This document shows, in pieces, positions 1-64,000 of a DNA stretch of 64,000 bases. Origin of the DNA: Streptomyces sp. NBC_01217 (GTDB lineage Bacteria; Actinomycetota; Actinomycetes; Streptomycetales; Streptomycetaceae); NCBI RefSeq assembly GCF_035994185.1, contig NZ_CP108538.1, forward strand, positions 8,559,501-8,623,500, given 5' to 3'. Each line of letters opens with the position of its first letter. Position 1 is the stretch's first letter. The position numbers were made by a program, and so were the translations under genes. The notes under the pieces are model-generated. The model saw nothing but the letters and a program-made list of their open reading frames with translations. It had not been told where the DNA came from and ran no database searches.

Positions 1-288
1 GATGAGCCGGGTGCCGGGGTCGCCCCCGCCCACCAGGGCCCGCGTCACATCGGAAAGCGACAGGGGAATGTCCCCGACCGCGGTTTCCACACAGAACGCC
101 AGGAACGCGGCGGCGACGAGCACCAGCGACACGGCCAGCAGCCTGGGCCGCAGCAGCCCGGACACGGGCGGGGCGGCGAGCCGGAAGGTGACCCGCCCGG
201 CGGTGCGCCGCAGCGGCGTCCGGTCCGTGGGGTCCTTCCGGCCGTCAGGACCCTTCCGGCCCGCCACCGGTGTGAGCTCGGTCGTCAT
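1..288 (-). CDS. FecCD-family iron-siderophore ABC permease (3' end outside window)
   Basis: Only the first 96 codons are present; the gene runs off the left edge. It begins with an ATG at 288, with a GGAG-like ribosome site about 9 bases upstream. The translation starts MTTELTPVAGRKG and has a charged N-terminus of about 45 residues, followed by a hydrophobic helix (PRLLAVSLVLVAAAFLAF) and then IPLSLSDVTRAL. That arrangement is the N-terminal pattern of FecCD permeases. The neighbouring gene on the same strand (545-1585) is a clear FecCD permease, so the two probably form the heterodimeric membrane part of one siderophore importer. The ATPase is probably further left. The 256-base gap to the upstream gene shows no gene. 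Family assignment is inferred mostly from context and N-terminal shape. Confidence 0.75.
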   Translation of the reverse strand, partial: MTTELTPVAGRKGPDGRKDPTDRTPLRRTAGRVTFRLAAPPVSGLLRPRLLAVSLVLVAAAFLAFCVETAVGDIPLSLSDVTRALVGGGDPGTRLI

Positions 289-544
289 GGCTTGGGGCTC
301 CACTGGGTCGGTCGGCAGGGCTGGGGTATGGGTGACTCGGTCCGTACGGCAGGCGATGCCATGGGCCGGTGGGGGAGCGGTGACGACGGGGCCGGTGGGG
401 CCCCGGGCGCCGTGCGCTCGCACGGATCGGCCTGCGCTGTCCGGGCCGGCGTCACCGGCTGTCCGTTCCGGTCTGCGTCGCGGCGCGTGGTTCCGTGTCG
501 CCGGTTCGTACCGTTCGCCGCCCGGTGTGTGCGGCTGTCATGGC

Positions 545-1585
545 TCACAGCTCCGCCAGGCGTCGGCGGCGGACCATCGCGATGAAGAACGGGCCGCCGA
601 TGAAGGCGACGAGGACGCCGGCCTGGATCTCGATCGGGCGCTCGATCAGCCGGCCCGCGATGTCGGCGGCCAGCAGCAGGCAGGGGGCGAGCACGGCCGA
701 CAGGGGCAGCAGCCAGCGATGGTCGGGGCCGACGCCCGCGTACTGGGTGAGGACGCGCGCGATGTGGGGCACGACCAGGCCGACGAAGACCACGGGGCCG
801 ATCACGGCGACGGCTCCGCCGGTCAGCAGGGTGACGGCCACCACGCCCTGGATGCGCAGCAGTCCGAGCTTGAGTCCGAGGGACGTCGCGACGTCGTCGC
901 CCAGCGCGAGGCTGTTGAGGGACGGGGCGCAGGCCAGGGCGAGCACGGCGCCGACGGCGAGGAACGGCAGCACCCGCAGAAGAACCTCCGAGTCCTGGTC
1001 GGCGAGCGAGCCCGCCGACCAGAAGCGGTACCGGTTCAGGGCGTCCGGGTCGGTCAGGGCGACCGCGCTGGTCAGCGAGAACAGCACGGAGGTCACCGCC
1101 ACTCCGGCCAGGGCGAGTTTGACCGGCGTCGAGCCGGACCGGCCGAGCCCGCCCAGGAAGTAGACCAGCACGCTAGCGGCCAGCGCTCCGGCGAAGGCGA
1201 ACCAGATGTAGCCGTACACGGAGCCGATGCCGAGGACGCCGACGGACAGGACGACGGCGAAGGCCGCGCCCGCGCTGACGCCCAGGATGCCGGGGTCCGC
1301 CAGGGGGTTGCGGGTCAGCGCCTGCATCAGCGCGCCGGACAGGCCGAGCGCGGCCCCGGTGGCCAGGGCGAGTGCGGTGCGCGGCAGCCGTACCGACCAG
1401 ATCACATTGTCCACACGGCTGTTGGGCGCATGGCCCAGGAGCGTGTCCCAGACCTGGTCGAGGGGCACGGCGAGTGCCCCGTACGCCATCGAGAGGGCGC
1501 ACAGCACGATGAGTACCGCGCACGACAGCACCAGCAGCAGTACCGCGCGGGGGCCCGTGGCCGCCCGGACCGTAGAGGTCCCCAC
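545..1585 (-). CDS. FecCD-family iron-siderophore ABC transporter permease
   Basis: Multi-spanning inner-membrane permease of 346 residues, the usual length for the FecCD family, which imports ferric siderophores together with a binding protein and an ATPase. The family signature is clear: RLPRTALALATGAALGLSG, then RNPLADPGILGVSAGAA, and near the C-terminus GGAVAVIGPVVFVGLVVPHI. The start is a GTG at 1585, preceded by AGGAAG at a suitable distance. It is transcribed away from the giant NRPS. The 170-base divergent intergenic region holds a good iron-box-like palindrome near the NRPS (1679-1697) and a weaker one near this gene (1599-1617), so iron-repressed expression is likely. With the truncated permease at 1-288 it probably forms the import pore for the siderophore made by the adjacent synthetase. 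Confidence 0.93.
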   Translation of the reverse strand: MGTSTVRAATGPRAVLLLVLSCAVLIVLCALSMAYGALAVPLDQVWDTLLGHAPNSRVDNVIWSVRLPRTALALATGAALGLSGALMQALTRNPLADPGILGVSAGAAFAVVLSVGVLGIGSVYGYIWFAFAGALAASVLVYFLGGLGRSGSTPVKLALAGVAVTSVLFSLTSAVALTDPDALNRYRFWSAGSLADQDSEVLLRVLPFLAVGAVLALACAPSLNSLALGDDVATSLGLKLGLLRIQGVVAVTLLTGGAVAVIGPVVFVGLVVPHIARVLTQYAGVGPDHRWLLPLSAVLAPCLLLAADIAGRLIERPIEIQAGVLVAFIGGPFFIAMVRRRRLAEL

Positions 1586-1598
1586 GTCAACTTCCTTT

Positions 1599-1617
1599 GG
1601 TCAGGCTTGCCTTAACT
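1599..1617 (-). promoter_or_regulatory. weak iron-box-like site upstream of fecCD gene
   Basis: TCAGGCTTGCCTTAA lies 14 to 30 bases upstream of the permease start. It keeps the AGG...CCT symmetry of DtxR/IdeR/DmdR1 boxes but matches the remembered consensus TTAGGTTAGGCTAACCTAA at only about 11 of 19 positions. It may be a second, weaker site, or coincidence. Confidence 0.4.
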
Positions 1618-1678
1618 GTAGAGCGAGTTCACCCCGTGTCCCACCCTCGGGGTGTCCGCCCCGCACGGGCACTGTGAA

Positions 1679-1697
1679 TTAGGTAATCCTTACCTTA
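1679..1697 (+). promoter_or_regulatory. iron box (DmdR1/IdeR-type operator) upstream of NRPS
   Basis: TTAGGTAATCCTTACCTTA is a near-palindrome matching the actinomycete iron-box consensus at about 14 of 19 positions. It ends 57 bases before the preferred GTG start of the NRPS, where it could cover the promoter. Similar boxes recur in front of the exporter, amidohydrolase, acetyltransferase and kinase/acylase genes, which makes a shared iron regulon likely. Confidence 0.8.
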
Positions 1698-1754
1698 CTA
1701 TTGCGCCGATCCCCCGGCTCAGGGCCGGGACGAAGCCCGGGGAGGCGCGTAGCT

Positions 1755-20722
<18,968 letters not shown>

Positions 20723-20726
<4 letters not shown>

Positions 20727-20932
20727 GCAACCCGTTCGAGGACCCCGAAGGCGTCTACCTGGTGCTCGTCAACGACGAGAACCAGCACAGCCTGTGGCCG
20801 GACTTCGCGGACGTGCCGGCCGGCTGGAGAGTCGTGCACGGGCCCGAGTCGCGCCAGTCGTGCCTGGACCACGTCGAGGCCCAGTGGACCGACATGCGGC
20901 CCCGCAGCCTGGCCGAGTCGATGGGCTCCTGA
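20723..20932 (+). CDS. MbtH-like NRPS chaperone
   Basis: Small 69-residue protein with the MbtH signature [19 protein letters not shown] followed by a conserved C-terminal WTDMRPRSL. MbtH proteins bind adenylation domains and are often needed for their folding or activity. The ATG overlaps the NRPS stop codon (ATGA, 20723-20726) with AGGAGAGG upstream, so the two are translationally coupled, and this MbtH very likely serves the five adenylation domains of the synthetase. A strong bidirectional hairpin terminator follows immediately. Length and motifs are typical and nothing is missing. Confidence 0.96.
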
Positions 20933-20938
20933 CACAAG

Positions 20939-20975
20939 AAGGGGAGGGGCCGACCGAGTCGGCCCCTCCCCTTTT
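20939..20975. terminator. bidirectional terminator between mbtH and binding-protein gene
   Basis: A perfect 13-bp stem (GGGGAGGGGCCGA at 20941-20953, pairing with 20959-20971) has a CCGAG loop. It is flanked by A residues on the left and TTTT on the right, so it can stop both the NRPS-mbtH transcript (+) and the converging substrate-binding-protein transcript (-). Confidence 0.92.
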
Positions 20976-20992
20976 CTTCGTCCGTACACGGG

Positions 20993-22063
20993 TCAGGACG
21001 CGGGCTGCTCCACCTTCGTCGCGGACTCGCCGTCCACGGCCGTCGCCAGTTGCGGCACCAGCCGCTGGACCACGTACGGCAGGCTGAGGACCGTACCGAA
21101 GGACGTGGCGCTGCCGTAGTCGCCGGTCTCCTCGACGTAGACCTCGCGGCCCTCGGCGACCACCTTCAGATCCTTGTACGAGGCGTCCTTGTGCAGCTTG
21201 TCGGAGTCCTTGGTGACATCGCCGACGATCCACACGATCGCGTCCTGGTCGAGCAGGTCGGTGCGCTCCTTGCTGATGTTCGCACCGAACTGGTCCCCGA
21301 TCACCTTGTCCAGGTCACCGGGGAGGCTGAAGCCGAGGTCGGTGAGGAGCCGCGAGCGGGGGTCCTGGCTGCCGAACACGAAGATGCCCTCGTACGGCGT
21401 CGCCATCAGAGCGCTCTTCCCCTTGAACTCGGGGTGCTCCTTGACGGCCGCCGCGATGCTCTCCTCGGTCTTCTCGACCGCCGCGGCCGCCTCCTGGGGC
21501 TCCCCGAGTGCCTTGCCTATGGTCTTTGTCTGCTCCTGCCACGGCACGCCGAAGTCGTTGTACTGCTTCGGCTGGGCCACGACCGGCGCGAACTTGGACA
21601 GCGACTCGTACTGCTCCTTGGTGAGCCCGCCGTACACCGAAAGGATCAGGTCCGGCTTGAGCGCGGCGATCTTCTCCACCTGCGGTCCGGTGCCGGTGTC
21701 CTTGAGGACGGTGGGTGCCTTGCCCCCGCCCAGCTTGTCGGACGCCCAGGGGCCGATGGCACCCTTGTAGCCGCCCAGCCATTCGGTGGTGCCGACCGGC
21801 ACCTTGCCGAGGGCGAGGACCGAGTCCTGGTCGGTGAGGCCGACGGTGACGATCCGCTTCGGCTCGGACTTGATCGTCGTGGAGCCGTACTTGTGCGCGA
21901 TCGTGACCGGGAAGGCGGACTTCCCGGAGGCGTCGGCCTTCGAGCCGGCGTTCGACGAGCCGGAGTCCTTGTCGTCACTGCCGCAGGCCGCGGCGGTGGC
22001 GAGGATGACAAGGGCGGAGGCGAGGGCGGCGGCCGTCCGTGGCACTCTGCGGAAGCGGGGCAT
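20993..22063 (-). CDS. Siderophore-binding lipoprotein (FecB/FhuD-type, class III SBP)
   Basis: Secreted lipoprotein of 356 residues. The N-terminus carries Arg residues, a hydrophobic stretch and a lipobox ending ATAAAC, followed by a Ser/Gly/Asp-rich linker. The mature part has the class III binding-protein pattern: EPKRIVTVGLTDQDSVLALG, a TGPQVEKIAALKPDLIL segment, a long connecting helix (GKALGEPQEAAAAVEKTEE) and a C-terminal lobe. The role is to capture the ferric siderophore outside the cell and deliver it to the FecCD permease, whose genes lie on the other side of the NRPS. It is the last gene of a minus-strand unit, 60 bases after the second ABC exporter, and likely shares the iron box at 25825-25843. 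Confidence 0.93.
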   Translation of the reverse strand: MPRFRRVPRTAAALASALVILATAAACGSDDKDSGSSNAGSKADASGKSAFPVTIAHKYGSTTIKSEPKRIVTVGLTDQDSVLALGKVPVGTTEWLGGYKGAIGPWASDKLGGGKAPTVLKDTGTGPQVEKIAALKPDLILSVYGGLTKEQYESLSKFAPVVAQPKQYNDFGVPWQEQTKTIGKALGEPQEAAAAVEKTEESIAAAVKEHPEFKGKSALMATPYEGIFVFGSQDPRSRLLTDLGFSLPGDLDKVIGDQFGANISKERTDLLDQDAIVWIVGDVTKDSDKLHKDASYKDLKVVAEGREVYVEETGDYGSATSFGTVLSLPYVVQRLVPQLATAVDGESATKVEQPAS

Positions 22064-22123
22064 CGGTGGTCCTTAGTTTCAGGATTCCTGTTGAACCGGG
22101 CGGTGGTTGTGGGGGAGTGGGGG

Positions 22124-24034
22124 CTAGGAACGGGTGTCGGACCACGCCTGCCAGAGGGCCGCGTACGGCCCCTGGGCGACTCGTAGTTCGTCGTGCGTTC
22201 CGGTCTCGACGACGCGGCCGCTCTCCATGACGACGATGCGGTCCGCGGTCGCTGCCTGGCTGAGGCGGTGGGCGACGATCAGCGCGGTCCGTCCGTCCAG
22301 GGCACGGGCCACGGCCTTCTCCAGATCGCGGGCACCGGCGCTGCCCGCCTCGGCGGTGGCCTCGTCCAGGATCACCAGGGGCGGATCGGCCAGGACCAGC
22401 CGGGCCAGCGCCAGCGCCTGCGTACGGGCGCCGCTCAGCCGGTGACCGCCGTCGCCGACCACGGTGTCCAGGCCGTCGGGCAGGTCCTCGGCCCAGTCCA
22501 ACGCGTCCACGGAGTGGAGTGCGGCGCGCAGTTCGTCGTCGGTGGCGTCCGGGCGGGCGAGGCGGAGGTCGTCGGCCAGGGGGCCTGCGAAGACATGCGT
22601 CTCCTGGGTGAGCAGGGCGATCGTCCGGCCCGCGGTGCCCGGTCCGAGCTCGGCCGGGGGAACGGCGCCGACCAGGACGGTGCCCTCGGTGGGCTGCTGG
22701 ATGCCCGCGACGAGCCGGGCCAGGGTGGTCTTCCCCGCCCCACTGGCACCGACGAGCGCGACCCGCTCCCCGTGGCGGATCGTCAGATCGATGTCGCGCA
22801 GCACCGGGTGACCGGGCCGGTAGGCGTGGCTCAGCCCGCGCACGGTGACCTCCGCGTCGCCGGTTGCCGCCGGGCGGGCCGGCTCTGCGGGCGGCGGCTG
22901 GTCGGTGACCCCGACGAGCCGCGCCAGGCCCGCCATGGCCGACTGGGCGTCGTCCAGCAGTACGAGGGCCGCGTTGACGGGCGTGAACAGGCTGTGGAAG
23001 TACAGGGCCGCCGCGGTCGCCGTACCGACGGACGCCGCACCCCGGCCGACCAGCCAGCAGCCGGTGACGAGGACGGCCGCGAGCCCGATGTACTCGGCGA
23101 TGTGCAGACGGCTGTAGAAGCCGAGCACGAGCCGGACCCCGCGCATCATCAGCGCCACCAGGGACCGGGACCGCTCGGCGACGTGCTCGGTGTGCTCCCG
23201 CTCCAGCCGGAACGCCCGCACTGTCGAGCTGCCCCCGACGGTGTCGAGCAGCTGCTGCTGCTGTGCGCTGCCCGCCACCCGCTGCTGGGCGTAGAGGGGT
23301 ACGGCACGGCTGGCGTACCAGCGCGCGGTGGCCGCCTGCACGGGCACCGCCAGCAGCGCGGCCAGCAGGAACCGCCAGTCGAGCAGCGCCAGCGCCCCCA
23401 GGGTGAGGACGATGGTCAGCAGGGACCGGGCCAGCTCGGGCAGGGCCCCGCGCACGGCCTCCGCGATGAGCGACACGTCGGCGGTGACCCGGGCGGTCAG
23501 GTCTCCGGCACCGGCCTTCTCGACCCGTTCCAGGGGCAGGCCCAGCGCCCGTTCGACGAACTTCTCGCGCAGCCTGGCCAGTGTCGTCTCGCCGAGCCGG
23601 GAGATCAGGGACAGCCCGAGCCCGGTGGTGACGCCCTGTGCCACGGCGACGGCCACCAGCAGCGCGGCCGTGGTGGTGACCGCGTCGGCGGACCCGTGGT
23701 CGGCGGCCAGGTCGACGATCCGGCCCAGCAGCGGCTGCACCAGCAGGCCGACGGCGGTGGAGCCGACCATCACGGCGAACGCGGTCAGGGCCAGGCGCCG
23801 CTGTGGGCGCAGCAGTTGGGCGACCACGGCACGGGTGCGGGCGGGTGTGGCGACGGGGAGCAGCGTGGGCACACCCCTGTCGGCGGCTGCGGTACCGGTT
23901 GTGGTGCCGGCGTCCGCCGGGGACGGATTCCGGGATCCGGACCGCTGCTCGGCCCGTGCCCCGGGGACGGGGCCGCGGCGGGTATCGGGGACGGGGCCGG
24001 CTTCGGTCAGGGGTTGCGGCTGCGACTCGGTCAT
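22124..24034 (-). CDS. ABC transporter, fused TMD-NBD, heterodimer subunit with intact Walker motifs
   Basis: Half-transporter of 636 residues with an N-terminal Pro/Arg-rich extension of about 60 residues, a six-helix membrane domain and a C-terminal ATPase. The ATPase has a good Walker A (GASGAGKTT), Walker B (LVILDEATAEAG) and H-loop (ALIVAHRLS). The signature motif is degenerate (LSGARTQALALAR instead of LSGGQ). The start ATG at 24034 overlaps the stop of the upstream partner gene by ATGA; an upstream ATG at 24064 would extend further into that gene. The partner (24031-25773) has the opposite set of defects, so the pair should form one canonical and one degenerate ATP site. Likely role: siderophore export, or import of the IrtAB kind, in the iron-controlled operon. 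Confidence 0.9.
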   Translation of the reverse strand: MTESQPQPLTEAGPVPDTRRGPVPGARAEQRSGSRNPSPADAGTTTGTAAADRGVPTLLPVATPARTRAVVAQLLRPQRRLALTAFAVMVGSTAVGLLVQPLLGRIVDLAADHGSADAVTTTAALLVAVAVAQGVTTGLGLSLISRLGETTLARLREKFVERALGLPLERVEKAGAGDLTARVTADVSLIAEAVRGALPELARSLLTIVLTLGALALLDWRFLLAALLAVPVQAATARWYASRAVPLYAQQRVAGSAQQQQLLDTVGGSSTVRAFRLEREHTEHVAERSRSLVALMMRGVRLVLGFYSRLHIAEYIGLAAVLVTGCWLVGRGAASVGTATAAALYFHSLFTPVNAALVLLDDAQSAMAGLARLVGVTDQPPPAEPARPAATGDAEVTVRGLSHAYRPGHPVLRDIDLTIRHGERVALVGASGAGKTTLARLVAGIQQPTEGTVLVGAVPPAELGPGTAGRTIALLTQETHVFAGPLADDLRLARPDATDDELRAALHSVDALDWAEDLPDGLDTVVGDGGHRLSGARTQALALARLVLADPPLVILDEATAEAGSAGARDLEKAVARALDGRTALIVAHRLSQAATADRIVVMESGRVVETGTHDELRVAQGPYAALWQAWSDTRS

Positions 24035-25773
24035 GCGAGGACCGCCGTACGGTAGGCGGCGCACTCGTGGACGAGCTGTTCATGGCCGCCTGCCGCGGCG
24101 GTCCGGCCGCCGTCGAGGAGGACGACCCGGTCGGCGACGGCGAGGAGCGCGGGGCTGTTGGTCACCAGCACGGTGGTGCGGCCTTCGCGCACCTCCTTGA
24201 TCCCGGTGGCGATGCGGACCTCCGTGACGGCGTCGACGGCCGTGGTGGGTTCGTGCAGGACGAGGACCGGGGCGTCGGCGGCGAGCGCCCTTGCCAGGGC
24301 GACCCGTTGCCGCTGGCCGCCGGAGAGCGAGCGCCCGCGCGCGGTGACGGCCGCGTCGGCGCCGTCGGGCAGGGTGCGAACGACCTCGTCCGTCGCGGAC
24401 GCGGTGAGTACGGCGGTGACCCGCGCGGAGCGGTCGGCGCGGGCGCCGGAGGGTGCCGCGGCGGTGACGTTCTCCAGGAGGGTGCCCTCGAACAGGTCCG
24501 CGTCGTGCTCGGCGACGAGGAGCGCGGCGCGCACCTCGGCCAGGCCCAGCGCGGTGAGTTCCGTACCGTCCAGTTCGACGGCTCCGGCGTCGGGGTCGCA
24601 GAGGCGGCCGAGGCAGCGCAGCAGCGCCGATGCGTCGGCGGGGTCGGTGGTGACGATGCCGACCGTCTCACCGGCGGCGATGTCGAGATCGAGGCCACGC
24701 AGGGTCTCGTGCGACAGGCCGCGCAGCCGCAGTGGCAGGCCCGGCGGGCCCGGTCGGCCGTCGGCCCGGAGCGGGACGGTGCGTCCGGACGACGGTCCGG
24801 GGGACACCGCCCTGTCGGCGTCGAGGACGTCGGCGATCCGGGCGGCGGAGGCACGGCCCTGGGCCAGCTCGGCGTTGACCCAGGAGAACTCGGACAGCGG
24901 GCCGATGAGGAAGAGGGCGAGCGCGACGGAGGAGACGAGTTCGCCGATGCCGATGTCGCCGTCTGCCGCGAGCCGCCCGCCCACGAGTGCCACCAGGGCC
25001 AGGAGCACACCGGTCAGGATGGTCACGACCGCGTTCTGCCAGGCCTCGGCCCGGGCCGCGCGCAAGGTGGCCGTCAGCGACTGCCCGCTGATACGCCGGT
25101 AGCGGTGGACGGCCGCGGGCTCGGCACCGATGCCCTTGAGTACCCGCAGTCCCGCCACGAGGTCCGCCGCCACACCCGAGGCCATGGCGGCCTGCTCCTG
25201 TTCGGTCTCGCTGCGCCGCTCCAGGGGCTTGCTCAGCAGATGGCCGAGCCACAGCAGCAAGGGGGTGCCCAGCAGGACGAGCAGACCGAGCGGAAAAGAC
25301 ACGCGCAGCAGTACGACGGCGCCGACCGCCAGTCCGGTCGCTGACGCGATGCCGACGATCAACGCCATTGTGACGGCGCCGACCCGTTTGGCGTCCTCCG
25401 TCGCGATGTTGGCCAGCTCGCCGGGCAACCGGCCTTCCTCCGCCCCGCCTTCGGGCGCCAGGACGCGACCGATCACCTTGGTCCTGAGGCGGTGTGCGGC
25501 GGTCAGGGAAGCGCGTTCACCCGCGCGCGCACTGCCGCGGAAGCTGAAGGAGAGGCCCACGTAGACGGCCGCCAGGATCCCGAGCCACAACAGGAGCCCC
25601 GGAACGTCGCCGTCCACGACCCCCTCGTCGATGGCCAGACCGATGAGCACCGGCACCAGGGCCTCGCCCGTCTGGTGGCCCATGCCCAGGACTGCTCCCA
25701 GTGCCACATCACGGCGCTGTTCACGCACGGCGCGTCGCAGAACCCTCCGGCCGCGCGGGTCCGCCTTGCTCAC
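24031..25773 (-). CDS. ABC transporter, fused TMD-NBD, heterodimer subunit with degenerate Walker motifs
   Basis: Half-transporter of 580 residues: membrane domain, then ATPase. The signature is perfect (LSGGQRQRVALARAL). The Walker A region reads GIVTTDPADASALL and lacks the GxxGxGK[ST] lysine, Walker B reads VLVLHEPTTAVDA with His for the usual Asp, and the H-loop His is replaced by Asn (VTNSPALL). This is the classic non-catalytic partner of a heterodimeric exporter. Its signature motif should complete the active site with the Walker motifs of the next gene. The start is GTG 25773 with GGAGG five bases upstream. An iron box (25825-25843) sits about 50 bases before the start, so this gene heads an iron-regulated operon of exporter, exporter and binding protein. 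Confidence 0.9.
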   Translation of the reverse strand: MSKADPRGRRVLRRAVREQRRDVALGAVLGMGHQTGEALVPVLIGLAIDEGVVDGDVPGLLLWLGILAAVYVGLSFSFRGSARAGERASLTAAHRLRTKVIGRVLAPEGGAEEGRLPGELANIATEDAKRVGAVTMALIVGIASATGLAVGAVVLLRVSFPLGLLVLLGTPLLLWLGHLLSKPLERRSETEQEQAAMASGVAADLVAGLRVLKGIGAEPAAVHRYRRISGQSLTATLRAARAEAWQNAVVTILTGVLLALVALVGGRLAADGDIGIGELVSSVALALFLIGPLSEFSWVNAELAQGRASAARIADVLDADRAVSPGPSSGRTVPLRADGRPGPPGLPLRLRGLSHETLRGLDLDIAAGETVGIVTTDPADASALLRCLGRLCDPDAGAVELDGTELTALGLAEVRAALLVAEHDADLFEGTLLENVTAAAPSGARADRSARVTAVLTASATDEVVRTLPDGADAAVTARGRSLSGGQRQRVALARALAADAPVLVLHEPTTAVDAVTEVRIATGIKEVREGRTTVLVTNSPALLAVADRVVLLDGGRTAAAGGHEQLVHECAAYRTAVLA

Positions 25774-25824
25774 GCATTCCTCCGGACCGGTGGTTCACAA
25801 CATGGGGAAGCCCAGCTCGCGTAC

Positions 25825-25843
25825 TTAGGTAAGGCTAACTTCA
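25825..25843 (-). promoter_or_regulatory. iron box upstream of ABC exporter operon
   Basis: TTAGGTAAGGCTAACTTCA matches the 19-bp iron-box consensus at about 16 positions. It lies about 50 bases before the GTG of the first exporter gene, in the divergent spacer shared with the amidohydrolase. Confidence 0.82.
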
Positions 25844-25932
25844 ATTCCTGTCCTTGACCACCCCCTTGGCGGGGCGAGGACGCGGCCGGGGTGAGTGATG
25901 GGTCCGTGGCCCGGGTGCCTGCCGAAGCTCCC

Positions 25933-25951
25933 TTATAAGGTGAACCTTACT
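25933..25951 (+). promoter_or_regulatory. iron-box-like palindrome upstream of amidohydrolase
   Basis: The perfect inverted repeat TAAGGT-GA-ACCTTA (25936-25949) resembles the right-hand part of the iron-box consensus (about 10 of 14). It ends 58 bases before the preferred TTG start at 26010, and directly abuts the alternative GTG at 25953. Together with the site at 25825 it makes a two-operator divergent spacer. Confidence 0.6.
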
Positions 25952-26009
25952 TGTGCATCCCGGGCCCGGGGAACGGCTGTTCGCCGGGAAGGACTCGAAG
26001 GAGTTGCTC

Positions 26010-27572
26010 TTGCTGTCCACGCGGATCACCAACGCCCGCATCATCACGATGGACCCGGCCCGCCCTGTCGCCCGCGAACTCGGGATCTGGCGCGGACGCA
26101 TCGTCGGCCTGGACGAGGAAGTGGCAGGACTTCCCGCACGACGGACCCGCGACCTGGACGGCGCCGTGGTGCTCCCCGGCTTCATCGACAGCCATGTACA
26201 CCTGACATGGGCGGGGCTGAAGGCGTCGGCGCCCAGTGTTGCCCCGAGCACACGCGCGGACGACGTGCTGCGGGTTGTGGGTGACGCGGTGGCCCGGGTG
26301 CCGGCCGACGCCTGGGTGGACTTCGGCGGCTACGACCAGCGCACCCTGGACCGCCCGCTGACGGCACGGGACCTGGACGCCGTCAGTCTCGGGCGCAAGG
26401 TGTACCTGGGTCACATCTCCGGCCACGCCTGCCTGGTGAACACCGCGGTCCTGGAGCGGCTGCCCGCGGACACACCCCACGTCGACGGCTTCCTCGTCGA
26501 GGGGGCGATGGGCGCGGCGCTCGAGGTCAGGCCCCCTCACTCGCTCGCCGAACTGGCCGCGGCGATCGAACACGCCGCCCGCGTATGCCGCTCCGAAGGG
26601 GTGACGGCCTGCGTCGAGGCGGGTGTCGGCGGACGGCTCTTCGGGCGTACCCCCATCGAGGCCGCGGCCTACCAACTCGCCCACGAAACGGGCAGGCTGC
26701 CGATACGGGTCCAGCTCATGGCCGCGGCCGACGCCCTCGGCCCGGTGAGCACCGCGCCGGAGGACACCACGAACAGGGCCCTGAGCCTGGGCCTGCGTAC
26801 GGGATTCGGTGGCGGCGCGCTCTCCCTGGGCGCACTCAAGGTATTCACCGACGGCGGCATGATGGCGCGTACGGCCGCACTGACCGGCCCCTACGACGGA
26901 ACCGATACCTGCGGCCAACTGCAGGACGAGCGGCAGGTGTTGGAGGACACCATCGTGGAGGGGCACATCGCGGGCTGGCAGCTCGCGATCCACGCCATCG
27001 GCGACCGGGCCGTCGATGTTGCCCTCGATGCTCTGGAGAAGGCGCAGAAACTCAGCCCCCGCCCGGAAGCACGCCACCGCGTCGAGCACGCTGGCCTCGT
27101 CCGCCCCGACCAACTGCCCCGGCTGGCGGCCCTCGGGGTGACCGTCGTGGTCCAGCCGAACTTCCTGCGTTACTACGGGGACGACTACGCCACCGTCATG
27201 GGGCAGGACCGGGCGGACTGGCTCTACCGGGGCCGCGGCTTCCTCGACCACGGTGTACGCCTCGTCGCCAGCTCCGACCGTCCCGTCGCCGACGGAGCGC
27301 CCTTGCGGGCCGTCCAGTTCATGGTCGAACGCCTCTCGCAGTCGGGACGGACCATCGGCGGCGCGGAGGCGATCGGAGTCGAGGAAGCCCTGCGCGCCTA
27401 CACCACCGAGGCGGCCCGTGCCTGCCACTGGGAATCCGACGCGGGCAGCCTCACCGCCGGCAAGCGCGCGGACCTGGTAATGCTCGGGGACGACCCCCGC
27501 CGGGTGGACGTGTCCAGGATCGGGGACATCGAAGTTGTGGGGACCTGGCTGGAGGGCGATGACGAGTGGTGA
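26010..27572 (+). CDS. YtcJ-like amidohydrolase (amidohydrolase family 3)
   Basis: Predicted metal-dependent hydrolase of about 520 residues. Metal-site features are visible: GFIDSHVHL (the HxH pair), HAIGDRAVDVALDAL, an EHAGLV His and SSDRPVADGAPL near the C-terminus, followed by a closing beta segment (AGKRADLVMLGDDP). The preferred start is TTG 26010, six bases after AAGGAG and directly before the conserved TRITNARIITMD. GTG 25953 would abut the iron-box palindrome. It sits inside the iron-controlled island, divergent from the siderophore exporter. It might hydrolyse the siderophore or an amide intermediate, but substrates of this family cannot be read from sequence, so the siderophore link is only by context. 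Confidence 0.85.
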   Translation: MLSTRITNARIITMDPARPVARELGIWRGRIVGLDEEVAGLPARRTRDLDGAVVLPGFIDSHVHLTWAGLKASAPSVAPSTRADDVLRVVGDAVARVPADAWVDFGGYDQRTLDRPLTARDLDAVSLGRKVYLGHISGHACLVNTAVLERLPADTPHVDGFLVEGAMGAALEVRPPHSLAELAAAIEHAARVCRSEGVTACVEAGVGGRLFGRTPIEAAAYQLAHETGRLPIRVQLMAAADALGPVSTAPEDTTNRALSLGLRTGFGGGALSLGALKVFTDGGMMARTAALTGPYDGTDTCGQLQDERQVLEDTIVEGHIAGWQLAIHAIGDRAVDVALDALEKAQKLSPRPEARHRVEHAGLVRPDQLPRLAALGVTVVVQPNFLRYYGDDYATVMGQDRADWLYRGRGFLDHGVRLVASSDRPVADGAPLRAVQFMVERLSQSGRTIGGAEAIGVEEALRAYTTEAARACHWESDAGSLTAGKRADLVMLGDDPRRVDVSRIGDIEVVGTWLEGDDEW

Positions 27573-27628
27573 GCCGGGGGCCGCGCGATGCCGGCCATCC
27601 TTGCTGGACGGCGATGTGGCGCGCAAAT

Positions 27629-27647
27629 TTAGGTAAGGCTAACCTTC
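27629..27647 (+). promoter_or_regulatory. iron box upstream of ArgA-like acetyltransferase
   Basis: TTAGGTAAGGCTAACCTTC matches the iron-box consensus at about 16 of 19 positions. It lies 75 bases before the GTG at 27722, a typical operator distance. Confidence 0.85.
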
Positions 27648-27721
27648 TCTCGGTGTCCCCGGTGGCACGCGGCGACGGAGCCGCCCACCGTGTACGTCGG
27701 CGCCGCAAGGAAAGGGAAGCC

Positions 27722-28234
27722 GTGACCACGGCCACTTCGCGCCATGCCCCCACCTCTGCGCACGCGGCATTCCTCGTACGCCCCGCGCACCGCAGGGACG
27801 CGAGAGCTCTCGCGTCCCTGTCCCGGCCGTTCGTGCGGTCGGGGGCTCTGCGTGAGCGCCCTCTCTCCCTCTATGCCTCGGACGCGGCCGACTTCCTGGT
27901 CGTGGAGGCTCCCGGCGGGGTCCTGGGTGGCTGTCTGGGGCTGCGCGTGCACCCCGCCGACCCGGCGTGCGGGCGTGCACCGACGGGCGTTCTGTACAAC
28001 TTCTGCGTGGCGCCCGGCAGTCAGGGCCAAGGGCTGGGTGGTCTGCTCCTGCGCGCTGCGCTGGCCAGGGCGAAGTCCCATTCTCTGGAGGCCCTGTTCA
28101 CCGCGACGACAGGGGGTGGGGACCTCTTCCTCCGCTTCGGCTTCGTCCCGGCCGGTGTGCGCCCGGCACCGGAGTCCTGGGTGAACTCCCTCGACCCCAA
28201 GAGGAATTCACGGGTCCTGGCCTGCGCCCTGTGA
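27722..28234 (+). CDS. GNAT acetyltransferase, ArgA (N-acetylglutamate synthase)-like
   Basis: Acetyltransferase of 170 residues, the length of short actinobacterial ArgA. It shows the GNAT acetyl-CoA motif (VAPGSQGQGLGGLLLRAAL), an ArgA-like N-terminal pattern (RPAHRRDARALASL ... SGALRERPLSLY ... DFLVVE) and a C-terminal RNSRVLACAL resembling the end of those enzymes. ArgA transfers acetyl to glutamate, the first step to ornithine. The start is GTG 27722 after a purine-rich AAAGGGAAG; an upstream open stretch overlaps the previous gene and the iron box and is unlikely to be coding. It faces an ArgB-like kinase, the next enzyme of the same pathway, and both have iron boxes. This suggests a dedicated ornithine supply for a hydroxyornithine siderophore. 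The exact substrate is inferred. Confidence 0.75.
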   Translation: MTTATSRHAPTSAHAAFLVRPAHRRDARALASLSRPFVRSGALRERPLSLYASDAADFLVVEAPGGVLGGCLGLRVHPADPACGRAPTGVLYNFCVAPGSQGQGLGGLLLRAALARAKSHSLEALFTATTGGGDLFLRFGFVPAGVRPAPESWVNSLDPKRNSRVLACAL

Positions 28235-28321
28235 CCGCCGAGGGCCCGGCGGTGCCGGAGTCTGCTTCACGGCCGTGTTCCTTCGGCGCGTCGTGGCGCT
28301 CGTCCCCGACGGGCCGAAGGG

Positions 28322-29266
28322 TCAGGACGTGGCCGCGGGGTGCGCGGATTCCTCCTCCTGGTCCGGGACCACGGTGGTGCCGGACCCGTCACCGGAGAAG
28401 ATGCCTTGCAATACCGAGTGCGGCACCCGGCCGTCCAGTACGTGTGCGCTGCGCACACCGGCCCGCACGGCTCGCAGGCACCCCTCCATCTTGGGGAGCA
28501 TCCCGCTCGTCAACCCCGGCTGCAACTCGCTCAACTGACTTGCTGTCAGGCGTCCGATCACCTCGGTGCTGTGCGGCCAGTCGAGGTAGAGCCCCTCGAC
28601 ATCGGTCAACATGACCAGCTTCTCCGCGTCGAGGGCGACGGCCAGCGCCGCCGCTGCGAGGTCGGCGTTGATGTTGTAGACCTGTCCGTCCGTCCCCCGC
28701 GCCACGGGAGAGACCACCGGGATGCGGCCCTGCTCCTGCAAGGCCCGCACGGTGTCCGGGTCCACCTCGGTGATGTCGCCGACCAGCCCGATGTCCACGG
28801 GCTCGCCGTCCACCCATGCCTGGCGCCGCACGGCGGTCATGGTGTGCGCGTCCTCGCCCGTCATCCCCACCGCCAACGGCCCATGAGCGTTGATGAGTCC
28901 CACCAACTCCCGCTGGACCCGGCCGGTCAGCACCATCCGGACCACGTCCATGACCTCGGGCGTCGTCACCCGAAGGCCCGCCTCGAAGCGGAACTCCAGA
29001 TCGAGCCGGTCGAGCATGGCGTTGATCTGCGGACCGCCGCCGTGCACGACGACCGGGTGCACGCCCGCGTGCCACAGATCCACCACATCCTGGGCGAAGG
29101 TCCGCTTGAGCTCCTTGTCCACCATGGCGTTGCCGCCGAACTTGATGACGACGGTCCGGCCTCGGAGTTCCTCCAGTCGGGTCGACTCCGGGGCGAGCGT
29201 GCCCGCGTCCGTCCGTGGTGCGCCTCGCATCAGCTTGAGGGCCATGCCCTGCGAACCGCGTGCCAC
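28322..29266 (-). CDS. argB-like: Acetylglutamate kinase (ArgB-like)
   Basis: Amino-acid kinase of about 314 residues with the ArgB landmarks: [10 protein letters not shown] (phosphate loop), [20 protein letters not shown] (acetylglutamate site), [39 protein letters not shown] and [15 protein letters not shown]. It phosphorylates N-acetylglutamate on the way to ornithine. The preferred start is GTG 29266 with AAGGGGAG just upstream; GTG 29287 is possible but would abut the iron box at 29293-29311. It is separate from any argCJBD operon and sits in a siderophore island, so it is probably an iron-responsive paralogue that raises the ornithine pool, convergent with the ArgA-like gene. Confidence 0.9.
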
Positions 29267-29292
29267 GGCGCTCCCCTTGATCGACACCCCAA

Positions 29293-29311
29293 TAAGGTCA
29301 GGCTAACCTAA
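29293..29311. promoter_or_regulatory. iron box between argB-like and acylase genes
   Basis: TAAGGTCAGGCTAACCTAA matches the iron-box consensus at about 17 of 19, the best in the window. It lies in the short divergent spacer between the kinase (-) and the penicillin acylase remnant (+) and could control both. Confidence 0.88.
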
Positions 29312-29344
29312 GTTCTAATGCGTGGCGAGAGGGAAGGCCGAGAG

Positions 29345-30943
29345 ATGATCAAGACCTACCGGGATGACTGGGGTATTCCGCATCTCCGGGCGTCCGACGC
29401 TCTGCAACTGGCCTTCGGACAGGGCGAGAACGCCGCGTCGGACCGGGCCTGGCAGATCGAGGTGGAGCGGCACCGCTCCCAGGGCACCACCGCCGCGTCC
29501 CTCGGCGCGGATGCCGTCCCCGGAGTCCCCGGTATCGCCCACTTCGGTCACACCGGAACCGTTGCCTGGGCGATCACCAACGCCATGTCCGATTACCACG
29601 ACCTGTACCGGGAGCGGCTGCGCCGCGTGGACGGCCGCATCGAGGCGCTGGGTCCCGACGGGTGGCGGCAGGCCGACCACCACCGGGAGAACATCGAGGT
29701 CGCGGAAGGCGAACCGGTCGGCATCGATGTGATCGAGACGGAGCGCGGCCCGGTCATCATCGACTGCCTCGAAGACGCGCCCGGTCCGGACACGGAACCG
29801 ACCGTCGTCGCGGGAGGGATCAGTCTGCGCTACCCGCCGCGCGTCACCGCGGACCTCGGCTTCGACGTGATACCCGCCCTGCTCCGGGCCCGTACCGTCC
29901 AGGACGTGGACCGCGCGCTCGATCGCTGGATCGAGCCGGTCAACGTCGTGCACGCCGCCGACTCGTCCGGAGGGCTGCTGCACCGGGTGGCCGGACACGT
30001 ACCCACCCGCCATCGTGACAACTGGCTGCGGTTCGTGCCCGCCTGGCAGCAAGGGCACGACTGGCACGGGCGCCACGACACGCCCCGTGCCGAGGTCGAC
30101 GGCATCGCCGTGATGGCGAACGCCCGAGGCCTTGCCGGCCCGCTCGGCGTGGAGTTCGCGCCGCCGCACCGGGCCGACCGTATCGAAGCACTGCTGCGGG
30201 AGTCGCTGGACTGGACGGCCCCGGACCTGACGGCCATCCACATGGACACTCATCTCAAGGCGGCGGGGCCGCTCCTGGAACAGGTGGTGCTGCTGGATGA
30301 TCTCGACCCGGATGCCGAGCGGCTGAGGGAGCGTCTGCTGTCCTGGGACCGCCATATGCGGGCCGACAGCATCGCCGCGGCGGACTACGCTCGCCTGCGC
30401 TCGGCCGTCACCCGCCGGCTCGCGGCCGCCCCGCAGCTGAAGGTCCTTGCCGAGCCTCTGCCGTATCCCGACGTGTTCGAACCCTGGCTGAGTCTCACCT
30501 CGAAGGTCGCCTTCGCGCTGGAGACCCTGCTGACCACCGACCGGCTTCCCGGCCTCGACGTCCGGGGAATCGTACGTACCGCCTGGCCGAGGCCGCGGCC
30601 GAGGAACCCGTGCCATGGGGCGAACTCCGCCGTCTCGCCCCCTGCCGTGTTCTCCCGGCCGTCAGCGCCGATACGTGGCCCGGACTGGGAGGTGACCATG
30701 ACTGCGTACTGGCCACTTCAAGCGCACCCGGTGTCACCGACCTCAGCGCACGCGGCCCGTCCGCCCGGTACGTCTGGGACCTGTCCCGCCGCGAGAACAG
30801 CCTCTGGATCGTCCCTCTGGGCGCCCGCGGAATCCCGGGGGACGCGCACCACCGCGACCAGTTTCCCCCTGTGGCTTCGCGGCGAACTCGCCCCCGTCGT
30901 CACCGATTTCGCTCGACTCACCGAAGAGGGGAGCGGTCGGTGA
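29345..30943 (+). pseudogene. Penicillin acylase family protein, internally deleted and frameshifted
   Basis: The reading frame begins like an Ntn-hydrolase acylase (IKTYRDDWGIPHLRASDALQLAFGQGENAASDRAWQ is split by family landmarks) and continues with PGVPGIAHFGHTGTVAW, LYRERLRR and WIEPVNVVHAADSSGG. The stretch that should hold the processing site and catalytic Ser (normally a GSN-type motif) is absent: GADAV is joined directly to PGVPGIAHFGH. Near 30582 one base is missing, so the true C-terminal sequence (AEAAAEEPVPWGELRRLAP, then RYVWDLSRRENSLWIVPLG) is read in another frame. Near 30870 an extra C in a C-run restores the first frame for FPLWLRGELAPVVTDFARL. The start is ATG 29345. It has lost its nucleophile and cannot be active as a normal acylase, although a strong iron box is still upstream. 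Related acylases such as PvdQ mature siderophores. Confidence 0.85.
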
Positions 30944-31022
30944 GAAGGAACGGCCGGTGACACCGGTCCTGCGATGAACGGCTCTCCGTCCTCGTGCGGG
31001 CTTGCGGCTAATCTGAGCGGCC

Positions 31023-31484
31023 ATGAACCGCAGACAGCAGAAGAAACTGTCGAGACGTCTCGTCGGGGCCGCGATGTCCGGCGATACCGCCCGCGTCGGC
31101 GCACTCCTGCGGGAGGGAGCCCATCCCGACGCGTCCGACGCTGACGGCACGACTCCTCTGTACGCGGCAGCGGTCCAGGGAGCCGCCGACACCGTCCGCT
31201 GCCTGCTGGCAGCCGGAGCCTCTCCCGACACCGAAAGCGGCCACGGCGCAGAGGGTACGCCGCTGTGCGCGGCCGCCTGCTGGGGCCACACCGAGACGGT
31301 TCGGGCACTCCTTGCCCACGGCGCCGACCCGGACCTGCGCGAAGACCACGGGACGGGCCACTCCCCGCTCGACTGGGCGACGAAGGGCCCCCATCCGGAG
31401 ACAGCCGCCGCACTTCTCGCCGCAGGAGCCCGCCGTACGGGCGGCACGTCACCGGTCCTGGGGACGGGAACCGCGATGAGCTAG
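31023..31484 (+). CDS. Ankyrin-repeat protein
   Basis: A 153-residue cytoplasmic protein made almost entirely of ankyrin repeats. After a basic N-terminus (MNRRQQKKLSRRLVGAAMSG) there are about four repeats, with the typical DGTTPLYAAAVQGAADTVRCL and GTPLCAAACWGHTETVRALL helices and GADPDLREDH turns. Ankyrin repeats mediate protein-protein contacts, and the partner is unknown. ATG 31023 is preceded by a weak ribosome site. It is a lone gene 80 bases after the acylase remnant, with no operon partner. Confidence 0.88.
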   Translation: MNRRQQKKLSRRLVGAAMSGDTARVGALLREGAHPDASDADGTTPLYAAAVQGAADTVRCLLAAGASPDTESGHGAEGTPLCAAACWGHTETVRALLAHGADPDLREDHGTGHSPLDWATKGPHPETAAALLAAGARRTGGTSPVLGTGTAMS

Positions 31485-31571
31485 AGCTTCGGCAGACGGA
31501 ACCGCCCAGCCCGACGGGTCCGCGTCCCGCCGCGCACGTAGTGCCTCGGCAGGTATCCCGTACGGCCGCCG

Positions 31572-32060
31572 TCAACTCGCCGACTGGACCGCGACGGGCT
31601 CAGTGGTCTTCCACCGCCGCAGCCATGACGTATTCGCGGCGACAAGGTTGTGACCGCAGTTGCTGCAGACCTCGGCCCGGGTACTGACCTGACCGCACTC
31701 GCTGTGCACGATGGCCAGATGTCCTTCCGGGCCCGGAGCGGCGGTGTGCTTCTCGCCCCACACGGCAAGAGCGTTGAGGACCGGGAGCAGATCCGCCCCG
31801 GCCTCGGTCAGCAGATACTCGTGGTGCGTACGTTGTCTGCCGCGGTAGACCGAGCGGCGCAACAGCCCGGACTCGACCAGTTGGTGCAGCCTGCGGCTGA
31901 GGACGTTGTCCGCGACACGCAGCCGGGCGCGGAAGTCGTCGAACCGGCGTACGCCCACCATGGCCTCGCACATGATGCGCACGGCCCACGGGTCGCCCAC
32001 GATGTTCACCGACCGCGCCACCGGACACGGATAGTTCGACCAGTCCTGGCGCTGGGGCAT
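31572..32060 (-). CDS. HxlR-family winged-helix transcriptional regulator
   Basis: DNA-binding regulator of about 162 residues. The HxlR pattern is clear: NYPCPVARSVNIVGDPWAV with the conserved N-terminal Cys, a winged helix (FDDFRARLRVADNVLSRRLHQLVESGLL) and a YLLTEAGADLLPVL helix. The C-terminus adds a CGQVSTRAEVCSNCG segment that looks like a small zinc ribbon. The start is ATG 32060 with GGAGG upstream; ATG 32111 is less likely. It is divergent from a thioesterase, and the spacer has AT-rich repeats (around 32155-32195, AAGTTTACTTGCTTAAAG and TTAATAAGTTTAAGC) that could be its operator. It probably controls itself and the thioesterase. The effector is unknown. Confidence 0.88.
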   Translation of the reverse strand: MPQRQDWSNYPCPVARSVNIVGDPWAVRIMCEAMVGVRRFDDFRARLRVADNVLSRRLHQLVESGLLRRSVYRGRQRTHHEYLLTEAGADLLPVLNALAVWGEKHTAAPGPEGHLAIVHSECGQVSTRAEVCSNCGHNLVAANTSWLRRWKTTEPVAVQSAS

Positions 32061-32308
32061 GGGAACCCGCCCTCCTTCTGTGCTTCCCGGAAGAGTGCTG
32101 GACATCATCATCTCCGTTCCAGGTCCTTGGCCACCTGCACCAGCCGGAGATGAGTCAAGTTTACTTGCTTAAAGAAAGTTAATAAGTTTAAGCTCGGACG
32201 ATCAGAGCAAGGGCCTCCGATGGATCACCGGCTCGGTGTCCGTGGTCACGCCGCCGCCCTGACCGAACCGACAGCACGTCGCCGAACGACGCCTCTAGGA
32301 CGAGCCTC

Positions 32309-32860
32309 ATGACCGAGAACAGAGGCCAGTCCGCCGAACGGCAGCGGACCCATTCCTGGGAGGATCCACGGGCTGTCGCCGCGTGGGCCGACGGCAGATC
32401 GGGTCTTGAGATCCTGTCCGCCGTCGTCGAGGGCGCGATCGCACCGCCGCCCTTCGCCGGAATGCTGGGCGTGGACCTGATCAGCGTCTCCGAGGGGAGT
32501 GCCACCTTCGCGCTCACTCCCGCCGAACACCACTACAACACCCTCGGCACGGTGCACGGCGGTGTCCTGTCCACCCTGCTCGACTCGGCAGCCGGCTGCG
32601 CGGTTCACACGATGCTGCCGCCCGGCGACGCGTACACCAGCCTGGATCTGACGGTGAAGTTCCTGCGTCCCGTCAGCCTCCTGACCGGTCGGCTGACGTG
32701 CACGGGCTCGGTCGAGCACCTCGGCCGCAGGACCGCGCTCGCCCGGGCCGCCATTACCGACACGCAGGGGCAGTTGGTGGCCACGGCCCTCAGCAGCTGT
32801 CTGATCATGCGGGAGCAGAAGCCGGGCCCGGGGCTGCGGGGTGGTCCGCCGAATCCGTGA
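32309..32860 (+). CDS. PaaI-type hotdog thioesterase
   Basis: A 183-residue protein with a C-terminal hotdog fold of the PaaI/YdiI group. The N-terminal ~45 residues are an extension. HGGVLSTLLDSAAGCAVHTML is the catalytic helix motif, followed by TSLDLTVKFLRPVSLLTGRL and a final strand GQLVATALSSCLIM. Such enzymes hydrolyse acyl-CoA, often aromatic. It starts at ATG 32309 and is divergent from the HxlR regulator, which likely controls it. The last dozen residues (Gly/Pro-rich) are unlike the family and may be fortuitous read-through into the degenerate region that follows. Confidence 0.85.
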   Translation: MTENRGQSAERQRTHSWEDPRAVAAWADGRSGLEILSAVVEGAIAPPPFAGMLGVDLISVSEGSATFALTPAEHHYNTLGTVHGGVLSTLLDSAAGCAVHTMLPPGDAYTSLDLTVKFLRPVSLLTGRLTCTGSVEHLGRRTALARAAITDTQGQLVATALSSCLIMREQKPGPGLRGGPPNP

Positions 32861-33141
32861 CGTCCGTCCTCGGCGCCCACCTCGCCGACCCGTCGGCTCT
32901 CTGCAACCCCGACGTACTCTTCGCCGCCACCGGTCCCGAGGCTCGACGGCGAGGTGCTCGTCAACCTGACGCGGGGACATCCGGACAAATCCTCCACCCG
33001 AGGCCGCCTGCCGGCTGCGCTCCGCCCTCGGTCCATCTCGCGCGCACCGTCGTGCGCCGGTCCGAACGTTCGACCCGGATCGCTCTGGAGGAGCACGGCG
33101 AGCGGATGAACACGAGCACGGCGCGTCATGCCTGCCGGGGC
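32861..33141. other. intergenic stretch without a recognisable gene
   Basis: No convincing gene. Open frames exist but have no recognisable domain. The segment ends where the 759-bp repeat begins. Confidence 0.6.
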
Positions 33142-33366
33142 CCCTGTGGATGTGATGCCACCCATAGGAGCTGGATCACATACTAGGGCGGGTAGGAGTG
33201 CCGGGGCTGTCCGAACCTCACGTAACCGGTCGTGATCGGTTCATTTCGGACATTACTCCGATGTTGGGTAGTACGTCACATTCTTGCCACGGGGTGGGTC
33301 CGCCGCTAACGATGGCTGTCGTTGCGGGACACCGCGACACCCCCCGGACAGGAGAGTTGCTTCCGT
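33142..33366 (+). promoter_or_regulatory. conserved 225-nt leader of SLT gene (copy 1)
   Basis: Non-coding sequence preceding the SLT gene and duplicated with it. It contains an inverted repeat AACCG...CGGTT (around 33227-33244) and several G/C-rich arms. Streptomyces wall-hydrolase genes of this kind often carry long regulated leaders, some with c-di-AMP riboswitches, but I could not fit the ydaO consensus confidently here. Confidence 0.45.
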
Positions 33367-33888
33367 ATGACCACGCAGACGCAGACCCGTATCAGCCGCA
33401 TCGCCCGCCTCCGCAAGGTGACCGTCGCCGGCATAGCCACCGCCGGTGCCGCCGCCGCGGCGCTCACCATGGTCTCGACCTCCGCGCAGGCTGCCGAAGC
33501 GGCCCCGGCCGGTGTCGCCTCCGTGGCCAAGATCTCGACGGACGGCAGCCAGGGCGGCAAGGGCTACGCCAACAACCTCGACGGCTGGATCAAGGAATCC
33601 CTGGCCATCATGAAGGCCAAGGGCATCCCCGGCACCTACGAGGGCCTGCACCGCAACATCATGCGCGAGTCGAGCGGCAACCCCAACGCCCAGAACAACT
33701 GGGACATCAACGCCCAGAAGGGCACCCCCTCCAAGGGCCTCCTCCAGGTCATCCAGCCGACGTTCAACGCCTACCACGTCGCCGGAACCGCACACGACCT
33801 GACCAACCCCGTCTCCAACATCACCGCGGCCGCCAACTACGCCGCCCACCGCTACGGCTCCATCGACAACGTCAACTCCGCCTACTGA
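33367..33888 (+). CDS. Secreted SLT-domain protein (lytic transglycosylase-like), copy 1
   Basis: Exported 173-residue protein. It has a basic N-terminus, a hydrophobic core (VTVAGIATAGAAAAALTMV) and an Ala-x-Ala cleavage area near STSAQA. The mature part has the soluble lytic transglycosylase core: IMRESSGNPNAQNNWDINAQ with the catalytic Glu in RESSGNP, KGLLQVIQPTFNAYH and ITAAANYAAHRYGSI. It should cleave peptidoglycan glycan strands. The start is ATG 33367 after AGGAGAG. The second copy (60986-61507) differs by one residue (Ile9 here, Thr9 there). A GC-rich terminator follows. It is monocistronic with a long leader. Confidence 0.93.
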   Translation: MTTQTQTRISRIARLRKVTVAGIATAGAAAAALTMVSTSAQAAEAAPAGVASVAKISTDGSQGGKGYANNLDGWIKESLAIMKAKGIPGTYEGLHRNIMRESSGNPNAQNNWDINAQKGTPSKGLLQVIQPTFNAYHVAGTAHDLTNPVSNITAAANYAAHRYGSIDNVNSAY

Positions 33889-33905
33889 TGCCGAAGCGCC
33901 CGGAC

Positions 33906-33942
33906 CAGGGCCCCGGCCCGTTTCCGGTGGGCCGGGGTCCTG
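33906..33942 (+). terminator. hairpin terminator after SLT copy 1
   Basis: 14-bp stem (CAGGGCCCCGGCCC with its partner at 33929-33942, one G-T pair) and a 9-base loop. It lies between the SLT gene (+) and the Gly-rich gene (-). It is absent after copy 2 of the repeat. Confidence 0.8.
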
Positions 33943-33952
33943 TGCCGATCGG

Positions 33953-34678
33953 TCAGTAGCCCCCATAGCCCCCGTAACCTCCGTAGCCCCAGTAGTCCTC
34001 GACGACCCGGAAGCTCCCACCCACTCCGAACGGGATGTACATGCCGCCTTCGACGCGCCGCGGGAACACGCCGTTGGTGGCGCCGTGAGGTCCGACGGTG
34101 GCGATGGGGGCACCGTTGTCGCAGGTCGCCCCGCTGAAGACCTCGACGGTCCTGCGGCTGTCGTTGTAGATGTTGAAGCTCGTGGAGCCGAGGCCGCTGA
34201 CTGCGGTGATGCAGCCGCCGGGGTAGGCGGAGTACGTGCGCTCGTTGAAGTGGATCCTGCCTTCGTAGTAGCCCCGGCCGTAGTCGCCGCGACCGCCGCC
34301 GCCTCGGCCTTCGCCGCCGCCTCGACCCTCGTCACCTCGGCCGCCGCCGCCCCCTCCTTCGTCGCCACGGCCTTCGCCGTACCCGCGGCCCTCGTCGCCC
34401 CGGCCCTCGCCGGACCCTCGGCCCTCGTCGCCCTGGCCTTCGTCGCCCCGGCCCCCGTCGTTGCCACCGCTCCCGTTGCTATTTCCTGTGTCGCCCCTGT
34501 CGTCGGGGGTTGCGGCCGAAGCCGCAGCCGGGGGTGCGGCGGGGACGGCGGCGCGCTGGACGGTCGGGGCCGCCTGGGTGTGCTCGGTGGTCGCGGCCGA
34601 GGTGAAGGTGCTGCCGGTGGTGGTCAGGGCCGCGGCCGCCGCCATGGCGACGGTGATCGCGGTGGAACGTCTGGTCAT
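33953..34678 (-). CDS. Secreted Gly/Arg/Asp/Glu-rich low-complexity protein
   Basis: Predicted exported protein of 241 residues, start ATG 34678 with AGGAGAACTGAC just upstream. The order is signal peptide (about 30 residues), Ala/Pro-rich linker, then roughly 80 residues of short repeats built on GRGDEG and GEGRGDEG, a compact domain of about 85 residues with two Cys (PGGCITAVSG ... SGATCDNGAP) that may form a disulfide, and a terminal WGYGGYGGYGGY tail. The middle part should be disordered and highly charged. I do not recognise the C-terminal domain. A structural or matrix-like surface role is possible but is only a guess. It converges on the SLT gene. Confidence 0.7.
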   Translation of the reverse strand: MTRRSTAITVAMAAAAALTTTGSTFTSAATTEHTQAAPTVQRAAVPAAPPAAASAATPDDRGDTGNSNGSGGNDGGRGDEGQGDEGRGSGEGRGDEGRGYGEGRGDEGGGGGGRGDEGRGGGEGRGGGGRGDYGRGYYEGRIHFNERTYSAYPGGCITAVSGLGSTSFNIYNDSRRTVEVFSGATCDNGAPIATVGPHGATNGVFPRRVEGGMYIPFGVGGSFRVVEDYWGYGGYGGYGGY

Positions 34679-35031
34679 GTCAGTTCTCCTGTTCAGGAGG
34701 GCCGGCTGAGCAGTCGACCCGCAATTGAACGTACTTACGCCCTCAATTCCTGTCATATCGGGCACAAGGGAAAGCTGACGTCGCGGCACGGATTGGGATG
34801 ACGGTCGGCCGTGCGGCATTCAGGTGCAGGCTGACGACATATCGACAGCCTTCGCATGCAGGTGAATTGGTGTGCTGTTCGCCTGGATGGGCGACTGCCT
34901 GATACCTGCTCACACGCGGGCGAAAGGTCGTTCATCGGTGCAGTGGGGAGGGGCATCGGCTGTCGGACGGACCTCCGCCGCACTTCGTCCGTACGAGTGG
35001 CGCGGCCGGTTCGTACGGGGGAACGGTGCCG

Positions 35032-35943
35032 TCACATGGCGGTCGCGTCCTGCGGGGACATCGTGTCCAGACAACAGCGGACGAAATCCTGAACGACGGG
35101 ATCGGTGTCGTCGACGGGGGCCCAGACGACACCCACTCGGCTCGGAGTGACGCCGCTGACGGGGCGGTAGGTGATGCCCGGACGGGCATAGAAGCGGGAG
35201 GCGAATTCGGGGGCGAGAGCGATGCCGTAACCATTGGCGATCGCGCTGAGCCAGTCGTCGGGCCGGTCGGTGACGGCGCCGATGCGGACCGGCCGGCCCT
35301 CGCGTTCGTCGGTGGCCAGCCAGTACTCCCGTCACCAGCCCGATTCGGGCGGGGCCGCCACGAACGGCTCGTCCCGCAGGTCCCGGAAGGGGATCAGGTC
35401 GCGCGAGGCGAAGGGGTGCGCCGAGGGGAGCGCGACCCAGCGGGGCTCGGTGAACAGCACCGCCACCTGCAGGGTGTCCTGGGCGGGGAAGGGTAGCCGC
35501 AACAGCGCGACGTCGGCGTCTTTGTCGGCAAGTCCGGCGGTCGGGTTCGACCAGGCGGCCTGCCGCATGTCGGCCCGCCAGCCCGGCCGGCGGCGGGTGA
35601 ACTCCGCGACGATCTGCTGGGTCGCCTCGTTGGCGGCGCTGGCCACGAAACCGACGCGCAGCACGTGGGCCGCCCGGCTGGCCGTGCTCTTCGTCTCCCG
35701 GAACATCTGGTCCCAGCCGGCCAGCAGGGCGGGCGCCCGCTCGGCCAGGACCCGGCCCGGTCCGGTCAGGGCCATGCCGTTGCGGGACCGAGTGAACAGT
35801 GGTGCTCCGAGCCGGTTCTCCAGCTGCTTGATCTGTTTGGTCAGCGCGGGCTGGGAGACGAACAGCTGTTCCGCGGCGCGGGTCAGGCTGCCCTCTTCCG
35901 CGACGGCGAGGAAGTAGCGCAGCAGCCGTGTGTCGACATCCAT
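35032..35943 (-). pseudogene. LysR-family regulator interrupted by an in-frame TGA
   Basis: The start ATG 35943 gives a normal LysR N-terminus (MDVDTRLLRYFLAVAEEGSL, helix-turn-helix AAEQLFVSQPALTKQIKQLE) and effector domain up to PFVAAPPESGW, where TGA (35332-35334) stops the frame at residue 203. Reading on in the same frame gives REYWLATDEREGRPVRIG, DRPDDWLSAIANGYGIAL and a sensible LysR end at the TGA at 35032-35034, for a total of 303 residues, the normal family length. The interrupted codon most likely was TGG (Trp: GWWREYWL). It is divergent from a DoxX-like gene that is also broken. A nonsense mutation is most likely; selenocysteine insertion is considered and thought unlikely. Confidence 0.88.
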
Positions 35944-36095
35944 GCCGCCAGGTTATGGATGCAGGTATTGGACGGCGAGCTGATGCCCGGCGAGGCTTGT
36001 CGTGCCGAGCGCACGCAGGGTCTCTCGCTCGCTGTCGCTCGCTGCGAACCGGCTGGCGAGGTCGAAGAGGACGGAGAGGCCGGAAGGAGGGGCGC

Positions 36096-36447
36096 GTGTT
36101 CACCGCTTACGTGATCATCACCGTCCTCACGATCGTGGCCAACGCCGGGATCGCCGTGGCGGATCTGGCGAGGGCGGAGTTCGTGCTCGCCAACTCGGCC
36201 GAGGTGGGCCTCCTGCAGTCCTGGCTCCCGTGGCTGGCCGCGCTCAAGGCCGCCGGAGCCGCCGGGCTCCTGCTCGGGCTCCTGGGGGTCGAGGTCGTCG
36301 GAGTCGCCGCGGCGACGGGGCTCGTCCTGCTTCTTCGTCGGCGCCGTCGCCACGCACATCCGTACGCGCGTGTTCCACAACATCGCGTTTCCCGGCTGCT
36401 ACCTGGGGCTGGCCGTCGCGTCCCTCGTCCTCGCCGTCGCGCGTTAG
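36096..36447 (+). pseudogene. DoxX-like membrane protein, frameshifted
   Basis: The start is GTG 36096 with AAGGAGG upstream. The first part reads MFTAYVIITVLTIVANAGIAVADLARAEF and LPWLAALKAAGAAGLLLGLLG..GLVL, the N-terminal three helices of small DoxX-like proteins. Near 36326 one extra base shifts the frame. In the +1 frame the natural continuation FFVGAVATHIRTR, FPGCYLGLAVASLVLAVAR and a TAG (36445-36447) appear, giving a normal length of about 116 residues. The gene would be divergent target of the LysR regulator next to it, which is also inactivated. It could be a sequencing error, but the paired damage argues for real decay. Confidence 0.8.
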
Positions 36448-36838
36448 CGGGCGGGGTGTCGTACGGAGGCCCGGCCGCCACTTCCCGGGCCGGGCTGATC
36501 GCCGCCGCTGCGCATGCCGAACGGTGGGTCCAGGGCGGCAACGGGTCGGTGCGGGCCCGCGAAGAGAAACGGGGCGGAATTCGGTGAACCGGTCGCTGCT
36601 GTCCGTTGAGCGACCGCGAATTCCGCCCCGCGGCTGAGTACGGCTCCCCAGCCGTACTCCGATTTCCACCGGTGGCCATCCATGGCCGGTGGACCCGCAT
36701 CGGACTGCCGGTCCGGTGCGGGAGACAAGTGCCCCCGAGGTGGTCGGTCCGGGGCGGGCCCGGAACCATCTGACGGTCCTGCTGCGAACGGGTCGGGCCT
36801 GCGCTCGGCGGCCCATGGGCCCGCGGTGTTCCGCCGGA
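36448..36838. other. 391-base convergent gap carrying a tandem hairpin array
   Basis: No gene is recognised here. The interval between the DoxX remnant and the His-rich gene contains five consecutive inverted repeats (36571-36768), listed separately. Confidence 0.7.
36571..36768. repeat. array of five adjacent inverted repeats (hairpins)
   Basis: In order: (1) 36571-36629, a bipartite hairpin with outer stem GGGGCGGAATTC/GAATTCCGCCCC and inner stem CGGTCGCT/AGCGACCG; (2) 36636-36659, a perfect 10-bp stem GAGTACGGCT with CCCC loop; (3) 36666-36692, CCACCGG plus CCAT stem with a 3-base bulge; (4) 36694-36722, a 12-bp stem starting CCCGCATCGGAC with one G-T pair and TGCCG loop; (5) 36746-36768, a shorter stem around GGTCCGGG/CCCGGAACC. 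The stem sequences differ from one another, so this is a run of structures and not a sequence repeat. Confidence 0.75.
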
Positions 36839-37213
36839 TCAGCGGCGCGCGTCGCGGTCGTGGAGCCAGTTGATCTGGTCGACGACCCACTGGCGACGGG
36901 CGTCGTCGTCGCTCACCCGGTAACGGCCGCGGTCGTCGTGGTCCCGGACCCAGTGGCCGTGTCCATCGTGGCGGTGTCCGGCGTGGTGGTGGGCCCGGTG
37001 ACCACGACCGTCATGGCCGTGCTCGTCCCAGCGGCCGGACCAGCTCTGGTGATGGGCGTCGGCGGACAGAACGGAGTGGGAAACGGCGGCAGGCCGGTCT
37101 CCGGCCGTGGGGGTCGCTGCCGAGGTGGAACCGCCGGTGGCGAGGATTCCGGCCGCTGCGACTGCCACCGAGGTCACCGCGACGGCAGCCCGACGCGCAA
37201 ACGTGTAAGCCAT
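36839..37213 (-). CDS. Secreted His-rich protein
   Basis: Predicted exported protein of 124 residues with a clear signal peptide (FARRAAVAVTSVAVAAAGIL, cleavage around the STSAATP region). The mature chain is very rich in His, Asp, Gly and Arg, with HGHDGRGHRAHHHAGHRHDG in the middle, and ends with an amphipathic QWVVDQINWLHDRDARR. ATG 37213 follows AAGGAGGAAAG. Such His-rich segments commonly bind Zn, Ni or Cu, so metal binding or buffering is plausible but not shown. A perfect ACTACA-GCGA-TGTAGT palindrome lies 75 bases upstream. Confidence 0.75.
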   Translation of the reverse strand: MAYTFARRAAVAVTSVAVAAAGILATGGSTSAATPTAGDRPAAVSHSVLSADAHHQSWSGRWDEHGHDGRGHRAHHHAGHRHDGHGHWVRDHDDRGRYRVSDDDARRQWVVDQINWLHDRDARR

Positions 37214-37533
37214 GATCTTTCCTCCTTGCTTGCCCCGTGGCCTGTATGAACGGAGTCACGGGCTGCCTTTGACCAGGCACTTGCGACACTACAGCGATGT
37301 AGTTGAACAGAAAACTATTTTCCGTGTGAGGAGGACCATGAAGCGGGTGGCGATTGCGTCGGAATATTTCCGTGGCTCACATGCCGCGGCCGCCGGACGG
37401 GCGTCATGCGCCCCCGGTCGTCTCAGGGGAATATGGAAGCAAGCACCGAGGCACGGGAATCCATCCCAGCGCTTGCAGTTGCGGGTCCTTGCGCTGGGCG
37501 CACATTGCGCTTCCGGGGGAAGGAGCACCTGGG
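37214..37533. other. 320-base gap with a palindromic operator and an abortive start
   Basis: It contains the ACTACA/TGTAGT palindrome (37288-37303) and, at 37338, an ATG with a strong GAGGAGG site whose first codons (MKRVAIASEYF) look coding. The frame then loses any protein-like character, which suggests a lost gene. Confidence 0.5.
37288..37303. promoter_or_regulatory. perfect palindrome ACTACA-GCGA-TGTAGT
   Basis: A 6-4-6 perfect inverted repeat between the divergent His-rich gene and the abortive ATG at 37338. The half-sites resemble BlaI/MecI-family operators (TACA...TGTA). No BlaI gene is seen in the window. Confidence 0.6.
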
Positions 37534-39609
37534 ATGAGTGGAGCGGGATCATTCGGTGCCGGAAGGGACTCGCCGGGCGCTCGGCTGGAGCGGCCGAGCG
37601 GGGTGCTGGATACGCTCGGTGTGGCTGTGGTGGCGCTGGATGCGGCCGGGCGGATCGTGTTGTGGGGTCCGCAGGCCGAGGAGCTGTTGGGCTATTCCGC
37701 GCAGGACGTGTTGGGCCGGCATGCGGCAGAGCTGCTGGTCGACGACCGTTACAGGGACCTGGCGGTCGGCCATTGGGAGCAGATGATGGAGACCGGCCGC
37801 GCCTGGGCCGGTGTCTTTCCCGCCCGGCACAAGGACGGCAGCTCGCGGTTGGTGGAATTCCGCAACTCCCTGTTGTCGGACGAGCAGGCAGGCATCTACG
37901 CCCTGGGTGTACTCACCGACGCGTCGAAAGTGCGTGAGGTGGGATGGGATGTGGCATTGGCCGTACAACTGATTGCCCAGTCGCCGATCGGGCTGGACGT
38001 CCTGGACACCGACCTGCGTTTCGTGGCTGTCAATCCAGCGATGGAACGGATGCACGGTGTGCCCGCCGAGGACCACATCGGCCGGGGTTTCCGCGAGGTC
38101 CTGCCCTCCGGCACCATTGACGCGTCCGAGGCGGCACTCAGGGAAGTGCTCGCGACCGGCCGCCCTCAGGTCGACAAGTACACCGTCAGCCGTACCCCGG
38201 CCGATCCTGACAACGATCACGCCTGGTCCGTGTCCGTCTACCGGCTGGAGGACCCCAATGGCCAGATCCTGGGTCTCGCCACATCGCTGGTCGATGTCAC
38301 CGATCGGCACGTGGCGATCACGGCGGCGGCCCAGGCCCGGCAGCGCCTGGCCCTGATCGCCGAGGGCTCCGCCCGTATCGGCAGCACCCTGGACATCAAA
38401 CAGACGGCCTGTGAGCTGGCTGATGTCGCGGTGCCCGAACTCGCCGACGTCGCGGTCGTGGACGTACTCGACTCCGCCCTGGACGAGCGTCGCCCCGCGA
38501 CTCCTGACGGCGGCCCGGCGATCTTTCGTACCCTCGCCGTGAAGGCTGCCCACCTCACAGAGGCGGCCCGAGCCGTCGGAACGGTCGACGAACTGGTGCG
38601 GTACGACGCGGACCGGCTGGCCGCGCAATGCGTACAGACCGGTCAGCCGATCCTGGTGGCTCGCGTGCAGGAATGGGACCTGGCGCGCATCGCCCGTGAC
38701 GCCGGAGCCGCCGCCTGCCTGGCCGGTGTCGGCATCCACTCGTATCTCGCGATACCGCTGGCCGCTCATGGTGAGGCGTTCGGAGTCCTGGGTCTGATGC
38801 GGGGCGGCAGTCAGCCGGCCTTCACCGCGGACGACGTCACGCTGGCCGGTGAGCTCGCCGGCCGGACCGCGGTCTCCCTCGACAACGCGCGCCTGTACCA
38901 GAGCGTCCGCAACACCGCGGTGACGCTCCAGCGAAGCCTGCTGCCGCGGCCGACGCCGCCCCCGGGTCTGGAGATCGCCACCCGCTATCAGCCTGCCGGA
39001 ACTTCTACCGAGATCGGTGGTGACTGGTTCGACGTCATCCCTCTCGCGCGGGACAGGACCGCGTTCGTGGTGGGTGACGTGATGGGCAGCGGCATCGACG
39101 CGGCCGCCGCCATGGGCCGTCTGCGCACCGCCACCGCCACACTGGCCGGCCTGGACCTCCCACCCGCTCAGGTGCTGCAGCACCTCGACAGGATCACCGC
39201 CGATCTGGAGCCGTCCCTGGCCACCTGTATCTACGCCGAGTACGACCCGCACAGCAACTCGTGCCGCATTGCCGCGGCCGGACACCTGCCCCCTGCGCTG
39301 ACTCCCTCCGGCAGGCCCTCCGAACTGCTCGACCTGCCCTCGGGCCCACCCCTCGGGGTCGGCGGCGTCCCCTTCGAAGCGACCACCGTGCCTCTGTGGC
39401 CGGGCGACCAGCTTGTCCTTTATACGGATGGCCTGGTCGAAACGCGCCGCGACGCCATCGACGCGCGCCTCGACCTCCTGCTCGGCGTGCTCGACGGCTC
39501 CGGCTGTTCCCTGGAGGAGACGTGCGACCGGCTTCTGGACACACTGCGTGATCCGGGCGACCACGATGACGTGGCCATCCTCATAGCCCGGCCCGAGTTC
39601 CGGCCCTGA
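37534..39609 (+). CDS. PAS-PAS-GAF-PP2C (SpoIIE-type) serine phosphatase
   Basis: Regulatory phosphatase of 691 residues. Domains: PAS 1 at about 20-135 (VLDTLGVAVVALDAAGRIV ... GYSAQDVLGRHAAELL), PAS 2 at 145-260 (IGLDVLDTDLRFVAVNPAME), GAF at 275-455 (AYLAIPLAAHGE-type segment GIHSYLAIPLAAHGEAFGVL) and PP2C/SpoIIE at 470-690 with the metal-binding pattern GGDWFDVIPL, VGDVMGSGIDAAAAMGRLR, AAGHLPPAL, LYTDGLVETR and DDVAILIA. Such proteins dephosphorylate anti-anti-sigma factors in partner-switching pathways. The start is ATG 37534 after GAAGGAG. No anti-sigma/antagonist partner gene lies nearby. It is large and GC-typical, and intact by eye. Confidence 0.93.
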   Translation: MSGAGSFGAGRDSPGARLERPSGVLDTLGVAVVALDAAGRIVLWGPQAEELLGYSAQDVLGRHAAELLVDDRYRDLAVGHWEQMMETGRAWAGVFPARHKDGSSRLVEFRNSLLSDEQAGIYALGVLTDASKVREVGWDVALAVQLIAQSPIGLDVLDTDLRFVAVNPAMERMHGVPAEDHIGRGFREVLPSGTIDASEAALREVLATGRPQVDKYTVSRTPADPDNDHAWSVSVYRLEDPNGQILGLATSLVDVTDRHVAITAAAQARQRLALIAEGSARIGSTLDIKQTACELADVAVPELADVAVVDVLDSALDERRPATPDGGPAIFRTLAVKAAHLTEAARAVGTVDELVRYDADRLAAQCVQTGQPILVARVQEWDLARIARDAGAAACLAGVGIHSYLAIPLAAHGEAFGVLGLMRGGSQPAFTADDVTLAGELAGRTAVSLDNARLYQSVRNTAVTLQRSLLPRPTPPPGLEIATRYQPAGTSTEIGGDWFDVIPLARDRTAFVVGDVMGSGIDAAAAMGRLRTATATLAGLDLPPAQVLQHLDRITADLEPSLATCIYAEYDPHSNSCRIAAAGHLPPALTPSGRPSELLDLPSGPPLGVGGVPFEATTVPLWPGDQLVLYTDGLVETRRDAIDARLDLLLGVLDGSGCSLEETCDRLLDTLRDPGDHDDVAILIARPEFRP

Positions 39610-39650
39610 CCTGCTGCGGGAACGGGGCAGGTCCGACCGCTGGGAGTGTT

Positions 39651-40871
39651 GTGGGGGAGGCCACTCGGTCGAACCGGACAAACTGTGCCACCCTGTTTAT
39701 TGTGCAATATTCAACTATTGCTCGGCGGCAAGGTCGGGCACCATCACTGGCGGGCCTGTGGCCGCTGCTGTCGCGACTTGTCGAGACGGCCCGCCGCGGC
39801 TGGGGCTGGAATGCCCTGGTGCACGGGGTCAAGAACCTGATCGCGGCGCTGCTCGCCTGGGAGATCACCACTCTCTGGATTCATGGAGAGCGCTCATACG
39901 TGGCCGTGGCCACCGCGCTGCTCATGGTCAATGCCTCGACGGTGTACCGCTCCGTGACGCAGGCCGTGAGGAGCATGGCCACCAGGGCGGCGGGCGTGTC
40001 GCTGGCCCTGGGGACCGTGTGGCTGCTGGGGTCCACTGCCGGGAGCATCGCGGGCATCGTGGGGATCGCCCTGGTCGCGGCCGGGCGTCGCGCCTCCGAC
40101 AACCGGCTCCAGATCGCATCGACGGCTGTTCTCACGCTCACGGCCGCCGCTGCCGCTCCGGTCGGCAACATCGTCCTGACGGCGACGGCCGCGCTGAGCG
40201 GCGCGGTGGTGGGCGTCGCGGTGAACGCACTGATCCTGCCGCCGATCCATCTGGACGAATCCGATGATGCGATACGTGATCTCGCCCGCGTCATGGGGGA
40301 GTTGCTGCGTGACATGGGCCACGGGCTGCGGGAGCGCCGGCATGTCGCCCGCGCACACGACTGGGTGCAGGACGGCAGGAGCCTGGGCCGACGGGTCGCG
40401 AACGCGCGTGAGCGTGTGCAGGAGGGGCAGGAGAGTCTGCGCTGGAACACCTGCTGGGCGGTGCGTCCGCAGCGCCGACCGGTGACCTACGACGATGTGC
40501 TCGCCACCTTGCACGGTGTGTCGCTCCAGGTGCGAGGAATCGCGCGGACGCTGGCCGACAACGTGGACGACAGTCACACCGAGCATCATCTGGGACAGCA
40601 GTTCCTCGACCGGTACGCCGAGATGCTCAAGCTGGCGGGGCAGGCGGTCGAGGCGTTCGTCGAGGTCGAGAGCGCGGCCCGCCCGGAGGAGGCGCGTGCC
40701 CGTGAGGGGCTTCGGGAGGCGATCCTGCGTGCTCGGGCATGGCACGAGACCATGACCGACCTCATCGGCCGGGGCGCGCTGGTCAAGCCGGGCGCCTGGC
40801 ATGTCTACGGATCGCTCATGACCGATGTGGAACGACTCCTGGCCGACCTGGACCACGCCGACAGGCTCTGA
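39651..40871 (+). CDS. FUSC / aromatic acid exporter-like membrane protein
   Basis: About 370-400 residues. The N-terminal half has several hydrophobic helices (NLIAALLAWEITTLWI, AVATALLMVNASTVYRSV, AAGVSLALGTVWLLG, IVGIALVAAGRRASDNRLQIA, LTATAALSGAVVGVAVNALILP), the pattern of the FUSC/ArAE family. The C-terminal half is helical and cytoplasmic (LARVMGELLRDMGHGLRERR ... FLDRYAEMLKLAGQAVEAF). The family is linked to efflux of aromatic acids, but the substrate is unknown here. The start is uncertain: GTG 39651 is open, but codons 16-24 are AT-rich and look more like promoter sequence, so translation may begin downstream. Confidence 0.8.
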   Translation: MGEATRSNRTNCATLFIVQYSTIARRQGRAPSLAGLWPLLSRLVETARRGWGWNALVHGVKNLIAALLAWEITTLWIHGERSYVAVATALLMVNASTVYRSVTQAVRSMATRAAGVSLALGTVWLLGSTAGSIAGIVGIALVAAGRRASDNRLQIASTAVLTLTAAAAAPVGNIVLTATAALSGAVVGVAVNALILPPIHLDESDDAIRDLARVMGELLRDMGHGLRERRHVARAHDWVQDGRSLGRRVANARERVQEGQESLRWNTCWAVRPQRRPVTYDDVLATLHGVSLQVRGIARTLADNVDDSHTEHHLGQQFLDRYAEMLKLAGQAVEAFVEVESAARPEEARAREGLREAILRARAWHETMTDLIGRGALVKPGAWHVYGSLMTDVERLLADLDHADRL

Positions 40872-41025
40872 ACTCCGGGCGGTCCCACCGGTGTTCCGTG
40901 CTCGGCTCGTCGAGGATCTCGCGCAGTGACTCCGGCTGGGAGCGCCGGAGCGCTGAGGCCGGGGTTGTCGGTGGTGCCGCAGGGCCGCCCCCGCAGTCGG
41001 CCCTGCCGCCGGGCGGCCCAGTGCA

Positions 41026-41054
41026 TTGACAGGGCCATGACTATTGTCTAGTTT
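41026..41054 (+). promoter_or_regulatory. candidate promoter for the Mau-like operon
   Basis: TTGACA (41026-41031) and TAGTTT (41049-41054) are separated by 17 bases, about 50 bases before ATG 41104. It is a good vegetative-type promoter in an otherwise empty 230-base gap. Confidence 0.55.
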
Positions 41055-41103
41055 CCTCTGCGGCCGCGGTGTCACACAGACCCCCGCCCCCGGGAGGATG
41101 CAC

Positions 41104-41805
41104 ATGGCCGCATCGTTCGTCACACATCGCGCCCTCGACGGCGGGACGTATTACCTGGAGGGCGACCTCGACCTCCGGTCGCCGAGCACGTCGGCCGTCG
41201 AGGTGGTGGCCGGTGGCCGACTGGTCGAGTTCACCGCCGGGCCGGCCTCTTTGGGGGACGATGTCGCCGCTTCCCTGGGCATCGGGTCACCCGAATCCGA
41301 ACTCACCTTCCAGAAGGGCACACTGCGCGTCTTCCGGTCGATCGAGCGCGAGCCGCGCTCGGGGCTCGTGGAGCGGCCGTCGCTCGTCGTGTGGCGCGGT
41401 GAGCGCCACGCACTCGTGACCCGGCTGTACGGCCTGAGCGTGGCCGAGGTGCTCGGGCTGCTCCGGTCGGTGCGCATCGCGGAGAGCGAGTCCGGGCTCA
41501 CGCTCCAGCCCGATCCGTCGGCCGGAAGCGCCTTCGCGCGACCCGCGACGGTGATCAAGGAGGTGCCCGGCCTCGGGCTGCTGGAGCTGTCCCGGCGGAC
41601 GAGGGAGCACACCGCCCAACTGCCGCCCTGGAAGGGCGTGGCGGTCGCGTCCGGTGAGCTGTTCCGCGACACGCTCTCCGACGGCAGCCCGTTCTTCGTG
41701 CTCTCCTCCACCGAGATCTGGGCCACGCTGGTGCCGCTGGCGTCGACCCCCGTCGAGCGGGTGCCCGAGCTCGTCGGGCGGCTCGCGCTGCGGCACACCG
41801 GGTGA
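41104..41805 (+). CDS. Hypothetical protein, first gene of Mau-like operon
   Basis: A 233-residue soluble-looking protein that I do not recognise. It has no signal peptide or membrane helices. Visible features are an N-terminal THRALDGGTYYLEGDLDLRS, a region GERHALVTRLYGLSVAEVLGLL and a C-terminal LSSTEIWATLVPLAS. ATG 41104 is six bases after GGAGG. It is 8 bases upstream of the MauE-like gene and probably co-transcribed with it from the promoter at 41026-41054. In an operon for redox maturation of an exported Cys-rich protein it could be an assembly factor, but nothing in the sequence proves that. Confidence 0.75.
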   Translation: MAASFVTHRALDGGTYYLEGDLDLRSPSTSAVEVVAGGRLVEFTAGPASLGDDVAASLGIGSPESELTFQKGTLRVFRSIEREPRSGLVERPSLVVWRGERHALVTRLYGLSVAEVLGLLRSVRIAESESGLTLQPDPSAGSAFARPATVIKEVPGLGLLELSRRTREHTAQLPPWKGVAVASGELFRDTLSDGSPFFVLSSTEIWATLVPLASTPVERVPELVGRLALRHTG

Positions 41806-41812
41806 GCCGGCG

Positions 41813-42448
41813 GTGATCGGCTTCTACGGCGGGCTGACCGCCTCGATCGTCCTACTGAGCCTGCTCGTCGGCGCGGGCTCTCACGCCGCCCGTCCGGCTG
41901 CCCTGGGTGAGGCGCTGCGGGTGCACGGCGTGCTGGGCCCGCGGTCGCGCCGGTACGCGGCCGTCGTCCTGCCTTTCGCGGAGGGCGCTTTGGGGGCAGC
42001 CGGCGCGGCCGCGCTGCTGACGGGTCACCAGCGGGGGCTGCAGGCCGTACTCGCCGCGTCGACCGCCCTCTTCGGGCTCTACGCCGGCTACTCGCGGCAC
42101 GTCCTCGCCCTCGGCCGCGGGGGGCCATGCGGCTGTTCGCGCCAGGATGTGCCCCTGAGCCGCTGGGTGACCCGGCGGGCCACGGCCCTCGCCGGACTCG
42201 CGTCGGCCGGCGCGGTCATCGGGGGGGCCGGCCCCGTACGGCTCTCCGCAGCGGGGCTGATCACACTGATGCTCGCAGCGGCTGCCTGCACCGTGCTGCT
42301 GTGGTCCCTGCCTGCCGCCATGCACGAGCCGGCCGCAGCATCCTTCCACCTGCCGACCAGGGCCACTGTTCACCAGCCGGCCGACGCCACCGTGCACCGG
42401 ACTGCCGAAGGAGTGTCGACGCGATGGACTTCACCACCAGTGCTGTGA
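41813..42448 (+). CDS. MauE/DoxX-like redox-associated membrane protein
   Basis: Integral membrane protein of about 211 residues with four predicted helices, starting GTG 41813. The order of helices, a conserved-looking segment (AAVVLPFAEGALGAAGAAALL) and the GGPCGCS pair (Cys 106 and 108) followed by a DVPLSRWVTRRA segment match MauE, the membrane partner of MauD needed for disulfide-rich methylamine dehydrogenase small subunit maturation. The last 40 residues are hydrophilic. It overlaps the MauD-like gene by 25 bases. The function here is inferred as electron or disulfide transfer across the membrane for the Cys-rich exported protein two genes downstream. Confidence 0.8.
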   Translation: MIGFYGGLTASIVLLSLLVGAGSHAARPAALGEALRVHGVLGPRSRRYAAVVLPFAEGALGAAGAAALLTGHQRGLQAVLAASTALFGLYAGYSRHVLALGRGGPCGCSRQDVPLSRWVTRRATALAGLASAGAVIGGAGPVRLSAAGLITLMLAAAACTVLLWSLPAAMHEPAAASFHLPTRATVHQPADATVHRTAEGVSTRWTSPPVL

Positions 42449-42969
42449 TCGCCTCGTGGGCGGCGATCGCGCTGCTCGCGCTGGTCGTCTCGGGATTGAT
42501 CAGGCAGGTGCACCAGCTGTCACGTACGCAGCCGCACCGCCCCGGGCGGGTGGGAATCGCCCCCGGCGCACCGGCGCCCGGGCTCGATGAGGCCCGGCTC
42601 GATCCGGCCGGGCTCGACGGCCTCCTGACGCCGGGCCGCGCCGGGCTGCTGCTCTTCCTCGACGCCGACTGCCGCACCTGCGGCGAGGTCTTCGCCGAGG
42701 CCACTGCCTGGAAGGTCCGCCGGGGCGCCGCCGCCCCGCAGGTGCTCGGGCTCTACGCGGGCGCCGGGCCGCAGACCGATGAAGGCGCCGTCCCGGTCAG
42801 GGATCACCGCCCGGAGCTGTTCGCGGCCTACGACATCCCCGCCACTCCCTATGCGGTGGCCATCGATCAGGAGGGCCGGATCGCGCGTTCGGAGCCGCTC
42901 GGTTCATCCACCGCGCTGCTGCGGTTGCTCGACGACATCCAGCCCGCAACGGCGAGGAAACTGCCATGA
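42424..42969 (+). CDS. MauD-like membrane-anchored thioredoxin-fold protein
   Basis: A 181-residue protein with one N-terminal membrane helix (VIASWAAIALLALVVSGLI) and an extracytoplasmic thioredoxin-like domain (LLLFLDADCRTCGEVFAEA). The active pair is Cys83-Arg-Thr-Cys86, and a cis-Pro region (IPATPYAVAID) is visible. MauD proteins supply or isomerise disulfides for the methylamine dehydrogenase small subunit. ATG 42424 follows AAGGAG and lies inside the end of the MauE-like gene, and its own stop overlaps the next start (ATGA at 42966-42969). This tight coupling ties it to the 12-Cys protein that follows. Confidence 0.85.
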   Translation: MDFTTSAVIASWAAIALLALVVSGLIRQVHQLSRTQPHRPGRVGIAPGAPAPGLDEARLDPAGLDGLLTPGRAGLLLFLDADCRTCGEVFAEATAWKVRRGAAAPQVLGLYAGAGPQTDEGAVPVRDHRPELFAAYDIPATPYAVAIDQEGRIARSEPLGSSTALLRLLDDIQPATARKLP

Positions 42970-43883
42970 CTTCACTGGACGACGTGCCCACGCTGCGCCG
43001 CTCCGGGAGCGGCAGCCTTCGCTCCCGGACCGGGCGCGGGGCCCTGCCATCCTTCGCACCGTCCAGGCGCACAGTGCTGCAGGCGGCGACCGCCGTGGGC
43101 TTCGCCGCGCTCGGGGTGTTCTCCGCCGCCCGGCAGGCGTACGCCGACGGCTACGACATCTGGACCGGTGCGTGCCCGAGTTACGCCGAGGACCACAACT
43201 GCTCCCCGGGCTGCGGGCCCAGCACCATCTATGCCGACGCGTGCGTGACATCGGGGACGAACACCGGCTTCCACCGGTCGGACGGTGTCACCTGGACCCT
43301 GCGGCCCAACCAGTGCTACGCGGGCACCTACGACGGCTGGCTGTGGCGCTACAGCGCGGCCTGCGGCAGCTGCGGCTGCGGTATCGAGCGGCGCTGCCAC
43401 GACGGGTACCGCAACACCGGCTCCGGCTGGGTGAAGTCCATCTGCCGCTGGACCACCGACTGCGACTGCCCCGGCTCCATCAGCTGGCCGACCATCAGCC
43501 GCGGCGCCACCGGGCCCGACGTCCACACCATCCAGCACCTGCTCACCCACCACGGTCAACCGACGGATGCCGACGGCATCTTCGGACCGGACACCGAGGC
43601 ACAGGTCGAGGAGTTCCAGTCGGCGAACGGACTCAGCCCCACGGGCAGCGTCAGCCCGGCCACCTGGCCGGTACTGGTCGTCACCGTGCGCCAAGGAGAC
43701 GTGAACGATGCCGTACGCGGCGCGCAGCGGCAGCTCAACAAGCACGGCTCCGCACTGACGGTCGACGGCAACTTCGGTTCGCTCACACGCCAGGCCGTCG
43801 TCTCGTTCCAGTCCCTGCACGGCCTGACCGCCGACGGCGTGGTCGGCCAGAACACCTGGCTCACGCTGACCGGGACGGTCTAG
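42966..43883 (+). CDS. Tat-exported 12-Cys protein: MADH-small-subunit-like domain fused to two peptidoglycan-binding repeats
   Basis: 305 residues. An N-terminal twin-arginine signal (SRRTVLQAATAVGFAALG, cleavage near AYA-60) is followed by a Cys-rich domain (residues 61-170) with exactly 12 Cys (70, 79, 83, 93, 117, 133, 136, 138, 144, 160, 166, 168), then two PG_binding_1 repeats (about 178-238 and 241-302, with DADGIFGPDTEAQVEEFQ and TVDGNFGSLTRQAVVSFQ). The Cys-rich part resembles the methylamine dehydrogenase small subunit, as I remember it: 12 Cys in total, W110 before C117-Tyr, 16 residues from C117 to C133, and a second Trp (W162) 52 residues after W110, close to the 51-residue spacing of the TTQ tryptophans. 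It follows MauE- and MauD-like genes, but no MauB or MauG is present. Cofactor formation is speculative. Confidence 0.8.
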   Translation: MTSLDDVPTLRRSGSGSLRSRTGRGALPSFAPSRRTVLQAATAVGFAALGVFSAARQAYADGYDIWTGACPSYAEDHNCSPGCGPSTIYADACVTSGTNTGFHRSDGVTWTLRPNQCYAGTYDGWLWRYSAACGSCGCGIERRCHDGYRNTGSGWVKSICRWTTDCDCPGSISWPTISRGATGPDVHTIQHLLTHHGQPTDADGIFGPDTEAQVEEFQSANGLSPTGSVSPATWPVLVVTVRQGDVNDAVRGAQRQLNKHGSALTVDGNFGSLTRQAVVSFQSLHGLTADGVVGQNTWLTLTGTV

Positions 43884-44072
43884 ATGAGCGAGTCCGGCCG
43901 TCCCGCGGCCCGGCCGAGCGGCGGCTGTGCCGTACGGGTGCTGCTCACCGATCCCGCCCTGCCTGTGGCGGCCCTGGGGATCGCGGCGATCGCCGCCGCC
44001 CTCTACACCCCCATGCTGACCTGGGCGATCACCGGCGGTCTTGCCGGCTACTCGCTCTCCGGCTCCGTTTGA
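43884..44072 (+). CDS. Small predicted membrane protein
   Basis: A 62-residue protein beginning right after the stop of the 12-Cys gene (ATG 43884). A polar N-terminus (MSESGRPAARPSGG) is followed by two hydrophobic segments (LPVAALGIAAIAAALY and WAITGGLAGYSLSG). It ends at TGA 44070-44072. The same frame stays open beyond this TGA through TRNSAFALASPGWRATYRQA into the next protein, so the two may be halves of one gene. No family is recognised. Confidence 0.6.
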   Translation: MSESGRPAARPSGGCAVRVLLTDPALPVAALGIAAIAAALYTPMLTWAITGGLAGYSLSGSV

Positions 44073-44144
44073 ACGCGTAACAGCGCGTTCGCGCTGGCCT
44101 CGCCAGGTTGGCGGGCAACGTACAGACAGGCACTGGTCCTCGGA

Positions 44145-44648
44145 GTGTTCACCATCGGCCTGCTGGCCGGCGGGGTGCTGACGGCCGGGGTGCTGTGGCT
44201 CCTGTCCGGTCTCTTCACACCGCTCCCGGCCGGCGTGCGGCAAGGGCTGATCGTGGCCGTCGCACTGCTAGCCGCGCTGCGTGACGCGGGCAAGCTGCCA
44301 CTACGGCTGCCGCAGAACGCCCGGCAGATACCGCAGGACGTTCTGCGCCGCCATCTGGCGCGCGGCGCCCTGCAGTTCGGCTTCGAGCTCGGCACGGGTG
44401 TGCGTACCTATGTCTCGGCGAGTGCGCCGTACGCGATGGCGGTCGCGGTGCTGCTGTCCGGTGGCTCCTACGCGCCCGCCCTGGCCGCCGGACTCGGCTT
44501 CGGAGCGGGCCGGGCACTCACTCCGGCTCTGCGCAGGCTCTCCGGAAACGGGGAGCGCTGGGACGACCTGCTCGCGCGGCGGCTGAGCGGCATGACCGTC
44601 CTGTGCTCCGCGCTGATCGCCGCCGTCGCCCACGGGGTCCTCCGGTAG
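44145..44648 (+). CDS. Predicted membrane protein of the Mau-like operon
   Basis: 167 residues from GTG 44145, with about four hydrophobic segments (FTIGLLAGGVLTAGVLWLLSG, LIVAVALLAALRDAG, MAVAVLLSGGSYAPALAAG, MTVLCSALIAAVAHG) and a conserved-looking soluble loop (LPQNARQIPQDVLRRHLARG, LQFGFELGTGVRTYVSASAP). I do not recognise the family. The ribosome site is weak, and the frame is continuous with the upstream small protein except for one TGA. It is probably the last gene of the MauE/MauD operon, and a role in assembly of the exported Cys-rich protein is inferred only from position. Confidence 0.65.
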   Translation: MFTIGLLAGGVLTAGVLWLLSGLFTPLPAGVRQGLIVAVALLAALRDAGKLPLRLPQNARQIPQDVLRRHLARGALQFGFELGTGVRTYVSASAPYAMAVAVLLSGGSYAPALAAGLGFGAGRALTPALRRLSGNGERWDDLLARRLSGMTVLCSALIAAVAHGVLR

Positions 44649-44893
44649 CGTCGTCGCCCGATGCCGTGACAGGGCGCGGAGGTCGTACGAACCCGCCCCG
44701 TCGTCGTGGTGGTCGTTCGAGGCCCCGCGCCGGCCGCAGTGCTGGTGACGCAACGACGGTTGCCCGCAGGCCGGTTGTGCCGGAGGTCTGGTCCTGTGGC
44801 AGGCGGTGACGGTGTGGACACGCAACGGCCAGGGAGGCCAAACTCGCCTCAGCCCGCTAGCGGGAATCCGGAAGGACTCATGACGGAGGCGCG

Positions 44894-45628
44894 ATGTTGA
44901 GGCGTACGATCCAGCTCGTTCTGAGTATTGTCATGATCATGACTGCAACTGTGGGTGGCATGCTGGCCACGGCCGCCCCGGCCCAGGCCGACGAGTGCTA
45001 CACCTGGGGCCGCACCCTGTCCGAGGGCATGTCGGGCTCCGACGTGACTCAACTGCAGATCCGGGTGGCCGGGCATGTGGACTACGGCGAGATCCTCTCC
45101 GTCGACGGCAACTTCGGCCCACGGACCAAGGCCGCGGTCACCAAGTTCCAGCAGGCGTACGGGCTGGCGGCGGACGGCGTCGCGGGTTCCCAGACGTTCA
45201 GCAAGATCTACGCGCTGCAGGACCCGGACTGCACCCCCATCCACTTCACCTACGCCGAACTGAACAAGTGCAACTCCGACTGGTCCGGTGGTGCGGTCAG
45301 TGCCGCGACGGCCAAGTCCAACGGCCTGCGCACGATGTGGAAGCTGGAGGCCCTGCGGCACGCCATGGGCGACGTGCCGATCACCGTGTCCAGCGGATTC
45401 CGCTCGAATTCCTGCAACAGCGCGGTGGGCGGCGCCTCGAACAGCCGGCACCTGTACGGTGACGCCGCCGATCTGGTCGGCAGCCCGTCGTTCTGCCAGC
45501 TCGCCCAGCGGGCCCGTTACCACGGCTTCGGCGGCATCTTCGGCCCAGGCTACCCGGACCACAACGACCACACCCACGTGGACGGACGCACCAGCCGCTC
45601 CTGGTCCGCGCCCAACTGCGGCGTCTGA
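44894..45628 (+). CDS. Zinc D-Ala-D-Ala carboxypeptidase (M15, Streptomyces albus G type)
   Basis: Exported enzyme of 244 residues. It has a signal peptide (IQLVLSIVMIMTATVGGMLA, cleavage near AQA-DE), a peptidoglycan-binding domain (CYTWGRTLSEG, SVDGNFGPRTKAAVTKFQ) and a peptidase M15 domain whose zinc site matches the S. albus G DD-peptidase: SRHLYGDAADL (His and Asp) and HNDHTHVD (second His). The flanking TYAELNKCNSDWSGG and SSGFRSNSCNS segments, with paired Cys, also match. It cleaves the terminal D-Ala from wall peptides. ATG 44894 follows GGAGG. A very strong hairpin follows the stop. Confidence 0.95.
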   Translation: MLRRTIQLVLSIVMIMTATVGGMLATAAPAQADECYTWGRTLSEGMSGSDVTQLQIRVAGHVDYGEILSVDGNFGPRTKAAVTKFQQAYGLAADGVAGSQTFSKIYALQDPDCTPIHFTYAELNKCNSDWSGGAVSAATAKSNGLRTMWKLEALRHAMGDVPITVSSGFRSNSCNSAVGGASNSRHLYGDAADLVGSPSFCQLAQRARYHGFGGIFGPGYPDHNDHTHVDGRTSRSWSAPNCGV

Positions 45629-45653
45629 CCGGCGAGTCCCCACGCGCACAGCA

Positions 45654-45696
45654 GTCCGCTTCCCCCGGGCCGGCCTCCGGCCCGGGGGAAGCGGAC
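45654..45696 (+). terminator. 20-bp perfect hairpin terminator after DD-carboxypeptidase
   Basis: The stem starts GTCCGCTTCCCCCGGGCCGG (45654-45673), has a CCT loop and a perfect complement to 45696. It has no U tract, as is common in Streptomyces. Confidence 0.9.
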
Positions 45697-45746
45697 CCGC
45701 ACCGCCCTCCCTCGCTCTCCCCCCGCATTCGAGTAGGAGTGCCCTG

Positions 45747-47501
45747 ATGTCGTCCCGCATCCCCTGGCGCGCCCGCGCCGGAACGGCCCTGCTGGCGGTG
45801 CTCGCCGGTATCGGCGCGTTCGCCGTCCCCGGCCCCGCCGCGGCCGCCGCCCCGCCCGAGAAGAGCCGACAGACCGTCACCTACCACGGCTACCGCATCG
45901 AGGTGCCCGCCGACTGGCAGGTGGTCGATCTGACCGAGAACCCGCGCGCCTGCCTCCGGTTCGACAGACCCGCCGTCTACCTGGGCGAGCCCGCCGACCA
46001 GAACGACTGCCCCGCCGGAGTCGTCGGCCGTACGGCGGGCATCGTCGTGGAGCCCATCACCGCCCGCTCCGCCGGCCAGGCGACGGCGGCGACCGCGCGG
46101 ACACAGCGCGGCAAGGCCACCGCCCCGTCCCCCGTGTCCAGCAACGACACCATCCAGATCGCGGTCGAGGACGTCGGTGTCCTCGTGACCGCCGCCCACA
46201 CCCCGGAGACCGAGAGCCTGGTGCGCGGCGTTCTCGCCTCGGCCGAGCTCACCAAGGGCGCCGAGCGCACCGAGCTGCCCCGCGCGGCCGGGCAGTCCGA
46301 CGCCACCCTCCTGGCCGCGGCCGGGCCACAACCGGGCAGCTATCTGGGCAAGGGCTTCGACGCCTGCACCGCGCCCTCGCAAGCCGCCATGAACGCCTGG
46401 CAGGCGAGCTCGCCGTACAGCGCGGTCGGCGTCTACATCAGCGGCTCCTTCCGCGGCTGCGCCCAGCCGAATCTGACGGCGAGCTGGGTGACCAGCCAGA
46501 CCAACAACGGATGGCGTCTGTTCCCCATCGACGTCGGCCGCCAGGCGCCGTGCACCAGCTACTCGCTGAAGATGTCCACCGATCCGGCCACGGCCAGGTC
46601 CCAGGGCGTCACCGCGGCGGCCGACGCCATCACCGCCGCGTCGAACCTCGGTATCCCGGCGGGCAGCGCCATCTACAGCGACATCGAGGCATACACCTCC
46701 ACGGCCTCCTGCAAGGCGGCCGTGCTGTCGTACCTCTCCGGCTGGACCGAGCGGCTGCACAGCAGCGGCTATCTGTCGGGTTTCTACTCCAGCGCCGCCT
46801 CCGGCATCAAGGACGCCGCCGCCGAATACAACAACAGCGCCTACACGCGGGTCGACCACCTCTTCTACGCGTGGTGGAACGGCGCCGCCGACACCAACAC
46901 CGGTTCCTACGTGCCGTCCACCTACTGGTCCAGCCACCAGCGGATCCACCAGTACGCGGGCGAGGTCACCGAGTCCTACGGCGGCTACTCGATCAACATC
47001 GACCGCGACTACCTGGACGTGGGCAACGGCACCACCCCGCCCACGCCCACCTGCACCGGGGCGAACCTCGACTTCACCGCGTACACCACCGTCCAGAGCG
47101 GCTCGACCGGAGACCAGGTCAAGGCCGCCCAGTGCCTGCTCAAGGCCGCCGGCTTCGACCCGGGTACGCCGGACGGGGTCTTCGGCCCCGGCACCGCCAC
47201 CGCCGCCAGGAACTTCCAGACCAGCAAGGGACTCACTGCGGACGGTGTGGTCGGCCCGAAGACCTGGACCGCCCTGCTGTCCCGCGGAACCACCCCCACC
47301 GTCCAGAACGGCTCGACGGGAGAAGCCGTCACCCGGCTGCAACGCGCCCTGACCGCCGCGCTCGGCCGGACGGTGGCCATCGACGGCGTCTTCGGCTCGG
47401 GCACCGCCCAGGCCGTACGCGACTACCAGTCCTCGCGCGGACTGGGCGCCGACGGCGTCGTCGGCCCCGCCACCTGGGGCGCCCTCCAGTCGGGAAAGTG
47501 A
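45747..47501 (+). CDS. Exported DUF1906 (glycoside-hydrolase-like) protein with two peptidoglycan-binding domains
   Basis: 584 residues. It has a signal peptide (residues 1-35, ending AAAAAP), an N-terminal region of about 165 residues of unknown type ([19 protein letters not shown], resembling a lipoprotein-like beta domain), a DUF1906 / Rv2525c-like TIM-barrel domain ([66 protein letters not shown]) and two PG_binding_1 repeats at the C-terminus ([32 protein letters not shown]). DUF1906 proteins are presumed wall-acting hydrolases; the acidic pair in SDIEAY and NIDRDY would be the catalytic side. The start is ATG 45747 after TAGGAG. It stands between two hairpins with other wall enzymes on each side. 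Confidence 0.9.
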
Positions 47502-47547
47502 GCAGGAAGGTGAGCCGAGAAGTGAACAGGAAAGTGGGGCAGGAATC

Positions 47548-48486
47548 GTGAGACGACTCGTACGCATCATCACGCTGTTCACCGCGGTGGCGGGCCTGCT
47601 CTTCGGACTGGGCGTCCCCGCGCAGGCCTTCCCGCAGGCCGCGTTCCCGCTGACGAGCAACGGCAGCCGGGGCTCCGACGTCGTCGCGCTGCAGCACCTG
47701 CTCGCCGCGCACGGCCGCTCCGTTTCGGTGGACGGCGTCTTCGGCTCGGGCACGCACAGCGCGGTGGTGGGCTTCCAGCAGTCCAAGGGCCTGGCCGCGG
47801 ACGGCATCGTCGGGCCCGCCACCTGGGGCGCGCTCGCAATCACCGTACGACAGGGCGACAACGGGCCGGCGGTGACGGCCGTCCAGTCGCTGCTCAACGC
47901 CAAGCGGGGCGCCGGCCTCTCCGTCGACGGGGCCTTCGGACCCGCCACCGACTCCGCCGTCCGCACCTTCCAGTCCCATGCGGGAATCGGCGCGGACGGC
48001 GTCGTCGGGCCGGCCACCTGGCGGAACCTGCTGTGGCACTACGAGAACATCGACTTCGGCGCCGGCACGATGTGCGCACAGAGCCCCGACGGCAACGCGG
48101 GCGCCCACTGGGCGACAGCCGGCGCCGTCGGTCAGCTGGAGGCCGCCGCCGCCACCTTCGCCACCACCGGGAACGGCAGACTGCCGGTCGGCGACGCGGG
48201 CTTCGAGCACGGCGGTGACATACCCGGCCACGCCAGCCACGAGGTCGGGATGGACATCGACGTGTGGCCGGCCCGCACCGACTCGGCGCAGTGCACCGCG
48301 GGGCGGATCACCTGGCAGTCGAGCACCTACGACCGCGCGGCCACCCGCAGGCTCGTGCAGGAGATCCGGGCGAAGGCACCCGGCCATGTCGAGCTGATCT
48401 TCTTCAACGATCCGCAGCTGATCTCGGAAGGGCTGACCACGAGTTACCCGAACCACGACAACCACCTGCACATCCGCTACAGGTAG
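47548..48486 (+). CDS. Exported murein endopeptidase (MepA/M74-like) with two peptidoglycan-binding domains
   Basis: 312 residues from GTG 47548. It has a signal peptide ([16 protein letters not shown], ending AQA), two PG_binding_1 repeats ([16 protein letters not shown] and [16 protein letters not shown]) and a C-terminal metallopeptidase domain with the LAS-type zinc pattern: [15 protein letters not shown] (His and Asp) and [10 protein letters not shown] (His). This matches penicillin-insensitive endopeptidase MepA, which cuts wall cross-links, better than M15 carboxypeptidases. It is 46 bases after the DUF1906 gene, in the same orientation and probably the same operon, and is followed by a bidirectional terminator. 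Confidence 0.88.
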
Positions 48487-48488
48487 CG

Positions 48489-48534
48489 GAACGGCCGCGG
48501 GCCCGGGGCTTCGCCCACGGACCCGCGGCCGTTC
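48489..48534. terminator. bidirectional terminator between endopeptidase and selD
   Basis: A perfect 13-bp stem GAACGGCCGCGGG / CCCGCGGCCGTTC with a 20-base loop separates the converging endopeptidase (+) and selD (-). Confidence 0.88.
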
Positions 48535-48541
48535 GCAGCGC

Positions 48542-49585
48542 TCAGCGGATCAGCAGTGTGGTGCCCGCCACGGCGGGCACCAGTTCCCCGATGACCGGAT
48601 GTCCGGGTATCTCCCCGGCGACCAGCAGCCCGCCGGAGGTCTGCGCGTCGGCAAGCAGGTGCAACTGGTTCTCGCTCGCCCGACCCGCGTCCAGGTGCGG
48701 ACGCACCCAGTCGAGATTGCGCCGGGTGCCGCCGCTGAGGTACCCGGCCCGCAGGGACTCCCGGGCGCCGTCGAGAACGGGAACGGCGGCGGCGTCCACC
48801 ACGGCCGTGACGCCGCTGGCCCGGGCCAGCTTGTGCAGATGGCCGAGCAGCCCGAATCCGGTCACATCGGTGGCACACACGGCGCCGGCCTCCAGGGCAG
48901 CGGCGCCGGCCTTGTCGTTGAGCGCCGCCATGCTTGCGACGGCGTGGGCAAAGACCTCGCCCGTCCGCTTGTGGCGGTTGTTGAGTATTCCGACGCCCAG
49001 CGGTTTGGTCAGGGTCAGCGGCACACCCGGCCTGCCTGCGTCGTTGCGCAGCAGCCGGTCCGGATCCACCAGGCCGGTCACAGCCATTCCGTAGAGCGGT
49101 TCCGGGCTGTCGATGCTGTGGCCGCCGCCGACGAGGCAGCCGGCGCTGCGGGCGATGTCGAGCGCCCCCGCCAGGACCTCCCGGGCCAGCTCCGCGGGCA
49201 GTACGTCACGGGGCCAGCCCAGCAGGTTGAGCCCGACGACGGGGCGGCCGCCCATCGCGTAGACGTCGGACAGGGCGTTGGCCGCGGCGATCCGGCCCCA
49301 GTCGCGGGCGTCGTCGACAACAGGCGTGAAGAAGTCCGCCGTTGACACCAGGGCGGTGCCGTCACCGGTGCGCACCACCGCGGCGTCGTCGCCGTCGTCG
49401 AGTCCGACCAGCAGCCGGTCCTCGTCGCCGCCCGGCGCCTGTCCGGAGTTCCGGGACGGCAGCAGCCCCGCGACCATCGCCTCCAGCTCCCCCGGAGGGA
49501 TCTTGCAGGCGCAGCCGCCGCCGTGTGCGTACTGCGTCAGCCGTACGGGCGCGGCGGGTTTGGCAGCGGGGCCAACAGACGTCAT
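48542..49585 (-). CDS. selD: Selenophosphate synthetase (selenide, water dikinase)
   Basis: 347 residues, normal for SelD. It makes selenophosphate from selenide and ATP. The active-site loop HGGGCACKIPPGEL has Cys at the position that is Sec or Cys in the family, with the following Lys. DDGDDAAVVRTGDGTALVSTADFFTPVVDD and WGRIAAANALSDVYAMGGRP are split family landmarks, and GGHSIDSPEPLYGMAVTG and TDVTGFGLLGHLHKLA are also conserved. ATG 49585 lies 56 bases from the divergent tRNA-Sec gene. With selA and selB it forms a complete selenocysteine locus. Confidence 0.97.
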   Translation of the reverse strand: MTSVGPAAKPAAPVRLTQYAHGGGCACKIPPGELEAMVAGLLPSRNSGQAPGGDEDRLLVGLDDGDDAAVVRTGDGTALVSTADFFTPVVDDARDWGRIAAANALSDVYAMGGRPVVGLNLLGWPRDVLPAELAREVLAGALDIARSAGCLVGGGHSIDSPEPLYGMAVTGLVDPDRLLRNDAGRPGVPLTLTKPLGVGILNNRHKRTGEVFAHAVASMAALNDKAGAAALEAGAVCATDVTGFGLLGHLHKLARASGVTAVVDAAAVPVLDGARESLRAGYLSGGTRRNLDWVRPHLDAGRASENQLHLLADAQTSGGLLVAGEIPGHPVIGELVPAVAGTTLLIR

Positions 49586-49641
49586 ACGACGATCATTTCA
49601 CCTCTTGCCCCCGCAGGGTGCGGGGACCACAATCTTGCTCC

Positions 49642-49734
49642 GGAGGCGTTGGGCGGGCTGGTGCCCCTCCCGATCTTCAAAATCGGTGTGGTCCGGAAAC
49701 CGGGCCAGGCGGGTTCGATTCCCGTCCGCCTCCG
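49642..49734 (+). tRNA. selC: tRNA-Sec (anticodon UCA)
   Basis: A 93-nt tRNA of the long type. The acceptor is GGAGGCG (49642-49648) pairing with CGCCTCC (49727-49733), with discriminator G. The anticodon stem is CCGAT/ATCGG (49670-49674 / 49682-49686) around loop CTTCAAA with anticodon TCA at 49677-49679. There is a long extra arm (GTGTGGTCCGGAAACCGGGCC region) and a T arm GGGTTCGATTCCC. CCA is not encoded. It lies directly upstream of selA, as expected for selC. Confidence 0.96.
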
Positions 49735-49749
49735 CTGACTTCGATCGGG

Positions 49750-51078
49750 GTGGCGCGGGTGGCGGACGAGATTCGGCAGCCGCCGGCGGACACCCGGCGG
49801 CAGGTGCCGAGCACCACGGTGCTGCTCGGCGATCCCCGGCTGAGCGAGGCTTCCGCACGGCTGGGCAGACCCATCGTCAAGGCCGCGGTCGCCACCGCCC
49901 AGCAGGCCGTACGCGACGGACGGATCATCCCGGGCGACGCGGTCCACGCCGCTCTTGCCGCGCTCCCCGCACGCGCGGCCGGACTGAACCCCGTACACAA
50001 CGCCACGGGCGTGGTGCTGCACACCAATCTGGGACGGGCCCCGCTGTCGCGGTCCGCGCTGGAGGCGATGGCGGCGGCCGGCGGATACACGGACGTCGAG
50101 CTGGACCTGAGCAACGGCAGACGGGCGCCGCGCGGCCGCAGCGCCATGGCGGCCCTCCGGGAAGCGGTGCCGGCCGCGGAGGCCGTGCACGTGGTCAACA
50201 ACGGAGCCGCCGCTCTGGCGCTTGCAGCGGTGACGCTGGCACCGGGGCGCGACATCCTGCTCAGCCGGGGCGAGTTCGTGGAGATCGGCGACGGCTTCCG
50301 GATACCCGAACTGCTGACCTCCTGCGGCGCCCGGATACGCGAGGTCGGCACCACCAACCGGACCCGTCTCGGCGACTACGCGGACGCCGCCGGTCCGGAC
50401 ACCGGCTTCGTCCTCAAGGTGCACCCGTCGAACTTCACCGTGAGCGGCTTCACCCGGGGAGTGGACGTCGGGGAACTGGCGTCGCTGGGCCTGCCCGTGG
50501 TGGTCGACATCGGCTCCGGCCTCCTCGCGCCGGATCCGGTGCTGCCGCACGAGCCGGACGCGGCCACGGCCCTGCGTGCCGGGGCCACGCTGGTCACCGC
50601 CAGCGGGGACAAGCTGCTCGGCGGTCCGCAGGCGGGGCTGGTCCTCGGCCGGGCCGCCGTCGTGGAGCGGATGCGCCGCCATCCGCTGGCCCGCGCCCTG
50701 CGCGTGGACAAGTTCACCCTGGCCGCGCTGGAAGCGACACTGCGCGGTCCCGAGCCACCCGTGCACGCAGCCCTGCACATGCCACTGCCGCAGCTGCGTA
50801 CACGCACGCTGCGCCTGGCCGAAGGCCTGGCACGTCGAGGTCTGGACGTCCGCGTCGTGCCCTGCGAGGCGGTGGTCGGAGGAGGCGGCGCCCCCGGGAC
50901 CGCTCTGCCGTCCTGTGCGCTCAGCCTCCCCGACGACCTGGCGGCTCCGCTGCGCACCGGTGAACCGGCCGTGCTCGGAAGGGTGGTGCGCGGCCGACTG
51001 CTGCTGGACCTGCGGTGCGTACCGCAGGCGTGCGACGACGACATCCTCGCCGCGGTGCTGCGCGCGGCGGGGCGGTGA
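49750..51078 (+). CDS. selA: L-seryl-tRNA(Sec) selenium transferase
   Basis: PLP enzyme of about 442 residues that converts Ser-tRNA-Sec to Sec-tRNA-Sec. It is recognised by SEASARLGRPIVKAAV, NPVHNATGVVLHTNLGRAPL, HVVNNGAAALALAAVTLA, GTTNRTRLGDYADA and the PLP-binding SGDKLLGGPQAGL (Lys near residue 288). The start is uncertain between GTG 49750 and GTG 49759, both just after the tRNA-Sec gene. It is followed two bases later by selB, so selC-selA-selB form one transcription unit divergent from selD. Confidence 0.96.
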   Translation: MARVADEIRQPPADTRRQVPSTTVLLGDPRLSEASARLGRPIVKAAVATAQQAVRDGRIIPGDAVHAALAALPARAAGLNPVHNATGVVLHTNLGRAPLSRSALEAMAAAGGYTDVELDLSNGRRAPRGRSAMAALREAVPAAEAVHVVNNGAAALALAAVTLAPGRDILLSRGEFVEIGDGFRIPELLTSCGARIREVGTTNRTRLGDYADAAGPDTGFVLKVHPSNFTVSGFTRGVDVGELASLGLPVVVDIGSGLLAPDPVLPHEPDAATALRAGATLVTASGDKLLGGPQAGLVLGRAAVVERMRRHPLARALRVDKFTLAALEATLRGPEPPVHAALHMPLPQLRTRTLRLAEGLARRGLDVRVVPCEAVVGGGGAPGTALPSCALSLPDDLAAPLRTGEPAVLGRVVRGRLLLDLRCVPQACDDDILAAVLRAAGR

Positions 51079-51080
51079 TC

Positions 51081-52871
51081 ATGCGGGTCATCGCGACAGC
51101 CGGGCACGTCGACCACGGCAAGAGCACACTCATCCACGCGCTGACCGGCACCCACCCCGACCGGCTGGCGCAGGAGCGGCGCCGTGGCCTGACCATCGAC
51201 CTGGGCTTCGCATGGACGGATCTGCCATCGGGCGAACGCCTCGCGTTCGTCGACGTCCCGGGACACGAGAGGTTCGTCCCCACCATGCTGGCCGGCGTGG
51301 GGCCCGTGCCCGCCGTGCTGTTCGTCGTCGCCGCCGACGAGGGCTGGAAGCCGCAGTCCGCCGAGCACTTGGCCGCCGTGGACGCCCTGGGCGTACGGCA
51401 CGGACTGCTCGCCGTCACCCGCTGCGATCTGGCCGACCCCGGCCCCGCCACGGCGCAGGCACGGGACCGGATCCGGTCCAGCACCCTCGGCGGCGTCGAG
51501 GCCGTGGCCGTCAGCGCCCGCACCGGCGCGGGCCTCGCCAAGTTGCGCGCCGCCCTCGACCGGCTGGCCGCGCGGCTGCCGGACGGGGACGCCGACTCCC
51601 CGGTGCGGCTGTGGATCGACCGGTCCTTCACCGTACGAGGCAGCGGTCTTGTGGTCACCGGCACGCTCGGAGCGGGGCGGATCCGCAGCGGCGACGCCCT
51701 GGTGACCGCCCGCTCAGGCCGTTCTGTGCGCGTCAGGTCGCTGCAGGCGCTCGGCGAGGAGACCGGCCTGGTGCGGGCCACCGCCCGGGTCGCCGTCAAC
51801 CTCCGGGGACTTGAGAAGGATTCGACGGGCCGCGGCGATGCCCTGCTCACGCCCGACAGCTTCCTCCCCTGCCTGCGCTGCGACGTGCGCGTACACGGGG
51901 CAGCACCGGCCGCGGCGCTGCCCCGCACCGCCGTCGCCCACATCGGCTCGGCGGCCGTGCCGGTACGCGTACGGCCGCTCGGCGAGGACATCGTCCGGCT
52001 GACCCTGCCGGCGCCACTGCCACTGCCGCTGCGCATCGGTGACCGCGCGGTGCTGCGCGATCCCGGCCTGCGGCGGGTGCTGGCCGGGCTGACGGTGCTC
52101 GATCCCCAGCCACCGGAACTGCGGCGCCGCGGTTCCGCGGCACGGCGGGCGGCCGAGCTGGGCGACGCTCGCGGCACTCCGGGCGAGGCGGCCGAGCTAC
52201 GGCGCCGACTGCTGGTCAGACGCGGTGAGCTGACCGCGATGGGGGTGGCCGTGTGCTCCGCGCCGGTCGCGGACGACTGGCTTGCCGACCCCGCCCACTG
52301 GAGCGCCCTGCGCGCCCGGCTGGCCGAACTGGTCACCGCGTACCACTCCCAGCGGCCCACCGAGGAGGGCATGCCGGTGGAGGCCGCTCGGCACCGTCTG
52401 GGGCTGCCTGCCGCCTCCCTGGTTGAGGCGCTGGTCACGCCGCCCCTGCGGATGAGCCGCGGGCGCGTGACCGCCGGGCCCGACGGCCTGCCCGCCGACG
52501 TGGCGGACGCGGTGCAGCGTCTCACCACCGAGCTCGCCGACCGGCCCTTCGCCGCCCCCCACGCACAGCGGCTCACGGAACTCGGCCTCGGCCGGCGCGA
52601 GCTCGCCACGGCGGTCCGCCACGGAGCGGTACTGCGGCTCGCGGAGCAGGTGGTGCTGCTGCCGGACGCCCCCCGGCTGGCGGCCGACCGGCTGAGCGAA
52701 CTCGACCAGCCGTTCACCGTGGGAACGGCGAGCCGCGCCCTGGACACCACCCGACGCGTCACCATTCCCCTGCTGGAGCACTGCGACGGTCAGGGCATCA
52801 CCCAGCTGCTTCCCGACAAGCGCCGCCGGTGCGCGCCCCGCAGTCGGCCGTCGTCCCTCACCGCACCGTGA
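51081..52871 (+). CDS. selB: Selenocysteine-specific elongation factor
   Basis: 596 residues from ATG 51081. The N-terminal GTPase has GHVDHGKSTLIHALTG (P-loop), RRGLTIDLGFAWTD (switch), DVPGHERFVPTMLAG (G3) and TRCDLADP (G4). EF-Tu-like beta domains follow, and then C-terminal winged helices ending FTVGTASRALDTTRRVTIPL and LLPDKRRR, which bind the SECIS RNA hairpin. It delivers Sec-tRNA to UGA. The length is normal and all GTPase motifs are intact. Its presence implies at least one selenoprotein in the genome; none is clear in the window. Confidence 0.97.
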   Translation: MRVIATAGHVDHGKSTLIHALTGTHPDRLAQERRRGLTIDLGFAWTDLPSGERLAFVDVPGHERFVPTMLAGVGPVPAVLFVVAADEGWKPQSAEHLAAVDALGVRHGLLAVTRCDLADPGPATAQARDRIRSSTLGGVEAVAVSARTGAGLAKLRAALDRLAARLPDGDADSPVRLWIDRSFTVRGSGLVVTGTLGAGRIRSGDALVTARSGRSVRVRSLQALGEETGLVRATARVAVNLRGLEKDSTGRGDALLTPDSFLPCLRCDVRVHGAAPAAALPRTAVAHIGSAAVPVRVRPLGEDIVRLTLPAPLPLPLRIGDRAVLRDPGLRRVLAGLTVLDPQPPELRRRGSAARRAAELGDARGTPGEAAELRRRLLVRRGELTAMGVAVCSAPVADDWLADPAHWSALRARLAELVTAYHSQRPTEEGMPVEAARHRLGLPAASLVEALVTPPLRMSRGRVTAGPDGLPADVADAVQRLTTELADRPFAAPHAQRLTELGLGRRELATAVRHGAVLRLAEQVVLLPDAPRLAADRLSELDQPFTVGTASRALDTTRRVTIPLLEHCDGQGITQLLPDKRRRCAPRSRPSSLTAP

Positions 52872-52954
52872 ACCGAGCTGTCGTCAAGAATCATGGACAG
52901 GTCGGGTTTCCGGGCGTCACCGGTGAACGGCCGGGCCCCGGTTACGGGCAACCC

Positions 52955-53365
52955 TCAGGCGCAGGACGGGCACAGCCCGCGATAGGTGACCTCGACCTCG
53001 GACACCGTGAAGCCGAACCGTTCCGCCGCAGGGAGGTCGGCCAGCGGATTGCCGGTCGGCCGGACATCGCGGATGGCGCCGCAGCCGGAGCACACCAGGT
53101 GCTGGTGCGGGTGGTGGGCGTTGGGGTCGTAGCGCTTGGCACGGCCGTCGGTGGAGACCTCGATGACCTCACCGAGGGAGACCATCTCGCCCAGGGTGTT
53201 GTAGACGGTCGCCCGGGAGATCTCGGGCAGCCGCTGCGCCGCGCGGGCGTGTACTTCGTCGGCCGTGAGATGCACGTGGTCGCCGTCGAGGACCTCCGCA
53301 ACGACTCGTCGCTGGGAGGTCATCCGCCAGCCATGCCCTCGCAGTCGCTCCAGCAGGTCACTCAT
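52955..53365 (-). CDS. Fur-family metalloregulator (peroxide/PerR or CatR-like)
   Basis: 136-residue regulator with an N-terminal winged helix (HGWRMTSQRRVVAEVLDG, SRATVYNTLGEMVSLGEVIEV) and a C-terminal metal domain with HHPHQHLVC, the structural zinc CxxC pairs (CSGCG and CPSC) and DVRPTGNPLADLPAAERFGF. The start is ATG 53365. It is divergent from katG with a 380-base spacer that contains a furA remnant, a palindrome TGGACT-C-AGTCCA and ATCCG-TT-CGGAT. Its position and family make it a good candidate to repress katG under low peroxide, taking the place of the lost FurA; the exact subgroup is inferred. Confidence 0.9.
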   Translation of the reverse strand: MSDLLERLRGHGWRMTSQRRVVAEVLDGDHVHLTADEVHARAAQRLPEISRATVYNTLGEMVSLGEVIEVSTDGRAKRYDPNAHHPHQHLVCSGCGAIRDVRPTGNPLADLPAAERFGFTVSEVEVTYRGLCPSCA

Positions 53366-53452
53366 ATCGGTTCACCTATTCAGGTCCGGCGGGATACTCG
53401 AATTTTACCAGCGGTATCCGGGATCCGTTCGGATATGGGTTTGGTGCACTTC

Positions 53453-53480
53453 TTGACTTGGACTCAGTCCATCGTAGGAT
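53453..53480 (+). promoter_or_regulatory. katG promoter with embedded Fur/PerR-type palindrome
   Basis: -35 TTGACT (53453-53458) and -10 TAGGAT (53475-53480) are separated by 16 bases. A perfect TGGACT-C-AGTCCA palindrome (53459-53471) fills the spacer, so a bound repressor would block RNA polymerase directly. This resembles the furA-catC promoter of Streptomyces as I remember it. Confidence 0.75.
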
Positions 53481-53523
53481 CGGTTTCGGCGATGGCCAAG
53501 GGACAGGAAGACTTCAGTACGGC

Positions 53524-55978
<2,455 letters not shown>

Positions 55979-55993
55979 TCGTTCTGATCATGA

Positions 55994-56026
55994 CGTCCGG
56001 GCCGGCCGCTCCGGCCGGCCCGGACG
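55994..56026 (+). terminator. hairpin terminator after katG
   Basis: A perfect 15-bp stem (CGTCCGGGCCGGCCG and complement) with loop CTC, 15 bases after the katG stop. Confidence 0.92.
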
Positions 56027-56119
56027 GGCCGCAAAGGCCGAGGACGCCGTCGCTCGAGCCGCCCCGGCCGGTGACGGAGCCAACGGTGCGGTAGAGACAC
56101 CGACCGTCCACGGCGCCCA

Positions 56120-57184
56120 TCAGGACCGTCCAGCGGGCCCACGGGGTCTTTCGCCGGAGGCCGGCCCTCCGTCCAACCAGCCCCGCTCCGCCGCGAGAAG
56201 GGCGATCTGGAAACGCGTCCTGGCACCGAGGGCGCTGCCCGCCTCGCTGACATGCTTCTGCACGGTCCGGCGGCTGACACCGAGCACCCTGGCGATGGCG
56301 TCGTCCTTCATGCCGGTCGCCATCAGATGGAGAATCTCCCGGGTGCGCTCGTCCGCCACCGCCGTACCGTGAGCCCGGCGTGGGACGGGCCAGTCCTGCC
56401 GGCTCTCCAGGGACATCGGCACCGCACGTTCCCAGATGGACTCGAACAGGGCCGCGAACGCCTCGATGAGCGCCGGGGAGTGCACCACCAGTGACCCCGC
56501 CGAGGGCCGGTCGCTGTGCAGCGGCAACAGGGCGGTGGTCCGGTCGAAGAGCACCAGTTTGACCGGAAGCCCCGAGCTGAGCCGGAATTCACCGCCTCCC
56601 GCGGTGCCCCGTATCGCCGTTTCCAGGGACACCTCGTCGGTGAAACCCTCGGAGTCGTACACGGACCGCAACCGCACCCCCTCGTGGACAGCCGTCTCTG
56701 CCGGATCCCGGTGGGCGGAGCCCTCCGCGGGCTCGGTCACATAGGGCGGCTTCGCCAGGTGCAGCACTTCGTGCCTGCTGCCCTTCAGCAGGTACGCATA
56801 GCGTGCGGACACCTCTTCGCCGTGTTCCAGGACCTCCACCAGGTGTGGGTCGTGCGGGCGTGATACGGCGCGGTAGATCTCGTCGAGCTGCTCCATGTAC
56901 AGCTCCGTCTGGGCCAGTTCGCTCCGCTTGCGGGCCAGCAGGAACCCCAGGGACGAGCGCGGCGGGCCGGCCTTCCATCGCGGGGGCCGGCCGGCGATCC
57001 GGATGACCAGGAGCTCGTCCTCCAGGGTCCGCAGCACCCGGTCGGTCTCTTCGTCCGACGCGCCGACCGCAGCCGCCACCGCGCGGGTGTCGGCCGCGGG
57101 ATGGCCCACCAGGTACTCCAGGACCCGGCCGCCGAGCGGGTCCAGCCCCGTTCCCGCCCACGGGCCGCCCGATGAGACGTCCAT
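56120..57184 (-). CDS. LuxR-type (C-terminal HTH) transcriptional regulator with N-terminal winged-helix/TrmB-like region
   Basis: About 354 residues from ATG 57184 (an upstream start at 57262 is open but less likely). The N-terminal winged helix (GGRVLEYLVGHPAADTRAVAAAVGAS) is followed by a middle sensor-like region (EGVRLRSVYDSEGFTDEV, LPVKLVLFDRTTALLPLHSD) and a C-terminal LuxR HTH (TREILHLMATGMKDDAIARV, LGVSRRTVQKHVSEAGSALG). This architecture is common in Streptomyces for regulators whose effector is unknown. It is convergent with katG and separated from the M4 protease by a 350-base gap. Confidence 0.85.
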   Translation of the reverse strand: MDVSSGGPWAGTGLDPLGGRVLEYLVGHPAADTRAVAAAVGASDEETDRVLRTLEDELLVIRIAGRPPRWKAGPPRSSLGFLLARKRSELAQTELYMEQLDEIYRAVSRPHDPHLVEVLEHGEEVSARYAYLLKGSRHEVLHLAKPPYVTEPAEGSAHRDPAETAVHEGVRLRSVYDSEGFTDEVSLETAIRGTAGGGEFRLSSGLPVKLVLFDRTTALLPLHSDRPSAGSLVVHSPALIEAFAALFESIWERAVPMSLESRQDWPVPRRAHGTAVADERTREILHLMATGMKDDAIARVLGVSRRTVQKHVSEAGSALGARTRFQIALLAAERGWLDGGPASGERPRGPAGRS

Positions 57185-57535
57185 GCAGCCTGTCACCCCT
57201 GTGCATCGCGGATCAGCGGCCGGCACCGTGCCTTCACCGGCCGGTCGCGAGCGGACACGCATGTGAGCAACTGCGCGAACCCGCGACGACCGGATCTTGT
57301 CCAGCGTGACGTGGCGCCGTCAAGGCGAGCACCGTTGCACCAGTCCCGCAGACGTAGCCGGCCACCTCGGCACGGTCCTCGAAGGGCGTTGTATGTCCCT
57401 ACGTTTCGGACGACCTCGGCTCGCCCTCGTCGCCCACCCGGACCAGTTGCCTGGCTGACCCACTGATGCGGACGGAGGCGGGCCTGCCACCCCGAGGGGT
57501 GGCGGGCCCGCCTCCGTCGCTCGCGCAGGAGGTGC
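57185..57535. other. 351-base gap, no gene; contains protease terminator
   Basis: No gene seen. The stretch holds a 23-bp hairpin (57471-57518) just outside the protease stop codon; the rest shows nothing recognisable. Confidence 0.6.
57471..57518. terminator. 23-bp hairpin terminator after M4 protease
   Basis: The left arm 57471-57493 pairs with 57496-57518 (one G-T pair), with only two bases between the arms. It lies just downstream of the minus-strand protease stop codon. Confidence 0.9.
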
Positions 57536-60424
57536 TCAGGCGCACTTGCCTGCCGGGTGGTCCCGGGTCACCAGGTCGGTGTCCGTGGTGGTGGTGTCCA
57601 TCCAGAGCACACGGCTGCCGGTGTCGGCCGCCGCATTGGACTGCTGGCCGTGGCTGCAGGAGACGCGGCCGAGCGGGGCGCCCTTCGGGGTGAACTGCTT
57701 GAGCTTCGCGAGGGAGTCGTTGTAGTCGTCGAACACCTGGGAGTAGGAGGCGTAGACGGTCAGGGTGACCGCGGTGTCCGAGGCGGTGAGACCGAAGGCG
57801 CGCACCGGGTTCGAGCCCTTTTCCGCGATGAGGTCGGTGACACCGGAACCGTCGACGTCCGCCCGGCGCAGGGTCGTGAAGTCGTCGTCGGTGTAGTCGG
57901 TGTCGATGAGCCAGTACACCCCGGACGCGGTGACGACCGGGGCGCTGATCCACTCCGGCGACGAGGGTGCTCCCAGCGGCGTGGTCGTGCCGGTCGCGAT
58001 GTCGTAGACCTCTACGGCGACACCGTAGGCGCCGTCGAACATTCCGTCGTGGATGTACGCGATGCGTCCGTCCTTCACGGCCGGCTTGACCGCCTGGTTG
58101 TAGTCCCGGCCGAGCGGGACCACCTGCGGGGTGGTGCTGCCGCTCGTCAGGTAGGAGACCCGCTGCAGCCCGGTCTCCTCGTCGCGCCTGGACCACGCCA
58201 CCGTGTCACCGTCGACGCTGAGGCCGCTGATCTCGGCGGTGGTGCTGAACAGCGTCTTCGGCGCGCCTGCGCCGACCGGTGCGGACATGATGTCGTAGGT
58301 GTGGGCGTAGGGGTCGTCGGGGGAGACATCTCCGACGGCCACCCAGACCACGCGCTTGCCGTCGGTGACCGGGCTGAGGTGGGACCGGCCGTCGTTCGGG
58401 GAGATCTGCCGGGCCTTGCGCCTGCCGTCGGTGCGGCCGGCCCACACGGCGTACGGAGCGGTGCCGTCGGCGCTGGACTTGGGGACCGCCCACCACCCGT
58501 TGCCCGCGCTGGGGTTGTTGCCTGTGCCGACGTACGACATCAGGGTGCCGAGCCTGCCGACCAGGACGTCGCTGTCCAGGCCCAGGCTCTTCTCCCAGCC
58601 CGGGACGACGCCGTGGGCTTCGAAGGCCTTCTTCACCGCAGTCAGCCGACCACCCTTCACCCCGAGCGACCTGGCCGCGGCGATGACAGCGTCCCGGCCC
58701 TCGTCGAAGCCGTCGAGCGGGGCGATGTACGAGGTCAGCGCCCGGTAGGCGATACGGTCGGCCAGCGGGCCGCCGAGGCTCTCGCGGATGTCCCACAGCG
58801 CGCCGCTGAAGATGGTGGAGTTGACGTGCACGCCACCGTTGTCATAGGCCGAGCCGAGGGGCAGGCCGAGGAACTTCTTCGTGGTGGCGCCGTCGTTCAG
58901 ATCGCGGAACGCGCACTCCCGGGGCGTCCGGTTCCGGCACAGGTCGCCGCCGATCAGGCCCGCGTCGGGATCGCTCATCGGGGTGTGGTTGGCGGTGACG
59001 TCGATGACGTTGCCGAAGTAGTCGGCTATCGCCTCGTTCATGGCACCGGACTGGCCGGCGTAGACGAGGTTCGCGGTGTGCTCGACCACGCCGTGGGTCA
59101 TCTCGTGGCCCACCACGTCGAGGTCCGAGGCCAGCGAACGGTACTCGTCGTCGCCGGTGCCGTACACCATCTTGGTGTGGTCCCAGAAGGCGTTGACGAA
59201 CGGGGAGCCGTAGTCGGTCACGCCGACCAGGGAGTTGATCGCCATGCCCTTGCCGTCGAGGCTGTCGCGCTTGAAGGTGTCGTGGTAGTACTCGTACACC
59301 TTCCCGGCCGCCCAGTGCGCGTCGACCGCACCGGACGCGGTCAGCTCAGGGCCGATCGTCGGGGTGGGCGAGGCGAACGGCACGACGCCCTCCGGCCATA
59401 CGCCGGAGACATCCTGGTACCAGAGGCTGGAGGCGTCCCAGGTCTGGATGACGCCCCGCTGCTTGCTGTCGGCCATGTGCGCGGTGTCGCGCAGCAGGTA
59501 CTGGCCGGTGGCACCGTCCTTGGTCAGGTACAGCGGCACGGTGGAACCGCTCAGCAGGGTGCCCTGGCCGGTGACACCGGCCGACCCGTTCCCGGGCCTG
59601 GCGGGCTCACCCGGCTTTCCCGGCTCGCCGGGCTTGCCGTCCTGGTGGCCTGCGGCCTGCCGTGGCGCCGTGAAGGTCGCCAGCCCGCCGGACTCGAAGA
59701 GCGTGACGCCGGTGGCGGCATCGACGTAGACCTCCTGCACCACCGGCGCGCCGGTGGCCGGGTCGGTGCCGCGTACGGTGACGTGTCGGGTCAGGACGCC
59801 CTTGCCGGTGGGCAGGACGGTCAGCCCGCGGTCGGTGCCGGACAGGGTGTCCGCACCGTTCTTCGCGTGGGCGGGGCGGTATCCGCCCTTGGCCAGCCCG
59901 GCCCGTACCTGCCGCACCGCGCCGTCCACGGCGGTGCCGACCGGCAGGGTCGCCTTGTCGGTGTCGACGTCGAGGGCGGTGAAGTAGGAGCCGGAGGTGC
60001 CGGTGACGGTCCGCTTGCCGTTCCTGTGCGTCATCCGGACCACGTACTGGGCACCCAGGACCGGGACTCCGCGGTACTTCTGGTCCAGGCGCACCGTTTC
60101 GGAGCCGTCGGGGTCCGTGGTGACGACATCGGTGCTCAAGTCCCGGTCGGGCGAGGGAATCCGGTAGCGGTCCTTGTGCCCGGCCAGATGCGTCCGGGCC
60201 GCTGTCGCGGCCGGGAGGGACGCGTCCACCGCGTCGGCGAGTCCGTCCACCAGGGCGGGTGTTTCCGTACCCGGCGCGGTGTCCCCACTCGGTACGGCCG
60301 GCCCGGTCGCCTGTGCGGGGGAGGCCAGGCCGGTGACGCTCAGGGCCGCTGTGACAGCGAGCAGGGCCGACAGACCGGCGCGGCCGGGTCTGCGAGCAGG
60401 CCGGCGCCGTATGCGTGATGACAT
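57536..60424 (-). CDS. Secreted M4 (thermolysin-family) metalloprotease with C-terminal propeller-like extension
   Basis: 963 residues. ATG 60424 follows GGAGG. It has a signal peptide (GLSALLAVTAALSVTGLA, ending AQA), a propeptide with FTP/PepSY features (YRGVPVLGAQYVVRMTHRNG), a Gly-Pro linker (GKPGEPGKPGEPARPGN), and a catalytic domain with the zinc site VVGHEMTHGVVEH near residue 440, glutamate in SGAMNEAIADYFGN, and NGGVHVNSTIFSGALWDI. The last ~350 residues are repeated blades (RQISPNDGRSHLSPVTDGKR, DGDTVAWSRRDEETG, YDIATGTTTPLGAP) resembling a beta-propeller, unusual for the plain M4 enzyme. It is not near other wall genes on its strand, and a hairpin terminator follows. Confidence 0.93.
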   Translation of the reverse strand: MSSRIRRRPARRPGRAGLSALLAVTAALSVTGLASPAQATGPAVPSGDTAPGTETPALVDGLADAVDASLPAATAARTHLAGHKDRYRIPSPDRDLSTDVVTTDPDGSETVRLDQKYRGVPVLGAQYVVRMTHRNGKRTVTGTSGSYFTALDVDTDKATLPVGTAVDGAVRQVRAGLAKGGYRPAHAKNGADTLSGTDRGLTVLPTGKGVLTRHVTVRGTDPATGAPVVQEVYVDAATGVTLFESGGLATFTAPRQAAGHQDGKPGEPGKPGEPARPGNGSAGVTGQGTLLSGSTVPLYLTKDGATGQYLLRDTAHMADSKQRGVIQTWDASSLWYQDVSGVWPEGVVPFASPTPTIGPELTASGAVDAHWAAGKVYEYYHDTFKRDSLDGKGMAINSLVGVTDYGSPFVNAFWDHTKMVYGTGDDEYRSLASDLDVVGHEMTHGVVEHTANLVYAGQSGAMNEAIADYFGNVIDVTANHTPMSDPDAGLIGGDLCRNRTPRECAFRDLNDGATTKKFLGLPLGSAYDNGGVHVNSTIFSGALWDIRESLGGPLADRIAYRALTSYIAPLDGFDEGRDAVIAAARSLGVKGGRLTAVKKAFEAHGVVPGWEKSLGLDSDVLVGRLGTLMSYVGTGNNPSAGNGWWAVPKSSADGTAPYAVWAGRTDGRRKARQISPNDGRSHLSPVTDGKRVVWVAVGDVSPDDPYAHTYDIMSAPVGAGAPKTLFSTTAEISGLSVDGDTVAWSRRDEETGLQRVSYLTSGSTTPQVVPLGRDYNQAVKPAVKDGRIAYIHDGMFDGAYGVAVEVYDIATGTTTPLGAPSSPEWISAPVVTASGVYWLIDTDYTDDDFTTLRRADVDGSGVTDLIAEKGSNPVRAFGLTASDTAVTLTVYASYSQVFDDYNDSLAKLKQFTPKGAPLGRVSCSHGQQSNAAADTGSRVLWMDTTTTDTDLVTRDHPAGKCA

Positions 60425-60760
60425 GTAGAAGTGCCTCCGACGGCCCGGTACAGCCCGGGCCCGGTAGTGGGACATCAGGTGATCGGCGCACCATCGCGCC
60501 CGCGGCTCGGACTGCACCTTTGTCGTCCCGCAGATGAATAACAAGGGGATCTTCGGGGCCAGTAAGCGCAGTTGCACAGTTGCGAAGCAGCAGGCACAGC
60601 CCTCGGCACGGCCCACGCCCTCGGCGCTCGGGTTCATCCGCTGAGGTATCGGGTGGTGATCACTCGCGGGGCGCGGGGGAGGCGACGACCTGGGCCGAAA
60701 TCGATCCGGCCGAGCGTCTGCAAGCCCTGGAATCCGCCCGGCCGGATCAAGCGGTGGCGG
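60425..60760. other. 336-base region before repeat copy 2
   Basis: No gene is recognised. The short frame ending just before the repeat (TWAEIDPAERLQALESARPD) looks like the C-terminus of a lost protein, so the repeat may have been inserted at, or have replaced, an older gene. Confidence 0.45.
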
Positions 60761-60985
60761 CCCTGTGGGTGTGATGCCACCCATAGGAGCTGGATCACAT
60801 ACTAGGGCGGGTAGGAGTGCCGGGGCTGCCCGAACCTCACGTAACCGGTCGTGATCGGTTCATTTCGGACATTGCTCCGATGTTGGGTAGTACGTCACAT
60901 TCTTGTCACGGGGTGGGTCCGCCGCTAACGATGGCTGTCGTTGCGGGACACCGCGACGCCCCCCGGACAGGAGAGTTGCTTCCGT
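60761..60985 (+). promoter_or_regulatory. conserved 225-nt leader of SLT gene (copy 2)
   Basis: Same leader as at 33142-33366, with five substitutions. The AACCG...CGGTT inverted repeat is unchanged. Its duplication with the gene implies that both copies keep the same control. Confidence 0.45.
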
Positions 60986-61507
60986 ATGACCACGCAGACG
61001 CAGACCCGCACCAGCCGCATCGCCCGCCTCCGCAAGGTGACCGTCGCCGGCATAGCCACCGCCGGTGCCGCCGCCGCGGCGCTCACCATGGTCTCGACCT
61101 CCGCGCAGGCTGCCGAAGCGGCCCCGGCCGGTGTCGCCTCCGTGGCCAAGATCTCGACGGACGGCAGCCAGGGCGGCAAGGGCTACGCCAACAACCTCGA
61201 CGGCTGGATCAAGGAATCCCTGGCCATCATGAAGGCCAAGGGCATCCCCGGCACCTACGAGGGCCTGCACCGCAACATCATGCGCGAGTCGAGCGGCAAC
61301 CCCAACGCCCAGAACAACTGGGACATCAACGCCCAGAAGGGCACCCCCTCCAAGGGCCTCCTCCAGGTCATCCAGCCGACGTTCAACGCCTACCACGTCG
61401 CCGGAACCGCACACGACCTGACCAACCCCGTCTCCAACATCACCGCGGCCGCCAACTACGCCGCCCACCGCTACGGCTCCATCGACAACGTCAACTCCGC
61501 CTACTGA
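60986..61507 (+). CDS. Secreted SLT-domain protein (lytic transglycosylase-like), copy 2
   Basis: Identical to the protein at 33367-33888 except for Thr in place of Ile at residue 9, within the positively charged signal-peptide region, so the mature proteins are the same. Signal peptide, RESSGNP catalytic Glu and the LLQVIQPTFNAYH core are all present. The start ATG 60986 follows AGGAGAG. Both copies have intact leaders, which suggests that gene dosage, and not a new function, is what the duplication changed. Confidence 0.93.
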   Translation: MTTQTQTRTSRIARLRKVTVAGIATAGAAAAALTMVSTSAQAAEAAPAGVASVAKISTDGSQGGKGYANNLDGWIKESLAIMKAKGIPGTYEGLHRNIMRESSGNPNAQNNWDINAQKGTPSKGLLQVIQPTFNAYHVAGTAHDLTNPVSNITAAANYAAHRYGSIDNVNSAY

Positions 61508-61538
61508 TGCCGAAGCGCCTGACCCCTCGGCGGGCGCA

Positions 61539-61553
61539 GCGCACATAGTGCGC
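61539..61553. promoter_or_regulatory. perfect palindrome GCGCAC-ATA-GTGCGC
   Basis: A 6-3-6 inverted repeat between the SLT copy 2 stop and the ArsR gene. It could be part of a terminator or an operator; there is no U tract. Confidence 0.4.
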
Positions 61554-61568
61554 ATCGCGCAATCTGTG

Positions 61569-61588
61569 AATTGCAAAAGTCTGCAATT
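61569..61588. promoter_or_regulatory. candidate ArsR operator AATTGCA-n6-TGCAATT
   Basis: A perfect 7-6-7 inverted repeat about 95 bases upstream of the ArsR-family gene. AT-rich palindromes at this position are typical operators of self-regulating ArsR-type repressors. Confidence 0.65.
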
Positions 61589-61683
61589 AGTTACATGATG
61601 TGGCTGCTGTGTCTGCCTGGTAGCCGCGGGCACAGCTCTAGTCGTGCCCGTGCTCGCCGGGCGATGAGAGAGAGACCCACGTC

Positions 61684-62025
61684 GTGTTGGTTCCGCTGTA
61701 CCAGGCCAAGGCCGATTTCTTCAGGATGCTGGGGCACCCGGTGCGGATCCGGGTGCTGGAGTTGCTGCAGAACGGACCGATGCCCGTACGGGACCTGCTC
61801 GCCGCGATCGAGGTGGAACCGTCGGCGCTCTCCCAGCAGCTGGCGGTGCTGCGCCGTTCAGGGATCGTGACCGCGACCCGCGAGGGCTCGACCGTCGTGT
61901 ACGAGCTCGCGGGCGGAGACGTGGCCGATCTGATGAAGGCCGCGCGGCGGATCCTGACCCAGATGCTGACCGGCCAGAACGAGCTCCTGGCGGAGCTGCG
62001 GGAAGCCGAGGTCTCCTCGAAATGA
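61684..62025 (+). CDS. ArsR-family winged-helix regulator
   Basis: 113 residues from GTG 61684. The ArsR winged helix is clear (FFRMLGHPVRIRVLELLQNG, VRDLLAAIEVEPSALSQQLAVLRRSG, REGSTVVYELAG). No Cys residues are present, so it does not sense metal through the usual thiol sites. The same operon encodes a SulP transporter, whose ATG overlaps this stop (ATGA at 62022-62025). It probably controls this operon through the palindrome upstream. The effector is unknown. Confidence 0.9.
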   Translation: MLVPLYQAKADFFRMLGHPVRIRVLELLQNGPMPVRDLLAAIEVEPSALSQQLAVLRRSGIVTATREGSTVVYELAGGDVADLMKAARRILTQMLTGQNELLAELREAEVSSK

Positions 62026-63749
62026 GCACGCTCCCCGCCCTGGCCCGGAGCCGGGTCCGTTCCCTCCTGCCTGCCCGCGCCGACTTCGCGGTCATGGCGC
62101 GCAACCCGCGCCGCGATCTGCTCGCCGGGCTCACGGTGGCGATCGTCGCACTGCCGCTCGCGCTGGGATTCGGAGTGTCCTCCGGGCTCGGCGCCGAGGC
62201 CGGGCTGGCGACCGCCGTGGTCGCGGGCGCGCTGGCCGCACTGTTCGGTGGTTCGAATCTCCAGGTCTCCGGCCCCACCGGCGCGATGACGGTGGTGCTG
62301 GTGCCGATCGTCGCCCAGTACGGGCCCGGGGGCGTACTCACGGTCGGTCTGATGGCCGGCCTTCTGCTGATCCTCCTCGCGCTGCTGCGGGCCGGCCGGT
62401 ACATGCAGTACGTCCCCGCACCGGTGGTGGAGGGCTTCACGCTCGGTATCGCCTGCGTGATCGGCCTTCAGCAGATCCCCAACGCCCTCGGGGTGGCCAA
62501 GCCGGAGGGCGAGAAGATCCTCGTGGTCTCCTGGCGGGCCGTCGAGGCGTTCGTCCGGGCACCGAACTGGACCGCCCTCGCGCTCGCGGTCGGCGTTGCC
62601 GCCGTGATGCTGCTGGGCGCGCGTCTGCGGCCCGGCATCCCGTTCTCGATCGTCGCGGTGATCGCCGCGACGCTCATCGCCCAGCTGTTCCACCTGGACG
62701 CGGCGGCCCCGATCGGGGACCTGCCGTCCGGGCTGCCCGCCCCTTCGCTGGCCTTCGTCGATCTCTCGTCGCTGGGAAGCCTGCTCGCCCCCGCGGTGGC
62801 CGTGGCCGCGCTCGCGGCACTGGAGTCGCTGCTGTCGGCCACCGTCGCCGACGGCATGACGGTCGGCCAGAAGCACGACCCGGACAAGGAACTCTTCGGG
62901 CAGGGCATCGCGAATCTGGCCGCCCCGCTGTTCGGCGGCGTCCCGGCCACCGCCGCGATCGCACGTACCGCGGTCAACGTGCGTACCGGCGCGGGTTCCA
63001 GGCTCGCCGCACTGGTGCACGCCGCGGTCCTGGCGGTGATCGTGTTCGCTGCCGCCCCGATCGTGGCGAGGATTCCCCTCGCCGCTCTGGCGGGAGTCCT
63101 GCTGGCCACCGCGATCCGCATGGTCGAGGTCGGCGCGCTGCGCGCGATGGTCAAGGCCACCCGCTCCGACGCCGTCGTACTGGTGATGACCGCGATCGCC
63201 ACCCTCGCCCTCGACCTCGTCTACGCGGTGATCATCGGCCTGGCGGTGGCGGGCGCTCTGGCACTGCGGGCGGTGGCGAAGCAGGCCAGGCTGGACCAGG
63301 TGTCGTTCCGTCCGGACCTGCCCGGTGAGCACAGCGACGAGGAACACGCGCTGCTGGCCGAGCACATCGTCGCGTACCGGATCGACGGACCGCTGTTCTT
63401 CGCCGGCGCGCACCGCTTTCTGCTGGAGCTGAGCGAGGTCTCCGACGTGCGGGTCGTGATCCTGCGGATGTCCCGTGTCTCGACCATGGACGCGACGGGC
63501 GCACTGGTCCTCAAGGACGCCGTGCAGAAGCTGAACCGACGAGGCATCGCCGTCATGACGTCGGGGATACGGCCGGGTCAGCGCCAGGTCCTGGACTCCG
63601 TCGGCGCACTGGATCTGCTGCGGCTTGAGGGACGCGAGTACGCCACCACGCCCGAGGCCATCGCGGGCGCGCGTGCCCACCTGCATTGCGCCGGAGTGCT
63701 GCCCGTCGTCCCGCACCGGAAGACCGCCGTCGAGGAGGCCGCCCGATGA
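62022..63749 (+). CDS. SulP-family anion transporter with STAS domain
   Basis: 575 residues. The transmembrane part (about residues 30-410) has the SulP landmarks GFGVSSGLGAEAGLATAVVAG, GGSNLQVSGPTGAMTVVL and ALESLLSATVADGMTVGQKHDPDKELFGQG, each a family pattern. The C-terminal STAS domain (IVAYRIDGPLFFAGAHRF, STMDATGALVL) is intact. Such carriers take up sulfate, bicarbonate or other anions, and the substrate cannot be read from sequence. It is coupled to the ArsR gene upstream and the PPOX-fold gene downstream by ATGA overlaps, so the three form one operon. Confidence 0.94.
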   Translation: MSTLPALARSRVRSLLPARADFAVMARNPRRDLLAGLTVAIVALPLALGFGVSSGLGAEAGLATAVVAGALAALFGGSNLQVSGPTGAMTVVLVPIVAQYGPGGVLTVGLMAGLLLILLALLRAGRYMQYVPAPVVEGFTLGIACVIGLQQIPNALGVAKPEGEKILVVSWRAVEAFVRAPNWTALALAVGVAAVMLLGARLRPGIPFSIVAVIAATLIAQLFHLDAAAPIGDLPSGLPAPSLAFVDLSSLGSLLAPAVAVAALAALESLLSATVADGMTVGQKHDPDKELFGQGIANLAAPLFGGVPATAAIARTAVNVRTGAGSRLAALVHAAVLAVIVFAAAPIVARIPLAALAGVLLATAIRMVEVGALRAMVKATRSDAVVLVMTAIATLALDLVYAVIIGLAVAGALALRAVAKQARLDQVSFRPDLPGEHSDEEHALLAEHIVAYRIDGPLFFAGAHRFLLELSEVSDVRVVILRMSRVSTMDATGALVLKDAVQKLNRRGIAVMTSGIRPGQRQVLDSVGALDLLRLEGREYATTPEAIAGARAHLHCAGVLPVVPHRKTAVEEAAR

Positions 63750-64000
63750 CCGCCCCCGACGCACGGCGCATGGTCGAGGTCCCCGGCCCCGAGGCACTGT
63801 GGCTGCTCGAAGGAGCCACGCAGGGGCGCCTGGTGTACCTCCAGCGCGACACCGCCGTCGTACGCCCGGCCACCCATGTCCTGGAGTACGGCAGGCTGAT
63901 CGTGCGGGTGCCCGCGCAGGCCTCGGCGCTGCTCGGACGGGCCGCACTCACCTATCACGCGGACGAGATCCGCTCGGTGACCGGCACCGGCTGGACGGTG
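63746..64000 (+). CDS. Probable pyridoxamine 5'-phosphate oxidase-fold protein (runs off right edge)
   Basis: The first 85 residues are present (MTAPDARRMVEVPGPEALWL, GRLVYLQRDTAVVRPATHVL, LIVRVPAQASALLGRAAL). The beta-strand pattern of a small flavin-binding PPOX-fold protein is visible but no catalytic residue can be assigned. The ATG overlaps the SulP stop (ATGA, 63746-63749), which places it in the ArsR-SulP operon. The end lies outside the window. Confidence 0.65.
   Translation, partial: MTAPDARRMVEVPGPEALWLLEGATQGRLVYLQRDTAVVRPATHVLEYGRLIVRVPAQASALLGRAALTYHADEIRSVTGTGWTV

Follow-up and report, generated by a model that had tools for sequence, protein, structure and literature searches.

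A Mau-like redox operon of Streptomyces ends in a candidate selenocysteine form of MauF

Results

A conserved five-gene operon

We analysed a 64,000-nucleotide stretch of DNA from Streptomyces sp. NBC_01217 (the window). Five genes on one strand, between positions 41104 and 44648, form a compact operon in the order unknown gene, mauE, mauD-like gene, gene for a Cys-rich exported protein and selMauF (Table 1). A single scan for related loci recovered the same gene order at 79 loci, hosted by Streptomyces and related soil bacteria. Carriers include the S. albidoflavus group (L021, P0042). Because 79 loci share an identical gene order, conservation of the operon is far beyond chance. Gene one is absent from four of these loci, every one a contig end, and L023 is a locus without the last gene. 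The hypothetical, MauE-like, MauD-like and Cys-rich genes had all been placed correctly by the initial annotation, which missed the fifth gene; its interval reached 44648, yet the last gene was left undiscussed.

Table 1. Features of the operon, the UGA region and the nearby selenocysteine (Sec) genes.
Feature	Position in window	Strand	Description
Gene one	41104..41805	+	233 aa, Cys-free, hypothetical
mauE	41813..42448	+	Membrane protein, CGC motif, PF07291
mauD-like	42424..42969	+	Membrane-anchored thioredoxin-like protein, C83-x-x-C86
Cys-rich exported protein	42966..43883	+	RR signal, 12-Cys domain, two PG_binding_1 repeats
selMauF	43884..44648	+	Polytopic membrane protein, 254 residues, about 26 kDa, proposed Sec at 63
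In-frame UGA, proposed Sec63 codon	44070..44072	+	TGA in window and in 78/78 loci
Smaller proximal hairpin	44081..44096	+	Between UGA and main hairpin, 89.7% of cells paired
SECIS-like hairpin	44099..44115	+	Loop AGGUU at 44105-44109, +33 to +37 after UGA
selD, selenide water dikinase	48542..49585	-	TIGR00476, 377 bits (cut-off 125); stop-free frame
tRNA-Sec, anticodon TCA	49642..49733	+	RF01852, 73.9 bits (cut-off 47); ARAGORN tRNA-SeC
selA	49768..51078, start provisional	+	TIGR00474, 397 bits (cut-off 268)
selB	51075..52871, start provisional	+	TIGR00475, 271 bits (cut-off 242)

The MauE-like call holds: the mauE product belongs to PF07291 (40.9 bits, cut-off 27) and matches MauE of mau clusters at 98.2% in a profile comparison. 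Its CGC motif is present in 77/78 MauE sequences, the exception being a contig-end fragment. The mauD-like product has the Cys83-x-x-Cys86 motif originally assigned to it, with CxxC found in 79/79 MauD-like sequences, and profile comparison with mau-cluster MauD gives 98.9%. It scores 19.5 bits against the NCBIfam MauD equivalog TIGR02661, for which the cut-off is 188.6; on its clear homology in the profile comparison, the protein is predicted to work like MauD from outside that equivalog. Gene one occupies the position of MauB in mau clusters, and profile comparison found no similarity of its product to MauB or MauJ.

The Cys-rich protein

The Cys-rich protein carries an RR signal, with R34-R35 invariant in an alignment of 30 such proteins, as expected from the Tat-type export first proposed for it; the Pfam TAT_signal score is 13.3 bits, below the cut-off of 22.7. 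Its 12 cysteines and two peptidoglycan-binding repeats (PG_binding_1 matches) are likewise as described. The number of cysteines in the domain is even in 80/80 sequences (12 in 73, 10 in 7) and ten of them are invariant. The protein is probably multi-disulfide, and is a likely client of the Mau-like module. Since Actinomadura-type homologues with the Cys domain have no peptidoglycan-binding repeats, the wall-binding repeats are not core to the family.

The initial annotation pointed to this protein as a possible subunit of the methylamine dehydrogenase (MADH) type with a tryptophan tryptophylquinone (TTQ) cofactor. Such a reading gains from the 12 cysteines and RR leader, from a MauE-MauD-substrate order that matches mau and aau clusters, and from the resemblance to MauA (96%, largely in the leader) of 20-24-Cys proteins encoded in distant operons. 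The spacings it invoked are also correct: C117-Y118 is followed, 16 residues on, by C133, and W110 and W162 lie 52 apart. Both Trp positions are nevertheless variable. Among 80 sequences residue 110 is W in 37, Y in 39 and F in 4, and residue 162 is W in 41 and K, Y, H, A or V in the remainder. Against the MADH light chain, profile comparison gave 0.5% (E 0.11), and PF02975 did not match the Cys-rich protein at E 10. PF02975 had no match in the genome either, a search with a weak control in that the control genomes also lacked a match above cut-off. The MauG family, PF03150, was not found in the genome and did match in two control genomes. A search for MauB gave no match here, nor in any control genome. 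A structure model of the Cys-rich protein (pLDDT 60) yielded no meaningful match in structure comparison. We rejected a TTQ cofactor protein on the unconserved W110 and W162, the unmatched light-chain profiles and the absence of PF03150. The MADH-type reading is highly improbable, and a tryptophan-derived cofactor would play no part in this module. The original proposal is supported as regards a redox module of MauE/MauD type next to an exported protein that is probably multi-disulfide and has wall-binding repeats, and unsupported as regards MADH/TTQ.

An in-frame UGA in selMauF

The last gene is the most important part of the operon. Its frame is open throughout except for a single internal UGA and is conserved as protein on both sides of it. 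The 135 nt after the UGA are stop-free in the selMauF frame in 79/79 sequences, against 38/79 and 30/79 in the other two frames; dN/dS in four segments around the UGA is 0.47, 0.36, 0.62 and 0.57, only moderately below 1. Searching around the site turned up neither a continuous relative nor a close Cys-form homologue. Close relatives have UGA without exception, and exchange with Cys is therefore visible in distant members alone.

The database annotation begins at about 44145 and covers only the downstream half, as a 'hypothetical protein'; database relatives correspond to the second piece only in 120/120 of those listed, of 506. These entries, together with a GTG belonging to the second piece itself, would suit a genuine stop and two separate proteins. 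The 24 codons from the UGA to that GTG, however, show protein-level conservation in this frame, and in distant relatives that have a Cys codon the gene runs uninterrupted, so that we give the two-protein reading very little credence.

Relationship to MauF

selMauF appears, by sequence comparison, to be the selenocysteine form of MauF. The two match at 95.7% directly and, with seven distant members as intermediates, at 99.7% and 99.0%; controls stayed at 15% for reversed MauF and did not exceed 1.1% for column-shuffled profiles. The Sec site is the sole invariant Cys/Sec column among 15 members, and Cys occupies it in two actinobacterial homologues and three MauF proteins. The MauF family has an SPCG-type motif at its conserved Cys; the sequence around the site is SGSV-U-TRNS in the window and SP[U/C]G in distant members. 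In distant operons MauF recurs with MauD, mostly accompanied by MauE and a Cys-rich exported protein. MauF is required for MADH formation; light-chain and MauG profiles detected no MADH here for it to mature.

Foldseek placed CcdA (5vkv) fourth for selMauF with a probability of 0.51, the highest among the matches listed, and one selMauF relative touched DsbD_2 at E 0.061; neither fold nor profile comparison gave a significant CcdA/DsbD match for selMauF and its relatives. selMauF resembles the CcdA/DsbD electron carriers as a polytopic membrane protein, but CcdA carriers have two conserved chalcogens and selMauF has one.

Selenocysteine decoding

A SECIS-like hairpin lies just downstream of the UGA. 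The bacterial SECIS model, as quoted (PMC13188914), has G at loop positions 1 and 2, a spacer of 16-37 nt and an MFE of -7.5 or lower, and the main hairpin fits it with a spacer of 32 nt and -8.9 kcal/mol. A 5-nt loop at +33 recurs in 6/7 distant UGA genes, the seventh having been missed by the scan. The observed stem is reached by 22% of synonymous shuffles, and a simple hairpin scan favoured a different pairing in the window sequence. Covariation support is weak because the hairpin varies little among sequences. The proximal hairpin is only suggestive as a functional element.

The genes for SelD, tRNA-Sec, SelA and SelB are located 4-8 kb from selMauF in the same window; SelD is, by eye, the Cys form. 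A tRNA-Sec match of at least 70 bits is present in 12/12 genus genomes with selMauF, and a strong match in 39/199 genus genomes overall. One genome with selMauF (G594, locus L030) has a tRNA-Sec match of only 47 bits, which is not strong. Among distant relatives, the seven genomes with a UGA codon have tRNA-Sec matches of 59.7-84.5 bits, and the two actinobacterial genomes with TGC reach at most 48.7 bits.

A conserved frame demands some read-through, and near-cognate decoding of the UGA as Trp or Cys, rather than Sec, would also supply it. Yet the codon choice of distant relatives tracks the presence of tRNA-Sec, the sel genes are linked, a SECIS-like hairpin is present and MauF has Cys, not Trp, at the site; near-cognate reading is scarcely plausible. 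The sequence evidence strongly indicates that selMauF is a selenocysteine protein with Sec at position 63.

Formate dehydrogenase was the only known selenoprotein family searched for in this genome. The usual Sec family of this enzyme was not found in 9/12 selMauF genomes, and its Sec form occurs in 1/12 operon genomes, the two genes being seldom together. selMauF may therefore sustain Sec decoding in those nine genomes.

Discussion

We propose, with a probability of about 0.75, that the operon specifies a Mau-type maturation module that depends on selenium and is built on Sec-MauF, with the exported Cys-rich protein as its putative client. The hairpin just 3' of the UGA, with SelB and tRNA-Sec encoded nearby, would bring about insertion of Sec63, which would take the place of the one conserved cysteine of MauF in methylamine users. 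Sec-MauF in the membrane, MauE (CGC) and MauD (CxxC) may then act as a relay for thiol-disulfide exchange, by which the five to six disulfides of the exported protein would be formed or put right; in this lineage the peptidoglycan-binding repeats would afterwards hold that protein in the wall. The likely role of selMauF would thus be thiol-disulfide maturation of the Cys-rich protein.

selMauF could instead be a true selenoprotein in a module of different function, such as peroxide handling at the wall, or chemistry of sulfur, selenium or metals carried out on the Cys-rich protein. Client status and the direction of electron flow are both putative, and a single conserved chalcogen, where CcdA-type carriers use a pair, sits well with such a role. 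Against it, the partners carry CxxC and CGC, the cysteine set of the client is even and fully conserved, and in distant operons these partners are again found next to further Cys-rich proteins that are exported; we consider a non-disulfide role rather unlikely.

The proposed maturation module has its closest parallel in the mau clusters of Paracoccus denitrificans and relatives, in which homologous MauF, MauE and MauD adjoin an RR-leader Cys-rich protein in the same E-D-substrate order. Mau clusters differ in that their MauF has Cys where selMauF has Sec, whereas here MauG is missing, gene one is not MauB, and the client is not detectably a MADH light chain and bears peptidoglycan-binding repeats. 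The Sec formate dehydrogenase of Streptomyces shares with selMauF a UGA, a SECIS-like hairpin with a GGU-type 5-nt loop and a tRNA-Sec in the genome, but is an unrelated cytoplasmic-type enzyme whose loop starts at +19 rather than +33. TsoB, listed as rhodanese/DsbD fusion-like (PMC13188914, Table 1), is also a selenoprotein of the membrane thiol-disulfide type; as described in that listing, it is set apart by UxxxxU, two Sec and a rhodanese part.

According to an earlier survey, FdhA or SelD was present in every selenoproteome then known and was taken to sustain Sec decoding (PMC1794560); a later survey reported Sec users without known selenoproteins (PMC5029168). selMauF is absent from the prokaryotic selenoprotein families in Table 1 of the 2026 catalogue (PMC13188914), and would provide, for some Actinomycetota, a concrete answer to such Sec users. 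We lean towards the view that some Actinomycetota keep the whole Sec system chiefly for Sec-MauF, which would drive thiol-disulfide folding of exported Cys-rich proteins (wall-bound in Streptomyces). If so, selMauF would be a new selenoprotein family and, alongside formate dehydrogenase, a second reason why aerobic actinobacteria use selenium, and MauF-MauE-MauD would be a general maturation system with MADH as one client. Selenium at the one conserved cysteine position of MauF would offer a way to test by what chemistry multi-disulfide proteins are matured by MauF, MauE and MauD.

Layout and conservation of the operon

The operon is compact, its genes overlapping or almost touching: mauD starts inside mauE, an ATGA spans the mauD stop and the start of the Cys-rich gene, and the TAG of the latter is followed at once by the start of gene five. 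The gene positions and residue spacings of the initial annotation were correct. MauD matched nine Proteobacterial MauD proteins at 98.9% by profile comparison. A scan of 84,980 species genomes found 86 relatives, of which the best 80 were used, giving 79 loci from Streptomyces, Micromonosporaceae, Stackebrandtia, Actinophytocola, Actinomadura, Actinoallomurus and others. Gene order is identical throughout. Of the 79 loci, 75 have gene one, 77 have mauE and 78 have mauD (absences being contig ends); gene five is present in 78, L023 being the locus that lacks it. Gene one, kept in every locus reaching its position, matched no known family; it occupies the place of MauB in mau clusters.

Features of the operon and its surroundings (window positions)
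Feature	Position	Remark
Gene one	41104-41805	First member of the operon
mauE	41813-42448	Pfam match (PF07291) over cut-off
mauD	42424-42969	Weak NCBIfam match; profile comparison clear
Cys-rich gene	42966-43883	Two PG_binding_1 repeats
Gene five (selMauF)	43884-44648	Interrupted by in-frame TGA
Between operon and sel genes	44894-48486	Secreted proteins with peptidoglycan-binding repeats; M15 peptidase, and two more ORFs whose repeats were seen by eye
selD, tRNA-Sec, selA, selB	48542-52871	Decoding apparatus inside the window
ORF just past selB	53747-55978	Resembles a KatG catalase-peroxidase

Gene five as one frame through a UGA

Gene five consists of a 62-codon and a 167-codon ORF in the same frame, the first ended by the TGA. 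Both pieces share one frame with TGA between them in 77 of the 78 loci having both; L055 has a frame shift, downstream of the TGA. TGA stands at this site in 78/78 loci as well as in the window, and the protein is conserved across it, codons upstream of the annotated start included (in the window, GGLAGYSLSGSV-UGA-TRNSA..SPGWR). For 135 nt after the UGA this frame contains no stop in any of the 79 sequences, whereas the other two are stopped in 38 and 30 of them; dN/dS around the UGA is 0.36-0.62. A database search with the read-through sequence gave 506 relatives at E <= 1, and among the matches listed (120 of 506) all cover only 54-72% of the query. When the query was restricted to the surroundings of the UGA, there were 160 candidates, none at E <= 10.

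Downstream of the UGA lies a SECIS-like hairpin, CUCGCC-AGGUU-GGCGGG, its loop at +33 to +37 and its sequence almost invariant even at third codon positions. All six tested pairs form in 76 of 79 sequences (mean 5.9); synonymous shuffles average 3.0 pairs, and 22% reach the observed stem. In six of the seven distant UGA genes, MauF-like genes from a wider Actinomycetota search, a 5-nt loop lies at exactly +33 on a stem of different sequence; in the seventh gene and in the window, a simple hairpin scan gave no such hairpin or favoured another. In selenocysteine formate dehydrogenases of the genus, by contrast, the loop lies at +19 and reads GGUCU in five of six and AGUCU in one. Both kinds of hairpin fit the bacterial model as quoted in PMC13188914. 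In a TGC relative, L118 (G329), a GGUCGC loop at +30 caps a small hairpin, possibly a SECIS remnant.

Co-occurrence with selenocysteine machinery

The SelD reading frame of the window contains no stop. Every one of the 199 genus genomes has some tRNA-Sec match, weaker ones included, so the line was set at a gap in the scores, at 70 bits (next score 51); 39 genomes score at least 70, and 56 exceed the Rfam cut-off of 47. Gene five occurs in 12 of the 199, each of which belongs to the 39 (Fisher p 7e-10, kinship ignored). Its distance from tRNA-Sec is about 4-5 kb in 10 of the 12; the two are 391 kb apart in G172 and on separate contigs in G050. In 21 of the 79 loci ARAGORN placed tRNA-SeC within the 8-kb flanks. 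For the remaining 58 loci the genomes of 30 were examined, and 29 have a match of at least 66 bits, one of them the genome of L023, without gene five. The thirtieth, G594 (L030), carries gene five with UGA and a match of just 47 bits, reflecting either an incomplete assembly or a genuine exception. Three genomes (G598, G603 and G607, with L036, L043 and L054) have two matches each, both above 70 bits; perhaps these are two sel clusters, one per selenoprotein.

Formate dehydrogenase, the sole selenoprotein family searched for (TIGR01553, E 1e-40), is absent from nine of the 12 operon genomes. These include the window's own genome, where weaker molybdoenzyme matches stay below the cut-off and none contains a stop. 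G037 and G156 have the Cys form and G172 the selenocysteine form. Genus members with tRNA-Sec and no operon had a UGA formate dehydrogenase in all five compared.

Relationship to MauF

Aligned with hhalign, the selMauF family matches MauF at 95.7% (E 9e-9), and seven distant members match MauF at 99.7% (E 4e-26) and the selMauF family at 99.0% (E 9e-18); reversed MauF reached 15% and ten column-shuffled versions at most 1.1%. Among 396 Actinomycetota genomes searched by profile, 11 have the family, including the window's own; in the other ten the site codon is TGA in seven, TGC in two and masked in one. The seven UGA genomes score 59.7-84.5 bits for tRNA-Sec, and the TGC genomes at most 48.7 (48.7, barely over the Rfam cut-off, and 46.4). 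Hence the site codon tracks the machinery. The masked genome scores 43.7, and it and the TGC genomes fall in the range of second-tier matches in the genus. Most distant members share the motif SP[U/C]G, as does Paracoccus MauF (STWSPCGYSS), and the site is the one Cys/Sec column that does not vary across 15 members, three of which are MauF.

The Cys-rich protein and the wider module

The initial annotation likened the Cys-rich protein to the methylamine dehydrogenase (MADH) small subunit with a tryptophan tryptophylquinone cofactor. Across 80 sequences (the window plus 79 loci), position W110 holds W in 37 sequences, Y in 39 and F in four; at position W162, 41 have W and the rest K, Y, H, A or V. 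W125 and W127 do not vary. PF02975 has no match in the protein or its genome (control genomes also lack a match over the cut-off), profiles reveal no similarity to the light chain MauA, and the MauG family is absent from the genome. The quinone reading is therefore untenable. The two peptidoglycan-binding repeats were borne out by Pfam; Actinomadura and relatives lack them. The domain has 12 Cys in 73 sequences and 10 in seven. Ten positions are invariant, C138 and C168 are each Cys in 36, and Actinomadura-type sequences place Cys elsewhere. The number is even in 80/80, as expected under full disulfide bonding.

MauD lies near the distant gene in seven of the eight genomes with enough flank (G242, G457, G255, G212, G229, G370 and G498; not in G329), G243 and G422 being left out for contig ends. 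Profiles place MauE nearby in G242, G457, G212, G229 and G498; in G255 it was recognised by a Pfam match and in G370 by eye. With G212 and G329 left out of this comparison, a 20-24-Cys protein adjoins the gene in G255, G457, G242 and G370, a 10-Cys protein in G229 and G243, and in G498 the neighbour carries the Cys domain of the window operon. The 20-24-Cys proteins match MauA at 96% (E 4e-9), with much of the likeness in the leader. The constant element is an exported Cys-rich protein with MauF, MauD and in most cases MauE as neighbours, and not the quinone cofactor. Exported 10-24-Cys proteins adjoin Sec-MauF genes at L132, L131 (site masked), L130, L136, L135 and L134 in distant Actinomycetota, with long C-terminal repeats at L130 and L136.

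Implications

MauF is absent from Table 1 of PMC13188914, which counts 119 families, and from the table of PMC9312934, and passages of PMC12013277 (deep-Sep) name other families. Gene five has no match in NCBIfam (June 2026), and a literature search of limited reach found no mention of a selenoprotein MauF.

MauD, MauE and MauF are required for the MADH small subunit. At the level of sequence, our data show homology to MauF, a conserved UGA, linked machinery, and CxxC and CGC motifs (79/79 MauD and 77/78 MauE, respectively). Sec63 may exchange with MauD or MauE thiols; the pathway would form or correct disulfides of the Cys-rich protein, with electrons flowing either outward (reducing or isomerising) or inward (oxidising). 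Comparisons of selMauF with CcdA-like carriers gave no significant fold or profile match. We classify selMauF as a candidate new selenoprotein family and the operon as a putative form of the Mau maturation genes that depends on selenium and lacks MADH.
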